DNA from: Chitinophagaceae bacterium
GTDB taxonomy: Bacteria > Bacteroidota > Bacteroidia > Cytophagales > Cytophagaceae
Reading direction: 5' to 3'
Assembly: GCA_028288365.1 (NCBI GenBank)
Contig: JAQBNU010000092.1
Span: 1-64,000 of the forward strand
DNA: 64,000 nucleotides
This document shows positions 1-64,000 of the stretch, piece by piece. The position numbers and the translations under genes were made by a program. Within the stretch, counting starts at the first letter, position 1, and every line of letters starts with the position of its first letter. Under the pieces are notes generated by a model that was not told where the DNA came from, searched no databases, and saw only the letters and a program-made list of their open reading frames with translations.

Positions 1-3000
1 TGCTTACTGATGGAGTCACTGATGTGTTCACTGTCATCACTACCGCAGCTGATGTAGCTGTGGTGGTGGAGATACACGTCGCATTCGAGGTGATCACTGC
101 TGTTACGCTTTGACCGTTTGTTAAGGTTGTTGTGGTATAAGTAGCGCCTGTTGTCGTATTCACTCCATTCACTTTCCATTGATACGTCGGTGTGGTACCG
201 CCGTTGGTTGGCGTTGGAGTAAACGTTACAGAGGTCCCTGCACAAATAGCGCCGCTTGGACTCGCTGCTATGCTTACTGATGGAGCAACGGTCAATGTGA
301 AATTCGTAGACGACGTAACGGTTCCTCCTGGTGTCGTTATGGTAATTGCTCCCGCAGTTACTCCTGCAGGCGCTGTTACTACAATTTGTGTAGCGGTATT
401 ACTTGTAATAGAACCAGCTGTTCCGTTAAAAGAAACATTCGTAGCTCCGGTTAGGTTTGTGCCTGTGATGGTAACACTTGTAGATGCTGCACCACAAGCG
501 GGTGTAAAGCTTGTGATCGTTGGAGCTGTACTTGGCGCACTGCAATTGTTCCCAATTCCTTCCCAATCTATATCAACCGTTCCTATAAATGAAGAGGTAT
601 AAGGACCAATCGGATAACTAGCAAAACCAGGATTAATATAAAATTGAACCTGTGTAATATTAGTACTGTCTAATGGACCTGGTGTACCACCATTATAATT
701 TCTGAAGCGTGAAGAAAAATCAATCGTGAACGTTTGATAAGCAGTAGTCAATGCTAAATCAGTAGCCGCAATGTTGTCTATAGCTTTGCCTGTATTATCT
801 AATAATGTTACGCGAAGTAAACAACTGCCCGATGCTTTTACTCTGATTTTCAATATCGGTTTATTAGCTGCACAACTAAAATTTAAAGGAGTTGCAACTG
901 TTCCATTATTGATGGTGTGGATAAAATTATCCCATTCTCCATTCCCGCTTGTGGTAATGTGTCTTGCCCCTGCTGATTCCGTATGCGTAAACGAAGGTGA
1001 TGTAGTATTGAAATTTACAACGCCATCTAGAAAATCATCTGAATACAAACACGTAGTCGGTGGATTGGCAATCGTGATGTAATTGGTTTTCGTATTCGTA
1101 TTTGGACCTCCGCCATTTGTTACCGTTAAACTCACAGTCTTCGAACCTCCCGTACTGTAAGTCACACTTACAGGAGATGAACTGGCGGAGGTGGCAGGAG
1201 TTGCACCCGATCCGAAATCCCAGGCATACGTTTCTCCTCCTGAAGCACCTGTTGTCGTGTTGGTGAATACGATGGTATTTCCTGCACAAGTGGATAAAGG
1301 AGTAGCAGAAAAATCAGCTGTCAATACACAAGGTCCCGAAATGGTAACTGTTTTTGAAACCAATGTTCCAGTGCATTTTGCAGCATTAGTTTCGGTTACT
1401 GTCACTGCACCACTTGTTGTTCCAAAATTAACTACAATGGCATTGGTTCCATTACCAGAAACAATAGATGCGCCGGAAGGCACTGTCCATGCATAAGTAG
1501 AACCGGACGTTGCTGTAACAGAATAAGATACATTCGTTTGACTTAAACAACCTGTTGCACTACCACTAATAGCAGAGGTAACAGGAGCTTTGCCTTGTGC
1601 CGTGAAATTATCAAAATAGAATACTTGTCCGGATATGTTTGTATTGGGATTGAATAGGATTTGCAAACGGTCTACATCTGCCGCCGTAAGAGCTCCATCC
1701 GGAGATTGAGAAAAAGCAAACGTTAATTTCGTCCAGGTATTAGAAGGGCCGGTAACTGCCGTATATTGACTGTGTCTTCCATCGGGGTATGCATTGACCA
1801 TTTGCACACTGTTGTCAAACTCAATCGTGATCGGCGTATTAGCAGGAGCATTAGAATATACATCCATGGTAAAGTAGCGCTGACCCGTTCGGAAATCATC
1901 TGCATTGTCAACCAGAAAATTTGTATAACCTAATATGTCGTACGTACTGCCTACATCTCTGGCGTAACGCCCTACTGTGGATGAGGTATTACTGCCACTC
2001 GCACTAGGATTGGCGACAACAGTTAGCACACCATTGGAATACTGACCACCTAAATTTCTATTGCTTTCAAAATCATCCAGTATAATGCCACATGTTTTTA
2101 CAATGGCCTTTACGGCATAGTTATAGGCCACTGAAGTACAAGCCGTCCCTGATCCATCACCGTCTACGTTACACACAATGTTACCGCTTACAGCAGAACC
2201 AAAATTCACCAAAATATTATTAGTACCTGAGCCCGATACAATTGTTGCACCAGAAGGCAACACCCAGTTATAAGTAGCAGAAGTACCTGCGTTTGTTATG
2301 CCGTAATATTTTTGATCACCCACAAATACGGTTTGTTGTCCAGAAATAACTAAGGAAGAAGGATTAGAATACACCCTCACATAATCCACATACATCGCTG
2401 GTAATGTACCTGTACCAGGATTAGTATTTCCAGTAAAACCACCACCCAGCGCCAGGTTTAGAATCAAGTAAAAATTAGTAGAACCAAAGGGCCAAGTCGT
2501 TGAGGTACCTCCGACCAAGCTTGCAGGTGTGTATGTAGCTGTAGTGACACCATCGATAGAATACTTGATTTGATTGGGTGTCCAGTCAACCGCATATAAA
2601 TGATAAGCTGATGACCAATTGGCATTGGTTACCGTGACTCCTGTTTGTTGAGGATTATAAGAACCACCAACGTTATAGTGCAGCGTTTGGTAAGCGTTTA
2701 CAGGATTACTATTGGCTGTTTCCTCAATGTCAATTTCTCCGCTATATGGCCAGTTATTAGCATCTGACAACATCCAGAACGCTGGCCACATGCCAGGTCC
2801 AGAAGGTACCTTAATGCTCGCCTCCATTCTTCCGTATAACCAAGAAGCTAGCCCTTGAGTCGTAATTTTACCTGATGTATAATTAGAGCTAGAACCCGCA
2901 TAATTAGCCTGATATTTAGGAGTGATCACCAAATTGCTACCGTTTACCGTGATGTTATTGGTACCACTGGTATAGTATTCCAATTCATTATTACCAAAAC

Positions 3001-3166
3001 CGCAACCCGAACTTCCACTGCAACCATTACCCGTTACATAATTCCATTTGGTCAAATCCAGCGAAGTCGTATTGAATTCATCCTGCCACACCAATTGCGT
3101 GCATTGAGAAAATACATTGCCCGAAAAAGCCAATACCAACATCAGAATGCTGGCCAAAGTCTTCAT
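1..3166 (-). CDS. Modular GH16 family beta-glucanase (laminarinase-like), partial at its C-terminus
   Basis: The minus-strand frame from ATG at 3166 is open without a stop to the left edge (1055 codons), so the gene continues outside the window. Residues 1-21 look like a signal peptide. Residues about 22-263 are a glycoside hydrolase family 16 domain with the active-site motif GEIDIEE; E144 is the likely nucleophile and E148 or E149 the acid/base, depending on whether the beta-bulge form is used. It is followed by a PKD-like Ig domain (about 266-345), a carbohydrate-binding-like module (350-520), a second Ig-like domain, a PKD domain (about 617-699), a second binding-like module (705-880), an IPT/TIG domain (881-955) and another Ig-like domain. 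GH16 enzymes cut beta-1,3 or beta-1,3-1,4 glucans and related polymers. The architecture suggests a secreted or surface-anchored enzyme, probably with a T9SS sorting domain beyond the edge. The substrate is inferred only. Confidence 0.9.
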   Translation of the reverse strand, partial: MKTLASILMLVLAFSGNVFSQCTQLVWQDEFNTTSLDLTKWNYVTGNGCSGSSGCGFGNNELEYYTSGTNNITVNGSNLVITPKYQANYAGSSSNYTSGKITTQGLASWLYGRMEASIKVPSGPGMWPAFWMLSDANNWPYSGEIDIEETANSNPVNAYQTLHYNVGGSYNPQQTGVTVTNANWSSAYHLYAVDWTPNQIKYSIDGVTTATYTPASLVGGTSTTWPFGSTNFYLILNLALGGGFTGNTNPGTGTLPAMYVDYVRVYSNPSSLVISGQQTVFVGDQKYYGITNAGTSATYNWVLPSGATIVSGSGTNNILVNFGSAVSGNIVCNVDGDGSGTACTSVAYNYAVKAIVKTCGIILDDFESNRNLGGQYSNGVLTVVANPSASGSNTSSTVGRYARDVGSTYDILGYTNFLVDNADDFRTGQRYFTMDVYSNAPANTPITIEFDNSVQMVNAYPDGRHSQYTAVTGPSNTWTKLTFAFSQSPDGALTAADVDRLQILFNPNTNISGQVFYFDNFTAQGKAPVTSAISGSATGCLSQTNVSYSVTATSGSTYAWTVPSGASIVSGNGTNAIVVNFGTTSGAVTVTETNAAKCTGTLVSKTVTISGPCVLTADFSATPLSTCAGNTIVFTNTTTGASGGETYAWDFGSGATPATSASSSPVSVTYSTGGSKTVSLTVTNGGGPNTNTKTNYITIANPPTTCLYSDDFLDGVVNFNTTSPSFTHTESAGARHITTSGNGEWDNFIHTINNGTVATPLNFSCAANKPILKIRVKASGSCLLRVTLLDNTGKAIDNIAATDLALTTAYQTFTIDFSSRFRNYNGGTPGPLDSTNITQVQFYINPGFASYPIGPYTSSFIGTVDIDWEGIGNNCSAPSTAPTITSFTPACGAASTSVTITGTNLTGATNVSFNGTAGSITSNTATQIVVTAPAGVTAGAITITTPGGTVTSSTNFTLTVAPSVSIAASPSGAICAGTSVTFTPTPTNGGTTPTYQWKVNGVNTTTGATYTTTTLTNGQSVTAVITSNATCISTTTATSAAVVMTVNTSVTPSVS

Positions 3167-3678
3167 TTTTGTTTTTTGAATGCTTTTCAATCCTGTAAGG
3201 ATCATCAAACGGTCGTTAAAAATCATCATAGGGCTTTGATTTACTGTTAATCAGATATACGTAAGAAGAGCTTAAAATTTCTAGTTTAGCGAATAAATAA
3301 ATATCCAATAATCTTATCGTTTAAACAAGGTTCAGTAAGAACAAAAGCATAGTTAATGCATTGATAAATAGTATATTAAGCATTATGTTTTACATTTAGC
3401 AAACACTACTCAACAAAGAAAAAATATAGTTTTACCGTTAAAAGTGAATATTCCTGTAATTTCCAGGATTTATTCAACGGTTAAATAACAACGATCGATT
3501 ATTCAACAAAACAGGGACTTATTTACATTTCATTAACTATCAGTTTTTTATATAAAAAGGCAAAATAGGAGCTTCATTCCTCTGCATGTAATTTAAAAAT
3601 CATTTTTCAACCAAAAATTACATGACAAAGCCCGTTAAAAACGGGCTCTGCCTAAATATCCAGGAATGTTAAATTGCT
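3167..3678. other. Intergenic region between the GH16 gene and the antiporter
   Basis: About 510 bases of AT-rich sequence without a convincing coding frame. It should carry the promoter of the GH16 gene (leftward) and the 3' end of the antiporter transcript, for which a hairpin is listed separately. I searched for a TANNTTTG -7 box upstream of the GH16 start and found no clear match. Confidence 0.6.
3629..3647 (-). terminator. Hairpin terminator downstream of the antiporter gene
   Basis: An 8-bp perfect stem (AGCCCGTT/AACGGGCT) with a 3-base loop lies about 30 bases after the antiporter stop codon. On the minus strand it is followed by a short, interrupted T stretch, so it is a plausible but not strong intrinsic terminator. 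Confidence 0.6.
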
Positions 3679-5955
3679 TTAAGGTTTTATGATCAATACG
3701 GAAGGAGTATTGGAAAGCCAGATGCTTTGGGTCTCCACCGCCTTTTTCCAACTGTCGAAACTGATCAACATTAAATCCTGGTGCTCCAGGAAGTCTTTCT
3801 CTATTTTCTTTTCATTATACAGTGCAATGTGATTAGGAGCAATTTGTTCGATGGAACGAATCGTTTCCTTCAATTCAGGATTTTGTTTGATGACTCCCGT
3901 TGCATCTAGAATAATGACTTTCGCGTCACTGTGGTGTATGAGTTTTTGTGCATACAACAACAACACACTGTCGCTTAATGAAAAAATAGGAATAAACACG
4001 TGTTCTACTTTATCGAGATCCTTGTCAATCATAATACCTACAGGTACTTTGGACAAGCGGATGATGTGTTTGGTGCGTTCATCAAATACGGTATTTTCAA
4101 ATAATTTTTCTCTACCCGTAATCGTATCGTACAACCGTTCAGGATTGATGATCTTTGTCGTGAAGCCCAAAATTTTCCCTAATAATGTTCCTTCAAAAAC
4201 AGAACGACCGATGCTGATCAACAGCAAATCAAAGTTGCCTACATTGGCAGTCTCTGAAATTTCTGTATCCAGATCTTGTGTCGGTTTGAATAAGGTAATA
4301 ACAGGTAAGTTCAATTTCTGTGCTTCGCTACGCAGTGGTTGGAAACTTTCCTCTTCGTACTCTTCCATATTAAACTGATTGAGTTCATTGCTTGGAGAAA
4401 GGTGTAAAGCTGTTACACTCGCATTGTTAGGTGCTTTTTTTATAAAACTGTGAGCCAAACGCAACATGGATTTCCCTCGCAACGGACTGCCGAATGAAAT
4501 TAAAATGGAATATTTACTGACTGCTTCTATGCTTGGTGGAACAGCCGGAGTTTTCTTTTCGGGCAATAATTTATTGATGACATCCAACGCCGGACCGGTC
4601 ATGAAGGTAGTGACCAAAGCCATGATCACCATCATTGCAAACACTTCGGGACTCAATACACCTAAATCGTAACCAATGTTCAATACGACCAACTCCATGA
4701 GTCCGCGCGTATTCATCAATGCTCCGATGATCAAACTTTCTCTCCAGCTTTGCCCTACAAATTTGGCCGCGATAGCACTGCCTAAAAACTTACCGGCAAT
4801 TGCTATGACGATGATGATTCCACATAACTCCCACAAACCTGGACCGTTCAACAATCCTATCTGTGTTCTCAATCCTGTAAACACAAAGAATAAAGGAAGA
4901 AGCAACACCAACGCTACGTCTTCTATTTTCTCAATGAAAATATTTCTAAAATTAGTGTTTGCCGGCATGATCACTCCTGCCATGAAGGCACCGAACAATG
5001 CATGAATTCCGATCACTTCTGTGGCATAAGCAGAAGAAAGCAACAGAATAAAAAACACCGCCACGATCGGTTTGCTCAATCCTTCTTTGTTAGAATATTT
5101 ATCTCCTATGCGTTTCAAAAAAGGTTGTACCAAATTGATCATGATCACTACATAACCCACTGCCATTAGTAAAGTATAGAGTGCACTCATCAGCGAACCT
5201 GCTTTTACAATGGCAATCACAGCAGCCAGTAAACACCAGGCAGTAATGTCATCTGCCGCTGCACAAGTAATAGCAATGGTACCCAATTTGTGTTTTGATA
5301 AACCTCGCTCCTGTACAATTCTTGCTAACACTGGAAAGGCGGTGATACTCGTAGCAATACCCATGAACAATGCAAAGGATATGAATTTAATATCCGTTGG
5401 AGCAAACTCTTTGTAAATAAAAAAAGCCAATCCCATTCCTAAAGCAAAAGGTATAATGATACTGGCATGACTGATGACAACGGCATCGTTCGCTTTGTTT
5501 TTTAAGACTTTCAGATCCAGTTCCATCCCAATGACGAACATAAACATGATCAAACCGATCTGACTTAAAAATTGCAAATTACCCAATGACTGCGGAGGAA
5601 ATAAAAAAGCAGAGAACTCAGGAAAATGCATGCCTACAAAAGAAGGTCCCAATAATATCCCTGCTGCTATCTCTCCGATCACAGAAGGCTGACGAATCTT
5701 TTTACACAAGTAACCCAGTATGCGAGCCACTACAATAATCGTAATGATCTGCAACAATAAAATTGCGAGCGGATGCGTGATGTTGTGATGGTAAGTATCG
5801 ATGAACTGTTGCCAATGCGATACTTCCGCCTTTTCAACGACCTCTGAAACTTTACCTGCTTCCTGCGTTTCACCTTGTATGACGATGCCATACATCAAAC
5901 TTGAAAAGCCACCGATGATGAGGATGTAAAAGACTATTTTTTTAAGGTTGTTCAT
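3679..5955 (-). CDS. CPA2-family cation/proton antiporter with C-terminal UspA-like domain
   Basis: The 758-residue protein has an N-terminal membrane segment, a Na+/H+ exchanger domain of about a dozen helices (roughly residues 60-450) and a soluble C-terminal region (about 480-755) that resembles a universal-stress-protein tandem. The motif AADDITAW, with adjacent D235 and D236 in a membrane helix, matches the ion-binding DD pair of electrogenic CPA2 antiporters. Homologues exchange Na+ or K+ for protons across the inner membrane and serve pH and salt homeostasis; the actual ion cannot be read from sequence. The ATG overlaps the stop of the upstream small outer-membrane gene (ATGA), so translational coupling is likely. 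The extra hydrophobic N-terminus before the exchanger fold could be a cleavable signal or an additional helix. Confidence 0.9.
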   Translation of the reverse strand: MNNLKKIVFYILIIGGFSSLMYGIVIQGETQEAGKVSEVVEKAEVSHWQQFIDTYHHNITHPLAILLLQIITIIVVARILGYLCKKIRQPSVIGEIAAGILLGPSFVGMHFPEFSAFLFPPQSLGNLQFLSQIGLIMFMFVIGMELDLKVLKNKANDAVVISHASIIIPFALGMGLAFFIYKEFAPTDIKFISFALFMGIATSITAFPVLARIVQERGLSKHKLGTIAITCAAADDITAWCLLAAVIAIVKAGSLMSALYTLLMAVGYVVIMINLVQPFLKRIGDKYSNKEGLSKPIVAVFFILLLSSAYATEVIGIHALFGAFMAGVIMPANTNFRNIFIEKIEDVALVLLLPLFFVFTGLRTQIGLLNGPGLWELCGIIIVIAIAGKFLGSAIAAKFVGQSWRESLIIGALMNTRGLMELVVLNIGYDLGVLSPEVFAMMVIMALVTTFMTGPALDVINKLLPEKKTPAVPPSIEAVSKYSILISFGSPLRGKSMLRLAHSFIKKAPNNASVTALHLSPSNELNQFNMEEYEEESFQPLRSEAQKLNLPVITLFKPTQDLDTEISETANVGNFDLLLISIGRSVFEGTLLGKILGFTTKIINPERLYDTITGREKLFENTVFDERTKHIIRLSKVPVGIMIDKDLDKVEHVFIPIFSLSDSVLLLYAQKLIHHSDAKVIILDATGVIKQNPELKETIRSIEQIAPNHIALYNEKKIEKDFLEHQDLMLISFDSWKKAVETQSIWLSNTPSVLIIKP

Positions 5956-6440
5956 TTTGCAACGGCTGTCGCCTGTTTAACTGGTAAATAAAAAACGAAG
6001 CCCGCGACAGTACGGATACCGCCTTGAGTACTCTTACCAAAATCGGAAACAACAAAAGGAGCTGCTTCAAAAAACAAACCGGCATTTTGAAATGGAAATG
6101 GAAACGCTTCTACACCGACAGGCACTACAATTCCATGTCTGTTGGTCTCTGTAAAGTTCCAGTCACCTCTGTAACCTATACCGATATGAAACCTTACTTT
6201 TTCTAATCGTATGACTCTACAAATAGCAGATACCTCAGTCACAAAGGAAGATGTTTTGTTTTTTTCACTGTAAAAATTAGCTCTTGTTGCTCTTACATCG
6301 AGCGCCCAACGCGTATCGCGTGCGGAGCGAAAACCCAAACCTGTTTCTGTACCCGTTGGATAAATCGCAATACCAGGACCTGTTTGAGCAAATGATAGAC
6401 TACTGAGTAAAAGGAGGAAGAAGAAGTGATAGAAGCGCAT
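5952..6440 (-). CDS. Small predicted outer-membrane or secreted protein
   Basis: 162 residues beginning with a clear signal peptide ending near SFA-QTG (residues 1-18). The rest alternates hydrophobic and polar residues with many aromatic and glycine positions and could form a small beta-barrel, but I do not recognise a named family. Its stop codon overlaps the antiporter start (ATGA), so the two are co-transcribed and probably translationally coupled. A CAAAAATA at 6461-6468 is a -7 box (TATTTTTG on the minus strand) just upstream of the start, but its -33 partner is poor. Function unknown. Confidence 0.7.
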   Translation of the reverse strand: MRFYHFFFLLLLSSLSFAQTGPGIAIYPTGTETGLGFRSARDTRWALDVRATRANFYSEKNKTSSFVTEVSAICRVIRLEKVRFHIGIGYRGDWNFTETNRHGIVVPVGVEAFPFPFQNAGLFFEAAPFVVSDFGKSTQGGIRTVAGFVFYLPVKQATAVAK

Positions 6441-6548
6441 GGTACATTTTAAATTTCAGACAAAAATACAACAAAGAGTGCTTGCTTGTACTGGTGCTAA
6501 TATCCGAAATGCAAAAACTGTAACGAACCGGAAATAAAATGTAATGAA

Positions 6549-7268
6549 CTACTGAATGGTTTTATGAATGAAGTCTTTTCGATAACTATCACTCAAAGTG
6601 ATTTTCAACTCGTTGCCTGAAGCAGTGTTTATATTGGTAGTGATTTCATCGTGTACAAAAAATTTCACGGTCTTCAATGCGATGATATCTTTCTTATTGA
6701 CTCTACAAAATTTTTCCGAAGGAAGAAAAGATAAGATCTGTTCAAAGGAAATATTTTTCAGCACCAATTCTTTTCTTTCTTCCAATAGCACCAATTTATC
6801 ACGCTTATCTGTTTCTGCAGTAGTGACCAACAAGATCTTGTCAAAAAACAATAAGGTTTTGCCTTTGTTCGTATTGAGTTGCACAAATTGTTTTTCCGGT
6901 TTTGTGGCAGACAATAGATCTGCGGCTTTCTGCAGTGCTTTTTCTAAGCGTTCTTTTTGCACCGGTTTGCGGATGTAATCTATCGCCTCCAAATCATACG
7001 CTTCTGCGGCATGTTCTTTATATGCCGTCGTAAAAATAACAGGTTTCCCTTGCAGCAATTGCGCCACTTGCAATCCATTCAGGCCAGGCATTTCAATATC
7101 GAGTATGCATAAATCAAAATCTAGTTGCTTTGCTTCCTCCAATAGTTTTACAGGATCATTAAAAGCTTTCACGACTTCTACATGAGGAATTTGTTCGCAC
7201 AACATGCGGAGATACGTCAATCCAGGGATTTCATCGTCCAGCAACAAGCATCTGAGTTTTGTGCTCAA
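6549..7268 (-). CDS. LytTR-family response regulator
   Basis: 239 residues. An N-terminal receiver domain (about 1-120) has the acidic pair D11-D12 and phospho-acceptor D57 in ILDIEMPG, plus a conserved lysine near K103. A LytTR DNA-binding domain occupies about residues 135-239 (with LPSEKFCRVNKKDIIAL). Such regulators bind tandem imperfect repeats upstream of target genes. The start lies 38 bases inside the histidine-kinase gene, so the two are a translationally coupled pair. Targets are not evident here; the secreted protein at the head of the same operon is one candidate for autoregulation. Confidence 0.92.
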   Translation of the reverse strand: MSTKLRCLLLDDEIPGLTYLRMLCEQIPHVEVVKAFNDPVKLLEEAKQLDFDLCILDIEMPGLNGLQVAQLLQGKPVIFTTAYKEHAAEAYDLEAIDYIRKPVQKERLEKALQKAADLLSATKPEKQFVQLNTNKGKTLLFFDKILLVTTAETDKRDKLVLLEERKELVLKNISFEQILSFLPSEKFCRVNKKDIIALKTVKFFVHDEITTNINTASGNELKITLSDSYRKDFIHKTIQ

Positions 7269-8004
7269 GTAAATTAATTTTTAAATGGCTGATGTATGTG
7301 TCTTCTTCGATGAACTGATCAATGGAATAACTTTTCTGGTAAATGATTTCTAATCGTTTTAAAAAACTCTCTTTACCAAAACCACTTCTTTCTTTTTTCA
7401 TCGCCGATTTGGTGCTGATCTTATTGGAAACGGTCAATAAAAATTGATCGTCTTTTAAATCAAACACGATGGAAATGAAAGCATCCGCACTTTGAATGTC
7501 GGCATGTTTAAAAGCATTTTCAATCAAGTCTATGGTAATGAGCGGTGCGATCAAAACCTGTTCATATAAAGGATTGGTTTGATCAATCTTATTTTTGATG
7601 CGCAAGTCAAACAACGGACTTACTTTCAACCGGTTGATTTCAATCAGACTCAACGCAAATTCTATTTCTTCTCTCAGCGATACATATTGTTTGTCGCTTT
7701 CGTATAAAATATAGTCCAGCACATTGGACAGCTTGTCTAGCGCGTAGTACGTTTGATAAGCATGTGACTGAATAGAATTGAGTGTATTCTTAAACAAATG
7801 CGGATTGAGTTTGTAACGGATGGTTTCCAGTTCCAGCGATTGAACTTTTATTTCCAATTCTCTGTAACGCACAGCCGCTTGTTCTCTGTCTTTTTTTGCT
7901 TTGACCAATTGTTTCCATAACCATACACACAGTACAGCGCATGCCATTACCACGGCAAAAATAATTGCCCATGGTGTAATGGATATGAGGAACGGTGTAT
8001 TCAA
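7231..8004 (-). CDS. LytS/YehU-type sensor histidine kinase
   Basis: 257 residues with one N-terminal membrane helix (about 10-30), a short coiled linker (35-62) and a His_kinase (PF06580-type) domain containing LNPHLFKNTLNSI with phospho-acceptor H69, followed by a compact ATPase region. There is almost no periplasmic part, so the kinase either senses within the membrane or takes its signal from a partner. The start codon is TTG, one base after the TAA stop of the upstream gene; the next in-frame Met (residue 20) is inside the membrane helix, so TTG is the likely start. It should phosphorylate the overlapping LytTR regulator. Confidence 0.9.
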   Translation of the reverse strand: MNTPFLISITPWAIIFAVVMACAVLCVWLWKQLVKAKKDREQAAVRYRELEIKVQSLELETIRYKLNPHLFKNTLNSIQSHAYQTYYALDKLSNVLDYILYESDKQYVSLREEIEFALSLIEINRLKVSPLFDLRIKNKIDQTNPLYEQVLIAPLITIDLIENAFKHADIQSADAFISIVFDLKDDQFLLTVSNKISTKSAMKKERSGFGKESFLKRLEIIYQKSYSIDQFIEEDTYISHLKINLLEHKTQMLVAGR

Positions 8005-8005
8005 C

Positions 8006-9580
8006 TTATAGTTTATAAGAAACGATCACAGACACTTTACCCAGTAATCCTTTTCGACCTACCAAAACCAGTTTGTCACGTTGAGGCCAAATGGTATAGT
8101 CACGTACCAACACCAGTTTATCTGGATTGGGTAACATCTCATCTTTAACGATCTGACCATTGCTTCTATCATAAGACAGGTAACGAATCTTGTGAATCGA
8201 AGCATCCAGACCATCGGAGTAGGCATAAATGAACCGCACCTGATCAGGTTGTTGATTATCCATCGCAAAAGAAATAGAATTCAATCCATCAATAGCAGGG
8301 TACACCTGGTTTTTAGCCAGGTATGTAGCCCATTTCAATTCGTCTTTATCCGAATCAAAACTCATCATGATAATGCCTTCTGCCTGCACGTGTCCGTCGA
8401 GTTCTACTTTATGACTTTTATCAAACGTACTGCGACTGATGTGCGGATAACCTTCGGCATACAAACATCTTTTTTCCAACACAAACAAAACCTGTCCGTT
8501 ACTTTCTAATCCAAAATGTGTAAGGTCATAGTCTAACCAGGTCTCTTCTCCTTTGATGAGCTTTGATTCTTTACGCGCTTCCAGGTGTTTACTTCGCAAT
8601 GTAGCATCGTATTCTTTAAACACAGACTTCTCTACCTTTTGTTGAGCAAAATCAAAAACAGAATACATCACACCTGCAAATGTGCCTTTGGAGTTGAGCT
8701 CTGTGTTACCTACCAATAATTTATCTTCTGATAAAAAGCGAACATGGAAATCATCTTTCTGAAAATTACTCGCTGGCAATTCAATGATGTTAAAATCTTT
8801 GGTATCCATATCAAACTTGATAAAGTTTACCTTTCCCCCATTGTTGGCATTGAGAATGAATAATTCTCCTTTGTTATTCAGGTAAATGCCATAATTGACG
8901 TAATCGTTATCGATACCTACTTTCCCTTTCTTCAACAGGTTGCCACTGTTGTCGTACATCCCGACATTGGCGGTCAATGCATGTTCACCATAGTTGAACA
9001 CATAAGAAATAAATTTGGACCCATCCGGGGAAAATGCTAAATGATGAGTGTATTCGAACGCCGTTACAAATTCTGTACTGTTATGTTCTATAATCACATC
9101 TATAAACGTTTCTTTTACTTTTCCTTTATGCGGATTGTCATCCCATTGTCCCACGGGATATTTATCCAATTCTTTCGTCCAGAGTTGTCCTCCTTTATCA
9201 GGATCATAACCATACGCTGCCAGTTTGGTGATACCTTCTGTTCTGAAGTGCACGCCAGAAAGCAATACCAATTCTTTCCCATTGAAGAAAATATCTTTGT
9301 ACTCTTCGTTGTTTTCTACTGATAGAGGAACAGACCAAATCGTTTCAAAGTTTTTCCCATAACGCTCCAATGCAAATTCTGCTTTACCTTTTGCAGAACC
9401 GCTTACTTTGGATAGCGCCACAAAATCTCCGTTGGGTAATACCACTACATCTTTTCTGCCATCGGGTTCCGTATTGGGACTTCCCAATCTAAAGTCTTTA
9501 GAGAATTCTACGGATTGTGCAGAGACAATCATGCCGTTACACAGCGACATTAAAAAAACGAAAAGGTAAAATGCTTTCAT
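8006..9580 (-). CDS. Secreted protein of unknown function, probable beta-propeller
   Basis: 524 residues with a signal peptide (about 1-21, cleavage near VSAQS). The remainder has repeated short blocks such as VVLPNGDFVALS, LAFSPDGSKFISY and VGMYDNSGNLL, the kind of segment seen in beta-propeller blades, but I cannot assign a named family. It is the first gene of an operon with a histidine kinase and LytTR regulator; the gap to the kinase is one base. That context suggests a periplasmic or outer-membrane partner of the sensor, which is inference. No T9SS sorting domain is seen at its C-terminus. Confidence 0.75.
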   Translation of the reverse strand: MKAFYLFVFLMSLCNGMIVSAQSVEFSKDFRLGSPNTEPDGRKDVVVLPNGDFVALSKVSGSAKGKAEFALERYGKNFETIWSVPLSVENNEEYKDIFFNGKELVLLSGVHFRTEGITKLAAYGYDPDKGGQLWTKELDKYPVGQWDDNPHKGKVKETFIDVIIEHNSTEFVTAFEYTHHLAFSPDGSKFISYVFNYGEHALTANVGMYDNSGNLLKKGKVGIDNDYVNYGIYLNNKGELFILNANNGGKVNFIKFDMDTKDFNIIELPASNFQKDDFHVRFLSEDKLLVGNTELNSKGTFAGVMYSVFDFAQQKVEKSVFKEYDATLRSKHLEARKESKLIKGEETWLDYDLTHFGLESNGQVLFVLEKRCLYAEGYPHISRSTFDKSHKVELDGHVQAEGIIMMSFDSDKDELKWATYLAKNQVYPAIDGLNSISFAMDNQQPDQVRFIYAYSDGLDASIHKIRYLSYDRSNGQIVKDEMLPNPDKLVLVRDYTIWPQRDKLVLVGRKGLLGKVSVIVSYKL

Positions 9581-9602
9581 GTTTGTTTATTAGTTAAAGA
9601 CA

Positions 9603-9639
9603 AAGATGCGGGAAACGTTTGCAGCTTTTTCCGCATCTT
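9603..9639 (-). terminator. Inverted repeat between the GH20 gene and the propeller-sensor operon
   Basis: A 9-bp perfect arm (AAGATGCGG/CCGCATCTT) extended by four weaker pairs, with an 11-base loop. It lies about 115 bases after the GH20 stop and 23 bases before the start of the next minus-strand gene. On the minus strand it is followed by a broken T stretch, so it may terminate the GH20 transcript or act as a 5'-leader structure. Confidence 0.45.
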
Positions 9640-9755
9640 AAAATTATAAAAAACGAAAAAGAAATGTTCATTAAATTTTACAAATAATTGAATACTGCAG
9701 AATTACCGAACGGAGTCAATTTTTAAACCGTTTTCTCCAAGAGCTGGCTTACCTC

Positions 9756-11759
9756 CTACTTGCTTTCCACCCATTTCTGCAATACAGGTAATACAGATAA
9801 AGTATATTCCTGCTGAACAGCCATTTTTTCTTCCAGCACTTTTATCGCTGCAAGACCTTTGCTTTTTGCATTGGCTTCGTTTCTCAAAAGATTCAATCCT
9901 ATTCTTCCTGCAGCAGATAAATGGGACGAAGCTTCCATCCATGGCGCTATGCGATTGTCTTTGTGTAAACGGCGTTGTAGCACTTCGTATTGATGCATCC
10001 ACTCGTGAAACATGGCATTGAGCGATGCCTTTGCTTCTCCTTCCGGATTTTTCTTATAGTCTTCTAACAGCAGCACCATGCGCAAATAAGCAAGAGAGGT
10101 AGGTCTGGCCATATCTGCTACTCCATTTAATGGCAATAGGGTATTGTAAATTCCTTTTTGCCTCAAGGCATGATGGCGCTTATAGCCCACGGATGGTTTG
10201 AGGTAAGAGCAAAGTTGCAACAACTCATCTACATCATTTCCTACATGCAGAGAATCCGCTAATACACGGGCATATTCTTCGTGTTGCAACCCTTCTCTCT
10301 CCAGTCGTTCTGAGAATACCAGCAATCGTTTGTAAAAACTCATGGTATCTAATGACATCGAAGAATTCCAACCAATCTCTGCAATGGCTGCCGTATTAGG
10401 CCATAGACGAGAATCGATGGTAAATGAATCGACCAGCTCAGACCACATAGCCGCTTCTTGTCCGATGATGCGGCCTTTGTCCATCGTTTGTTTGCTATTT
10501 CTTTTCACGTAGTATTCTCCTGCTGTGTAGGTCTGATCCAGGTAGTAGCCGTTGGAGCGAACAACCTGGTAACCTCCTGACATGGCTTTTTCCATTTGTA
10601 TTTCTCCTCTCCACGATTGAATAATTGTAGTCGGGGAAGGATGACCATCCAATACTTCATCCCAACCGATCATTTGTTTACCACAAGACAGGAGAATGGC
10701 TTCTACTCTTTGATTGAATTTTGCTTGTAGTTCGTGTTGTGTTTTTAAATTCTTATCGCGCATGAATTGCTGAATGTAGCCGTTGCTTTCCCAATCCTTA
10801 CCAGTGACTTCATCTCCACCGATATGCACGCAGCTGTCTTTAAATACAGTCGCCATTTCACTGAAAAAATCTTTTAGAAACACATATAATTTTTCATTTG
10901 TAGGATCAATGGCCGCATCAAAAATACCAAATCCTTTTTCCGGTTGGTAATTTCTTTTTGCGGAAGCATATTCCGGTAAGCCGGCAAACCAAGCCGTGGT
11001 ATGTCCCGGCAAATCAAATTCAGGAACTACACGTACCCCTCTATCACTGGCGTATTCAATGAAGCGACGCATGTCTGATTGTGTGTAGTATTGTCCATTG
11101 GAACCGCTGATGTGTAGCTCCGGATATTTTTTTGATTCCATTCGGAATCCCTGATCATCGCTCAGGTGCAAATGCAATACGTTCATCTTTGCCATCGCCA
11201 TGGCATCGATGTTTCTATACAAAACATCCAACGGAATAAAATGCCTGCTGACATCAATTAACAATCCTCTCCAATTGTATTGTGGTTTATCTTCAATGAC
11301 TACTCCCGGGAAATAATATCCTTCGCTATCTTTAGTTAGAAGTTGAGTCAGTGTTTCCAGCGCGCGCATAACCCCCATGCTCGTGGAGGCGCATACTTTG
11401 ATGATTTTTTTATTGACATCGATGCGGTATCCTTCGTTTGCCTTTACACAAGGTGTTTGAAGGGAATCAAAAAAAATCCAAATGCCTTTTCGGTGATAGG
11501 TTGAATCTCTGTGCAGATCAATTACCATCATGTTCTGGGACTTCGCCGCCATGCGGGTTCCAGCCCAATAGACATAATGTTTGAGGTTACTATCGATCTT
11601 ATCTGAAATGTGCAGGTACAAACTGCTGTCTACTCTGAATTTTTCTGACAACAAATCCACCCGTTGTGGGTACGGCAGAAGAGCTAAATCTTGAGTATAT
11701 CCAAAGCTTAAAGAAAAAACAAAGAGTAACAAAAAGTAAAAACATGCTTTTTTTATCAT
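9756..11759 (-). CDS. Beta-N-acetylhexosaminidase, GH20 family
   Basis: I place the start at ATG 11759 (667 residues), where MIKKACFYFLLLFVFSLSF begins a normal signal peptide; an upstream in-frame ATG at 11795 would add 12 residues in front of it. A GH20b-like N-terminal domain is followed by the TIM-barrel catalytic domain containing LHLHLSDDQGFRME and the catalytic pair D316-E317 in HIGGDE. GH20 enzymes use substrate-assisted catalysis to release terminal GlcNAc or GalNAc from chitin fragments, glycans or peptidoglycan-derived sugars. About 190 C-terminal residues after the barrel are helical and not assigned. The protein is probably periplasmic or outer-membrane associated. It has a promoter-sized gap from the next gene and is probably a single transcription unit. 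Confidence 0.93.
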   Translation of the reverse strand: MIKKACFYFLLLFVFSLSFGYTQDLALLPYPQRVDLLSEKFRVDSSLYLHISDKIDSNLKHYVYWAGTRMAAKSQNMMVIDLHRDSTYHRKGIWIFFDSLQTPCVKANEGYRIDVNKKIIKVCASTSMGVMRALETLTQLLTKDSEGYYFPGVVIEDKPQYNWRGLLIDVSRHFIPLDVLYRNIDAMAMAKMNVLHLHLSDDQGFRMESKKYPELHISGSNGQYYTQSDMRRFIEYASDRGVRVVPEFDLPGHTTAWFAGLPEYASAKRNYQPEKGFGIFDAAIDPTNEKLYVFLKDFFSEMATVFKDSCVHIGGDEVTGKDWESNGYIQQFMRDKNLKTQHELQAKFNQRVEAILLSCGKQMIGWDEVLDGHPSPTTIIQSWRGEIQMEKAMSGGYQVVRSNGYYLDQTYTAGEYYVKRNSKQTMDKGRIIGQEAAMWSELVDSFTIDSRLWPNTAAIAEIGWNSSMSLDTMSFYKRLLVFSERLEREGLQHEEYARVLADSLHVGNDVDELLQLCSYLKPSVGYKRHHALRQKGIYNTLLPLNGVADMARPTSLAYLRMVLLLEDYKKNPEGEAKASLNAMFHEWMHQYEVLQRRLHKDNRIAPWMEASSHLSAAGRIGLNLLRNEANAKSKGLAAIKVLEEKMAVQQEYTLSVLPVLQKWVESK

Positions 11760-11828
11760 GGGATAATAAATAAAATACCATGCTAAAATAATCAAAGTGG
11801 ACTACACATACAGCATTTAGTTATCTTT

Positions 11829-13148
11829 TTATTGGATGACAATAAGCTCAGTACCCACCTGATTTCCTTTTTGAACATGAAAACTATAAATTCCTTTTTG
11901 TAGAAATGAAAGATCCACTTGTTCTTCTGCTATAGAGGATGAATTGTAAGAATATATTGCCCTGCCTTGCATATCCATAACTGAAACGATACTAGGAATG
12001 CTTGTGTTGTTTTCGTAAGATAAAGCAAATCTGCCTGATGAAGGATTAGGCTTAATTGTTAATTCCATTTGACTAGCAGATTTCATTGCCGTAACATCTG
12101 TTGATATCGTTTGAGATATAGAATCCATTCCACATTCATTTGACAATTTTAATGTCACGACGTAAGAAGCGCCTGAGCCATAGTTGTGCGTAGGACTTTG
12201 ATCATGATCTATTGCACTTCCGTCTCCAAAATTCCAGCTGTATGAGGATGTTCCATAAGACGAGGATGTATTGGTAAAGAATACATCGTTACCACTGTTT
12301 GACGTATTAAATGATGCTATAGGTGTATTCACCGTTACAGTTACTTGTCCTGTACTTTCACAACCGTGTTGATCTGTTACAACCACACTATATACAGTAG
12401 TGGTATCAGGAGCAACCGTCACAGAAGCTGTATTGCCAGCCGCATGATCCCAGCTATAACTATTGCCTCCTGAAGCATCTAAATTTGCTGACTCTTCTTT
12501 ACAAATCACCACAGGATCAGAAACTCTTATAACAGGATCTGTGGAATGCCCTACCATTATAGAATAAGTCGCTTCACAGTTTAATTCATCTTCTATTGTA
12601 ACAGAATATAATCCGGCAGGAATACTAAATATGGAATCACTAGTGCTTTCATTAGACCAAAGGTAACTATATGAACCTGTTCCTCCCTCTGCATGAACCG
12701 CCGCCGATCCATCATTTCCAGGCACACAGGTTTCATTTATAGATGAAAAAGAAACTGTGATCGCCAGTGGTTCAGTGATGTTAAATGTTGCATTCGCTTG
12801 TACTCCATTGGCATCTGTTACAATTACAGTATAATTACCTTTCACTAAACCAACCGCTGTAGCTTCTGTTCCGCCAGATGGAGACCATGAATAAGTATAA
12901 GGAGCTGTCCCCCCCTGTATATTTGTAATGCTTGCCGATCCATCTCTACCACTTGCGCAGCTTACATTTGAAGACGAAGAAGTCAATGTAAGCGCAACCT
13001 GACTACCTTTTATTATTGTAACACGAGTCTTCGCTATGACATCAGTATTTATAAACGTTTTAGCCGATGTGATATGTCCGGTGATGAATAAACATGCTAT
13101 TGCTACAAAATAAAATAACCTAATCATCCTTTGCTGTATCTGTTCCAT
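11829..13148 (-). CDS. Surface protein with SprB-type repeats, PKD domain and T9SS sorting domain
   Basis: 439 residues with a hydrophobic signal segment (about 8-30); the Met at residue 8 is an alternative start. Two SprB-type repeats follow (about 50-128 and 128-200, each with a conserved GxDGSA core and a YSW or YLW strand), then an Ig-like domain (205-275), a PKD domain with WNFGDG (278-350) and a C-terminal type A T9SS sorting domain (361-439) that contains IKPNPSSGRF and ends in VGTELIVIQ. It has no enzymatic domain and should be exported by T9SS and displayed as an adhesin-like protein. The T9SS parts elsewhere in the window (PorQ, PorG-like, PorE-like) fit this. Confidence 0.9.
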   Translation of the reverse strand: MEQIQQRMIRLFYFVAIACLFITGHITSAKTFINTDVIAKTRVTIIKGSQVALTLTSSSSNVSCASGRDGSASITNIQGGTAPYTYSWSPSGGTEATAVGLVKGNYTVIVTDANGVQANATFNITEPLAITVSFSSINETCVPGNDGSAAVHAEGGTGSYSYLWSNESTSDSIFSIPAGLYSVTIEDELNCEATYSIMVGHSTDPVIRVSDPVVICKEESANLDASGGNSYSWDHAAGNTASVTVAPDTTTVYSVVVTDQHGCESTGQVTVTVNTPIASFNTSNSGNDVFFTNTSSSYGTSSYSWNFGDGSAIDHDQSPTHNYGSGASYVVTLKLSNECGMDSISQTISTDVTAMKSASQMELTIKPNPSSGRFALSYENNTSIPSIVSVMDMQGRAIYSYNSSSIAEEQVDLSFLQKGIYSFHVQKGNQVGTELIVIQ

Positions 13149-13389
13149 AAGAAGGAACAGTTCAAACGTCAGGCCAAATTACAAGAATGGTATTTCCATT
13201 TATTAATTTGCTAAAGCAGTACAGAGAATATCATCCCTCGAAGGTTATAGAGCCTTGTAAAAAAACAAAAAATGAGAGAGACGAAAAACAGGATAACACT
13301 AACAACTGAATAGGGCTGTATAATTGAGGAAGTTTTTTCACACCTTCCCGAATAATGCGTCTTGACTTTTTTTACAAGTTAAATCACTA

Positions 13390-15285
13390 TTAACTATGCA
13401 AAATCAAATACTTCAATTTATCACCATCCTTTAACTTCTCGTACTCTTTCTTGTGCACAGTAACCAATAATTTTTGTACGAATTTCCAGCAAGTGGCATT
13501 GCGGATATCCAGTTCTCTTGATATGTCCGTGATGGAAACGTTTTCTCCGTAACGATTGATCATGACTGTGATGTACAAGGCCTTTCGGATGTCAAACTTA
13601 CATTTATGAAAGGCTGTATAAGCCGTAATGGATTCGTCGTAACGGCACTTGGTACATCTTCGGGCAAAAGCAGTAGCACCTTTACCATATTTAATGTTGC
13701 CACATTTTTTGCATACATAACCCTGTTCCCACTTCACTTCTTCCATGAAAAGATCGCAGGAAGCTTCATCTGGGTACACCAAACTGAATTCTTCAAAATT
13801 AATTTGCTTCAACGAAATACGTGCTTCCTTTTCCTGAATCACATTCTTCTTCAGGTTCCAGTTGTCACGATCGAGGATCGCATTCATTTCATTGATTTCT
13901 TCGGCCTGTGCCTTCAATTGTTCATTGGCTTCTTTCAACTCTGCACTTTTCTCTTCGATGATGCGTGTACGCTCTGCTACTTTTTGCTCCAGTTCTCTGT
14001 TGACTTTATCGCTGAGTATCCTATTTTCATTCAATTGATTGATGACTTGTTCCTGCGCTTTTTCATTGGTGTATTTTAAAAAGCGGATACGATCGCCCAA
14101 AGCAAAAGACAAAATAACAATGTCCATGATCATGCTGATGTTGCGGATGTACACAATAGTAATCAGCATTCCAGGCGAGCCCTGCAGGAAGAAGTTGAAC
14201 AAGGTAGCGTTCTTCATCGTATTCAACACCAATCCTAATAAGATGACTCCGTTGCCTAACAAGAAAAAACGTGCCGGCTTATAACCTTTCTTGTACACCA
14301 CCGCGGCAATGAATAAGGTATAAGCGAAAATGATGATGAATAGCAAGTCATACAAAAATGGATACTGTACATAAGGGAATACCAAACTGACACTGCAAAA
14401 CAAAAAGAGCAACGCATACATGATCGTTCTGGAAGAAGGCATGTTCTTGCGGATGTCAAGGAAGCTTTGAAAATAGATCAGGTAAAAGGTGAGCATGATC
14501 ACTTTGGAACTATAGCTTCCCCATGCTGTGATCAAATGATTTTGTGACCAGACAAACTGAAACCCCAGGCCATCATTGATGGAAGAGTCGAATGCCCAGG
14601 CGATGGCGTAAAAGAAATAATAGATGTATACTTTTTCACGGATGGTAAAAAAGAGAAACAAATTATAAAAGGCCATGATAAACACAATACCATAGTACAT
14701 GCCCAGCAATAAATATTCTTTGAATGCATACGAAGCAAAGATTTTATTTTGTCGGATCTTAAATAAAAAACTTCCGATCGTACCCGGACGGATTTTCAAA
14801 TAATAATAATCCGATGCATCTTCCAGAGAAGCGAAGGGGATGTCGAATACGAAATTTTTATGCTGGTATTCCCGCTGACTGAAATCGTATTGCACACCCG
14901 TTTTACTTTCGATATAGTGATCAGGATTCCCAAAATCGGGTGCATAGAAAATGACTTCTGAAAATCTTGAATCTAAAATTTCCAGGATCCAGTTGCTTTG
15001 CAATCCGGCTTTGTTGACAATCTTAAAACGGATCCAATAATTACTGGAGGCATGGTGGCTGAATTGCTCTTTAGCACCACCTTCTTGAAAGGAAAACTGG
15101 TTCGGATGTGCGAGAAGATCGTTTAAGGTAACTTTCGTTGTGGGATCTTCGAAAATCTCTATCGTATTACTGAGCGTTTCGTATTCGTCTTGTCCTTTTT
15201 CGAGAATGATTGTTTTGCCATAACTAAACACTACAGCGCAAAAAAAGCACAAAACAACACCGATCCCTTTCATCGAATATTTCAT
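13390..15285 (-). CDS. 7TMR-DISM membrane sensor with C-terminal IS1595/ISXO2-type zinc ribbon and HTH
   Basis: 631 residues. After a signal peptide (1-23) comes a 7TMR-DISMED2-like extracytoplasmic domain (about 45-180) that in this family binds carbohydrate-like ligands, then seven membrane helices (about 190-400) and a coiled coil (about 405-480). The output region (490-631) is unlike the usual kinase or cyclase: it has YPDEASC, then zinc-ribbon pairs C525-C528 and C544-C547, then TAYTAFHKCKFDIRKA and a helix-turn-helix (about 580-612). That is the N-terminal zinc ribbon of IS1595/ISXO2 transposases without the DDE catalytic domain. It probably couples ligand binding to DNA binding at the membrane. 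The architecture call is strong; the mechanism is inference. Confidence 0.88.
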   Translation of the reverse strand: MKYSMKGIGVVLCFFCAVVFSYGKTIILEKGQDEYETLSNTIEIFEDPTTKVTLNDLLAHPNQFSFQEGGAKEQFSHHASSNYWIRFKIVNKAGLQSNWILEILDSRFSEVIFYAPDFGNPDHYIESKTGVQYDFSQREYQHKNFVFDIPFASLEDASDYYYLKIRPGTIGSFLFKIRQNKIFASYAFKEYLLLGMYYGIVFIMAFYNLFLFFTIREKVYIYYFFYAIAWAFDSSINDGLGFQFVWSQNHLITAWGSYSSKVIMLTFYLIYFQSFLDIRKNMPSSRTIMYALLFLFCSVSLVFPYVQYPFLYDLLFIIIFAYTLFIAAVVYKKGYKPARFFLLGNGVILLGLVLNTMKNATLFNFFLQGSPGMLITIVYIRNISMIMDIVILSFALGDRIRFLKYTNEKAQEQVINQLNENRILSDKVNRELEQKVAERTRIIEEKSAELKEANEQLKAQAEEINEMNAILDRDNWNLKKNVIQEKEARISLKQINFEEFSLVYPDEASCDLFMEEVKWEQGYVCKKCGNIKYGKGATAFARRCTKCRYDESITAYTAFHKCKFDIRKALYITVMINRYGENVSITDISRELDIRNATCWKFVQKLLVTVHKKEYEKLKDGDKLKYLILHS

Positions 15286-15610
15286 AGGTTATAAAAACAT
15301 CTACTAAATATACTTAAATATTATGTAGCGCCTAACATCTATGGTCTCTGCGAGGATTGTAAGTTTTAAGATTCCTGTATTTTTAAAGCAACCTTCTGTT
15401 TTAGAGTTGGTTCTTTTTAAAATAAAAACAAAAAAACACCGGCTGGGTAACCGTATAAACTTCTGGTAACATCGACAGAATAAAAATTATACACATTATT
15501 CCAATTGCTGTTCTTTATCACTTATTTTTAATACTAACTTTCTACCCATGCGTTGTTAAACGATCCTGTATGGTATATTATTAAAAGCTGTACTATAAAC
15601 TAATTGCCCC
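15286..15610. other. Divergent intergenic region between the 7TM sensor and the TPR membrane protein
   Basis: 325 bases with no coding frame I can support. It must contain the promoters of both divergent genes, but no clear TTG / TANNTTTG pair was found by eye. Confidence 0.6.
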
Positions 15611-17626
15611 ATGTTCTATAAATTCCTGATCAACTTCCGTGTACAAGCTTTTATTGTCGTGTTATTATCCTTGCTGTTGTACGGAAATACGCTGCGCAAT
15701 ACTTACGCCATGGACGACGACCTGATCATCCTAAAAAATCTGAACGTTCAAAAAGGCTTTTCTGGAATAAAAAAAATCTTGACTACAGATGCTTTCCAGG
15801 GTTATATGGACATGATGGTAACTGACCTGCCTTTATTGGGGGGAAGGTACAGGCCTTTGTCCATCGTAACTTTCGCTATAGAACAACAACTATTTGGAGA
15901 AACGCACGGGGAAGAATATGCTACTGCTCAAAAAGAACTGATACAACAGCAACGACAAAACGTATCTGTAGAAAAAGTAACCGCTCTTCTCAAACAAAAA
16001 GATGCCATAGAAGCCTCTATGCTACTTAGCAATTTAAAAATCACGACACAACGACACCTGATTCAGATTTTATTCTTTGCGCTTTCTATGCTTGTTGTGT
16101 TGTATTTTTTAACACATTATGTCTTTCGTTCTTATCCGCTCTTAGGTTTTTTTACGGTATTGCTTTTCATCGCTCATCCGGTGCATACGGAAGTAGTGGC
16201 CAACCTTAAAAGCAGAGATGAAATATTTTCTCTTTTGTTCATTGCTCTGACAGGCATTTATTGTTTTCGTTACCAGGAAGAACGAACAAACAAAAACTTG
16301 TGGCTTTGTTTGCTTTGCTTTTTGGGAGCCTTGCTATCTAAAGAATATGCCATGGTACTGCCTTTTGTACTGGCCGCCGGATTGTATACGTTGTATGCTG
16401 TAGATTTTAATAAAGTATTCAACCCTTGCATCAAAGGAATGTTTATTCTTTTGTTTCTTTTTACCATCATTCGTTTTTCTGCCTTCCACAAGTCATCACC
16501 GTCAAACGTCAAACAGGATGTCTTAAATGCTCCGTATTTATTTGCGAGTCCGGCTGAAAAAATAGCATCCAAAGTTTCCATCGTGTTGCAGTATGCAAGA
16601 GTGTTGATTTATCCTAAGCATCTTTCTTATGATTATTCATACAATCAACTGCCGTATGTAAGCTTCTCCAGCTGGGAGTTTGGGCTGAGCATTGTACTTT
16701 ACGGCACATTGTTTTACCTCACCTGGTATTTTTTTAAAAGAAGACATGTTCTTGGATTTGCATTGATTTTCTTTTTTAGTTTTTTCCTATTGATCAACAA
16801 CCTGATATTCGGCATTGGCGCTACGATGGGCGAACGTTTGATCTATCATTCTTCATTGGGATTTTGCATGGCCATCGTGTGGCTTGTGTATGCAGGTTTT
16901 GAAAAAATAAAACTGAGCGGAATAGGTCGGCAACTGCTGGTTGGACTTTTGTGCATTGGTATCCTTACACCATTGGCAGCAAAAACCATCAGCAGAAACG
17001 AAACCTGGCAAAGTGATTATATATTAGATACTACTGATGTGGAAACTGTTTCGGAAAGTGCCGCAGCCAATAACAATGCGGGTAGTGTGATGGTGAATAA
17101 GGTACTGCAAACATGGGCACTTCCAACAAAAAAGACACCTGCAGATTCTGCCGCGCTCAAAGCTACAGCGAAGAAAGCTCTTCTTTATTTTGAAAAGGCT
17201 GTTCGCATACATCCTGTTTATTTCAACAGTACCATGAATATGGGATTGTGTTATTTTTATCTAAACGATTTCGAGAAAGCTGCTTTCTATTTATCAAAAG
17301 CAGCTACACTATATGACGGGCCTCAGGCAAACTTACGTTATCATTCGCGTTTATTTGTAACAAGAGGTTTGCAGTTTGGCTATGATAAAAATTACCCGGC
17401 AGCCATTATAGAATTGCAACGAGCTACTAGTATCTATCCTTACGATGCCGATGTATGGAATAACCTGGGCGGCTCACTCTATATGGCCGGCAGGTACAAA
17501 GAATCAAAAGCGGCCTTTGAAAAATCCTTAGAGATCAATCCTTATTTAGTGGATTCTGAAAACGGGAAGAAAGCGGCAGAGTATAATTTGTTGCAGGAGA
17601 CATCAACGAAAGAAGTGTTGAAATAA
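15611..17626 (+). CDS. TMTC-like polytopic membrane protein with C-terminal TPRs
   Basis: 671 residues. The N-terminal 460 residues hold about ten membrane helices with a first extracytoplasmic loop containing YAMDDDLI, the acidic motif position typical of GT-C glycosyltransferases and TMTC proteins. The C-terminal third (about 540-665) is made of tetratricopeptide repeats such as YFNSTMNMGLCYFYLNDFEKA and a final ADVWNNLGGSLYMAGRYKES block. TMTC relatives are protein O-mannosyltransferases; transfer of a sugar from a lipid carrier to a periplasmic protein is a reasonable inference, not shown. It stands alone, divergent from the 7TM sensor. Confidence 0.8.
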   Translation: MFYKFLINFRVQAFIVVLLSLLLYGNTLRNTYAMDDDLIILKNLNVQKGFSGIKKILTTDAFQGYMDMMVTDLPLLGGRYRPLSIVTFAIEQQLFGETHGEEYATAQKELIQQQRQNVSVEKVTALLKQKDAIEASMLLSNLKITTQRHLIQILFFALSMLVVLYFLTHYVFRSYPLLGFFTVLLFIAHPVHTEVVANLKSRDEIFSLLFIALTGIYCFRYQEERTNKNLWLCLLCFLGALLSKEYAMVLPFVLAAGLYTLYAVDFNKVFNPCIKGMFILLFLFTIIRFSAFHKSSPSNVKQDVLNAPYLFASPAEKIASKVSIVLQYARVLIYPKHLSYDYSYNQLPYVSFSSWEFGLSIVLYGTLFYLTWYFFKRRHVLGFALIFFFSFFLLINNLIFGIGATMGERLIYHSSLGFCMAIVWLVYAGFEKIKLSGIGRQLLVGLLCIGILTPLAAKTISRNETWQSDYILDTTDVETVSESAAANNNAGSVMVNKVLQTWALPTKKTPADSAALKATAKKALLYFEKAVRIHPVYFNSTMNMGLCYFYLNDFEKAAFYLSKAATLYDGPQANLRYHSRLFVTRGLQFGYDKNYPAAIIELQRATSIYPYDADVWNNLGGSLYMAGRYKESKAAFEKSLEINPYLVDSENGKKAAEYNLLQETSTKEVLK

Positions 17627-17672
17627 AGCGTAAGAATTCTTCCCACAAAATATATACTTCCTTTTACCAAGT

Positions 17673-17713
17673 ATTATAATACTAACCGATTGCTTATCAG
17701 TTAGTATTATAAT
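17673..17713. terminator. Long AT-rich inverted repeat between convergent genes
   Basis: Perfect 14-bp arms (ATTATAATACTAAC and its complement) with a 13-base loop lie between the convergent TPR gene and the four-helix gene, and the right arm covers the TAA stop of the latter. It has few G/C pairs and no long T tract, so termination is plausible but not certain. Confidence 0.5.
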
Positions 17714-18063
17714 GCCTTTTCAAGATTCCTTATCATCACATAAAGTATCTTGGAAATTTCTTCAAACCCTTTCTCCAATTCATTTTTAAGTTCTAAGGGG
17801 ATTTCGTTTTCAGAATATAAGATATCAACGATTACAGCGCATTCAAAGGCTGATCCTCTAGCTATTACAAAGAAATTTCTTCTGTCTTTCTTTGTGAATT
17901 TTGCGCTCCCTTCAGCTATGTTTAACACGATGCTCAGACTCGCTCTGCCCAATTGATTTTTAGCGTAGGCTGGGATTTTATAATTTTCTTTCAGAAGGTT
18001 ATAGACTACTTTGTTTAATAGAAAAGCCTTTTTATACACTTCCAGTTTTTGATAAGAAAACAT
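17707..18063 (-). CDS. Four-helix-bundle protein (S23 / 23S rRNA IVS-type family)
   Basis: 118 residues, all predicted helix, with the family signature around NIAEGSAKFTKKDRRNFF and a following SAFEC segment. This family was first found as proteins encoded in intervening sequences of 23S rRNA; most members, like this one, lie outside rRNA genes and have no settled function, though nucleic-acid or ribosome binding is suspected. It is downstream of ssrA on the same strand, after a terminator-like hairpin, so it is probably transcribed separately. Such genes are often scattered and horizontally mobile within the phylum. Confidence 0.85.
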   Translation of the reverse strand: MFSYQKLEVYKKAFLLNKVVYNLLKENYKIPAYAKNQLGRASLSIVLNIAEGSAKFTKKDRRNFFVIARGSAFECAVIVDILYSENEIPLELKNELEKGFEEISKILYVMIRNLEKAL

Positions 18064-18108
18064 AGACTAAAGATTAAAAAGTAAAAAATAAAAAAAAGAG
18101 CGAGAAAC

Positions 18109-18150
18109 AGAGCGGAGAGCGAAGGAAGAGGAGAATCAAATCTCCGCTCT
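18109..18150 (-). terminator. Terminator-like hairpin downstream of tmRNA
   Basis: A 10-bp perfect stem (AGAGCGGAGA/TCTCCGCTCT) with a 22-base loop, followed on the minus strand by a T-rich stretch starting about 10 bases later (18099 downwards). It is placed to end the ssrA transcript. Confidence 0.65.
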
Positions 18151-18177
18151 CTTTCTACGCTCTCCTCTCTCCTCTTG

Positions 18178-18569
18178 TGGAGCCGCAGAGATTCGAACTC
18201 TGGTCCAGAGAAGGTAACTGACGGATCTTCTACATGCTTAGCCGAATGTTAATTGTCGGAAATGATCCGGTCACCGGCATCCAAATCATTTCTTATTCAT
18301 TTAATTTCGCCCGTGCATCATGACCCCACACGAACTAGTCTTACTTAACGTCACTCCTAACCTTCTCCCGTAAGACGAGGGAAAAGAGGAATGTTAGCCG
18401 GGGAGACATGTCTCAACCCTTTCGCCTTGTTCTAACTAGTTAGAATTAAGCAGCTAAGGCGTAGTTTTCTTCGCCAACTAGAATGTGGAACTATCTTTCA
18501 AGGCTCTCATCCCATGAGCCTGCATGCTTACATACGCAATCGCTCAACCTGTCAATACCGGTCGGCCCC
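18178..18569 (-). ncRNA. ssrA: tmRNA (transfer-messenger RNA)
   Basis: The 5' end GGGGCCG at 18569 pairs with CGGCTCC near 18185-18179, forming the tRNA-like acceptor stem (one G-U pair). The 3' part carries a T-arm with GGTTCGAA-like sequence (AGAGTTCGAATCTCT). The resume codon GGC at 18475 opens a reading frame giving the tag GEENYALAA and a TAA stop (18446), a tag ending typical of Bacteroidota. The 3' CCA is not encoded (ACAAG follows) and must be added. tmRNA with SmpB rescues stalled ribosomes and tags the nascent chain for proteolysis; the lon and hslU genes in this window encode proteases of that general network. End positions are accurate to a few bases. Confidence 0.95.
18446..18475 (-). 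other. tmRNA tag-peptide reading frame
   Basis: Nine sense codons, from GGC, encode GEENYALAA and are followed by TAA. The LAA-type end is the degradation signal recognised by ClpXP and related proteases. Confidence 0.93.
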
Positions 18570-18579
18570 ATTTGCAGTA

Positions 18580-18638
18580 GAGAGTTTTGAGTATAGAGTA
18601 AAGAGGGATTGCCTCTCAATACTCGCGCTCACACTCTC
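18580..18638. repeat. Imperfect GAG/CTC-rich inverted repeat upstream of tmRNA
   Basis: Arms include GAGAGT/ACTCTC and GAGTAT/ATACTC, separated by mismatches, with an inner CCTC/GAGG pairing. It sits in the 220-base gap between the tmRNA 5' end and dnaX, where the tmRNA promoter should also lie. No clear TANNTTTG box was found there. Confidence 0.45.
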
Positions 18639-18789
18639 AAGCAGTTCCGTCTAAACCGCCAATTATAATGTAAATGTAAGTCTTTTAGTTCCAGCATGCA
18701 CACTTTTCGCAAGAAATCAGATCGGTAAGAGTTTTAAACATTTCAACATCACACTTGTCCCAACCTGATGCTTTTACTAAATTGCAAGG

Positions 18790-19932
18790 ATGGAAAATTT
18801 TATCGTATCGGCACGTAAGTACAGACCGGCTACCTTTGATTCGGTAGTGGGACAGTCGCACATTACGACGACTTTAAAAAACGCCATCAAAAACAATCAC
18901 CTCGCGCAGGCCTTTCTTTTCTGCGGTCCGAGAGGAGTCGGTAAAACGACCAATGCTCGTATTCTGGCGAAAACCATCAACTGTACCAATCTTACAGCGG
19001 ACACCGAAGCCTGCGACCAATGTGATTCCTGTAAAAGTTTCAACAACAACGCTTCTTTCAATGTATTCGAACTCGATGCGGCCTCTAATAACTCTGTCGA
19101 TGATATCCGTAACCTGGTAGAACAAGTTCGCTATCCTCCACAGTCCGGTCAGTTCAAAGTATACATCATAGATGAGGTCCACATGCTGTCGACGGCCGCG
19201 TTCAACGCGTTCCTGAAAACCCTGGAGGAACCGCCGAAGTATGCCATCTTCATTTTGGCAACAACGGAAAAACACAAGATCATTCCTACCATTCTTTCCC
19301 GTTGCCAGATTTACGATTTCAATCGTATCCAGGTGAAAGACATCGCCGATCATTTAGAAAAGATCGCAGAGAAAGAAGGCATCAAAGCGGAAAGAGAAGC
19401 GCTACACCTGATCGCTCAAAAAGCTGATGGTGCGCTGCGTGACGCGTTATCGATCTTCGATTTGATCGTCACCTTTTCGTCTGACAATTCCATTACCTAT
19501 AAAACTACGATCGAGAATTTACACATCCTCGATTACGAATATTATTTCAAAATCATCGATCAATTCAGATCAGGAAAACACAGCGGCATCTTATTGCTGT
19601 TTGATGAAATCCTGCGCAAAGGTTTTGATGGTCACCAATTTTTGATCGGACTCGGCGAACACGTGCGTAACCTCATGGTCTGCAAAGACCCGTCGACTGT
19701 GAAGTTGCTGGAAGTATCCGGTGAAATTGCCAAACGCTATTTGGAGCAAGCGCAACAAGCAGAAGAAGGATTTTTATTGTCTGCGCTAAACATTGTCAAT
19801 CAATGCGACCTGCATTTCAAGTCGAGCAAAAACCAACGCCTGCACATTGAATTGTGTCTGATGAAATTGTGTCACCTCAACGACGTCTTGTCCGTTGCGG
19901 CTGATCCTTCAAAAAAAAAAGTGATGGCGTAG
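18790..19932 (+). CDS. dnaX: Short dnaX product (gamma-like), unshifted frame
   Basis: Translation in the original frame through the A10 run reads SKKKVMA then stop, giving a 380-residue protein with the complete ATPase, zinc and oligomerisation (domain III, about 240-370) parts but no linker or polymerase-binding domain. This matches the gamma form made in Escherichia coli by ribosomal frameshifting and in Thermus by transcriptional slippage. Whether this organism makes both forms has not been shown. Confidence 0.8.
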   Translation: MENFIVSARKYRPATFDSVVGQSHITTTLKNAIKNNHLAQAFLFCGPRGVGKTTNARILAKTINCTNLTADTEACDQCDSCKSFNNNASFNVFELDAASNNSVDDIRNLVEQVRYPPQSGQFKVYIIDEVHMLSTAAFNAFLKTLEEPPKYAIFILATTEKHKIIPTILSRCQIYDFNRIQVKDIADHLEKIAEKEGIKAEREALHLIAQKADGALRDALSIFDLIVTFSSDNSITYKTTIENLHILDYEYYFKIIDQFRSGKHSGILLLFDEILRKGFDGHQFLIGLGEHVRNLMVCKDPSTVKLLEVSGEIAKRYLEQAQQAEEGFLLSALNIVNQCDLHFKSSKNQRLHIELCLMKLCHLNDVLSVAADPSKKKVMA

Positions 19933-20537
19933 TTCAAACGCCTGTTGCTACCAGTACTTCCACTGCCTCTTCTGAAAAACCCATTGCGCCGGCAGTTACG
20001 GCTACTCCTGTAGCGAAAGCAACTCCGAACGTTGCTGATACGCCTAAAGTAAAAGTAGAGCAGCCTATTCCCAATACACTCAGTACTCCAAAAATTTCGC
20101 TGAAGAATATTACCATTCCCAAGCAGGAAGAAAAAAACAAAGAAGAAATTCCGGATAATGTGGTAGTCAACGAGGAGACTTGCCAAAAAATCTGGGAGGC
20201 ATTCACCGCACAACTCAAGCAAAAAGGAAACACCAATGCCTTCATGGTATTCAGCAATACCAAGCCTATGAAAGTGGAAGAAGGCTGGCTGTACGTGGGC
20301 TTCACCAATCCTTTGCAGGAATCTATTCTGCTCGAATTGAAATGGGAATTACAAGAGTTTTTCTCAAAACAACTCAACGGACAAAAGATCGGTTTCAAAA
20401 CGGTGTTCATTCAAGAAGAAAATACCAACGCGAAAAAAGTATTATACACAGACGAGGATAAATTGCGTTATCTATCCGAGAAGCATCCGTTAGTGGATGA
20501 ATTGAAGAAGAAGATGGGATTAGATCCAAACATATAA
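18790..20537 (+). CDS. dnaX: DNA polymerase III tau subunit (full-length dnaX product, -1 recoded)
   Basis: The frame from ATG 18790 stops at 19932, but a shift of -1 (or one extra A) in the A10 run at 19911-19920 continues without interruption to TAA at 20535-20537, giving about 582 residues. N-terminal features: AAA+ clamp-loader domain with Walker A GPRGVGKT (46-53), zinc-binding cysteines C65, C75, C78 and C81, Walker B with D128-E129, and the SRC sensor motif. After the shift comes a Thr/Pro/Ala-rich linker and then a C-terminal domain of about 125 residues containing EETCQKIWEAF and GWLYVGFTNPLQES, which fits a tau polymerase/helicase-binding domain. The long product links the clamp loader to polymerase and helicase. 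Recoding is inferred from the sequence; a genuine frameshift mutation is less likely because both halves look intact. Confidence 0.85.
19911..19942 (+). promoter_or_regulatory. dnaX slippery A10 run plus downstream stem-loop
   Basis: Ten A residues (19911-19920) are followed after five bases by a 5-bp stem GGCGT/ACGCC (19926-19930 with 19938-19942) with a 7-base loop. The stem contains the frame-0 stop codon TAG. Slippery run, spacing and stem fit -1 ribosomal frameshifting; the homopolymer alone would also allow RNA polymerase slippage. Confidence 0.7.
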
Positions 20538-20546
20538 GCTAATGTT

Positions 20547-20569
20547 CTTGTTGGCGTCTCGCCAACAAG
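20547..20569. repeat. Palindromic repeat copy 1 (TTGGCG-type)
   Basis: Perfect 10-bp stem CTTGTTGGCG/CGCCAACAAG with a TCT loop, 10 bases after the dnaX stop. It shares the core TGTTGGCGTC-CGCCAACA with copy 2, so this is a repeated element that could also serve as the dnaX terminator, although no T tract follows. Confidence 0.7.
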
Positions 20570-20612
20570 TGATGGAGTGAAAAACAAATTCAAGAATTGG
20601 TGATACCAGCCA

Positions 20613-20635
20613 GATGTTGGCGTCCCGCCAACATC
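20613..20635. repeat. Palindromic repeat copy 2 (TTGGCG-type)
   Basis: Perfect 10-bp stem GATGTTGGCG/CGCCAACATC with a TCC loop. The outer bases differ from copy 1 in a compensatory way, so pairing is kept. From memory, similar short palindromes occur between genes in other Bacteroidota. Confidence 0.7.
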
Positions 20636-20658
20636 AAGTACAAACTAAAATATACTCA

Positions 20659-20683
20659 AGTCCTCCTTCAGGGGATTTAGGGG
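20659..20683. repeat. REP-like CCTTCAGGGGATTTAGGGG element
   Basis: A short G-rich/C-rich segment just before the M16 gene that I recognise from memory as a frequently repeated intergenic motif in this phylum. It folds into a weak hairpin around TTCA. Confidence 0.4.
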
Positions 20684-20719
20684 CAAGACACTACTACTAA
20701 CAACAACCATCATACAGCT

Positions 20720-23650
20720 ATGACAACTTTTTCTAACAAACTGTCACTACCCTTCCTTCTGATCGCATTGGTTTCTACGTCTGTCTTCGCGCAGAAACCC
20801 GACTGGAGCGTGCCTTACGAGAGTGTGCCCAATGATCCGATGAATACCAGGATCTATACCTTGCAAAATGGATTGAAAATTTATTTATCTTCTTACAAAG
20901 AATCGCCGCGTATACAAACATACATCGCGGTGAATACCGGAAGTAAAAACGATCCGGCTACGGCGACAGGTTTGGCGCATTACCTGGAACACATCATGTT
21001 CAAAGGCACCACAAAGTACGGTACCATGAACTGGAACGAGGAAAGCCAATACCTCGACCGCATCGAAGCGTTGTATGAACAACACCGCGCCTCGGCCGAT
21101 CCGGAGCAACGCAAAAAACTATACCACCAAATCGATAGTTTGTCTCTGATTGCTGCCACCTTTGCCATTGCCAACGAATACGACAAAATGTTGAGTCAGA
21201 TCGGTGCAACCGGAACAAATGCGTATACCTCCAACGATCAAACGGTTTATGTCAATGACATTCCTTCTAACCAACTCGAGCGTTGGGCAAAAATAGAAAC
21301 AGAACGTTTCAGTACCGTCGTACCTCGCCTCTTTCACACCGAACTGGAAGCGGTGTACGAAGAAAAAAATCGCGGACTCGATAACGACAGCTGGAAAACA
21401 TACGAAGCCTTATACGAAGGTTTATTCCCTAATCATCCTTACGGCACACAAACAACCATCGGTACGCTGGAGCATTTGAAAAGTCCCTCTATCACAGAGA
21501 TTAAAAAATATTTCAATACGTATTACAAGGCCAATAACATGGCCATTTGCATGAGCGGTGATTTGAATTATGATTCCACTGTATTGATTTTACAAAAGTA
21601 TTTTGGCAAACTACCCAGCGGTATGATTCCCCCATCCGTCAAACGTGCGCAGCCGGTGAATGGTCCGATTACCAAAGAAGTCGTAGGTCCCACGGCAGAG
21701 TCTGTCAGCATGGGTTACCGCATCAATGAAAGTTTACAAAAAGACCCTACGCTACAAGCGCGTTTGAAATTATTGTCTGCGATACTTTACAATGGACAAG
21801 CGGGATTGATCGATTTGCGTTTGAACCAGGAACAAAAAGTTGTCGGTGGTTATGCCTACTACTACGACATGCACGACTATAGTTTTTTATTGTTGGGTGC
21901 AAAACCTGTGAATGGTTCAACGACAAAAGTGTGTCAGGAATTATTGCTGGATGTAGTCGAACAATTGAAGCAGGGAAAATTTGAACCCTGGTTGATCGAT
22001 GCCGTCATTGCCGATTATAAAAAGACATTGACACAAGAATTGGAATCCAATAAAAACAGAGCTGACAAAATGGTCGATGCCTTTATATTAGGCTTACCAT
22101 GGAAAAGTCAGGTGGATGAATTTTCCTACATGGCCAAAGCTACGTCCAAAGATATCATGGATTGGGCCAACCGTTATTTCGTGAAAGAAAACCTGGTGAC
22201 GGTATTCAAGAAACAAGGCGTGGATTCTACCATACAGAAAGTACCTAAGCCTGAGATCTCTCCTATTACTGTAAACAGAGATACGTCTTCTGCGTTCTAC
22301 ACCACAGTCTTTACCATCAAAGCCAAAGACATTCAACCGGTCTTCATCGATTTCAACAAAGAACTGACCTTTATCGATACCATCGGAAAATTGCCGATCG
22401 TTTATAAAAAGAATACAGAGAATAATTTATTCAGTTTGTATTACAAATGGGACATTCCAAAAGAACAGGATTTGAAATACGGTTTATTGAATCGATACTT
22501 TGCTTTTCTAGGTTCCAGCAAATACAAGAACAGCGACTTGAGCAATGCCTTTTATAAAATCGGTTGCGATTATAAATTGACATCAACCGCAGATAATATT
22601 TTCATTATACTTTCTGGCCTGGATGAAAACATGGAGCAAGCCATAACTTTGTTGGAAGATCTACTTGCCCATCCTGTAGCTGATACGCTGGCATTGACCA
22701 ACGTCAAACAAACCATACGCAAAGGGCGCAAAGACCAGAAGGCTGCTAAAGACGTGATCCTACGCTCGGCGCTGATGAGTTATGCCACATACGGAAGCGA
22801 TTCTCCTTTTACTTATATTTTATCGGAAGACGACTTACAAAAAATCACTTCCAAAGAGTTATTGGATTTGCTGCAACACTTAAGAACACTGCATCACAAA
22901 GTCTTGTACTACGGTCCAAGAAAAGCAACGGATATCAAAAGCATCTTAAGCACGCAACACAAAGCGGGACATAAACCAGTACCTGCACCTACGAAGAAGT
23001 TTACGTTCCGCACACCAACTGCTAACGAAGTGTATTGGGTCAACTACAACATGATCCAGGCAGAGATGATCATCTTAAACCAATCGGATCTCTACGACAA
23101 AAATACAGCCACCGAATCCAGCATCTTCAACGATTATTTCGGTGGTGGCATGGGCTCACTGGTATTCCAGGAAATCCGTGAATCAAAGGCTCTGGCTTAT
23201 AGCGCCAAATCTACTTATACGATTGCTCAACATTTGAACGAACCCAACTACCAGGTATCTTACATGGGCACACAAGCGGACAAGACAGAAGATGCATTGG
23301 ATGCGATGTTGGCTTTGTTGAATGAATTTCCTTATTCGGAAACATTATTCGCCAATAGCCTTGCATCACTTAAAGAAACCATCGCTTCGGAACGCATTAC
23401 TAAAATGAGTGTGATTGCTGCTTATGAAAAAAACAAATCGCTAGGCATCACCTACGACGTGCGCAAAGACCTATACGATAAATTAAGCACGTATACGTAC
23501 AAAGATTTATTAAACTTCCACGTGCAACACATCAAAGGAAAAACGAACAGCATCGTGATCGTGGGTTCCAAAGATAAAATTGATTTTGCAAAGTTGCAGA
23601 AGTATGGTGCGGTGAAGGAGTTGACGTTGGAAGAGGTTTTTGGATACTAG
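20720..23650 (+). CDS. M16 family zinc metallopeptidase (two-domain, secreted)
   Basis: 976 residues with signal peptide (1-24, SVFAQ). The first M16 half has the inverted zinc motif HYLEH (H87, E90, H91) with the third ligand in ELEAVYEEKNRG (about residues 208-219), separated from HYLEH by an inserted segment of about 50 residues. The second half (about 530-960) lacks HxxEH and is the inactive partner domain, with the usual R/Y-type substrate-binding motif near LAYSAKSTY. Members degrade peptides in the periplasm or outer membrane and include processing peptidases. A 27-base gap to the MBOAT gene suggests one transcription unit extending downstream. Confidence 0.92.
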   Translation: MTTFSNKLSLPFLLIALVSTSVFAQKPDWSVPYESVPNDPMNTRIYTLQNGLKIYLSSYKESPRIQTYIAVNTGSKNDPATATGLAHYLEHIMFKGTTKYGTMNWNEESQYLDRIEALYEQHRASADPEQRKKLYHQIDSLSLIAATFAIANEYDKMLSQIGATGTNAYTSNDQTVYVNDIPSNQLERWAKIETERFSTVVPRLFHTELEAVYEEKNRGLDNDSWKTYEALYEGLFPNHPYGTQTTIGTLEHLKSPSITEIKKYFNTYYKANNMAICMSGDLNYDSTVLILQKYFGKLPSGMIPPSVKRAQPVNGPITKEVVGPTAESVSMGYRINESLQKDPTLQARLKLLSAILYNGQAGLIDLRLNQEQKVVGGYAYYYDMHDYSFLLLGAKPVNGSTTKVCQELLLDVVEQLKQGKFEPWLIDAVIADYKKTLTQELESNKNRADKMVDAFILGLPWKSQVDEFSYMAKATSKDIMDWANRYFVKENLVTVFKKQGVDSTIQKVPKPEISPITVNRDTSSAFYTTVFTIKAKDIQPVFIDFNKELTFIDTIGKLPIVYKKNTENNLFSLYYKWDIPKEQDLKYGLLNRYFAFLGSSKYKNSDLSNAFYKIGCDYKLTSTADNIFIILSGLDENMEQAITLLEDLLAHPVADTLALTNVKQTIRKGRKDQKAAKDVILRSALMSYATYGSDSPFTYILSEDDLQKITSKELLDLLQHLRTLHHKVLYYGPRKATDIKSILSTQHKAGHKPVPAPTKKFTFRTPTANEVYWVNYNMIQAEMIILNQSDLYDKNTATESSIFNDYFGGGMGSLVFQEIRESKALAYSAKSTYTIAQHLNEPNYQVSYMGTQADKTEDALDAMLALLNEFPYSETLFANSLASLKETIASERITKMSVIAAYEKNKSLGITYDVRKDLYDKLSTYTYKDLLNFHVQHIKGKTNSIVIVGSKDKIDFAKLQKYGAVKELTLEEVFGY

Positions 23651-23677
23651 AACAACTAAATAATAAGAATACACAAC

Positions 23678-25129
23678 ATGCTATTCAACTCTATAGAATT
23701 TGCCATATTCTTACCCATTGTATTTATACTCTATTGGTTCGTTGCTAACAAGAGCATAACCGCTCAAAACATACTGCTCATTATTGTCAGCTATATATTC
23801 TATGCCTGGTGGGATTGGAGATTTCTCTTTCTCTTATTTTTCTCAACCTTTTTAGATTATTTCACTGGATCAAAAATGTACCAGACCAGTACCACTCAAA
23901 AAAAAATCTGGTTTACACTCAGCATCGTCATCAATTTAGGACTCCTCGGTTTCTTTAAATACTATAATTTTTTCATTGACTCCTTCGCAGATCTTCTCAC
24001 GTTAATCGGGGTTCAACCGAACGTCACTACACTGAATATTATACTTCCCATAGGGATTTCATTTTACACCTTCCATGGCATGTCTTATGTCATCGATATC
24101 TATAATGATAAAATAAAGCCGGTCGATAATTTTATTGAGTACGCCGTCTTTGTGAGTTTCTTTCCTTTACTCGTTGCCGGTCCGATTGAAAGAGCAGGAA
24201 CGCTCTTGCCTCAATTCAGTAAAAAAAGATCCTTTGATTTTTATAAGAGTGTCGATGGCATGCGTCAAATCCTTTGGGGCTTATTCAAAAAAATTGTCAT
24301 TGCCGATAACTGTGCGATCTATGCGAACGACATCTTCCAACACTATTCAGATTATTCAGGCAGTACCTTATTGTTAGGAGCCGTCTTATTTACTTTTCAA
24401 ATCTATGGCGACTTCTCTGGCTACTCAGATATAGCAATAGGTACCGCTCGTCTTTTTGGATTCGACTTGATGCGTAACTTTGCCTTCCCTTACTTCTCAA
24501 GAGACATCGCAGAGTTTTGGCGACGTTGGCACATCTCCCTTTCTTCCTGGCTGAGAGATTATGTTTATATCCCGCTGGGTGGCAGCAAAGGCGGTACCTG
24601 GATGAAGGTCAGAAATACAGTGATCATTTTTTTAATCAGTGGCTTCTGGCACGGCGCGAGTTGGACTTTCATTGCATGGGGAGCATTAAACGCATTGTAC
24701 ATACTTCCTCTTGTCGTATTTAACCTCAATAGAAAAAATACAGATGTCGTAGCAGAAGGAAAAAAACTTCCTTCGGTAAAAGAACTTTTTCAAATCGTGT
24801 TCACTTTTTCATTGACTGTTATTGCCTGGATATTTTTCAGATCAAAAAGCATCACGGATGCTTTTGATTATATACATAAAATGTTCGGCAAAACATTTAT
24901 TCATGTTTATCCCTCAGAGTTAAAAAAAGTAGGGTTGAATTTTATTTACATCCTAGGATTCATTGTGGCCATGATGGTGGTAGAATGGATCCAACGTGAA
25001 AAACGTCATGGATTACAATTCAATGAACATTCTTCCCGAACCGTACGGTGGAGTGTCTACTATGCCATTATTTTATTGCTACTCGTTTTTTCAAGTAGTA
25101 AACAAGAATTTATTTATTTTCAATTTTAA
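23678..25129 (+). CDS. MBOAT family O-acyltransferase (AlgI/DltB-like)
   Basis: 483 residues with about ten to twelve membrane helices. The family motifs are present: RRWHISLSSWLRDYVYIPLGG (H285) and the catalytic H325 in GFWHGASW. AlgI- and DltB-type enzymes move an acyl group from the cytoplasm to the outer face, where a partner SGNH protein places it on a polysaccharide. The next gene, nine bases downstream, has exactly that partner fold. Substrate unknown: exopolysaccharide, lipopolysaccharide sugar or other glycan. Confidence 0.93.
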   Translation: MLFNSIEFAIFLPIVFILYWFVANKSITAQNILLIIVSYIFYAWWDWRFLFLLFFSTFLDYFTGSKMYQTSTTQKKIWFTLSIVINLGLLGFFKYYNFFIDSFADLLTLIGVQPNVTTLNIILPIGISFYTFHGMSYVIDIYNDKIKPVDNFIEYAVFVSFFPLLVAGPIERAGTLLPQFSKKRSFDFYKSVDGMRQILWGLFKKIVIADNCAIYANDIFQHYSDYSGSTLLLGAVLFTFQIYGDFSGYSDIAIGTARLFGFDLMRNFAFPYFSRDIAEFWRRWHISLSSWLRDYVYIPLGGSKGGTWMKVRNTVIIFLISGFWHGASWTFIAWGALNALYILPLVVFNLNRKNTDVVAEGKKLPSVKELFQIVFTFSLTVIAWIFFRSKSITDAFDYIHKMFGKTFIHVYPSELKKVGLNFIYILGFIVAMMVVEWIQREKRHGLQFNEHSSRTVRWSVYYAIILLLLVFSSSKQEFIYFQF

Positions 25130-25138
25130 TCATTTGCA

Positions 25139-26176
25139 ATGAGGCAATTTCTTATTCTTCTGATCAAGTTTTCATTGCCTTTATTCATTATTGGTGCACT
25201 CATAACAGGGACCTATTTTTATTATGACCCGTTCAAAGTAGTCAGGGATTATCCGGATTATTATTGTTCCGTAGTTGGCTTAAACGAGGACTACATTGCT
25301 ACCGAACGTTATTTAAAAAGCAGAACACACGAGCATTACAACTCTTTCATTTTAGGCAGCTCGCGTGCAGGTAGTGGATTTGATGTCCATCACTGGCAAA
25401 TGAAATTGGGCAAAGATGCTCATGCTTTTTCTTATGCGGCATCTAACGAATCCTTATTTGGCATGTATGGAAAACTAAGGCTCATCGATGAGAAAGGTGA
25501 CAGTATAAAAAATGTATTACTCGTCATTTGTAGCGACGTCACTTTTTCTACTACCAAAAACAGTACTGGTCATCTATTCATCAAGCACCCCTTGGTCTCC
25601 AACGAATCCGAAAAATATTTTCAGGAAGTGAATCTGAAGGGATATATCTTCACAGGTTTTTTTATTCCTTATCTGGATTATAAAATATTTAAAACACAAA
25701 GACCTTATATGGTTGATTTTTTAAAATTCAAACTAACCAGTGATACTGTTATTTACCCTCCCTTTCTGGCATCATATAAAGAAAGCGTGATTCGAAAAAA
25801 TGAATTCGACTATTACAAAAACACTCCGTTTTACAAACGAACAGAAATCGTTCCACCTTACCACAAACAAATTTTTTCTGCTGAACAAGTGCTATTAAAA
25901 AACATCTACAACTTGTTTCAAAAACATCACACCAATTATAAGATCATCATTAGTCCTTTGTACAATCAACAACCAATAAATAACGAAGACCTTAACGCAT
26001 TGTATCACATCTTTGGAAAAGACCGGGTGTTTGATTTCTCAGGCAAAAACAGCATCACAGATAATAAATTAAATTATTATGAGTTTTCACATTACCGATT
26101 TCATGTGGGGGATTCTATCCTAAATCGTATCTATACGAGTACTGATTCTACAGTACATACCGTGGAAAATTTCTAA
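25139..26176 (+). CDS. SGNH-like acyltransferase partner (AlgX/DltD-type)
   Basis: 345 residues with one N-terminal membrane anchor (about 5-27). The segment FILGSSRAGSGFD has the nucleophile-type serine (S75, possibly S74), and the C-terminal segment EFSHYRFHVGDSIL holds the likely catalytic H318, though the usual Asp three residues before it is Glu or missing (E315). That partial deviation may mean altered catalysis. The anchor places the domain in the periplasm next to the MBOAT protein, with which it forms a probable O-acylation pair. Confidence 0.75.
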   Translation: MRQFLILLIKFSLPLFIIGALITGTYFYYDPFKVVRDYPDYYCSVVGLNEDYIATERYLKSRTHEHYNSFILGSSRAGSGFDVHHWQMKLGKDAHAFSYAASNESLFGMYGKLRLIDEKGDSIKNVLLVICSDVTFSTTKNSTGHLFIKHPLVSNESEKYFQEVNLKGYIFTGFFIPYLDYKIFKTQRPYMVDFLKFKLTSDTVIYPPFLASYKESVIRKNEFDYYKNTPFYKRTEIVPPYHKQIFSAEQVLLKNIYNLFQKHHTNYKIIISPLYNQQPINNEDLNALYHIFGKDRVFDFSGKNSITDNKLNYYEFSHYRFHVGDSILNRIYTSTDSTVHTVENF

Positions 26177-26195
26177 GTACTTTCAATCACAACTC

Positions 26196-26834
26196 ATGGA
26201 GCGTCTCTGGTTTCAACATAAAGAATGTACTTCACTTGAAATTAAAAAGTTCAGGTCGCTGGCCAATCATGAAGTAGAGAAAAACATCACGATAGAAGAT
26301 CAAGACATCGTTCAATTGTTTATGAGCAGGATTGAACAAATTCCTGCGGGTGGAGAAATGATGAAATCCTTTATTGGAACGGCGGAACACATTCAACTTA
26401 TCTTCCATGGCGAACAAGGTACTCAAACGATCGACATCATTCGAAAAAGATTTAAAACACCTTCCACCGGCTTCAACACACACAAGATTGAAATAGAAAC
26501 AAGCTTATACGAGGACATCGATGCCTTACTTTTTCCTGATTTCAATAAAATCATATTAAAAGTAGAACAACTGGAATTTATCTTCCCGCAATTTTCTATC
26601 ACTTATAAAGGGCATACCTTTTACGATGCAGCTCCGGCAACAGTCCAGGTATCTACAGATTTTTTTATCCTTAAAAGCGATAACATCATTCAACCTCTCG
26701 AAATCCCATCAGGTCAGCTCCCTCCGCAAAATTTATCGACGACTATAAACGATATAAAACTCAAACTCATCACCCACAGAACAATCGATGGGAAAAGACT
26801 TTATCCTCATTATTTTCAGGTAGAGGCTTTATAA
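26196..26834 (+). CDS. Unknown protein in the MBOAT/SGNH operon
   Basis: 212 residues, no signal peptide, no membrane segment, no family recognised. The composition is that of a soluble mixed alpha/beta cytoplasmic protein, with a central beta-rich part (about 80-170). It starts 19 bases after the SGNH gene, so it is almost surely in the same transcript. Two adjacent Ser/Thr acylation genes suggest a role in envelope modification, but nothing in the sequence proves it. Confidence 0.65.
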   Translation: MERLWFQHKECTSLEIKKFRSLANHEVEKNITIEDQDIVQLFMSRIEQIPAGGEMMKSFIGTAEHIQLIFHGEQGTQTIDIIRKRFKTPSTGFNTHKIEIETSLYEDIDALLFPDFNKIILKVEQLEFIFPQFSITYKGHTFYDAAPATVQVSTDFFILKSDNIIQPLEIPSGQLPPQNLSTTINDIKLKLITHRTIDGKRLYPHYFQVEAL

Positions 26835-26983
26835 TAGCCATGAGTAACATCGCGCAAATGCTTCCCGTTATTCTAGTGGTATTAATTCAATCTAAAGCCC
26901 CAATTAATACGGATTCTTTCCTAACTTGTCTGCATAGGATTTAAGATCAATTCTCACGATCGCCACTTAAAAAAATCTTTCGT

Positions 26984-28282
26984 TTGCACCGTTTTTATTT
27001 TATACCGTATCCCCTTCATACAAAAGGATTGATCGTCATTTCATGGCTTTGTTTTTTTTGTGCCTCTCCATTTTTTTCTCATGCACAAGACACCACACGA
27101 GTGAAGGTAGATATAGGCATCATTACAGATACAGCGGTTACACCTGAACCTTTCGATGAATTCAGAAATCAAATTGATTTGATCGATGCACAAGCCATCA
27201 TCTTTCACAAAGATAGAGAAGATCGAAAGCACATCAGTGTACACAAGTCAGAGAAGTCTCACCTTTCCCTTGTTCCGGCACTGGGTTACACGCTACAAAC
27301 GGGATTCGCTGGAGTAGTCAGCGCGAACATCGCATTTTATACCGGCGATTCGGCAGCACAAAAATTATCCAGTATATCGGCTAATTTCACCTATTCTCAA
27401 TACAATCAAATCATCTTACCTCTGCAAATCAATCTGTGGACAAAAGGCAATAAATATAATTTCGTCACAGATTGGCGTTATATGAAATATCCATCTACAA
27501 CCTATGGACTAGGTGGAAACACCTTGATTACGGATGGTTATACCATTGATTTTTCTTATGTCAAACTACATCAGACCATTTATAAAAGCTTCGCTAAAAA
27601 CTTTTATGCTGGTTTGGGTTATTACCTCGATTATATCTGGAACATTCGGGAGCTTGGTCTTCCGACCAATAGTAATACGGTGTTTGATCGCTACGGAAAA
27701 AACCCGAACGAAGTGGCGTCTGGTGTAGCGATGCGTTTATTATACGATTCACGTTTAAATCAAATCAATCCTGACAACGGGATCTATGCGAACATCGTGT
27801 ATAGACCCAATTATAAATTCATGGGAAGTGACAACAATTGGCAATCGTTGTTACTCGAATTTAGAAAATTTGTCAACCTGGCAGAAAAGTCCAGACACGT
27901 ATTGGCTTTTTGGAGTTACAATTGGTTGACCTTGGGAGGAAAAACACCTTACCTGCTTTTACCCAGTACAGGTTGGGACGATAACTTCAACACGGGCAGA
28001 GGCTATATACAAGGGCGATTCAGAGGAAGGAACATGATTTATTTAGAAGCCGAATACCGTTTTGACATCACAAGCAATGGCTTATTCGGTGGTGTATTAT
28101 TTGCCAATGCGCAAGCATTTTCTTCCAGTTTAAGTTCCAGTGTCGGCACGATTTCACCGGGCTGGGGAACAGGTATACGGTTGAAGCTGAATAAATTTTC
28201 AGGTGCCAACCTTTGCATTGATTATGGTTTTGGACTGGAAGGTTCCCGAGGATTTTTTGTCAATCTCAATGAAGTATTCTAA
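26984..28282 (+). CDS. Omp85/BamA-superfamily outer-membrane beta-barrel (surface-antigen domain only)
   Basis: 432 residues from a TTG start; no ATG precedes the signal peptide (hydrophobic stretch about residues 16-35, ending SHAQ). No POTRA domains are seen. The C-terminal two thirds match the bacterial surface antigen barrel, with RLLYDSRLN..NPDNG, GRGYIQGRFRGRN and YRFDITSNGLFGGVLF, including the conserved GRF-type element of the L6 loop. It may be a barrel porin or a specialised insertion factor. It is 150 bases after the preceding gene. Confidence 0.82.
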   Translation: MHRFYFIPYPLHTKGLIVISWLCFFCASPFFSHAQDTTRVKVDIGIITDTAVTPEPFDEFRNQIDLIDAQAIIFHKDREDRKHISVHKSEKSHLSLVPALGYTLQTGFAGVVSANIAFYTGDSAAQKLSSISANFTYSQYNQIILPLQINLWTKGNKYNFVTDWRYMKYPSTTYGLGGNTLITDGYTIDFSYVKLHQTIYKSFAKNFYAGLGYYLDYIWNIRELGLPTNSNTVFDRYGKNPNEVASGVAMRLLYDSRLNQINPDNGIYANIVYRPNYKFMGSDNNWQSLLLEFRKFVNLAEKSRHVLAFWSYNWLTLGGKTPYLLLPSTGWDDNFNTGRGYIQGRFRGRNMIYLEAEYRFDITSNGLFGGVLFANAQAFSSSLSSSVGTISPGWGTGIRLKLNKFSGANLCIDYGFGLEGSRGFFVNLNEVF

Positions 28283-28336
28283 TATAAAAAAGAAGCCTGA
28301 TGGCATGAAGCCCTTGCTAGATTCATTTTTATCTGA

Positions 28337-28984
28337 TCACTTCTCTTCCTCTTTCAACGCCAAAATGTCATTCTTCAATTGTTCCATATCGAAAGACAAT
28401 GTTCCATTGTAAATTCCTCTTATCCTTTTATGAGAATCAATGAGCAATACATGTTCTGTATGCAAAAAATCGCTGCTATCTCTGCTGTAACCAAATTCTT
28501 CTTCTGCAAAATACGATTGGCGCGCCAGTGTGTAAATTACATTTTTAGAGCCTGTCAACAAATGCCACTGGGGACCTATATTGTATTCCTCTGCATATTG
28601 CTTTAAACGGGTCACGTCGTCTTTCCAGGGTGTTACACTGTAAGATAACAAGACCACATTGGTATCTCCTTCAAAAGCATCCTGTATTTTTTTAAGGTTG
28701 TTCGTCATGTGAGGACAAATGCTCCCGCATCCTGTAAAGAAAAAATCAGCCACATGAATTTTATGCTCTACATTTTTTTGTGTTACTTTTTTCCCATGCT
28801 GATTCATCAAAGAAAAATCAGCCAGGATATGCGTGATTTTTTCATCTGCTTCTTCGTCACTTAAAAACAGAGGTGTAAAATCGGGTGTATTATAGTAAGG
28901 AAGCCCTTGTTGCTGCTGCTCACAAGCCACTGACGCAATAAGCAATAACACCAGATTAATTTTAAAACAAACGCGCTGAACCAT
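28337..28984 (-). CDS. SCO1/SenC-family copper-binding lipoprotein
   Basis: I place the start at ATG 28984 (215 residues), where MVQRVCFKINLVLLLIASVAC gives a lipoprotein signal with the lipid-modified Cys at residue 21; an upstream in-frame ATG at 29014 would put ten residues before it. The thioredoxin-like domain has the copper motif GCGSICPHM (CxxxC) and the conserved His in DFLHTEHVLLID. SCO proteins deliver copper to cytochrome c oxidase or act as thiol reductants. It is the last of three overlapping minus-strand lipoprotein genes. Confidence 0.88.
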   Translation of the reverse strand: MVQRVCFKINLVLLLIASVACEQQQQGLPYYNTPDFTPLFLSDEEADEKITHILADFSLMNQHGKKVTQKNVEHKIHVADFFFTGCGSICPHMTNNLKKIQDAFEGDTNVVLLSYSVTPWKDDVTRLKQYAEEYNIGPQWHLLTGSKNVIYTLARQSYFAEEEFGYSRDSSDFLHTEHVLLIDSHKRIRGIYNGTLSFDMEQLKNDILALKEEEK

Positions 28985-29528
28985 TTTTACAATTTTTAGT
29001 TCCCAATAATCCATACCGTCTTCCTTTTCGGATGACGTAATTCGATTTTATTTGTCTATTATCATACCAGACTTTTTGCGATCCTTCTTCATGTCCTGCC
29101 TCGTAATGCATTTCTTTTGTCAACCTACCTCCTTCCGACCATTCGCTGTATACCCCTTCGTATTCATCGTTCTTAAAGTAAGCCAGTGAACGTTTTTTTC
29201 CATTTTCCCACCACGAACAACAAGAATCTATTTTTTGTCCTTTTGAAAAATACCGGAGTTCTTTCAACTGATGATTAGTATAAAATTGTCTAGTGATACC
29301 ATCTGGTACACCGTCACGATACGTCATATAAAATAACGTATCTGACGTCGAAGGATAAAGAGAATAAAGCACACCACTGAAGATGCGATCATCAACACGC
29401 GTAATGCCCAGCTTAACAGCGATAGATACACTGTCTTCATTGACATACTCCACCTGTTGCACCTTCGTCGGATGACACTGTGAACAAAATAAAATAATGC
29501 TAATTAGAAACAGTTCCCGCTGTGCCAT
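28962..29528 (-). CDS. YwqK-family (MORN-like repeat) lipoprotein
   Basis: 188 residues from ATG 29528. The longer open frame to 29660 overlaps the upstream gene and begins with unrelated, basic codons, so I reject it. The N-terminus MAQRELFLISIILFCSQC has a lipoprotein-like signal with Cys at about residue 15 or 18. Repeated segments of the type YFSKGQKIDSCCSWWENGKK and YEGVYSEWSEGGRLTKEMHY are MORN/YwqK repeats. This family is often labelled antitoxin by name, but here it lies between a YHYH protein and a SCO protein in a lipoprotein operon, so a toxin-antitoxin role is unlikely. Overlaps both neighbours by about 20-30 bases. Confidence 0.75.
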   Translation of the reverse strand: MAQRELFLISIILFCSQCHPTKVQQVEYVNEDSVSIAVKLGITRVDDRIFSGVLYSLYPSTSDTLFYMTYRDGVPDGITRQFYTNHQLKELRYFSKGQKIDSCCSWWENGKKRSLAYFKNDEYEGVYSEWSEGGRLTKEMHYEAGHEEGSQKVWYDNRQIKSNYVIRKGRRYGLLGTKNCKNGSARLF

Positions 29529-30246
29529 AAAAACCACTTCCATTAATGTACGGATCAGCGCTGGTGATGTGGTAATGGTAGATGCCATTCGGATAATCCG
29601 TCGTAGCATGTGTATGTCCATGATAAGTATCCAAATCAGCATCTGTAATGGTAACACCACCTTCTACCGGACCGTAAACAGGAAAGCCATCCAATAAAAA
29701 TCCCAAGAGCGCATCTGATCCTTTATTCGCTGTAAGGTAAACCGGTTCTACATGGTAATGATAAAGTCCATGTTGTTGCGGATGTCCATTGTATTGATCA
29801 AATGAGTTGATCTCTGTAGTGAGCGGCTGACTGGGACCCGCGTATTGATTATAAAAAGGAACACCGTTAAGTGATACACCAATGGCTCCAAGCGGTGTTG
29901 CTGCATGTATAGTAGCTACTGTTGGATTTTTAGGAATTTTAAATGTATAAGTAGTAGACTCTATCTTATTAGGATTTTGACTCCAGGAATTATTACTTCC
30001 ATTGTATACTTCATATTGCGAACTCCAGGCTGTTCCCTGGTAATAGGGACTTTTATGATCTGGCAAACCAGTAGATGTAATGATGATGTAATCACCTTGT
30101 GCATATAAATCGGTAGCACCATAAATCTTTTCATAAATAACAGGTGCCGTTTCTTTAGGTGTTACAGAAGCAGCATCGTCACTTTTTTTATTACAGGCAA
30201 CAACAAACAGGACTAAAAAAGACGGAATTATAAGTTTTTGTATCAT
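29500..30246 (-). CDS. YHYH-domain lipoprotein
   Basis: 248 residues from ATG 30246; the longer frame to 30324 adds 26 residues with no signal character. The signal MIQKLIIPSFLVLFVVAC ends in a lipobox with Cys18. The C-terminal half is a YHYH domain, seen as HGLYHYHVEP and NGIYHYHITS with several other His residues (HGHTHATT). Function of the domain is unknown; the metal-ligand-like histidines and the neighbouring SCO1-type copper protein suggest metal handling. First gene of a three-gene overlapping operon. Confidence 0.85.
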   Translation of the reverse strand: MIQKLIIPSFLVLFVVACNKKSDDAASVTPKETAPVIYEKIYGATDLYAQGDYIIITSTGLPDHKSPYYQGTAWSSQYEVYNGSNNSWSQNPNKIESTTYTFKIPKNPTVATIHAATPLGAIGVSLNGVPFYNQYAGPSQPLTTEINSFDQYNGHPQQHGLYHYHVEPVYLTANKGSDALLGFLLDGFPVYGPVEGGVTITDADLDTYHGHTHATTDYPNGIYHYHITSADPYINGSGFYGTAGTVSN

Positions 30247-30325
30247 CGTTCCAGGGTTTCTTCTTCCAACGCAACCATTCTTGTTTTGTTGCATGAATTC
30301 GATGGAACGATTGTATTTAACCATT

Positions 30326-30385
30326 AAAGAATAAATATAAAAAGCATTTACCGATAACGATAAATGCTTTTTATATTTATTCTTT
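30326..30385. terminator. 25-bp perfect AT-rich inverted repeat between dps and the YHYH operon
   Basis: Perfect 25-base arms (30326-30350 with 30361-30385) around a 10-base loop that can add a CG/CG pair. The core AGCATTTA/TAAATGCT followed by TTTTTATA reads as a Rho-independent terminator on the minus strand after dps (10 bases after its stop), and the same is true on the plus strand. It separates dps from the downstream lipoprotein operon. Confidence 0.75.
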
Positions 30386-30394
30386 ACAATACTA

Positions 30395-30868
30395 TTAACT
30401 CAAATGCGCTCTTAGCATCCAGGCCATTTTCTCATGTGTTTCCATTAATCCGGTAATATAATCGCTTGTTCCTGCGTCTTGATGGGCTTCACCGAAGTTC
30501 TTTATATTTTCACGTAAATTGGTCAATACACTTTCATGATCTGCCAGCAATTCTTTAATGAATCCTGAGCTGTCGTTTTTACCACGACTCTCTTCTGATA
30601 AATGAGTCAATTGCAAAAATTCTTTCAATGTGCCCGGAGCATAATGACCCAATGTTCTGATGCGCTCTGCCACATCATCAACAATTTGTTCCAATTGACC
30701 ATACTGGTCTTCAAAGAATTTATGCTTGTTATAAAAATCCGGACCTTCAATGTTCCAGTGAGCCTTGCGTGTCTTGGTATACAAGACAAATTCATCTGCC
30801 AATACCTTGCTTAAAGAAAGAGCAACTGCAGCAAGGTTGTCTTTTTTGATTCCAATTTTAGTTTCCAT
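30395..30868 (-). CDS. dps: Dps-family ferritin-like DNA-protection protein
   Basis: 157 residues, all helix. The ferroxidase ligands typical of Dps are in place: H37 in KAHWNIEG, H49, D64 and E68 (DDVAERIRTLG). Dodecameric Dps proteins oxidise and store iron and protect DNA under starvation or peroxide stress. It is monocistronic, with a strong hairpin 10 bases after its stop. No OxyR/PerR or other operator is obvious to me in the 5' region. Confidence 0.93.
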   Translation of the reverse strand: METKIGIKKDNLAAVALSLSKVLADEFVLYTKTRKAHWNIEGPDFYNKHKFFEDQYGQLEQIVDDVAERIRTLGHYAPGTLKEFLQLTHLSEESRGKNDSSGFIKELLADHESVLTNLRENIKNFGEAHQDAGTSDYITGLMETHEKMAWMLRAHLS

Positions 30869-31188
30869 ATTGTTTGCGTTCTATGTTTAAAAAAGAATTA
30901 TGCGATAGATAAGTAATTCATTAACAAACCACAATAAAAACAGTTCATTCTTTCAAAAAAAACAAATCCTAGCCTTCTTTTGATAGAGGATCTTTTTCCC
31001 CAGTTAAAAACTATCTGATTGCTAAAGAGCCTTCACCGGGATATAAAGCTGGGGATAAAAAATATTTACGGGGCTCTTTCGTCTATCTATAAAAAGCTAT
31101 TCTTGGCAGAGACAATTGAATCCTCTATCCTGTCTCTTCGCCAAAAACAGAATTAATACTAAATTGCATCCTCATTACATCTCATTTC
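30869..31188. other. Divergent region between dps and the TonB-family receptor
   Basis: 320 bases without a supported gene. A long-range 8-bp pairing AAAGAGCC (31024-31031) with GGCTCTTT (31072-31079) encloses a 40-base G/A-rich loop. It could be a leader structure of the receptor gene or a relic; there is no T tract after it. Confidence 0.4.
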
Positions 31189-33672
31189 ATGAAGAACATT
31201 CTTCTTTTCTTTTTGCTTCTCTATACGTCGCATCAAGTCTTTGCTCAATCTCCTGCTACTTCCACCGGAAAAATTTCAGGAATCGTTTCGGATTCCTCTA
31301 CTTCAGAAGCCATAGAATTTGCTTCCATTGGTTTACTCGACAAGGCAACCGGTAAAATCATCGACGGTACCATTACTGATAGCTCTGGTACATTCCTGCT
31401 TGAAAATGTAGCCAACGGCACCTATCAGGTAGGCGTGCGCATGGTAGGCTACAACAACGTCACGATAAACAATGTCGTTATCAGCGATCAAAACAATACT
31501 ATTTCACTCGGTAAGATTTTTGTCGTTGAACCGAAAACAGCCGAAGTGGTCGTGATTGGTAAAAGAGAATTGATCACCGAAGAAGTAGATCGTATTGTCT
31601 ACAATGCCGAGAACGATGCCACCAACAAAGGTGGAGATGCAACAGATGTATTGCGTAAAGCACCTTTGCTTTCTGTTGACATGGACGGTAACCTGTCTTT
31701 GCGAGGCAACCAGAACGTTAAAGTATTGATCAATGGGAAAGCCTCTGCCATTACTGCTTCCAGTGTCGCTGATGCATTGAAACAAATTCCAGCGGATCAA
31801 ATCAAATCAGTGGAAGTGATCACTTCTCCATCTGCCAAATACGATGCAGAAGGTTCCGCCGGGGTGGTCAATATTGTTTTGAAGAAAAATAATTTACAAG
31901 GCTTTTTACTCAATGTAGATGCCAGCGCAGGAGTAAGAGGTTCTAACCTTGGCCTCAACGGAAGTTACCGCAAGAAAAGAATGGGCTTCTCACTAGGTGG
32001 CTTTGGAAGAGCGGGATACAACATTCCGGGAGAATACACTAACGATCAAAACGGGTACGATGTGTCCACCAATACACATACACGCACCGTACAGAACGCG
32101 CACACACAAACTGTGATGGGCTTTGGTAACTATACCCTCGGCTGGGATTACGACATCGACAGCAGCAATTCACTTTCTGCTTCTGTGAAATACGGTTTGC
32201 GTCAAATGAACACTTCCCAAACGGGTTTGTACTCGCAAAATTATATCAACGACAGTTTAACCGGTACCAGCACGCGAGATGTAAAAACGGTCAATGCCAA
32301 TCACTCGATTGATGCCAACTTAACGTATACTCACTTGTTCAAAAAACCTAAACATGAATTCAGTTTGTTGGGATTGTACAGCAGAAACAATACCAATATG
32401 GATTTCACCAACAACATTCTGAACAATGCTGACCAGACTCAAATCAGCAGTCGCCTGAAAAACCTGAACCATGGCTACAACCAGGAAATCACGATACAGG
32501 CTGATTACCAACAACCGCTTTCTAAAACGCAATTGTTAGAAGTAGGAGCAAAAAATATTTACAGACAAGTGTACAGCAAGTACGAATATTTTTCTGCCAA
32601 CGGTGCAGACGGAGATTATGTTTCTTTTGGTAATGACAGTCTGAATAACACCTTCCATTACAATCAAAACATTACGGCAGGTTATGCTTCTTACACGGTA
32701 AACTTCTTAAAAAATTACACGCTAAAAGCTGGACTACGTTACGAATACACCAGCATCAATGCACAGTACCAGCAAGACCGTGAAGTTTCCATTCCTTCCT
32801 ATGGAGTACTGGTGCCAAGCATTAATGTATCTAGAAAACTAGAAAATGGGAACATGATCAAGGCCTCTTATAATCGCCGTATTCAGCGACCTTCCATGCA
32901 ATTTCTCAATCCTAACGTGCAGGCGTCTAACCCTTACAACATCACCGTGGGTAATCCTTCTTTGCATCCGGAATACTCCAACAACTACGAACTATCTTAC
33001 AGCGCCTACATCGCTAAATCCTCTGTGACACTGGCTGGATTTGTACGCAACACAACTGGCGCCATACAAGCGGTGCGTGATGTAAAAGGAGATACCATTC
33101 ATACCACGTATCAAAACATTGGAAACGAAGATGCTTATGGATTAAACCTGTTCACCAACATCAGTATTTCCAATCGCTTTACGTTTGGTGGAGGTGTAGA
33201 TGCTTACTACGCTATGCTGCGCAACAACAATCCCGATCCTTATTACAACGCCAGCAATCAAGGCTGGGTAGTGAGCGGCCGTATCAATGGTAGTTTTGAT
33301 CTATCCAAAGGTTGGGGACTGCAATGGTTTGCGTTCTACCGCGGTAACCAGGTACAGCTGCAAGGCTATCAAACCGGTTTCGGCCTATACAGTTTGAACC
33401 TGAAAAAAGATTTCAATAAAAAGAAAGGCAGTGTAGGTTTTGGTTTCGAAAACTTCTTTACTCCTTCCATCCGCATCCGTACACAACTGGATTCTCCTTT
33501 GTTGAATCAATCAAGTGCTAACGTGATGCACACCATGAACTTCAAAATCAACTTCACCTATCGAATCGGTAAAATGAGTGCCAACGATAACAAGAAGAAA
33601 GGCAAGAAATCTATTGAGAACGACGATTTAAAAACAGGCAACGATAACTCTGCACCACTAAATACACGCTAG
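31189..33672 (+). CDS. Outer-membrane receptor (TonB-dependent-like) with CarboxypepD-type N-terminal domain
   Basis: 827 residues. Signal peptide (1-20, VFAQS), CarboxypepD_reg-like domain (about 27-110), plug-like domain (about 125-230) including GDATDVLRKAPLLSVDMDGNLSLRGN and VEVITSPSAKYDAEGSAGVVNI, and an OMP-beta-barrel (PF14905-type) region to the end. The tail is Lys/Asp-rich (KKKGKKS). It belongs to the SusC-like/TonB-receptor family that brings in glycans, peptides or siderophores. There is no SusD partner next to it, so it is probably an isolated receptor. The downstream hairpin closes the gene. Confidence 0.9.
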   Translation: MKNILLFFLLLYTSHQVFAQSPATSTGKISGIVSDSSTSEAIEFASIGLLDKATGKIIDGTITDSSGTFLLENVANGTYQVGVRMVGYNNVTINNVVISDQNNTISLGKIFVVEPKTAEVVVIGKRELITEEVDRIVYNAENDATNKGGDATDVLRKAPLLSVDMDGNLSLRGNQNVKVLINGKASAITASSVADALKQIPADQIKSVEVITSPSAKYDAEGSAGVVNIVLKKNNLQGFLLNVDASAGVRGSNLGLNGSYRKKRMGFSLGGFGRAGYNIPGEYTNDQNGYDVSTNTHTRTVQNAHTQTVMGFGNYTLGWDYDIDSSNSLSASVKYGLRQMNTSQTGLYSQNYINDSLTGTSTRDVKTVNANHSIDANLTYTHLFKKPKHEFSLLGLYSRNNTNMDFTNNILNNADQTQISSRLKNLNHGYNQEITIQADYQQPLSKTQLLEVGAKNIYRQVYSKYEYFSANGADGDYVSFGNDSLNNTFHYNQNITAGYASYTVNFLKNYTLKAGLRYEYTSINAQYQQDREVSIPSYGVLVPSINVSRKLENGNMIKASYNRRIQRPSMQFLNPNVQASNPYNITVGNPSLHPEYSNNYELSYSAYIAKSSVTLAGFVRNTTGAIQAVRDVKGDTIHTTYQNIGNEDAYGLNLFTNISISNRFTFGGGVDAYYAMLRNNNPDPYYNASNQGWVVSGRINGSFDLSKGWGLQWFAFYRGNQVQLQGYQTGFGLYSLNLKKDFNKKKGSVGFGFENFFTPSIRIRTQLDSPLLNQSSANVMHTMNFKINFTYRIGKMSANDNKKKGKKSIENDDLKTGNDNSAPLNTR

Positions 33673-33696
33673 TCACACTTGGGTATACGAAACAAA

Positions 33697-33733
33697 AAAA
33701 GGCCTGCCTCTCTTCAATAGCGGCAAGCCTTTT
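33697..33733 (+). terminator. Terminator after the outer-membrane receptor gene
   Basis: AAAAGGC-C-TGCC pairs with GGCA-A-GCCTTTT (one C-A mismatch), 13-base loop, followed by TCTTAT. It lies 25 bases after the receptor stop and just before the sulfatase gene. Confidence 0.8.
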
Positions 33734-33762
33734 CTTATATTGGCAGGATAATATTTTATACC

Positions 33763-35379
33763 ATGTCGACTCAATTCCGTGTTTCCTTTTCTCTCATGCT
33801 GATCACACTTTCTTTGGGAAATACTTTTTCAAAAGAAATTCATCACGCAACGGATTCGACGCAAAAAAATAATAGACCAAACATCATCATCATTCTGGCA
33901 GATGACATGGGATTCTCCGACTTGGGATGCTTCGGTTCAGAAATCGCTACCCCATATCTTGATCAACTCGCAGCAGGTGGAATGCGCATGAATAATTTTT
34001 ACAATTGCGGCAGGTGTTGTCCTTCGCGCGCTTCCCTACTCACGGGACTATATCCGCATCAGGCAGGTGTGGGTGACATGCTACAAAACAAAGGTTATCC
34101 AGCTTATCAGGGTTTTCTTGACGACAGTTGCGTAACGATTGCGGAGTTGTTGAAACAAGCCGGCTATCATACCATTACCTCAGGCAAATGGCACGTAGGG
34201 ACGGAAGCCTCTGCACTAGCCTGCAACAGAGGTTTTGATAAATCGTTTACCATGCTCAACAATGGAAGTAGTTATTATAAAAACGGACCTCTTTACAACG
34301 ATGGGAGAACAGTGACTTTCATGGAAGGATGTACTCCTGTTCAACGTGATACTACCTATTACCTTACACAACAGATCACAGACTTTGCCGTGCAGGCACT
34401 CGATGAACAAAAAAATAATGTGAATCCTTTTTTCTTATACGTCACTTACACCGCTCCGCACTGGCCCATACAAGCACCGCAAGAAGACATTGATAAATAC
34501 AAAGGACATTATATGGGAGGTTGGGATAAACTGCGTGAAGCCCGTCGTGCAAAAATGATCCATGAAAACATTGCCGACGAAAGTTGGAAACTATCTACGC
34601 GCTTCGAAAATGTACCAGCATGGGAAACACTTTCTGAAAAAGAGAAAAAAGCCTGGGATCTAAAGATGGCCATCTACGCAGCCATGGTCAATCGCATGGA
34701 TCAGGGTGTGGGAGAGATTCTGCACAAACTGAAAGAAACAGGACAAGATAAAAACACGTTGATCATTTTTCTTTCCGACAATGGCGGTAGTGGAGACGAA
34801 GTAAGAAAATTAAATTATGTCATTCAAAGAAACGGCAAACCAGGTAGCGCCGAAAACATTGACAGCTACGATCGTCCATGGGGAAATGTAAGCAACACTC
34901 CTTTTCGCACCTTTAAAAGAAATGTACATGAAGGAGGTATATCTACTCCCTTCATCGCTTATTATCCTGGTGTCATTTCACCCGGCACGATCAATCCGGC
35001 AACAGCTCACATCATGGACATCCTGCCGACTTGTTTGGATGTAGCTCAAATAAAGTATCCAGCTACATTTCATGGGAATACATTGAAGTCATTGACCGGC
35101 GTGAGTTTGATGGAAAACTTTAAAAACTTTTCTATTGTTGCCAATCAAACATTGTTTTGGGAACACGAAGGCAACAAAGCTGTTCGCGATGGGAAATGGA
35201 AACTGGTATACGAGCTTGATTGGGACAAATGGGAATTGTACGACATGACAACTGATCGAAGTGAAACGAATGATTTGTCGGCACAACATCCAGATCAGGT
35301 CAAACGATTGAAAGCACTACACGATCAGTGGTGCCAAAAAGTAGGTGTGGTAGATTGGTTAAAGATTAAGTCGAATTGA
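33763..35379 (+). CDS. Type I sulfatase (arylsulfatase family)
   Basis: 538 residues. A short N-terminal hydrophobic stretch (about 8-21) suggests export. The alkaline-phosphatase-like fold has metal ligands D47 and D48 (ILADDMGFSDLG), the sulfatase signature CxPSR in CCPSRASLLTG, with C85 predicted to become formylglycine, and GKWHVG. The catalytic Cys needs an anaerobic or FGE-type maturation enzyme, not seen in this window. Sulfatases remove sulfate from sulfated glycans such as algal or animal polysaccharides. No carbohydrate operon surrounds it. Confidence 0.92.
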   Translation: MSTQFRVSFSLMLITLSLGNTFSKEIHHATDSTQKNNRPNIIIILADDMGFSDLGCFGSEIATPYLDQLAAGGMRMNNFYNCGRCCPSRASLLTGLYPHQAGVGDMLQNKGYPAYQGFLDDSCVTIAELLKQAGYHTITSGKWHVGTEASALACNRGFDKSFTMLNNGSSYYKNGPLYNDGRTVTFMEGCTPVQRDTTYYLTQQITDFAVQALDEQKNNVNPFFLYVTYTAPHWPIQAPQEDIDKYKGHYMGGWDKLREARRAKMIHENIADESWKLSTRFENVPAWETLSEKEKKAWDLKMAIYAAMVNRMDQGVGEILHKLKETGQDKNTLIIFLSDNGGSGDEVRKLNYVIQRNGKPGSAENIDSYDRPWGNVSNTPFRTFKRNVHEGGISTPFIAYYPGVISPGTINPATAHIMDILPTCLDVAQIKYPATFHGNTLKSLTGVSLMENFKNFSIVANQTLFWEHEGNKAVRDGKWKLVYELDWDKWELYDMTTDRSETNDLSAQHPDQVKRLKALHDQWCQKVGVVDWLKIKSN

Positions 35380-35492
35380 GAAGAGCATAAAAAATATTTA
35401 CTGGTTATAGATGTTTCTTTATAGCTCTGTTTTTTGCGAAATTTTATACTAAATTGAGAGCCGATCAATCATTAACTTTTTCAAGCAATTTC

Positions 35493-36848
35493 ATGAAACG
35501 AAATCTTTTATTTTTTTGCATTACCTTCTTTGCCCTAGCCCTTATTTTCTTTGCTTTGCAAAAGGAAACCGTTTACAATCATTCATTCAAATACATCGCT
35601 AAAAACTGGACAGAGAACGCAAATGGTTCCGGTTCCATGCTGATAGAAAAACCTTATGAGCAATTGAACAATATCAATTTCGTTCGTTGGGATGCGTTAC
35701 ATTATCAATTGATCAAAGAATCTGGCTATTCCATTGAAAAGGCGGGCGGAGACTATATCTTCGCTTTCTTCCCCTTGTTCTCCTGGGTCTGGGAAATATC
35801 TTCTTTACCTCCTTTAGGCATCTTGCTCTTAAACTATTTCTTTTTCACTATAGGAGTACTCTTGCTGTTACACTCCTTCAACAAAAGTGAGGATAAGAAC
35901 TTGCTCCTACTTTCTTTCTGCTTTCCAGGCTTAGCTTGTTTCTTAATTCCTTATACGGAATCTTTGTTCTTCTTGGTAACAGCAATCGCTATCTGGGGAT
36001 ACATCAAAGAAAAACATTGGATTTATTTCATAGGAATGTTCTTGGCTGCGCTCACCAGACCTGCGGCTACTCTGCTTATCCCAGCTTTTCTATGTGTTGA
36101 GTTTTATTATTTCCTTAGGTATAGAAATATACTTCATTCCATCAAATCTTTTTTTTCAAAAACGTTACCTCTCTATATTGGGACATTGTTCGTTTCATTG
36201 TATCAACTTTCCTATAACAGTGGCAGTCTTTTTCAATTTGTAAAAGCACAAAAATCTTGGGGCAAGGAATTATCTATTCCTAACCACATTGCTGATTGGT
36301 CTGAAGAAGCTTATGGAATCAACCTGGCTATTCTTTTTTGTGTATTTATTCCTTTGGCTGTCTATTTTATCATGGCATTTGTTCCATCAACGGATAACCC
36401 AAAAAAATCATCCGATGAACCAAAAAAATATTTACAGTTATTATCTATTGCATTCGTCATCGGCACAGTGTGCAACATCCTACTCTTTCAGCATGGTGAT
36501 CTTCATGGCTTATTCAGGTATGTAGAATGTTCACCTTTCTTCTATATCCTGATTTTCTCTTTCTTTGACACCATCAAAGATCTATTATTTAAGCTGCGTT
36601 TGTTTTCATTTCTGAATAGCTTTTTCTTAGCGTTACTTTTTCTGATGATCATTCCTTATTCAACCAATTGGAACTTTTCAGATGCAGGTTTCTTCATTTT
36701 TTTCCTGGCTCTGGCTTTATGGCTCTTCCAGGATTTACAGGAAAATAAATTATATAAACTCACCTTATACGCTACCTTCACTTTAAATCTCCTTTGGACC
36801 ACCTATCTATTCAATACATACATTACAAACGCCTGGATTTTCACATAG
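35493..36848 (+). CDS. PIG-V-like glycosyltransferase (GT-C, integral membrane)
   Basis: 451 residues from ATG 35493, where MKRNLLFFCITFFALALIFF is a plain membrane segment; an upstream in-frame ATG at 35454 adds a polar 13-residue lead and is less likely. About ten helices follow. The first extracytoplasmic loop has NFVRWDALHYQLIKESGY, the W-D motif of PIG-V/GPI mannosyltransferases, and RPAATLLIP. This points to use of a lipid-linked sugar donor for an envelope glycoconjugate. The residue WD is the probable catalytic Asp. Confidence 0.8.
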   Translation: MKRNLLFFCITFFALALIFFALQKETVYNHSFKYIAKNWTENANGSGSMLIEKPYEQLNNINFVRWDALHYQLIKESGYSIEKAGGDYIFAFFPLFSWVWEISSLPPLGILLLNYFFFTIGVLLLLHSFNKSEDKNLLLLSFCFPGLACFLIPYTESLFFLVTAIAIWGYIKEKHWIYFIGMFLAALTRPAATLLIPAFLCVEFYYFLRYRNILHSIKSFFSKTLPLYIGTLFVSLYQLSYNSGSLFQFVKAQKSWGKELSIPNHIADWSEEAYGINLAILFCVFIPLAVYFIMAFVPSTDNPKKSSDEPKKYLQLLSIAFVIGTVCNILLFQHGDLHGLFRYVECSPFFYILIFSFFDTIKDLLFKLRLFSFLNSFFLALLFLMIIPYSTNWNFSDAGFFIFFLALALWLFQDLQENKLYKLTLYATFTLNLLWTTYLFNTYITNAWIFT

Positions 36849-36950
36849 AATCAATACCAATTGCCTCCCATAAAATTCAAAGTCGCTTTTACAGTAACCT
36901 TGCTGTTCTTACTAATGAAAGGTTCATATTCCATATCATCTTAACCGCGT

Positions 36951-37490
36951 ATGTCTCAACAATCCTTTACTCTGAAAGAATACAACATCACCAACAGATC
37001 TTTTTTCTCCATCGGGCCACATTTATTAGGATTGATCTTTATAGCTATCGGAATGTTTACTATAGCCAGTCCACTATTCATGCCAGGAGATAATAGTATA
37101 CTCAAAGCAGTATTGGCAGGAACCGCTGCCGTTGTTTTTGGTTTGATGGTCATTGCATCTTACAGCGGAACGTTATTTGATTTTGTAGAAAAGCGCTACA
37201 AAAAATATTATTCCTTATCAGGTTTTCAAATAGGACAATGGGAACCACTTCCTGTAGTTCGTTTGATTAAAGTTTTCCCTTATACCTTTAGAGTAACCAC
37301 CACTTCTAACGGCATCAACCCTTCTGCTAATCTCCGGGTGACACGCTATAACATGGCGCTGTATACCCATCAACATAAACCTTTCATGGTATTTGAACAC
37401 GACAACATGGATAGAACCATGAAAGACGCTAAGGTATTATCAGAACAGTTGAAAGTTGTATTGGATATGCAACTGTCGAAAACTCCCTAA
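36951..37490 (+). CDS. Small membrane protein of unknown function
   Basis: 179 residues with two N-terminal membrane helices (about 22-40 and 48-68) and a soluble C-terminal part of mostly beta pattern (about 75-170), reminiscent of a PH-like fold. No family recognised. It may share a transcript with the glycosyltransferase gene about 100 bases upstream. Confidence 0.65.
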   Translation: MSQQSFTLKEYNITNRSFFSIGPHLLGLIFIAIGMFTIASPLFMPGDNSILKAVLAGTAAVVFGLMVIASYSGTLFDFVEKRYKKYYSLSGFQIGQWEPLPVVRLIKVFPYTFRVTTTSNGINPSANLRVTRYNMALYTHQHKPFMVFEHDNMDRTMKDAKVLSEQLKVVLDMQLSKTP

Positions 37491-37527
37491 AAAAATGTAA
37501 TTGGTTTGAAGGAGTAAAAATAAAAAA

Positions 37528-37551
37528 TTACCTGATTTGTAAATCAGGTAA
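37528..37551 (-). terminator. Terminator hairpin built from the last codons of the LRR gene
   Basis: An 11-bp perfect stem TTACCTGATTT/AAATCAGGTAA (GT loop on paper; the real loop must be larger) includes the stop codon and is followed on the minus strand by T6-A-T5. Coding end and terminator therefore overlap. Confidence 0.75.
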
Positions 37552-38370
37552 ACAGTTGTGTAGCTCTTCCCATTTTTCTTCTGGCAACGCATTTCCAGAA
37601 ACAAGAATTACTTTCAATCCTTTCATTTCGCAAAAACAAGAAGGTAATTCTTTCATGTTGTTTTCCTCGATATTTAAAAAACGCAGTGCATCCGCTTTGC
37701 ACAACAGCTCGTATGTTCCTTCAATCGCGGTATTATCAATAAACAATATTTTCAATTGTGGCTGATTGATGATCCATGTGCTCAACGATGTCAACGGATT
37801 GCCCGACAGAATAAGAGACTTCAACGATTTCAATAACACAGAAGAAGAAGGATACGTCGTCAGGTGATTGGCGTGCAGATCCAATTCTTCCAGTTGACGA
37901 CAGGTACCGATGTCATCAGGTATAGTGGTCAAATTATTTTCAGAAAGATCCAATACTTTAAGAGATGCTTGAAACAATACAGCTGGAATGGCATTCAATT
38001 CATTGCCGGCATACTGCAATACATTAAGTTTACGGCATTGATGAAACAAAGAGAATGGAATAGAATCAATGTGATTGTTTGAAATGTTCAATACCCTGAG
38101 ATTTTTAAACTTTAGTATGGCATCGGGAAAACGTTTCAATCCTTTTCCTTCCAACGATAATTCACTCACACGCAAAGGGAATTTCACCGCTTCTTCCAGA
38201 GAGAAAAAGAGACTGTCATAGACATTAGTATCTTTGCTGCTTGTGCCATTGCCTACTTTAAAATTGACCTCGTCTTTGGTTTGCGCATGACTGCATATCG
38301 TGCTTGCAAAAAGCAGCCCTATACCAAATAAAAAAATAGTCTTGAACCTTTTGAGCAATTGAAACACCAT
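37528..38370 (-). CDS. Secreted leucine-rich-repeat protein
   Basis: 280 residues with a signal peptide (about 1-29, SHAQTK). At least six LRRs of the LxxLxLxxNxLxxLP type follow, such as LRVLNISNNHIDSIP, LKVLDLSENNLTTIP and LEELDLHANHLTTYP, ending at residue 280. LRR proteins bind other proteins; the partner is unknown. The TAA stop lies inside a hairpin terminator (see below). Confidence 0.88.
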   Translation of the reverse strand: MVFQLLKRFKTIFLFGIGLLFASTICSHAQTKDEVNFKVGNGTSSKDTNVYDSLFFSLEEAVKFPLRVSELSLEGKGLKRFPDAILKFKNLRVLNISNNHIDSIPFSLFHQCRKLNVLQYAGNELNAIPAVLFQASLKVLDLSENNLTTIPDDIGTCRQLEELDLHANHLTTYPSSSVLLKSLKSLILSGNPLTSLSTWIINQPQLKILFIDNTAIEGTYELLCKADALRFLNIEENNMKELPSCFCEMKGLKVILVSGNALPEEKWEELHNCLPDLQIR

Positions 38371-38382
38371 AGCAATAGGTCA

Positions 38383-38445
38383 TAAAAAAAGTGTGAGTTC
38401 GAGAGTGAGTATGGAGACAACACACTCACTTTTCAAACTCACACT
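38383..38445 (-). terminator. Terminator downstream of tRNA-Glu
   Basis: Two nested stems: AGTGTGAGTT/AACTCACACT (10 bp) outside and AGTGAGT/ACTCACT (7 bp) inside, followed on the minus strand by seven T. It starts just after the tRNA 3' end. Confidence 0.8.
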
Positions 38446-38451
38446 GTCATG

Positions 38452-38523
38452 TAGTCCGTACGGGAATCGAACCCGTGTTTCGTCCGTGAAAGGGACGCGT
38501 CCTAACCCCTAGACGAACGGACC
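38452..38523 (-). tRNA. tRNA-Glu (anticodon UUC)
   Basis: The minus strand from 38523 forms an acceptor stem GGTCCGT with ACGGACT, an anticodon stem CGTCC-CTTTCAC-GGACG with anticodon TTC, and a T-arm with GGGTTCGATTCCC. The discriminator is A and CCA is not encoded. About 72 bases. Confidence 0.95.
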
Positions 38524-38628
38524 ATGTTTCAAAATGGTGACGCAAAGGTATGAGTTTATTCTATATCAGCCAAATATTTCTCTGAAAAAGTCCTAATATT
38601 ATTATTCCGATAAATTAGACCTGCGCAG

Positions 38629-38660
38629 TTTGACTTTTCTCTCGTGTATTTGTATGTTTG
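38629..38660 (+). promoter_or_regulatory. Bacteroidota-type promoter of the gap gene
   Basis: TTTG at 38629-38632 and TATGTTTG at 38653-38660 with a 20-base spacer match the -33/-7 pattern (TTG-N19-TANNTTTG) of the phylum. Transcription would start about 38667, about 44 bases before the ATG. Confidence 0.7.
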
Positions 38661-38674
38661 AGCCCTTATCGTGA

Positions 38675-39718
<1,044 letters not shown>

Positions 39719-39733
39719 TTGTTTTTCAATAAA

Positions 39734-39777
39734 AAAAAAGCTCCGGTAAATATTTTTATTTTTACCGGAGCTTTTTT
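39734..39777 (+). terminator. Strong bidirectional-looking terminator after gap
   Basis: 17-bp perfect arms with the core GCTCCGGTAAA/TTTACCGGAGC, flanked by A6 and T6, beginning 15 bases after the stop. Confidence 0.92.
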
Positions 39778-39838
39778 GTTTTACTCGTCAGTTTATTTTT
39801 AATTACTACTTGCAAATTTTAACTTAAACTAAATTTTT

Positions 39839-40459
39839 ATGATCAACAAAAAATTAATCCTTGCCCTTTCTGTATTTGTGCTTTCGCTTTCACAGGTGAT
39901 GGCTCAGAAAGTAGTCTCTATTTCAGGTGACATCAAAGTCCTTAAAGGAGAAACTAAATTAAAAGTAGAATACGATTTCAGCAAATTCATGGTAGGAAAC
40001 TACAGTGATGATAAAGCGTACGTAGCAAAGAAAAAAGAAGACATCACGAAGAAAGATGGCGCAGCAAAAGCTGACGAATGGGAAAAAGCATGGGAAGGTT
40101 CGAGAGAGACTAGATACCAACCAAAGTTTCAAGAATTGTTTAACGATCAGGCAAAAGACGTTCCTTCGATGATCAGCCCTGACAACAAAGATGCTAAATA
40201 CACGTTGATCTTGAAAACAACATTCATCGAGCCAGGTTTCAACGTAGGTGTAATGAAGAAACCTTCTTATATCAATGTAGAATACATTTTTGTTGAGACA
40301 GCAAATCCTTCTAATGTTGTAGCTAAATTCTCTGCAAACAACATCCCTGGAAGCCAGGTAATGGGCTATGATTTCGATGCCGGTTCAAGAATAGCTGAAT
40401 CGTATGCAAAAGCAGGTAAAATGATGGGAGGCTACATCAAGAAAAATTTGGCGAAGTAA
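39839..40459 (+). CDS. Secreted protein of unknown function
   Basis: 206 residues with a signal peptide (1-22, VMAQK). The middle is charged (Lys/Asp-rich, 60-100), followed by a beta-rich second half. No family recognised. It lies between gap and its own terminator, with a short leader, and is probably monocistronic. No T9SS sorting domain is visible. Confidence 0.75.
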   Translation: MINKKLILALSVFVLSLSQVMAQKVVSISGDIKVLKGETKLKVEYDFSKFMVGNYSDDKAYVAKKKEDITKKDGAAKADEWEKAWEGSRETRYQPKFQELFNDQAKDVPSMISPDNKDAKYTLILKTTFIEPGFNVGVMKKPSYINVEYIFVETANPSNVVAKFSANNIPGSQVMGYDFDAGSRIAESYAKAGKMMGGYIKKNLAK

Positions 40460-40488
40460 TTTTATACTGAGCTTAAATAAAAAAACTC

Positions 40489-40522
40489 CCGGTATGCATC
40501 GGGAGTTTTTTTATTTATGTAG
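40489..40522. terminator. Terminator after the 206-residue protein gene
   Basis: A 13-bp perfect stem AAAAAAACTCCCG/CGGGAGTTTTTTT with an 8-base loop. The A/T flanks make it functional on both strands, which fits the convergent gene to its right. Confidence 0.9.
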
Positions 40523-40576
40523 AAGAAATCTGTGACATGACTGTTCTGCTTGATTTTATTTTGCAGGGTATGGATA

Positions 40577-41137
40577 TTAATACTGTTCTTCCAATTCGTC
40601 CACGATGTATTTGGACCGTACCGATTTATCTATTTTAATTTTCACTTTTTTCATGGTTTCAAAATGTTTGGCAACGAGCGTGAGCCATTCTAACGCTGTC
40701 AGGTAACCAAAAACAGGATGAAGCAATTTACCTTGTGGTTTTTTGGCATCAATTTCCTGAGCGACTTTATAAATCAGTTTTAAGAATTTATACATTTCAT
40801 CTTTCACTCCTAACGCCCCTTCAGGAGCCTTCGGCGTGTAATCATAACCCAAAGTTGGCTTGATATAAAAAAGTCCCTTAGCATGAAAAAGAGCCCACCC
40901 TTTAAATGTCTTCTCGCCCGTATTGGAAACACCTCTTCCATAGGCACCATCCAATGCATTCTTCATGAAGAAATGATAAGAAACCTGAATGAGAGAATCA
41001 TAAACTTGTCCAATGGATAAGTCACATCCTTCGGGAACTCTTTTGAATTGAGATTTTGAATAATAATCCAACTCTTGTACCCAATGCTTGGCGTTCGGTA
41101 AAAAGTTATTATAAACCTCTAAGGCATTCTTTTCCAT
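40577..41137 (-). CDS. DinB-like (DUF1569-type) protein, unassigned
   Basis: 186 residues, mostly helical. The C-terminal LLHPVFGYLTALEWLTLVAKHFE resembles the last helix of DinB/DUF1569 four-helix proteins (HPxFGxLTxxEWLxLxxxH). A GWALFHAKGLFY segment is present in the middle. The metal-binding triad cannot be assigned with confidence. Likely a soluble cytoplasmic protein of unknown substrate. Confidence 0.55.
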   Translation of the reverse strand: MEKNALEVYNNFLPNAKHWVQELDYYSKSQFKRVPEGCDLSIGQVYDSLIQVSYHFFMKNALDGAYGRGVSNTGEKTFKGWALFHAKGLFYIKPTLGYDYTPKAPEGALGVKDEMYKFLKLIYKVAQEIDAKKPQGKLLHPVFGYLTALEWLTLVAKHFETMKKVKIKIDKSVRSKYIVDELEEQY

Positions 41138-41521
41138 AAATCTCCAATCAACAACCAGATCAGTTTAATATCATACAAAGACCTTTCCGGTTGTGGCTAC
41201 GAAATTAAACAGTTTTCACTTAATTAAAAGAAGGATTGCCTTTCTAAGTGGATAAATTCATAAAAGAGAGGATGAAAATCGTTACCGATCTCCATCCTCA
41301 TCCAGAAGTATAAAAAATATGAAAAAATAAGCTTTGACAGCTTGGCCACTAATCAAATATGTAATATTTATACGATAAATTAAAATTAAAAACCTATATT
41401 TTTTAAAAAAATAGCTAAATCCGATTCATTAAGTACTCATAAACAAAGATTAATGCTATTATAACAGAATTGAAACGGAGTAAATTACGGAGTAATAAAA
41501 AAAGACATTTATTGGTTAAAC
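41138..41521. other. Intergenic region between the DinB-like gene and the SDR gene
   Basis: 384 AT-rich bases without a supported gene. The hairpin at 41268-41299 is the only clear structure. Confidence 0.6.
41268..41299 (-). terminator. Possible terminator of the lon-porQ-hslU-SDR operon
   Basis: GAGGATG/CATCCTC (7 bp) outside and ATCG/CGAT (4 bp) inside, followed on the minus strand by TCTTTTATG. It is 220 bases after the SDR stop, so its link to that operon is tentative. Confidence 0.4.
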
Positions 41522-42256
41522 TCAAAAATTGCGCAAAGACAAGTATACCACATTTCTTATAGAAGCTTCATTTAGCAACTTCATCACTTTTTTAGCTGCT
41601 TCATCTGCAAGCATTAATTCTCCTGATTGGTATAAATCAACGAATCGATTTAACGATGGGAAATTTTCAATGGGCGCTTTTCTTATTTCTTCCTGCATCG
41701 GTGTATCCATCACACCAGGAGAAATAGAGTGAAAATGAATAGGCAAAAGCTGATGCAATTGTTCCTTTGCACATACGCCTGTAAAGCGGTCTAGCGCAGC
41801 TTTAGAAGCACAATAAGCAGCCCAGCCTTCCATGTCTTTTTGCGCCGCACCTGAACTGATATTGAATACTACCTTTTCTGCTTCCTGATCCTGAAACTGT
41901 TTGACAAAGACTTCACTCAATACCATGGGTGCTAAACTATTGATCGACATCACCCGTTGATAATGTGAAATGTTCTGATGGCCCACAAATGCCGTATGAC
42001 CAAGGCTTCCTGCATTATTTACAAGAACTATTTTTTGGGTCAAATCCGATACGCTTCTTAAAAAATCGTTCGCCTGTTCGTAAAGCTTTTCTGTATGCGC
42101 CAAGTCTATCTCGTAAAAATGAAATCTGGAATCATCTATATTGGGATCATGCCTGGAACACCCGTGAATAGTTAGTTCCCGCTGTGTAGAAAGCAACAGG
42201 TTAACAAGACTTAAACCCATACCTGAAGATACACCCGTAATAAAATAATGTTCCAC
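41522..42256 (-). CDS. Short-chain dehydrogenase/reductase (sepiapterin/benzil reductase type)
   Basis: 244 residues of a classical SDR fold. TGVSSGMG (7-14) binds the cofactor, NNAG is at 80-83, S134/S135 and Y148-x3-K152 form the catalytic set, and PGVMDTPM follows. The family resembles sepiapterin or benzil reductases, so an NADPH-dependent ketone reductase is the best guess; the substrate is unknown. It is the last gene of a four-gene operon with seven bases to hslU. Confidence 0.88.
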   Translation of the reverse strand: MEHYFITGVSSGMGLSLVNLLLSTQRELTIHGCSRHDPNIDDSRFHFYEIDLAHTEKLYEQANDFLRSVSDLTQKIVLVNNAGSLGHTAFVGHQNISHYQRVMSINSLAPMVLSEVFVKQFQDQEAEKVVFNISSGAAQKDMEGWAAYCASKAALDRFTGVCAKEQLHQLLPIHFHSISPGVMDTPMQEEIRKAPIENFPSLNRFVDLYQSGELMLADEAAKKVMKLLNEASIRNVVYLSLRNF

Positions 42257-42262
42257 GTAAGA

Positions 42263-43648
42263 CTACAAGATATATTGACTCATGTCTTTGTTCTTCACAA
42301 GACCCGATAGTTTTTCATCTACCAACTGAGGCGTAATGAGAATCTGTGAATGGCGTCCAATCACATCCGGCACATCAAATAATATTTCATTGAGCAACAA
42401 ACTCATGACCGTATGTAATCTTCTTGCGCCTATGTTTTCCATTTCTTCATTTGCCCGAAATGCTACGTTAGCAATGCTACGCAGCGATTCATCCGAAAAC
42501 TCTAATGATACTTCTTCAGAATAAAGTAACGCCTGGTATTGTTTAGTCAACGCATTTTTAGGTGCTTTTAGAATTTGATAAAAATCATCTTCCGACAATC
42601 CGTCTAACTCTACACGAATAGGAAAGCGCCCCTGCAATTCAGGAATCAGATCAGACGGTTTTGCTACATGAAAAGCTCCAGCCGCTATAAAGAGAATATG
42701 ATCCGTATTGATTACTCCGTATTTTGTATTGACACTGCTTCCTTCCACGATCGGTAATAAATCCCGCTGCACGCCTTCTCTGCTTACATCAGGACCACCA
42801 CCAGTACCCTTGCTGCGGGAAGCAATCTTGTCTATTTCATCGATGAAAATGATACCAAGGTTTTCAGCTTTTCTAAGCGCCTCTTCTTTCACTTCATCCA
42901 TGTCGATCATCTTAGATGCCTCTTCCTCTAACAAAATTTTCCTGGCATCTGCAATGGTCACTTTACGTTTCTTTTGCTTTTTTGGCATCATGTTGCCGAT
43001 CATTTCCTGAATATTCATCATCGCCGCTTCGTCCATAGCGCCTCCAATCATGCCGACTCCAGGACTTGATGATTGTTGAATATTGATATCAATCTTCCTT
43101 TCTTCCAACTCTCCGCGTTTCAGTTTTTCACGAAAAGATTCCCGTGTACGCTCGTTCAGGTCTTCGTCATCCGAATCAGAAGAAGAGAAGCCCGTATTTT
43201 TTTTCAATGGAGGAATCAATGCATCCAGAATAACATCTTCCACCATTTGCGTGGCCTTCTCATACACCTCTTGCTTCTTCTGGGCTTTCACCATGTGCAC
43301 AGATTGTTCAACCAGATCTCTGACCATGCTTTCCACATCTCTTCCAACATACCCTACTTCCGTAAACTTACTCGCTTCTACTTTGGTAAAAGGAGCATCG
43401 GCCACTTTGGCCAGGCGGCGTGCTATTTCTGTTTTGCCAACACCGGTAGATCCAATCATCAAAATATTATTGGGAACGATCTCTTTCTTCATTTCTTCAG
43501 GCGCTGTCATTCTTCTCCACCTGTTGCGCAAGGCAATAGCCACGTGCCTTTTGGCATTATGCTGACCAATGATATACTTATCCAGCTCCAATACAATTTG
43601 ACGCGGCGTCAGGTACAAGTTATTTGTATCTTGATGATGTTGATCCAT
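42263..43648 (-). CDS. hslU: ATP-dependent protease ATPase subunit HslU
   Basis: 461 residues. The HslU N-terminal TPRQIVLELDKYIIGQ motif, Walker A GSTGVGKT (66-73), Walker B with FIDEIDKI, the I-domain between about 110 and 240, and the C-terminal sensor region with IGARRLHTV are all present. It unfolds substrates for HslV. No hslV gene lies next to it in this window, which is unusual because the two are often adjacent. It sits between porQ and the SDR gene. Confidence 0.95.
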   Translation of the reverse strand: MDQHHQDTNNLYLTPRQIVLELDKYIIGQHNAKRHVAIALRNRWRRMTAPEEMKKEIVPNNILMIGSTGVGKTEIARRLAKVADAPFTKVEASKFTEVGYVGRDVESMVRDLVEQSVHMVKAQKKQEVYEKATQMVEDVILDALIPPLKKNTGFSSSDSDDEDLNERTRESFREKLKRGELEERKIDINIQQSSSPGVGMIGGAMDEAAMMNIQEMIGNMMPKKQKKRKVTIADARKILLEEEASKMIDMDEVKEEALRKAENLGIIFIDEIDKIASRSKGTGGGPDVSREGVQRDLLPIVEGSSVNTKYGVINTDHILFIAAGAFHVAKPSDLIPELQGRFPIRVELDGLSEDDFYQILKAPKNALTKQYQALLYSEEVSLEFSDESLRSIANVAFRANEEMENIGARRLHTVMSLLLNEILFDVPDVIGRHSQILITPQLVDEKLSGLVKNKDMSQYIL

Positions 43649-43657
43649 GTTGAATGC

Positions 43658-44728
43658 TTATCTGTTTTTTCCTGGGAATAGATCGCGGGTATTCACCACC
43701 AATCCAATGTAATTGGTACCACCCACTACGTGGTAGTACGCTCTCGTGAATGAGAATTCGAAACGTTTGATACGGATCATGAAACCCCAGGATATACCGG
43801 CCACACCGGCCTTGGTCTGCATACGAAGATCTCTCCGGATCAAGGCATTGTATCCTGCTCTAAAATGAAAATTTTTACTCAATAACACTTCTGTACCAAT
43901 CACTATGTGTCGAAATCCTTTGGACAACACACTTTCTTCTTTCTGTTCTGAAGTACCGTCAAAAGTGACTTGCTTATTCAAGGAAGGATCATTGTATGAA
44001 ATATCAAACTGATAAAGTTTCTGGGCAGTAACAGAAATGCGCACTGGTAAATGTGCCGGCTTAAATGTTGTCCCTAGCTGTACATCCAGAGGCATCGTGA
44101 TGTCTTCGTCCTGATTATAATTCTTGATGGGAAAGCCTATGTTCTTCACCACCAATCCAACAGAGAGTTGTTGCTTGGGATGTTTGAATACTCCGCCGAA
44201 ATCAGCGAGCACAGCAGCAGCATTGTATCCCGGTGAAAGTTGTGAAGCCGCAAATTTCAATGTGCCCCCAAGTGTGAATAATCCGATAGTGTGAGACTTA
44301 GAAGCGGACACAGCAAATTCATTAGGGTTGAAAGAACCCACAGACGTGCCGTTGGCAAGTGTCTGATCCATTTTTCCATAATTGAAATAAGACATTCCAA
44401 AAGACCATAAACCAGAGTCTTTGATGCGTGTCGCATATTGCAGGTGTGAATGAAAAATGCCAGCATAATAAGGATGAACAGTCATCATGAGGTCATGATT
44501 CATGGTATCCGATAACAAGGCGGGGTTTTGCCAAACCAGACCAACGTTACGATCGACCAGCGATACATTTTCCGAGCCTATGCCAGCAACCTGACTACTC
44601 GCAGGCAGTTGCAAAAATTGAAAGGCATCCTTTCCTCCTATTTGAGCAAATCCAGGAAGTGCACAAAACAGAAACAGGAATATACTTTTACTCAAAGAGG
44701 AAGCAGAAAAATGACTAAAATGTTTCAA
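43658..44728 (-). CDS. porQ: Type IX secretion system protein PorQ
   Basis: 356 residues with a signal peptide (about 1-28, GFAQI). Features typical of PorQ are present: the N-terminal GGKDAFQFLQLPASSQVAG, NPALLS, an outer-membrane barrel pattern through to the end and the final YIGLVVNTRDLF. PorQ forms the outer-membrane ring-associated part with PorU/PorV/PorZ that handles T9SS substrates. Ten bases separate it from lon and about nine from hslU, so it is transcribed with the two protease genes. Confidence 0.9.
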   Translation of the reverse strand: MKHFSHFSASSLSKSIFLFLFCALPGFAQIGGKDAFQFLQLPASSQVAGIGSENVSLVDRNVGLVWQNPALLSDTMNHDLMMTVHPYYAGIFHSHLQYATRIKDSGLWSFGMSYFNYGKMDQTLANGTSVGSFNPNEFAVSASKSHTIGLFTLGGTLKFAASQLSPGYNAAAVLADFGGVFKHPKQQLSVGLVVKNIGFPIKNYNQDEDITMPLDVQLGTTFKPAHLPVRISVTAQKLYQFDISYNDPSLNKQVTFDGTSEQKEESVLSKGFRHIVIGTEVLLSKNFHFRAGYNALIRRDLRMQTKAGVAGISWGFMIRIKRFEFSFTRAYYHVVGGTNYIGLVVNTRDLFPGKNR

Positions 44729-44738
44729 AATGATAACT

Positions 44739-47219
44739 CTATATTTTTTTTGACTCTATAACGCTCAAGTCCATTGGTTGTTTTACTTTTTGCTTTAAAA
44801 GTGCAATGTTCAACACTTGATTGGCATTTTCTACATAATGAAAGCTCATTTGCTTGATGTAATCGTCATTTATTTCCAAAATGTCTTTCTTGTTTTTAGC
44901 ACACAACACGATCTCTTTGATTCCGGATCTTTTGGCCGCCAGTATTTTTTCTTTGATTCCACCGACAGGAAGTACTTTACCTCGCAAGGTGATTTCACCT
45001 GTCATGGCCAATTTGTGCTTCACTTTACGTTGAGTAAATACAGAAGCCAGAGCCGTCAACATGGTGATACCCGCAGAAGGTCCATCCTTGGGAACGGCAC
45101 CAGCAGGTACGTGTATGTGAAGATCAAAATGATCAAATACCCTGTAGTCAATTTTCAGGTCATCGGCATGAGCTCTTAAATAAGAAAGCGCTGCGTTCGC
45201 CGATTCTTTCATGACATCACCCAATTGTCCTGAAATATGCAGACGACCTTTGCCTTTGCTCAAGCTGGCTTCGATGTATAAAATTTCTCCACCTACCGGC
45301 GTCCATGCTAAACCCGTTACGACACCTGCGTGTTCATCGTCTTCGTACAATTCTTTATCAAAGATTTCAGGTCCAATCATAGACGGAACATCCTCTGGTT
45401 TCACCAGGTGAGGATACTCTTGTTCCATAGCCACTGACTTTGCAATGTTACGCGTCAATGCACCAATCTTTCGATCCAGGTTTCTGACACCAGATTCTCT
45501 GGTATAATCTTCTATGATCTTTACCAATGCTTTGTCTGTGACTTTAAACGCATTCGATTCCAAACCGTGTTCTTCTGTCTGTTTCGTCACCAGGTATTTT
45601 TTGGCAATCTGCAACTTCTCTTCCATCGTATAGCCATTGATTTCAATGATCTCCATACGATCTCTTAGCGCCGGATGGATGGAGTCCAATGAATTGGCCG
45701 TAGCAATAAATAAGACTTTTGATAAATCATATTCTACTTCCAGGTAGTTATCAGAAAAACTATTGTTCTGTTCCGGATCTAATACTTCGAGTAATGCAGA
45801 GGCTGGATCACCTTTGAAATCAGAACCTACTTTATCTATTTCATCCAGTATAAAAACAGGATTAGAGGAGTTCGCTTTTTTAATTCCCTGAATGATACGT
45901 CCAGGCATCGCACCAATATAGGTTTTGCGGTGCCCTCTTATTTCTGCTTCGTCGTGTACACCTCCCAAAGCAATACGAATATATTTCCTATTCAATGCTT
46001 TAGCGATTGACTTCCCTAAAGATGTTTTACCAACGCCTGGGGGGCCATACAAACAAAGGATCGGAGCCTTCATGTTGTTTTTCAATTTCAACACGGCAAG
46101 GTATTCTAAAATTCTTTCTTTTACTTTTTCCAATCCAAAGTGATCTGTATCCAGGACTTTACGTGCACGGTTCAGATTGAAATTATCCTTCGTCGTTTCA
46201 TCCCAAGGAAGATCCACCAGAAACTCTACATAGTTCATGGATACAGGATACTCCGCGGCCATCGGGTTGAGACGCTCCAATTTTCTCAATTCTTTTTCAA
46301 AATGCTGCATCGTTATTTCCGGCCATTTTTTTTCTTTGGCTTTCATACGCAAACGTTCTATCTCCGCGTCACTGGATTCGGCTCCTCCCAATTCATCCTG
46401 TAATGTTTTGATTTGCTGACGCAAATAATAATCGCGTTGCTGTTGATCTAAATCGGAATGAACTTTTGATTGGATCTCCCGCTTCAACTCCAGCATCTGA
46501 ATGTCTTTATCCATCAAACTCATGAGGTGAGTGGCTCGCTTGTTGGTATCGTCAGTTTCTAACAGGGCTTGCTTTTCTTTGATGTCTGCGTTTAGATTAG
46601 AGGAAAGAAAATGAGTGAGGAATGCAGAACTCTCGATGTTGTTAATAGCAATTTGTGCATCCTGAGGAATCTCCGGATTAAGGCGAAGCATTTTCGTAGC
46701 CAGATCTTTCAATGACTGAAAGAGTGCTTTGTTTTCTGTCTTGTTATTTTTATCCGGATAAATATCTTCACGGTATTTAACACGCGCAGTGATGTATGGA
46801 TCTTCCTGCACCATCTCTGCTATTTCAAAGCGACGTTTGCCCTGAATGATAATGGTGGTGTTGCCATCAGGCAATACGAGCATGCGCAAGATACGCGCAA
46901 CCGTACCTACCTTATGTAAATCGGCCAATGCAGGTTCTTCTATATGTTGATTTTCCTGCGCCACAACTCCGACGATACGATCACCTCTATACGCTTTCTT
47001 AACTAAGCGAATAGACTTCTGCCGCCCTACGGTGATGGGCAATACAACACCTGGAAACAAGACCGCATTTTTCAAAGGAAGTATGGGCAATACTTCCGGC
47101 AATTCTTCCGTATTCATGAACTCTTCCTCTTCAGGAGAGATCAGTGGAATCATGTCGACTGATTCAGAATCTAATAAGCTTTGTATGTATGACAATTGAT
47201 CGATTTCTTTTTTCTGCAT
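44739..47219 (-). CDS. lon: ATP-dependent serine protease Lon
   Basis: 826 residues. LAN substrate-recognition domain (about 44-235), coiled segment, AAA+ domain with Walker A GPPGVGKT (392-399), and a Lon protease domain with catalytic S715 in KDGPSAGITM and K758 in GGIKEK. Typical length with a short N-terminal extension. It leads the lon-porQ-hslU-SDR operon. A palindrome AATGTCA-AAA-TGACATT at 47236-47252, just upstream of the start, could be an operator. Confidence 0.97.
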   Translation of the reverse strand: MQKKEIDQLSYIQSLLDSESVDMIPLISPEEEEFMNTEELPEVLPILPLKNAVLFPGVVLPITVGRQKSIRLVKKAYRGDRIVGVVAQENQHIEEPALADLHKVGTVARILRMLVLPDGNTTIIIQGKRRFEIAEMVQEDPYITARVKYREDIYPDKNNKTENKALFQSLKDLATKMLRLNPEIPQDAQIAINNIESSAFLTHFLSSNLNADIKEKQALLETDDTNKRATHLMSLMDKDIQMLELKREIQSKVHSDLDQQQRDYYLRQQIKTLQDELGGAESSDAEIERLRMKAKEKKWPEITMQHFEKELRKLERLNPMAAEYPVSMNYVEFLVDLPWDETTKDNFNLNRARKVLDTDHFGLEKVKERILEYLAVLKLKNNMKAPILCLYGPPGVGKTSLGKSIAKALNRKYIRIALGGVHDEAEIRGHRKTYIGAMPGRIIQGIKKANSSNPVFILDEIDKVGSDFKGDPASALLEVLDPEQNNSFSDNYLEVEYDLSKVLFIATANSLDSIHPALRDRMEIIEINGYTMEEKLQIAKKYLVTKQTEEHGLESNAFKVTDKALVKIIEDYTRESGVRNLDRKIGALTRNIAKSVAMEQEYPHLVKPEDVPSMIGPEIFDKELYEDDEHAGVVTGLAWTPVGGEILYIEASLSKGKGRLHISGQLGDVMKESANAALSYLRAHADDLKIDYRVFDHFDLHIHVPAGAVPKDGPSAGITMLTALASVFTQRKVKHKLAMTGEITLRGKVLPVGGIKEKILAAKRSGIKEIVLCAKNKKDILEINDDYIKQMSFHYVENANQVLNIALLKQKVKQPMDLSVIESKKI

Positions 47220-47235
47220 GCAAGATTAATTAGAG

Positions 47236-47252
47236 AATGTCAAAATGACATT
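47236..47252. promoter_or_regulatory. Palindrome upstream of lon (candidate operator)
   Basis: Perfect 7-bp inverted repeat AATGTCA/TGACATT with a 3-base centre, 17 bases before the lon start and in the divergent lon/OmpA promoter region. It does not match the CIRCE element. No regulator is identified. Confidence 0.35.
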
Positions 47253-47356
47253 TTTGGACTAATACTATGAAAGATTCAATATAAATATAATATTGCTATA
47301 TTATCCGCAAGACTTATGCCACCTCTAGGAAAAAGAGCGTAGATTTGCGTAAACAC

Positions 47357-49558
47357 ATGAAACATAAGGGCTTTTTACATATTCTGATTTTTTTTCTTTT
47401 GGCATGTTCCTGCCAATTAGTCCTTGCTCAGAAAAAGAAAGGATTTAAAGCTCAAGCGTTGGCAGCTTCCGAACAAGCTTACGCGCAACAACGTCTTGGT
47501 TTCTACATTACTTTTCCAAACGTCAATAAAATTCCGTTTTATTTTAATCAAGACGAATTAAAAAAAATAAGTGCCTTAGAAAAGAAGAAAGATTTCGTTG
47601 CTCTTCTTCCTGTACTGGAACAATACGTACGCAATTTTGGAATTCAAAATTTCAGCCGCAACATTGACATGCTTTGGAAGCTCGGACAATTGTATGAAAT
47701 CAATGGTCAGAAAAGCCAATCGATCTATCTTTATCAAATTGCATTGAAACATCACAAGCCAAAGCAAGGCGATCAGATTGAACAACACTATGATAGTCTC
47801 GTTGTGAAAGATGAATATGTTCCGCTTGAATATTACTACGACTTAGTAGAATATAGAAGATCCATCGATACACTCGTACCTCCTCAGAATGTATTTCTGA
47901 ACATGGGAGAATTGATCAACGATAAAAAATATCCGGACTATGGCCCTGCTATGAACGTGCAAGGGAACATGCTCATTTATACCAAAAGAAAAAAAGAACT
48001 GACCGCTACTAAACTTGCTTTTAGAGAAAACGAAGATCTTTACTATTCCATCAACTACGATGGTTTCTGGGATGAAGCACAACCTTTTTCAAACGTCATC
48101 AACTCTCATTGCAACGAAGGTTCGGCTACCATTTCACGTGACGGTAAAACCTTGTACTTCGCCCGTTGCAAAGTAACAGACTTTCAATACGATTGTCGCG
48201 ACTGTATAGGAAGCTGTGACATTTATGTTTCTCACTTGGAAGACAGTGTATGGAGTGTTCCTCAAAACTTAGGCGCAACTGTCAATACCATTTATTGGGA
48301 TTCCCATCCTACCTTATCTCATACAGAAGACACTTTGTATTTTGCTTCCGATCGTTTAGGAGGTTTCGGTTTGTCTGATATCTGGTTCACTCATAAATTA
48401 CTCGATGGCAGTTGGGCACCAGCAGAAAATCTAGGACCTGTGGTAAATACCAGAGGAAACGATGTCTCTCCTTTTTATCATCCGGAGCATCATGTCTTAT
48501 ACTTTAGCTCCAACGGACAACTGTTAAACTTTGGTGATGTTGACTCTACACAGAAAACAGTTTTATCTTTTGACATCTACAAGACTCGTCACATTGCCGG
48601 CATGTTTGATGAACCACGCAACATCGGTCCATTGGTAAATGGTAAAGGTGATGAATATTACTTCGCCATTGACACCAAAGGCAAAGACCTGTTCTATGCG
48701 AAGTCAGAAGTAGACGACATTAAAAATCTTGATTTGTATTCTTTTCCTCTTCCAATGGAAGCACAGGCTTTGGCTTACACCAAGTTTTCCGGTTCACTTC
48801 GTGATTCATTAAGTGAGGATCCGTTTTCCGGTATTGTATCTGTGATTGATTTAACAAATGGCATTGAAGTTTCACCTAAATTCATGAGACCCGATGGCAC
48901 CTTTGAATTCGATTTGATCCCAGAAAACGAATACCTCTTGGTAATACAAGGAGATGATTTCTTTCGCGTGGAGCATCAATTTACACTCAATGGTGACACT
49001 ACGATTAACCTGATGACGAATTCCATTAAATACAACAAATGGAAATTTGCCTCTCTGGAATTTGACAACAACAGTTCCAATATTAAACCGGAAATGGAAA
49101 CCGATTTGAATAAGGTGGTGGATTTTATGTTGGATCATCCCTATTTGAAAGTGAGTATCTCTGGACATACGGATTCCGACGGTGATCCGAATGCCAACTT
49201 GAAATTGTCAAAAGAAAGAGCTGTATCCATTCGCAACTATGTCATCGAAAAAGGCAAAATAGATCCAGACCGAATACTGGCTGAAGGATATGGAAATCAG
49301 AAACCCATTGTGGAAGAAAAAACGCCGGAGGACAAACGTATCAACCGACGTGTAGAGTTCGAGATCATTAAGCTGACGCAAGAAGAAATAGAACAGCAAC
49401 GTGCAGAAGAAAAAGCCAAACGCAAGCAGGCCAAAGAAGACGAATTGTTTGATGAATTTGAAAACGAGGGAGAAGAAAAAACACCGGGACCTACACCGCA
49501 AGAAGAATTACCTCCTGTAGATGAAACACAATACAACAAATACAGAATGAAAAAATAA
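47357..49558 (+). CDS. PorE-like OmpA-family lipoprotein with TPR, PD40 propeller and OmpA domain
   Basis: I start at ATG 47357 (733 residues); a TTG in frame at 47345 lies within a TAGATTTG sequence and adds only four residues. The signal MKHKGFLHILIFFLLAC may be a lipoprotein signal (LLAC, weak lipobox). It then has a TPR-like helical part (about 60-150), PD40-type propeller blades (for example ISRDGKTLYFARC and YDIYKTRHIAG region, 200-450), a CNA/carboxypeptidase-regulatory-like domain (about 470-560) and a C-terminal OmpA peptidoglycan-binding domain with the D-R motif in SGHTDSDGDPNANLKLSKER and NRRVEF. This is the domain order of PorE, the peptidoglycan-linked lipoprotein of T9SS. It ends with an acidic/basic tail. 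PorE assignment is by architecture. Confidence 0.8.
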   Translation: MKHKGFLHILIFFLLACSCQLVLAQKKKGFKAQALAASEQAYAQQRLGFYITFPNVNKIPFYFNQDELKKISALEKKKDFVALLPVLEQYVRNFGIQNFSRNIDMLWKLGQLYEINGQKSQSIYLYQIALKHHKPKQGDQIEQHYDSLVVKDEYVPLEYYYDLVEYRRSIDTLVPPQNVFLNMGELINDKKYPDYGPAMNVQGNMLIYTKRKKELTATKLAFRENEDLYYSINYDGFWDEAQPFSNVINSHCNEGSATISRDGKTLYFARCKVTDFQYDCRDCIGSCDIYVSHLEDSVWSVPQNLGATVNTIYWDSHPTLSHTEDTLYFASDRLGGFGLSDIWFTHKLLDGSWAPAENLGPVVNTRGNDVSPFYHPEHHVLYFSSNGQLLNFGDVDSTQKTVLSFDIYKTRHIAGMFDEPRNIGPLVNGKGDEYYFAIDTKGKDLFYAKSEVDDIKNLDLYSFPLPMEAQALAYTKFSGSLRDSLSEDPFSGIVSVIDLTNGIEVSPKFMRPDGTFEFDLIPENEYLLVIQGDDFFRVEHQFTLNGDTTINLMTNSIKYNKWKFASLEFDNNSSNIKPEMETDLNKVVDFMLDHPYLKVSISGHTDSDGDPNANLKLSKERAVSIRNYVIEKGKIDPDRILAEGYGNQKPIVEEKTPEDKRINRRVEFEIIKLTQEEIEQQRAEEKAKRKQAKEDELFDEFENEGEEKTPGPTPQEELPPVDETQYNKYRMKK

Positions 49559-49573
49559 TTTCATTCTAAGTGT

Positions 49574-49620
49574 AAAAAAATAAGGGGATGCATTAAATCA
49601 ATGCATCCCCTTATTTTTTT
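49574..49620. terminator. Strong bidirectional terminator between convergent genes
   Basis: 21-bp perfect arms around a 5-base loop AAATC, with core GGGGATGCATT/AATGCATCCCC and A7/T7 flanks. It ends both the OmpA gene (plus) and the 151-residue gene (minus). Confidence 0.93.
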
Positions 49621-49633
49621 ACTAGTATAGCTG

Positions 49634-50089
49634 TTATTTTTTTGCTGTTACCATTTCAGGTAAAGGAAAACCCATGACAGCCTGAGAGAGTTTAGTAAAG
49701 AGTTCATTCATCTGAGCATCCGCTTCAGCAGGAGCCCACATCATTTCTATGTATTGTTTATCGGTATAAAGGCGGACAAACTGATAATTTTTACCTGGAT
49801 TAAATTTAACAAAGTCGTCCCATTGTTTATTGGAGCAATAAGTTATTAATTCCTTAAGTGCTGTTTTTTCCATGTGTCCGATGTGCGTGTATTGTTTATC
49901 CATGCGGGATGTAAACATGATTTCCCCTGATTTAGAAATCATAAATTCTTTCAAGTCTACATCGTTTACCACGTAAGAACCAAATACAATTTTATCGTAT
50001 CCTTCTGTTTTTTTCTGAGCGATGGAAGCGGTAGAGCTTATAAGAAGCAAAACCAATGTGATTAGGATATTCCTGTTTTTCATAATCAA
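49634..50089 (-). CDS. Small secreted protein of unknown function
   Basis: 151 residues with a signal peptide (about 1-24, SIAQK). The rest has a mixed pattern with FVRLYTDKQYIEMMWAPAEAD near the C-terminus. No family recognised. It lies alone between strong terminators and sucD. Confidence 0.7.
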   Translation of the reverse strand: MIMKNRNILITLVLLLISSTASIAQKKTEGYDKIVFGSYVVNDVDLKEFMISKSGEIMFTSRMDKQYTHIGHMEKTALKELITYCSNKQWDDFVKFNPGKNYQFVRLYTDKQYIEMMWAPAEADAQMNELFTKLSQAVMGFPLPEMVTAKK

Positions 50090-50162
50090 TTCTTTAAACC
50101 TCGGTAGGCAGTTTTACGAAAGGAAAAGAAAGGAGGTTATTCAAAAAATTACATTACCCATA

Positions 50163-50200
50163 AAAAAGGGGGTTTTCACATGTATGAAAAGCCCCTTTTT
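50163..50200 (-). terminator. Terminator of sucD
   Basis: Two stem segments, AAAAAGGGG/CCCCTTTTT and TTTTCA/TGAAAA, separated by a G-G mismatch, with a 6-base loop. It lies about 24 bases after the sucD stop. Confidence 0.85.
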
Positions 50201-50223
50201 ATACAGTTTTTTATAGAAAATGA

Positions 50224-51108
50224 CTAAACAGCCTGCTTTTTCAGTGCTTTGAGCATCGTTTCTCCAATTAAGGCTGGAGATTCTACTACAAATATTCCAC
50301 ATTCTCTCATGATGGCCATTTTAGCAGCTGCCGTATCTTCAGCACCTCCTACAATAGCACCAGCATGTCCCATTCTACGGCCTGCAGGAGCAGTTTGTCC
50401 GGCTACGAAACCTACAACAGGTTTCTTATTACCTGTTTCTTTGATCCAACGCGCAGCCACTGCTTCGTAGCTTCCGCCGATTTCACCAATCATAACGATA
50501 GCTTCTGTCTCAGGATCGTTCATCAACAACTCTACCGCATCTTTAGTAGGCGTGCCTATGATCGGATCTCCACCAATACCAATGGCTGTAGAAATTCCCA
50601 TACCAGCTTTCACGATTTGATCAGCGGCTTCATATGTCAATGTTCCAGATTTGGACACAATTCCTATTTTACCTTTTTTGAAAACAAAACCCGGCATGAT
50701 ACCTACTTTCGCTTCTCCCGGAGTAATGACACCAGGACAGTTAGGGCCAATCAATGTTACATTTCTAGATTGAATGTATGATTTCGCAGTCATCATATCT
50801 GCTACCGGAATACCTTCTGTAATCGTGATGATCACTTTGATTCCTGCATCTGCTGCTTCCATGATAGCGTCTGCTGCAAAAGCCGGAGGAACAAAGATAA
50901 TGGTAACGTTTGCTCCTGTCTTATCTACTGCATCTTTTACTGTATTGAATACAGGTCGATCAAGGTGTGTAGTACCGCCTTTACCTGGAGTAACACCACC
51001 GACAACATTCGTTCCATATTCAATCATTTGCTGAGCATGAAACGACCCTTCAGAGCCTGTAAACCCTTGAACAATTACTTTAGAATCTTTATTTACCAAT
51101 ACACTCAT
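50224..51108 (-). CDS. sucD: Succinyl-CoA ligase, alpha subunit
   Basis: 294 residues. CoA-binding N-terminal Rossmann domain with [12 protein letters not shown] (15-26) and a ligase domain with the phosphohistidine in GHAGAI. It forms succinyl-CoA/succinate plus ATP or GTP in the TCA cycle with SucB/SucC, which is not in this window. Upstream at 51128-51157 is a good promoter (see below). Confidence 0.96.
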
Positions 51109-51127
51109 TTCAGAAAAAGTTTATCTA

Positions 51128-51157
51128 CAAAAATAGAATTTTTTAGTCCTAATCAAA
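51128..51157 (-). promoter_or_regulatory. Bacteroidota-type promoter of sucD
   Basis: On the minus strand TTTG (51157-51154) and TATTTTTG (51135-51128) are separated by 18 bases, in accord with the TTG / TANNTTTG pattern. It lies 20-50 bases before the ATG. Confidence 0.65.
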
Positions 51158-51191
51158 AGAGTACAACCCAAAACATGTCGACACTACCGGA

Positions 51192-52115
51192 TCAATATCT
51201 CGGGCAATTGATCCGGTGGTGAGGGATAAGATATACTAACCTGAAAGACACCACCATATAGGAATCAAAGCCAGGGCGCGAGCCTCTGGACGTGCCGGGT
51301 CCATGATTCTTGAAATACGAAGCATCACCATTTTGTACGGCAGTATAACCCAATTGATTCTGCATGTAATTCAGGTCACGTGGTTTTCCTGTTTGGGGAT
51401 CATTTTTTTGCGTCGAACGAAACGTAAAATAAGACGATCCTTTGTTAGGGTCTACGTTCGGATAATCGCCTGACACATCGTCCAGGTAATCGGTAAACGT
51501 ATAGACATAACTGAATTCTACTTCAAAATCAAAATGGTAAGAAATCTTATAACGTACGCCCAAACTCAGCGGTATCATAGCGCTGTAGGCAGAGTAACTT
51601 TTCCCCTCTGTTTCAAGAGGTCTTAAATTGATCCATGCTCCTGTGCTGTCTTTCGTTTTAGGTTCGAAATGAAAAACACCTAATCCTCCTTTAAAAAAAA
51701 TATTATACAGCGGACGACGGATGTAATCTTTATAACTAGGGAACAAATCGTATTGATAAAACCCCTGAAGCGAAACGACATCGGATCTAAAATGCAAATT
51801 GCGTACAGCGTTGTCTTGTTGTGTAGAGTTGTATAAGCTGGCGTTTAGATAATCACTACCGAGCAGGCGGATCCAGCCTGCTGAGAGACCTACCGATGAA
51901 TGAGAAGTAATTTTTTGTACCACTGAAAACTCAAAACCAGGACGAGTAGTTCTTAATCCACCGCTGACGTCTCCATAAAAATAAGACCCTTGAAGAGCCA
52001 GGCCAAATGATGTGTATCGATCAACCTTCCATGGGTTAGATTGCGCGACAATCCTTCCATGAAAACCAAGGACCAGACTTAGCATCACCAAGATATGATA
52101 AGAATACTTATTCAA
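51192..52115 (-). CDS. PorG-like (DUF6089) outer-membrane protein
   Basis: 307 residues with a signal peptide (1-25, IVAQS). The segments FGLALQGSYFYGDVSGGLR, GLGVFHFEP and YVYTFTDYLDDVSGDYPN resemble the DUF6089/PorG family, the outer-membrane component of T9SS. An insert of extra residues (about 225-275) makes it longer than typical PorG. It lies alone, opposite or away from other T9SS genes, so the role is inferred from the family resemblance only. Confidence 0.75.
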   Translation of the reverse strand: MNKYSYHILVMLSLVLGFHGRIVAQSNPWKVDRYTSFGLALQGSYFYGDVSGGLRTTRPGFEFSVVQKITSHSSVGLSAGWIRLLGSDYLNASLYNSTQQDNAVRNLHFRSDVVSLQGFYQYDLFPSYKDYIRRPLYNIFFKGGLGVFHFEPKTKDSTGAWINLRPLETEGKSYSAYSAMIPLSLGVRYKISYHFDFEVEFSYVYTFTDYLDDVSGDYPNVDPNKGSSYFTFRSTQKNDPQTGKPRDLNYMQNQLGYTAVQNGDASYFKNHGPGTSRGSRPGFDSYMVVSFRLVYLIPHHRINCPRY

Positions 52116-52200
52116 TTTAGCGGATCTACTCTTAAAAAAGTTTCACTTATTATTCCAAAAGTATCATTTATACCCTTAGATACAACAAGTGTAACCCAAA

Positions 52201-53484
52201 CTAATTGTTGTAACCGTATTTTCCTTTCCATCTTTTTGCCAGAAACGTCCTTAGCTCATTTTCCCTGACTGTATTACCTGGTGCGTAGATACTCACTCCC
52301 TTGATCTCATCGGGTAGAAACTCCTGTTCTGCAAAGCCCCCTTCAAAATCGTGTGAATACTTGTATCCCTGTCCATACCCCATGTCTTTCATCAACTTGG
52401 TTGGTGCATTTCTTAACGCAATAGGGACTTCAAGGTTACCTTTATCGTATACCAGCGACTGCGCCTTGTGAAGTGCCATGTACGAGGCGTTGCTTTTAGG
52501 AGAAGAGGCCAGGTAAGTCACCACCTGAGATAAAATAATAGCTGCTTCCGGCATGCCTATTTTGATGATGGCATCAAATGCACTGGAAGCCATGACCAGA
52601 GCCGTAGGATTGGCATTGCCTATATCTTCCGAAGCCAGGATCACCAGGCGACGCGCGATGAACTTGATGTCTTCTCCGCCTTCCAGCATACGTACCAACC
52701 AGTATACACCGGCATTGGGATCACTGCCCCGGATGGATTTAATAAATGCGGAAATAATGTCGTAATGCTGCTCTCCTGATTTATCATACAACACTGTTTT
52801 TTGCTGTACCGTTGTCATCACCATTTCATCCGTCACGACTAAGTCATCCGAAGGATTAGATAACACAACCGCTTCAAGCAAGTTGAGCAGTTTGCGTGCA
52901 TCACCGCCAGATAAAGAGATGAGTGCTTCCGTTTCTGAAAGCTGTATATTTCTTTTAGATAATAAAGTGTCTTTTTCTACCGCTCTGTTGAGCAATGCTT
53001 TTAAATCGTCTTTGGTCAACGGATCCAATTTGTATACCTGACAGCGCGACAACAATGCTTTGTTGACTTCGAATGATGGGTTTTCTGTTGTAGCGCCGAT
53101 GAGTGTGAGCCATCCCTTTTCCACTGCGGCAAGCAGAGCATCTTGTTGTGTTTTGTTGAAACGATGAATCTCGTCAATGAACAAAATACCTTTGCCGGAA
53201 TATTTACATTTATCGATCACTTCTCTCAGGTCTTTTACACCCGAACTGATCGCACTTAAAATATACATGGGAGATTTTACTGCTTCCGCAATGATCGTAG
53301 CCAGCGTCGTCTTCCCTACTCCAGGAGGTCCCCATAAAATCAGAGAAGGAACTTGTCCCATCTCTACTGCTTTCTTCAGTATTTTGCCTTCACCGATTAA
53401 ATGGTATTGTCCTGCTACTTCTTCTAACGAATGAGGTCGCATCCTCTCTGCCAATGGTGCGTCGCCGTGAAATGATAATGCCAT
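52201..53484 (-). CDS. rarA: Replication-associated recombination protein A
   Basis: 427 residues of an AAA+ ATPase close to clamp loaders. LAERMRP (11-17), Walker A GPPGVGKT (52-59), Walker B with FIDEIHRF and sensor SRC motifs are present, plus the MgsA-type C-terminal domain ending EFLPDEIKG and FLAKRWKG. RarA acts at stalled replication forks with SSB. Standard length, monocistronic. Confidence 0.95.
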   Translation of the reverse strand: MALSFHGDAPLAERMRPHSLEEVAGQYHLIGEGKILKKAVEMGQVPSLILWGPPGVGKTTLATIIAEAVKSPMYILSAISSGVKDLREVIDKCKYSGKGILFIDEIHRFNKTQQDALLAAVEKGWLTLIGATTENPSFEVNKALLSRCQVYKLDPLTKDDLKALLNRAVEKDTLLSKRNIQLSETEALISLSGGDARKLLNLLEAVVLSNPSDDLVVTDEMVMTTVQQKTVLYDKSGEQHYDIISAFIKSIRGSDPNAGVYWLVRMLEGGEDIKFIARRLVILASEDIGNANPTALVMASSAFDAIIKIGMPEAAIILSQVVTYLASSPKSNASYMALHKAQSLVYDKGNLEVPIALRNAPTKLMKDMGYGQGYKYSHDFEGGFAEQEFLPDEIKGVSIYAPGNTVRENELRTFLAKRWKGKYGYNN

Positions 53485-53611
53485 AGTTGTCGGATTGCCT
53501 TTGCTTAAAGTTCGAAATATTTATTGTAAGTTTTCTTACCTGCTTGATCTATTTTTATGGTAGATTTTTTACACGATTCGGCTGTTTCAAACGCTATTCG
53601 TATCTTGTCGC

Positions 53612-54529
53612 ATGAATCGTCAGGTATTGAGCGCGCATTTCTTTATTTTTTTGGCCACTTGCTTTACAAGCATGAATTATTCCATCGCCAAAATTGTGAT
53701 GCCCTCTGAAATACATCCTTACAGTATTGTATTGACACGCATTATTATTTCTGTCGCTTTCTTTTTTATACTGGATGCTTTGCTATACCCAACAAAAAAA
53801 TACCATCTTCCTTTCCAAGACATCATCCGGCTGATCAGCTGTGGCGTTGTCGGTGTGGCATTGAATCAACTTACACTCTACAAAGGGCTCAGTATTACAA
53901 CACCCATCAATGCGGCATTGATTGTAGCTACTATTCCGATTTTTGTTTTGATTCTTTCCGCTCTATTTCTTCGCAACCTACCGAGCTGGAAACAATCGTT
54001 GGGGGTGCTGATCAGTGCATCTGGCGCTTATTACCTGATCATGTATACAAGCGGAGGATTGGAAATAAAAAATCTGACTGGAGATTTATTGATCCTGATG
54101 AATTGCATCAGTTATGCTATTTACCTGGTACTTGTAAAACCATTACTTGAAAAATACCATCCCCTGTTTTTAACCAAATGGATGTTTGCTGTAGCCGCGC
54201 TTGTTGTATTTCCATTTACGATTCAGGATACCTTACGCACCGATTGGTTTCAGGTGAGCACTGAAGGTTGGTTGGCATATACTTATATCATACTATTTGC
54301 TACGCTGTTCAATTATTATTTCACTACCTCTACACTGAAATGGCTGAACCCTGTCACCACTGCGGCCTACGGCTACCTGCAACCCTTTCTTGCTACTTTG
54401 TTTGCCGTGTGTTTAGGTCTTGATGTATTGTCTACAGAAAAAGCTATTGCCGGTGGTGTGATTTTTTTTGGAATTGTGTTGACAGGGAAGTGGTTTCAGA
54501 GAAACAGTGATCAGGAGAAAAAAGAATAA
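53612..54529 (+). CDS. EamA/DMT-family permease
   Basis: 305 residues with ten membrane helices in two EamA repeats (about 8-145 and 158-295). Typical of the drug/metabolite transporter superfamily. The substrate cannot be predicted; members export amino acids, nucleosides or small metabolites. It is divergent from rarA. Confidence 0.9.
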   Translation: MNRQVLSAHFFIFLATCFTSMNYSIAKIVMPSEIHPYSIVLTRIIISVAFFFILDALLYPTKKYHLPFQDIIRLISCGVVGVALNQLTLYKGLSITTPINAALIVATIPIFVLILSALFLRNLPSWKQSLGVLISASGAYYLIMYTSGGLEIKNLTGDLLILMNCISYAIYLVLVKPLLEKYHPLFLTKWMFAVAALVVFPFTIQDTLRTDWFQVSTEGWLAYTYIILFATLFNYYFTTSTLKWLNPVTTAAYGYLQPFLATLFAVCLGLDVLSTEKAIAGGVIFFGIVLTGKWFQRNSDQEKKE

Positions 54530-54568
54530 TAATTTTTATTCTATTGTTAAAGTCTCACTCACTACAAA

Positions 54569-54603
54569 ATAAAAGGCACAAGAAAAATTCTTGCGCCTTT
54601 TAT
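54569..54603. terminator. Bidirectional terminator between the DMT gene and lpdA
   Basis: ATAAAAGGC/GCCTTTTAT (9 bp) and CAAGAA/TTCTTG (6 bp), one A-C mismatch between them, three-base loop. It lies between convergent genes. Confidence 0.87.
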
Positions 54604-54637
54604 ACTACTGATCACTGACTACTGTCCGCTGACCACT
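54603..54637. repeat. Degenerate heptamer tandem repeat, five copies
   Basis: Read in sevens from 54603: TACTACT, GATCACT, GACTACT, GTCCGCT, GACCACT. It fills the gap between the terminator and the lpdA stop. The consensus is GAC(T/C)ACT with substitutions in single positions. Confidence 0.65.
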
Positions 54638-54640
54638 ACA

Positions 54641-56035
54641 TTAAATATGAATTACCTCACCATATGCCGCCGCAGCAGCTTCCATGATGGCTTCAGACAT
54701 GGTAGGATGTGGATGTACCGCTTTAATGATTTCATGTCCTGTTGTTTCCAATTTGCGAGCCACTACAATTTCTGCAATCATCTCTGTCACATTGGCACCG
54801 ATCATGTGAGCACCTAACAATTCTCCGTATTTAGCATCGAAGATCAATTTTACAAATCCTTCTTTTGCACCGGCAGCGCTTGCTTTACCAGATGCAGCGA
54901 AAGGAAACTTACCGACTTTAATTTCGATGCCTTTTTCTTTCGCTTGTTTTTCTGTCAATCCTACAGAAGCAATTTCCGGTGTACAATAGGTACAACCAGG
55001 AATGTTACCATAGTTCAACGGCTCCACATGAAGACCTGCAATTTTTTCTACGCAAATGATTCCTTCTGCAGAAGCCACGTGAGCGAGTGCCGGACCTTTT
55101 ACAATATCACCGATGGCATAAATGCCTGGAATATTTGTTTTATAATAATCGTCAACAATCACTTTCCCTTTATCCGTAATGACACCTACTTCTTCCAGAC
55201 CAATGCCTTCCAAATTTGTAGCGACACCTACTGCTGAAAGAACAATGTCTGCTTCGATCACTTCCTGACCGGAAGCAGTTTTTACATTCACTTTGCATTT
55301 AGCTTCTGATGTATCTACAGATTCAACAGAAGCATTGGTCATGATGTTGATGCCAATTTTTTTGTATTCTTTTTCTAATGTTTTAGAAACGTCTTCGTCT
55401 TCTACCGGAACGATGTTTGGTAAAAATTCTACGATGGTCACTTTCGTTCCCATAGAATTGTAGAAGTACGCGAACTCTACACCGATGGCACCTGAACCAA
55501 CAATGACCATGCTTTCAGGCTTCTTGTCCAATACCATTGCCTTGCGGTAACTGATGATTTTTTGTTCGTCGATTTTCAGGTTAGGCAATTCGCGTGCTCT
55601 TGCACCAGTAGCCAAAATAATATGATCGGCCATATAAACAGTTTTAGTGCCTTTATCGTCAGTCACTTCTACTTGCTTATTGCCTTTGATTTTTCCAAAA
55701 CCAGGAATGTGTTCTACTTTATTTTTCTTAAACAAAAACTGAATGCCCTTGCTCATGCCGTTTGCCACATCACGGCTGCGTTTCACGACAGCACCGAAGT
55801 CAGCTTCTGCACCGTTTACTTTAATTCCGTAATCGCCTGCATGCTTAATGTATTCAAAAACCTGTGCACTTTTCAACAATGCTTTCGTCGGGATACAACC
55901 CCAATTCAGACAGATTCCACCTAGTTCGGCTTTCTCTACAACAGCAACTTTTTTACCTAATTGAGCAGCTCTGATGGCAGCAACGTAACCACCGGGACCT
56001 CCTCCTATGACAAGAACATCGTATTTTACAGACAT
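54641..56035 (-). CDS. lpdA: Dihydrolipoyl dehydrogenase
   Basis: 464 residues. FAD-binding GGGPGGY (11-17), redox disulfide C42/C47 in GGICLNWGCIP, NAD-binding GSGAIGVEF near residue 180, and HPHPTMSE (441-448; H443 and E448) at the C-terminus. It is the E3 component of 2-oxoacid dehydrogenase complexes or glycine cleavage; no E1/E2 gene is adjacent. A -7 box TAAATTTG (56068-56061 on the minus strand) is upstream. Confidence 0.96.
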   Translation of the reverse strand: MSVKYDVLVIGGGPGGYVAAIRAAQLGKKVAVVEKAELGGICLNWGCIPTKALLKSAQVFEYIKHAGDYGIKVNGAEADFGAVVKRSRDVANGMSKGIQFLFKKNKVEHIPGFGKIKGNKQVEVTDDKGTKTVYMADHIILATGARARELPNLKIDEQKIISYRKAMVLDKKPESMVIVGSGAIGVEFAYFYNSMGTKVTIVEFLPNIVPVEDEDVSKTLEKEYKKIGINIMTNASVESVDTSEAKCKVNVKTASGQEVIEADIVLSAVGVATNLEGIGLEEVGVITDKGKVIVDDYYKTNIPGIYAIGDIVKGPALAHVASAEGIICVEKIAGLHVEPLNYGNIPGCTYCTPEIASVGLTEKQAKEKGIEIKVGKFPFAASGKASAAGAKEGFVKLIFDAKYGELLGAHMIGANVTEMIAEIVVARKLETTGHEIIKAVHPHPTMSEAIMEAAAAAYGEVIHI

Positions 56036-56192
56036 TTCCTTTTGAGTTATTTATACTTCACAAATTTAATCCATTTCAGATGAGAAAAAAATGATTCTTT
56101 AGGGAAGACGACCAGACATCATTTGATAATAGACTTAAAACTTTCTATTATTGTACTTTATAAGCATTTATCTTTAATAAGCATTTCATTCT

Positions 56193-56939
56193 ATGGGATT
56201 ATTAACCGGCAAAGTAGCGCTGATCACTGGAGCTTCCAAAGGAATTGGCAGAGCCATCGCTATACAGTATGCCAAACAAGGCGCGCAGGTAGCCTTTACT
56301 TACCTGAGCAGTGTAGAAAAAGGACAAGCGCTTGAAAAAGAATTGAGCGATTTAGGTGTGAAAGCCAAAGGATACCGTTCTGATGCTTCTGTTTTCAACG
56401 AAGCTGAAAATCTGGTAAACAGTGTATTAGCCGATTTTGGATCGCTCGACATTGTAGTCAACAACGCCGGCATCACGAAAGACGGTTTGTTGATGCGCAT
56501 GACGGAAGAACAATGGGATCAAGTGATCACTGTAAATTTGAAGTCTTGTTTTAACTTAACCAAAGCAGCCATCAAACCGATGATGAAAGCTAAAGTGGGT
56601 TCTATCATCAATATCACTTCTGTTGTCGGAATCAGTGGTAACGCCGGACAAGCCAACTACGCGGCTTCCAAAGCAGGTATGATAGGCTTTACAAAATCTG
56701 TTGCACTCGAATTGGGTTCACGCAACATCCGTTGTAATGCGGTTGCTCCAGGATTCATTGAAACAGAAATGACCGGAGAACTGGATCAAAAAGTAGTGGA
56801 AGAATGGTTGAAAGGTATTCCTTTGAAACGTGCCGGTGCTGCTGAAGATGTAGCGGATGCCGTAGTCTTTTTAGGATCTGACATGTCACGCTATATCAGC
56901 GGTCAGGTGCTGCAAGTAGACGGAGGTATGCTGACCTAG
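56193..56939 (+). CDS. fabG: 3-oxoacyl-ACP reductase
   Basis: 248 residues, classical SDR: TGASKGIG (12-19), NNAG (90-93), S143, Y156 and K160. FabG-type residues KDGLLMRM, and a C-terminal YISGQVLQVDGGM, mark the NADPH-dependent reductase of fatty-acid synthesis. It stands alone between divergent lpdA and a strong terminator. Confidence 0.94.
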   Translation: MGLLTGKVALITGASKGIGRAIAIQYAKQGAQVAFTYLSSVEKGQALEKELSDLGVKAKGYRSDASVFNEAENLVNSVLADFGSLDIVVNNAGITKDGLLMRMTEEQWDQVITVNLKSCFNLTKAAIKPMMKAKVGSIINITSVVGISGNAGQANYAASKAGMIGFTKSVALELGSRNIRCNAVAPGFIETEMTGELDQKVVEEWLKGIPLKRAGAAEDVADAVVFLGSDMSRYISGQVLQVDGGMLT

Positions 56940-56974
56940 TATCATTCGATCTTATTCCTTATATTTATACTAAG

Positions 56975-56998
56975 ACCGGGCCCTCAAGCCCGGTTTTT
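56975..56998 (+). terminator. Terminator of fabG
   Basis: 7-bp ACCGGGC/GCCCGGT with a 6-base loop and five T (56994-56998). The next start codon is only eight bases after the T stretch. Confidence 0.9.
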
Positions 56999-57005
56999 AC
57001 TTAGC

Positions 57006-59072
57006 ATGGAAAACGCCGCTTTTTATTTTCAACATCCCTGGCTGGTTGCGCTGGCTTTCGGTGCAGGATTCCTCTACGCAGGACTTCTTTATATACCTAA
57101 ACAAGAATGGTCCAGCACTTATAAATATTCACTAGCCGCTATACGATTTACAGTCATCTTCATCATCGTATTATTATTGGCCGGGCCGATCAGTCGCTTT
57201 TTTGATCGCAACGAAGAAAAACCGGAAGTGGTCATCGCCTTGGATCAGTCGTACTCGATTAAAGCCTTTAACGATTCTTCTTCTCTTGACAATACCTATG
57301 CAAAATTAAAGACACTTCGTGAAAGCCTTGAAAACAAAGGGATCCGTGTCAAGGTGATGGATTTAAATGCCTCAGAAAGTAAACTGGGCAGGCCTACTCA
57401 ATGGGCACAACAAACTTCCATGAGTCAGTTGCTGTCGAATGTAAAGGACCTGGAAGAAAATAAAAATTTCCGAGGCCTGATCCTCGCAACGGATGGAATT
57501 TATAACAAAGGTATCAATCCTTTGTACCAAGCCTTCAATACACCAGTATATACTGTTGGTCTCGGCGACACCACAGTACAACGAGATGTCAAAGTAAAAA
57601 ATATACTCTACAACAAAATATCTTATAAAGGCAATGACTTCCCTATCCACGCAGACATTTCAAGTCAGGGTGCTTCAGGTGAAAGTGTAACGGTATCACT
57701 CCAACACAAAGGCACTGTACTTTCCTCGCAAGCAATCACACTTCGCAACAAAGCGGTGCAACGTGTTTCTTTTCAAACCTCTGCCAAAGAAAAAGGATTG
57801 CTTCATTTGACGGTAGAAGTCAGTACGATCAGCGAGGAGAAAAACAAAGCGAACAACAAGGCGCATGCTTATATAGAAGTCATCGACAATAAACAGAAAG
57901 TATTGATCTGTGCTGCCGCTCCGCATCCAGACATCAAAGCGTTGCGCAACGCTTTGGAAGAAAAGGAAAACATTGAAACTTATCTTTGTATACCTGGCCT
58001 TGCAGCACTTCCAAAAGAATCGTTTGACCTGATCATTTTTCATCAGTTGCCACACATGAATAATCTGGCGCAAAATGAATTCAATGAATTGGTAAAAACA
58101 ACGACGCCCAAATTATTCATTGTGGCGAACATGACCAATCTTCCTCTTTTTAATGAGTCCAACAATTTACTTTCTATTTCACAACGCTCTAGTCAAAAAG
58201 ATCTGGCCGCCGCCGCTGTCAATAGTAATTTTACAAAATTCAGTTTGCCTGCCGATCAAAAAGACAGATGGAATGAAACTCCTCCCTTGCAAGTACCCTT
58301 TGGTCAGTATAAAATTAAAAGTGAAGCCGACATTATTCTTTATCAAAAAATCGGTAAAGTATCCACCAATACACCTCTGTTGCTTACCAGTATGGACCGC
58401 AAGACTGCGGTGCTTTGCGGCGAAGGTTTGTGGTGGTGGAGACTCCATGAAGCGGGCAAGTTTGGAGAAGCAGAAGCGTTTGATAAACTGATTCAGGATC
58501 TTGTGCAATTCATGTCTTCTAAAGAAGACAAACGCAAATTCAAAGTGTATCCTGCCAACAATGAATTCATTGCAGGAGATAACGTCGTGTTTCAGGCAGA
58601 GTTATTCAACGACATTTATGAACCGGTATACGATGTTCCCTTTCAAATCAAATTAACCAACGAGAACAAAGAACACTTTGATTATTCTTTCGTTCACACC
58701 AAAGGCAATCAGGGATACAACATTGCAGGCTTGAAACCAGGCGTCTATCAATTTACAGCAATAGGCGAATTGAATGGTAAGAAAGAACATTACAGCGGAG
58801 AGTTTTTAGTGGTAGAAGAATTAAGTGAATTAATGGAAAGCACGGCGAACCATAATTTACTAAGAGAATTATCGGCACAAAGCAAAGGCAAATTTTACAA
58901 AGCGCAACAAGTGGATCAGTTGACGGCAGACCTCACTGCACAGGAGTTTCCGGATGTCTTACATGCAAGTGAAAATTTATTGCATTGGATACAACTTACC
59001 TGGATCCTCTGGTTATTGATTGCATTAGCCTCCGCAGAGTGGGCCTTAAGAAAATACAAAGGGATATACTAA
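57006..59072 (+). CDS. VWA-like membrane protein (Bacteroidota type)
   Basis: 688 residues. Two N-terminal membrane helices (about 12-32, 42-66), then a von Willebrand A-like part with a MIDAS-like start VIALDQSYSI (DxSxS form; about residues 76-195) and Ig-like/beta domains (200-650), then one C-terminal membrane helix (about 655-680). Topology: helices at both ends, large soluble domain outside the cytoplasm. It is co-directional with a DUF5522-like gene (12 bases) and an OmpA/PD40 gene. Role unknown; a scaffold in the cell envelope is plausible. Confidence 0.8.
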   Translation: MENAAFYFQHPWLVALAFGAGFLYAGLLYIPKQEWSSTYKYSLAAIRFTVIFIIVLLLAGPISRFFDRNEEKPEVVIALDQSYSIKAFNDSSSLDNTYAKLKTLRESLENKGIRVKVMDLNASESKLGRPTQWAQQTSMSQLLSNVKDLEENKNFRGLILATDGIYNKGINPLYQAFNTPVYTVGLGDTTVQRDVKVKNILYNKISYKGNDFPIHADISSQGASGESVTVSLQHKGTVLSSQAITLRNKAVQRVSFQTSAKEKGLLHLTVEVSTISEEKNKANNKAHAYIEVIDNKQKVLICAAAPHPDIKALRNALEEKENIETYLCIPGLAALPKESFDLIIFHQLPHMNNLAQNEFNELVKTTTPKLFIVANMTNLPLFNESNNLLSISQRSSQKDLAAAAVNSNFTKFSLPADQKDRWNETPPLQVPFGQYKIKSEADIILYQKIGKVSTNTPLLLTSMDRKTAVLCGEGLWWWRLHEAGKFGEAEAFDKLIQDLVQFMSSKEDKRKFKVYPANNEFIAGDNVVFQAELFNDIYEPVYDVPFQIKLTNENKEHFDYSFVHTKGNQGYNIAGLKPGVYQFTAIGELNGKKEHYSGEFLVVEELSELMESTANHNLLRELSAQSKGKFYKAQQVDQLTADLTAQEFPDVLHASENLLHWIQLTWILWLLIALASAEWALRKYKGIY

Positions 59073-59084
59073 CGATCATTCTTT

Positions 59085-59261
59085 ATGGATCAAGCCGATA
59101 CTCCCGATGACTCTGTACCTGAAAAAAATCCTGATTTTTATATCGAAAATGGTTTGTATGTATTCACTGAAGCGTATCATTTAAAAAGAGGTACCTGTTG
59201 CCAAAACGGTTGCAGGCATTGTCCCTGGAAAAACAATTCTATTATTAAAAACGAGGAATAA
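59085..59261 (+). CDS. DUF5522-like small cysteine-rich protein
   Basis: A 58-residue protein, shorter than most gene finders accept. The first half is acidic and the C-terminal half carries the signature TCCQNGCRHCPW, with C38, C39, C43 and C46, preceded by ENGLYVFTEAYHLKRG. This resembles the DUF5522 family, often cytoplasmic and metal-binding by its Cys pattern. It lies 12 bases after the VWA gene and 7 before the next gene, so it is surely part of one operon. Confidence 0.85.
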   Translation: MDQADTPDDSVPEKNPDFYIENGLYVFTEAYHLKRGTCCQNGCRHCPWKNNSIIKNEE

Positions 59262-59268
59262 AATAACG

Positions 59269-61377
59269 ATGAAACCATTTTCTCTTTTATTTTTAATACT
59301 CTCATTATTGCATCCTCCGCTTTACGCGCAGAGTCAGCTATTGATCAATGAATCGTTTGATGGAACATCAGCTATTTGGTATACGGATGCAACTGAATCT
59401 TATTCCTGCAAAATACATCACGGAAGTTATCAAATAGAAAACAAAACAAAAGGCGGCAATTCATTTTCTATTCCTGCTCTAATAGATCCGGCATTGGATT
59501 TTGAGATAGAAGCAAGTCTGATGCTGACGGGAGGTACAGACAATTATGGATTTGGGTTATTTGCCAAAGACATTCGCTCTTCCGCCAATCAAAAAGAACA
59601 TTACTTTACAATTTCAGGAAATGGGCTCTATAGTTTGTCTACATTCTCTCCCATTCAAAAACTTATTGTCACTAAACCATGGACAACAAGTACAACCGTT
59701 AGGCAAGGATACCATCAACCCAACGTGTTAAAAATAAAAAAAACGCAAACACAAACTTCTTTCTTCATCAATGATACATTGGTCTACAGTACACCTGGTA
59801 ATTATTTCTGGGGAACCAAGATTGGCTTCGTTGTATACAACGAAGCACAGGTACATGTTGATTATATCACGGTAAAGCAAGACAGGGGGTTGAGCAATGA
59901 GTTAGTCAATACGAAACCCTTGATCAAAGAAAACATGGGCTCTGCCATCAACACGAAACATGATGAGTTCTTTCCCGTTATCAGTTCGGACGGTAATACA
60001 TTGTATTTAGGAGTAAGCGGTGACGAGAACAATGTACCGGATAAAGAAAGAGATGATGTATGGTATTCTACGTCGAACAGCGACGGCACCTGGAGCAAGC
60101 GGCAGAACATCGGCTATCCCATCAACAATGCAGCCTCCAACTTTGTCATCTCCGTTACGCCTGACAACAACAGTTTGATTCTTCACGACATGTACGATGA
60201 AAAAGCAAACTGGAAAGGAAATGGATTTTCTATTTCTCATCGCAATGAAAATGGATGGAGCATTCCGGAAGACATGCTGGTAGATAAATATTATACATTA
60301 GGCAATCGTGTTTCTTATTGTATTTCACCAGATAGAAAAGTATTGTTACTCGCTATTGAGCGGGAAGACGGCCTTGGTCAAAATGATTTGTATGTTTCTT
60401 TTCAAAAGAGAAACAACACCTGGACTGTGCCCAAAAATATGGGAAGCACCATTAATACTTATGGCGACGAAGAGTCCCCGTTTGTTGCGGCCGATGGAAA
60501 AACATTGTACTTCTCTACCAATGGTAAAATGGGCTATGGTAACAATGATATTTTTATGACCAAACGATTGGATGATACCTGGACTCATTGGTCAGAACCT
60601 GTGAATCTGGGATCGAACATCAATTCGGAAAACTGGGATGCTTACTATACCATACCTGCTTCTGCGGATTATGCGTATTTAGTATCTGATAAAAACAGTA
60701 TAGGATTAAGTGATATTTTTAGAATAAAAGTTTCCGACGAAGCAAAGCCCGAACCGGTAGTGATTATTTATGGAAAGGTACTGGATAAAAATACTCATCA
60801 ACCTTTGGGGGCAACTATTTCTTATCATAACCTCTCTACTTCTGAAGACGCAGGTAGCGCGCGTTCCAATCCGGAAGATGGGAGTTATAAAATCATTTTG
60901 CCCTATGGAAAAGCGTATGGCTTTTTAGCGGAGAAAAAAGATTTCCTGGCCGAGAGCGACAACATGGACCTCACCGCAACAAGTGCTTATACTGAGATTG
61001 AAAGAAACCTTTACCTGTCTCCAATTGAAATAGGTAAAACAATTACTTTGAACAATGTATTCTTTGTAAGAAGTAAACCAGAATTGATACCTGATAGTTA
61101 TTCTGAGCTGGACAGACTTGTTACCATTATGAATGACAATCCAGAATTAAAGATCGAACTTTCCGGACATACCGATAACGTAGGAGATGCAGCTATCAAT
61201 TTAAAACTTTCCGAACAACGGGTGCAAACCATTAAAACATATCTTACCAGTAAACACATTTCTCCGAAACGCATTACAGGAAAAGGTTATGGTGGTACAA
61301 GACCAGTAGCAAGTAATGCGACAGAGGAAACAAGAAAATTAAATCGACGGGTAGAGTTTACTGTTATCAGCAAATAA
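59269..61377 (+). CDS. OmpA-family protein with LamG-like, PD40 and carboxypeptidase-regulatory domains
   Basis: 702 residues. Signal peptide (1-20, LYAQS), a jelly-roll-like domain (about 25-200), a PD40 propeller (about 225-490) with repeated INTKHDEFFPVISSDGNTLY and YGDEESPFVAADGKTLYFS blades, a carboxypeptidase-regulatory-like domain (about 500-590) and an OmpA C-terminal domain with SGHTDNVGDAAINLKLSEQR (640-659 region) and NRRVEFTVI. It resembles the PorE-like protein at 47.4 kb but lacks TPRs and has a carbohydrate-binding-like N-terminus. The last gene in its operon. Confidence 0.85.
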   Translation: MKPFSLLFLILSLLHPPLYAQSQLLINESFDGTSAIWYTDATESYSCKIHHGSYQIENKTKGGNSFSIPALIDPALDFEIEASLMLTGGTDNYGFGLFAKDIRSSANQKEHYFTISGNGLYSLSTFSPIQKLIVTKPWTTSTTVRQGYHQPNVLKIKKTQTQTSFFINDTLVYSTPGNYFWGTKIGFVVYNEAQVHVDYITVKQDRGLSNELVNTKPLIKENMGSAINTKHDEFFPVISSDGNTLYLGVSGDENNVPDKERDDVWYSTSNSDGTWSKRQNIGYPINNAASNFVISVTPDNNSLILHDMYDEKANWKGNGFSISHRNENGWSIPEDMLVDKYYTLGNRVSYCISPDRKVLLLAIEREDGLGQNDLYVSFQKRNNTWTVPKNMGSTINTYGDEESPFVAADGKTLYFSTNGKMGYGNNDIFMTKRLDDTWTHWSEPVNLGSNINSENWDAYYTIPASADYAYLVSDKNSIGLSDIFRIKVSDEAKPEPVVIIYGKVLDKNTHQPLGATISYHNLSTSEDAGSARSNPEDGSYKIILPYGKAYGFLAEKKDFLAESDNMDLTATSAYTEIERNLYLSPIEIGKTITLNNVFFVRSKPELIPDSYSELDRLVTIMNDNPELKIELSGHTDNVGDAAINLKLSEQRVQTIKTYLTSKHISPKRITGKGYGGTRPVASNATEETRKLNRRVEFTVISK

Positions 61378-61380
61378 AAA

Positions 61381-61408
61381 GAGAAGGAGTGTGCAAACAC
61401 TTCTCCTC
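61381..61408 (-). terminator. Minus-strand terminator next to the decayed T9SS gene
   Basis: A 12-position stem GAGAAGGAGTGT/ACACTTCTCCTC with one A-C mismatch and one G-T pair, GCAA loop, followed on the minus strand by TTTTT. It points to a minus-strand gene to its right. Confidence 0.6.
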
Positions 61409-61428
61409 AAATTCACTATTTATAAAAA

Positions 61429-61486
61429 CTATTTCACCAGGATATTTTTTCTTAACCGTCTTACCATTCGAATTAACCACATACAT
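61429..61486 (-). pseudogene. Remnant of a T9SS C-terminal sorting domain
   Basis: The minus strand encodes YVVNSNGKTVKK and then, after a shift of one base in an A6 run, NILVK and a TAG stop. That is the common ending of T9SS-sorted proteins. The preceding sequence has stops and further indels, so the upstream part of the gene is lost or unrecognisable. Confidence 0.5.
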
Positions 61487-61901
61487 TCATTGTGCCGGGC
61501 GGGAAGCATACATAGTAGCTACATACGAAATTCTTTTAAGATCACTACCAGATTGAATTTACTATAAAAGATGTAATGACTTTTACAAAAAAGGTATGAT
61601 TACCCTAATGTTTCACATTCTATCATTCTGGCGTCTAAACTGTAAATAGCTTCTGTGTGAACAGGAATTAAAACATCGCTATTTTTACGATTCATCGCCG
61701 GTCAGGGAACAAATCATGAAAGAATAAACAAGTCTCCTCTTTAGGTCATATTTAAAGAGGTCAATGGGATTTTACTACCTGATTTCAGGTAGCAATTATT
61801 TTCGTAAAACTTTCAATTAAAGGCCATTTGAAGCCACAGGAGTGTAACTTTAGTCTGAAAATAGAGTATATAATTTTTTCACATTCATAAATGGAATAGC
61901 T

Positions 61902-63848
61902 ATGCCTAAATTTTTGTTTTGCCTCTCTTTCATTCTATCTCTTTCCTACTCTGGCTATGCTCAGCGAACCAAGGTTTCTGCTGAAGAAAAAGAAGCGGCT
62001 CAGGCAGAAAAAAAGAAACACAAGGACGATGATTTTTTAATGACCACGTTCGAAACCAACTTTAGTTTTTCCAGAGACAAAAGTAAAACCAATCCTTTTT
62101 CCATCAAGGAAATCCGCAATTGCACGATACTTTGTTTGAAGGAAACATTAGGTTCCACCTATGCCAATTCTATCTACTATGACGGAACATCTACCATAGA
62201 TAAATTTTATGCCTACAATAAAAAAGAAAAAAACGATGTCGTAGGTATCGTCACAGCAAATCAAACGTATTCGTCTAATGGAATTTTTCATGACGATACA
62301 AAATTGTTTAGCTACTCGATTGCCTTTGCCAATATAGGAGAAACAGAAAGCTACATGATTGAAAAAAAATACACTGATCCCAAATACCTAACCAGTGTTT
62401 TCTTTCACGATGAATATCCCATAACCAAACGTACTATTTCATTCAACGTACCGGAATGGGCCGACGTCGATTTCATTTTAAAAAATACAGAGAAGTACGC
62501 ATTGGCAAAAACAATAACGAAAGACGATAAAACGAAAACAACCAATTACTCTTTCACCATCAACGATCTTTCTGCTGACAAATCAGAAAAAAATCAACCA
62601 AGTGCATCGGCTGTATTACCTCATATCATAGTGATCCATAAGAGTTATACGAAACTCGATGGTACAAAAGAAAATATATTCAACGACACCAAAGATCTTT
62701 ACAAGTGGTATTCTAGTCTGACAGGATTAGTAGAGAACGACAAAACAGTCATCAAACCTGTGGTTGAAAAAGTAACAGCAGGTAAAAGTACAGACATTGA
62801 AAAAGTAAAAGCATTGTTCTATTGGGTACAGGAAAACATTCGCTACATCGCTTTCGAAGACGGTGTTGCCGGTTATAAGCCAGCTTCGTGTCAAGAAGTA
62901 TACAACAACAAATACGGCGACTGTAAAGGAATGGCCAATTTGCTTAAAAACATGTTGGTGGTAGCAGGCTATGATGCCAGACTCACATGGGTTGGCACTC
63001 GTCACATCCCTTATAACAGTCATGCGATACCTGCACTGGTAGTGGATAATCACATGATCTGCACCTTGACACTAAACGGCAAACGTTATTTTCTGGATCC
63101 CACAGAAACCTACATCGGTATCGACGATTATGCACACCGGATACAGGGAAGGGAAATTCTAATTGAAGACGGAGATAAATTTATTCTGGATACCATTCCA
63201 TCATTCAATAAAGAACATAATAAAATCGTCATCAAACAGGATTTGATATTAGAGTCGGACATGCTCAAAGGCAAGTCACACGACATGTATTATGGCGAAG
63301 GCAAAACCAACATTCTCCGTTCTTATAATTCTTCTCAAACCGATAAACGGGATGAAGCAATTAAGCATTACCTGAACAACAACGATAAAAACATTGTGGT
63401 CTCTGACATTACCTCTTCCAGTATGGACGACAGAAGCAAGCCTGTTGATTTCCAATATGCAGTTTCTTATAAAAATCAAGTCGTAGAAGACAGTGACGAT
63501 AAGTACATCAGTCTGGATTACGATAAAGAATTTAAAAATTTTATCTTCGACACGACACGCATCAAAGACTACATGCTGGATTACAAGTATCAAATCAACA
63601 AACAAGTTCGTTTCAAAATACCAGAAGGTTATTCCGTGAAACATGTTCCTCAAAATCTAAAAAAGGTAACACCTGATTTTTCTTTTAATATTTCTTTCAA
63701 AGAAGAAAATGGATACGTGGTATACAACAAAGAAATCACAGTCGACAACTCTATCATTCGCAAAGAGGATTTCAAAACCTGGAACCAAACCATCAAAGAG
63801 CTAAAGAAAATTTACAATGATCAAGTTATCATCACGCATAAACAATAA
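61902..63848 (+). CDS. DUF3857/transglutaminase-like secreted protein
   Basis: 648 residues with a signal peptide (1-20, GYAQR). A DUF3857-type N-terminal part (about 60-290) precedes a transglutaminase-core domain with C341 in GDCKG, H374 in NSHAIP and D399 in FLDPTE, i.e. the complete Cys-His-Asp set. A DUF2569-like C-terminal beta region follows. In this family the fold may act as a protease, a transglutaminase or a binding domain; its activity is unproven. It is five bases upstream of a second, probably similar gene. Confidence 0.87.
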   Translation: MPKFLFCLSFILSLSYSGYAQRTKVSAEEKEAAQAEKKKHKDDDFLMTTFETNFSFSRDKSKTNPFSIKEIRNCTILCLKETLGSTYANSIYYDGTSTIDKFYAYNKKEKNDVVGIVTANQTYSSNGIFHDDTKLFSYSIAFANIGETESYMIEKKYTDPKYLTSVFFHDEYPITKRTISFNVPEWADVDFILKNTEKYALAKTITKDDKTKTTNYSFTINDLSADKSEKNQPSASAVLPHIIVIHKSYTKLDGTKENIFNDTKDLYKWYSSLTGLVENDKTVIKPVVEKVTAGKSTDIEKVKALFYWVQENIRYIAFEDGVAGYKPASCQEVYNNKYGDCKGMANLLKNMLVVAGYDARLTWVGTRHIPYNSHAIPALVVDNHMICTLTLNGKRYFLDPTETYIGIDDYAHRIQGREILIEDGDKFILDTIPSFNKEHNKIVIKQDLILESDMLKGKSHDMYYGEGKTNILRSYNSSQTDKRDEAIKHYLNNNDKNIVVSDITSSSMDDRSKPVDFQYAVSYKNQVVEDSDDKYISLDYDKEFKNFIFDTTRIKDYMLDYKYQINKQVRFKIPEGYSVKHVPQNLKKVTPDFSFNISFKEENGYVVYNKEITVDNSIIRKEDFKTWNQTIKELKKIYNDQVIITHKQ

Positions 63849-63852
63849 TTTC

Positions 63853-64000
63853 ATGACCAGACAACACTTTCACTTTTTACTTCTTGCGATACTTTTTACA
63901 GTTCATGGAGTAAGCGCTCAAAATGAAAAAGACGAATACCTTAAATTGATCGGTGGCAAAGACGCCGACTTCGAGAGCACCACTTATCCTGCTTCATGGG
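63853..64000 (+). CDS. Secreted protein, cut by the window edge (probable second DUF3857/transglutaminase protein)
   Basis: Only the first 49 residues are visible: a signal peptide (1-23, GVSAQ) and the start of the mature protein (EYLKLIGGKDADFESTTYP). It begins four bases after the stop of the preceding gene, so the two are co-transcribed. Placement in the DUF3857 family is inferred from position and the short N-terminus. Confidence 0.6.
   Translation, partial: MTRQHFHFLLLAILFTVHGVSAQNEKDEYLKLIGGKDADFESTTYPASW

Follow-up and report, generated by a model that had tools for sequence, protein, structure and literature searches.

Among the described regulators of polysaccharide utilization loci (PULs), the SusR-like proteins offer the closest parallel to the receptor presented here. 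Bacteroides SusR and Flavobacterium DusR are inner-membrane one-component activators with a periplasmic sensor and a C-terminal DNA-binding part (PMC3878776, PMC10316084), a layout that the receptor shares. Their genes adjoin susC-susD, as do the receptor genes in 36 of 70 loci of our family, the locus described here being an exception. In predicted SusR operators, direct repeats lie 67 or 77 bp from centre to centre, which has been taken to mean monomers bound on one face of the DNA (PMC3878776). A long-spaced direct-repeat operator, with six or seven helical turns between the repeats predicted for SusR, is a further likeness—two receptor clades have one, and none was found for the present copy. 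The SusR-like protein of a GH66 dextran locus differs in having TPR and DUF6377 domains and no zinc ribbon, and Pfam did not find DUF6377 in the protein studied here. SusR was considered as a hidden relative and rejected: against the dextran-locus protein the family profile reached 3.6 bits, and a profile comparison gave 0.8% probability.

HTCS proteins are likewise PUL-linked, single-polypeptide glycan sensors, and three relatives of the receptor share their Reg_prop/Y_Y_Y sensor; unlike HTCS, the 7TM and propeller proteins that we scanned lack kinase, receiver, and AraC domains. 7TMR-DISM receptors such as RetS and RgsP, a class reportedly named in a 2003 paper, have the same DISMED2 and 7TM parts; however, the remaining 7TMR-DISM genes of the source genome, where readable to the end, finish as histidine kinases. 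IS1595/ISXO2 transposases possess a homologous zinc ribbon and helix-turn-helix (HTH), but the receptors lack their DDE domain. The ChiS-family DNA-binding domain, a helix-sheet-helix variant of the HTH, is also C-terminal on proteobacterial sensory proteins, 7TMR-DISM proteins among them (PMC8092284); in contrast, our module combines a zinc ribbon with a trihelical HTH of transposase origin (no profile comparison was made).

Here we describe a receptor gene in a 64,000-nt stretch of DNA, hereafter the window (positions 1 to 64,000 of contig JAQBNU010000092.1, assembly GCA_028288365.1, Chitinophagaceae bacterium). We hold with good confidence that its product is a membrane-embedded one-component regulator of PULs, SusR-like in its working and unrelated to SusR. 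Most likely, receptors of the family detect sugar polymers beyond the inner membrane and act directly to turn on the adjacent genes for consuming them. We also lean, less firmly, toward a broader reading, in which these proteins join SusR, HTCS, and ECF/anti-sigma systems as a fourth class of PUL regulator specific to Bacteroidota: a DNA-reading, GPCR-like 7TM receptor, born of a single capture of a transposase domain that then came to serve at least three kinds of sensor, with phased direct-repeat operators particular to each clade. In the searchable open literature, which leaves out most subscription journals, we found no description of the family, of the fusion, or of 7TMR-DISM proteins with SusC. 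If correct, this reading adds a class of glycan-responsive regulator with predicted operators ready for testing, as well as a clear bacterial example of membrane receptors whose output is a converted transposase DNA-binding domain, with DDE-bearing relatives still alive to compare. The links between receptors and enzymes (GH20, GH30, alginate lyase, and PF10091 enzymes, for example) allow ligand guesses for the poorly understood 7TMR-DISM sensors.

Architecture of the Receptor

The receptor gene and its parts are placed in the window as follows.

13390..15285, (-) strand: coding sequence of the 631-aa 7TM receptor with IS1595-type zinc ribbon and HTH, ATG start
14785..15168, (-) strand: 7TMR-DISMED2 periplasmic sensor domain, aa 40-167 (Pfam E 1e-21; RetS-like fold)
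14089..14718, (-) strand: 7TMR-DISM_7TM, seven membrane helices, aa 190-399 (Pfam E 3e-34; AlphaFold2 helices)
13810..14088, (-) strand: continuous cytoplasmic helix and coiled coil following TM7, aa 400-492 (AlphaFold2; low-confidence hinge at 471-492)
13606..13806, (-) strand: two helices and zinc ribbon, aa 494-560, with C525, C528, C544, and C547 (Pfam, cysteine conservation, AlphaFold2)
13456..13590, (-) strand: trihelical HTH, aa 566-610, helix 3 region LDIRNATCWKFVQKLL (AlphaFold2 pLDDT about 95; IS1595 HTH homology)

The initial annotation had read 7TMR-DISMED2, seven membrane helices, a coiled coil, and a C-terminal module from the sequence alone, and Pfam and AlphaFold2 confirm this order of parts. 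The sensor half is recognized with ease—7TMR-DISM_7TM scores 119 bits against a curated cut-off of 29, and 7TMR-DISMED2 scores 77.6 bits against 22. The DISMED2 model matches the RetS periplasmic domain (3jyb; VIA-align Z 14.1, 136 residues, 2.6 A); a phmmer search of the full protein against the PDB gave no match. In the full-length AlphaFold2 model, a beta-sandwich and seven helices are followed by a single helix, residues 380 to 492, that runs into the C-terminal module. Within the coiled-coil part, the motif NRELE.KV.ERT is kept throughout the receptor family. The sequence marks that the initial annotation named (YPDEASC, C525/C528, C544/C547, and TAYTAFHKCKF) are all in the ORF translation; its signal peptide is backed by hydrophobicity and the model alone, and the membrane topology of the receptor is inferred.

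A Transposase-Type Zinc Ribbon and HTH

Zn_ribbon_IS1595 matches residues 505-549 of the window protein at 26.9 bits, above the Pfam cut-off of 25.4; since this match is marginal on its own, the claim was tested at the level of the family. We collected 107 full-length fusions, 89 of them non-redundant at 95% identity, and the four cysteines C525, C528, C544, and C547 are invariant in 89/89. The family module profile picks up IS1595-type transposases (up to 1.5e-40), ribbon and HTH jointly. Pfam found no DDE_Tnp_IS1595 in any of the five paralogues scanned, the window protein included; in contrast, the real transposase of the same genome carries it (E 4e-39).

AlphaFold2 gives the C-terminal module (pLDDT 95.6) a pair of helices, a zinc ribbon, and a trihelical HTH. 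A fold search with this model returned only weak matches to common HTHs, so the homology of the module rests on sequence, and nothing about novelty of fold follows from the lack of a close match in the PDB. No NCBIfam family exceeds its cut-offs for the fusion. The module had been proposed to be the DNA-binding half of an IS1595/ISXO2 transposase without the DDE nuclease, checkable by HMM search against ribbon and DDE and by structure prediction; the Pfam match, family profile, and invariant cysteines bear this out, and both checks agree. The further proposal, that a membrane sensor here has a domesticated IS1595 module for its output, draws support from sequence, fold, conservation, and phylogeny; DNA binding is inferred, as are zinc binding and dimerization.

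Family Size and Distribution

The source genome has five genes of this architecture, the other four being 29-39% identical to the window protein, and related genomes hold up to about a dozen each. An architecture search across relatives, suggested by the initial annotation, uncovered a large family. The module occurs in 82 of the 241 genomes sampled from the order (E below 1e-25); phylum-wide it was found in only 19/395 genomes at 1e-20, some of these hits being transposases. The family is common in Cytophagales and also occurs in Sphingobacteriaceae; the named matches include Algoriphagus, Chryseolinea, Ohtaekwangia, Mucilaginibacter, and Pedobacter, and many of the genomes are MAGs.

Among the paralogues, C43 faces a GH16 gene, C130 adjoins a gene for a T9SS beta-helix protein, and C19 (L026:2066-3889, G000:C19) has a TonB/SusC-type gene downstream; no carbohydrate gene was seen in the neighbourhood of C167. 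C19 has a single in-frame TAA immediately ahead of the HTH, which makes it either a pseudogene or a MAG assembly error.

Genomic Context

Neighbours were counted over the 70 loci that have a downstream gene on the contig. These loci came from searches for relatives of the window protein, and they sample the phylogeny unevenly. The next gene downstream is susC-like and on the same strand in the 36 loci noted above, at gaps of 135-680 bp, and only five susC-like genes occupy other neighbour positions; susD comes next after susC in most susC-linked loci, which are weighted toward a few related clades. Other neighbours include PF10091, GH16, GH3, GH5, GH20, GH30, GH81, and GH97 genes, along with a chondroitinase-B-like lyase, a sulfatase, and T9SS-secreted proteins. 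It is from this company of susC/susD and carbohydrate enzymes that we derive the function of the receptor family.

The initial annotation was right about the fusion but recognized neither its glycan setting nor how widespread the family is. It had offered two working models: direct ligand-to-DNA signalling is favoured for the relatives by their susC and carbohydrate-enzyme neighbours and by operators that sort with recognition-helix types, without any experiment behind it; tethering of DNA at the membrane for its own sake found no support.

Predicted Operators

Two operators were predicted, both without binding data. The motif AATGTTTTTTaagcGtaAAA is common to the intergenic regions between receptor and susC (EM score 263 versus 79-88 in dinucleotide shuffles), and a second copy lies 65-67 bp away in 24/34 of them; among secondary sites above threshold, 22/26 keep this distance. 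Operator 1, found in one receptor clade, is accordingly a direct repeat TGTTTTT...CG..AAA at 65-67 bp spacing. Across 13 whole genomes, the paired pattern matched 16 times and the reversed pattern 3 times; the 16 comprise 11 before receptor-linked susC, two before an unlinked PF10091 gene (in two genomes, each with one receptor), and three that we judged spurious. True pairs number one or two in each of 11 genomes, and the 13 genomes contain 346 SusD genes, so that the motif cannot be an element of susC promoters at large. In order-wide scans with loose patterns, matches beyond the receptor-adjacent sites stayed at background level. Where two genes stand between receptor and susC (G456), the site stays with susC.

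In receptors with operator 1, the position ahead of NT or ST in the recognition helix is taken by a hydrophobic or an uncharged small residue, whereas susC-linked receptors without it mostly have K, R, or Q there; this correlation is confounded with ancestry. A receptor of Chryseolinea serpens (L139) is one of the R[VLI]NT type. A diverged variant, CAACCGCAAAA / CAAGCGCAAAA at a spacing of about 66 bp, was seen at L104 and L108. By eye, we also noted CG-centred palindromes of LacI type, like GCAAWCGWTTGC, near operators in receptor-susC intergenic regions (L081, L091, and L104, for example); perhaps these belong to a second regulator of the same loci.

Operator 2 belongs to loci whose receptors have RQSTCW in the recognition helix, as in Mucilaginibacter OK098 (L096). 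It consists of direct repeats A[AG]CGTATC 86-88 bp apart (AAGCGTATC), a spacing equal to that of operator 1 plus two helical turns. The exact pair is absent in three members of this clade (L107, L112, and L309), and none was found outside RQSTCW receptor loci in the 1.87 Mb of sequence examined. Paralogue C19 falls in the clade when read past its in-frame TAA; an intact-looking 88-bp pair lies downstream of it despite that codon.

As a held-out test, we searched 400 genomes of one family for the operator-2 pair, blind to receptors. The scan gave 23 sites versus 3 for the reversed control. An RQSTCW receptor lies within 1.5 kb of 15 of the 23, and two more sit beside the start of a divergent 7TM receptor, so that at least 17/23 are beside receptors. 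Each of the sites has the start of an ORF 102-272 bp downstream; those ORFs that were tested encode GH30, GH5, alginate lyase, or SusC. At L136, found before the blind scan, the gene downstream of operator 2 is a PL14 lyase. Of the evidence that the operator is chosen by the module, we rate the blind-scan result highest.

Proposed Mechanism and Alternatives

In the mechanism that we propose, a glycan fragment would bind the DISMED2/7TM part, and the coiled coil would make dimers and pass the signal change onward, along a helix that the structural model predicts to be unbroken from TM7 into the coiled coil. A pair or higher assembly of receptors, held at the membrane, would then bind two helically phased repeats and may activate the adjacent operon. 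These steps build on what we observe—the architecture, its conservation, the linkage, and paired operators that sort with the type of HTH. DNA binding, the ligand, and glycan-dependent activation of the linked operon are inferred and have no experimental data behind them; further regulators could also act on these operons.

The ribbon-HTH might instead contact another protein, be it RNA polymerase or a separate DNA-bound regulator, with the repeats bound by that factor. Zinc ribbons often mediate protein contacts, and some susC intergenic regions also hold LacI-like palindromes; yet it is the HTH lineage, not the locus alone, that predicts the operator, with AAGCGTATC pairs found only with RQSTCW receptors, blind scan included. 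Loci with and without operator 1 also differ in the recognition-helix residues of their receptors, and no other transcription-factor family was recognized among the recurrent neighbours, which leaves protein contact unlikely. Slightly less likely again is regulated proteolysis, in which a signal-induced cut frees a soluble ribbon-HTH fragment to regulate transcription. The low-confidence hinge at 471-492, between coiled coil and ribbon, would suit such a cut, but no protease was recognized among the recurrent neighbours, and long-spaced predicted repeats are the pattern of intact membrane regulators, SusR and HTCS (PMC3878776).

Two further alternatives start from the transposon itself. A domesticated module could bind IS1595 ends and so repress or tether transposons; its nearest kin are indeed the IS1595 transposases, and multi-copy elements occur among relatives (10 in G217). 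However, receptor genes adjoin glycan-use operons and the predicted operators lie in those promoters, and we disfavour this reading as very improbable. That the gene is merely a decayed chimera, left by an IS insertion into a receptor gene and without regulatory role, could draw on the stop codon of C19 just before its HTH; it is refuted at family level by the full-length fusions, the invariant cysteines, and the occurrence of the module across a third of the order's sampled genomes, and we give it practically no weight.

Origin of the Module

In a midpoint-rooted tree of 70 modules, one clade (100/99) unites 46 fusions to 7TM receptors, three to propeller sensors, and one to a single helix, and the closest transposases lie around it. 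L143, among the closest transposases that the module profile picks up, has a confirmed DDE domain. With DDE-bearing IS1595 transposases adjoining a single clade, the sequences suggest that the module was probably captured once from a transposase—likely but unproven, because the root is a midpoint. The propeller fusions (L285, L286, and L287) carry the same module on Reg_prop and Y_Y_Y domains, an HTCS-type sensor, and one of them, L285, has susC and susD directly downstream. Since they nest inside the receptor clade, the module has moved between sensors. The single-helix fusion, L147, joins it to one membrane segment and a coiled coil.

Genome G217 has about ten copies of an IS1595-type transposase (L170, L179, L182, L184, L186, and L187). 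In its DNA-binding part, this transposase is almost as similar to the receptor module as one receptor is to another; it is a possible living relative of the donor. There are also soluble, stand-alone ribbon-HTH proteins of about 145-170 aa (L003:1468-1971, which is G000:C113, and L154, L155, L156, and L157). They are conserved in same-family relatives, occupy their own branch of the tree, and are possibly a second, independent domestication; the L003 gene adjoins one for a transporter-like membrane protein.

The Window Locus

Around the receptor, the window holds the following features.

9756..11795, (-) strand: GH20 beta-N-acetylhexosaminidase, downstream neighbour of the receptor and its likely target (Pfam E 3e-90; synteny)
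11829..13148, (-) strand: SprB-repeat/PKD/T9SS-sorted secreted protein between receptor and GH20 (Pfam)
15408..15458, (-) strand: upstream non-coding block, TACGGTTACYC ... TTTTGTTTTTN6AAAAG, conserved in four orthologues (alignment)

Direct-repeat searches in the window copy and its orthologues gave only T-rich pairs at chance level, and no operator is assigned to the window receptor. The conserved upstream block is a possible, unproven autoregulatory site. In orthologues L063, L064, and L065, whose receptors are about 80% identical to the window protein, the link between receptor and GH20 is retained (4/4 loci, window included); the SprB-repeat gene was not seen at its position in these three. 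The hexosaminidase gene is the likely target of the window receptor and an N-acetylhexosamine-containing glycan its likely cue, although these are the weakest steps of our reading.

Further downstream of GH20, the window (6552-9580) and L064 (6684-9405) keep a linked set made up of a 524-aa protein without Pfam family and, after it, a LytS-type kinase and a response regulator. On the upstream side of the receptor, both loci have a small protein with the look of a four-helix bundle (window 17710-18063; L064:894-1217).
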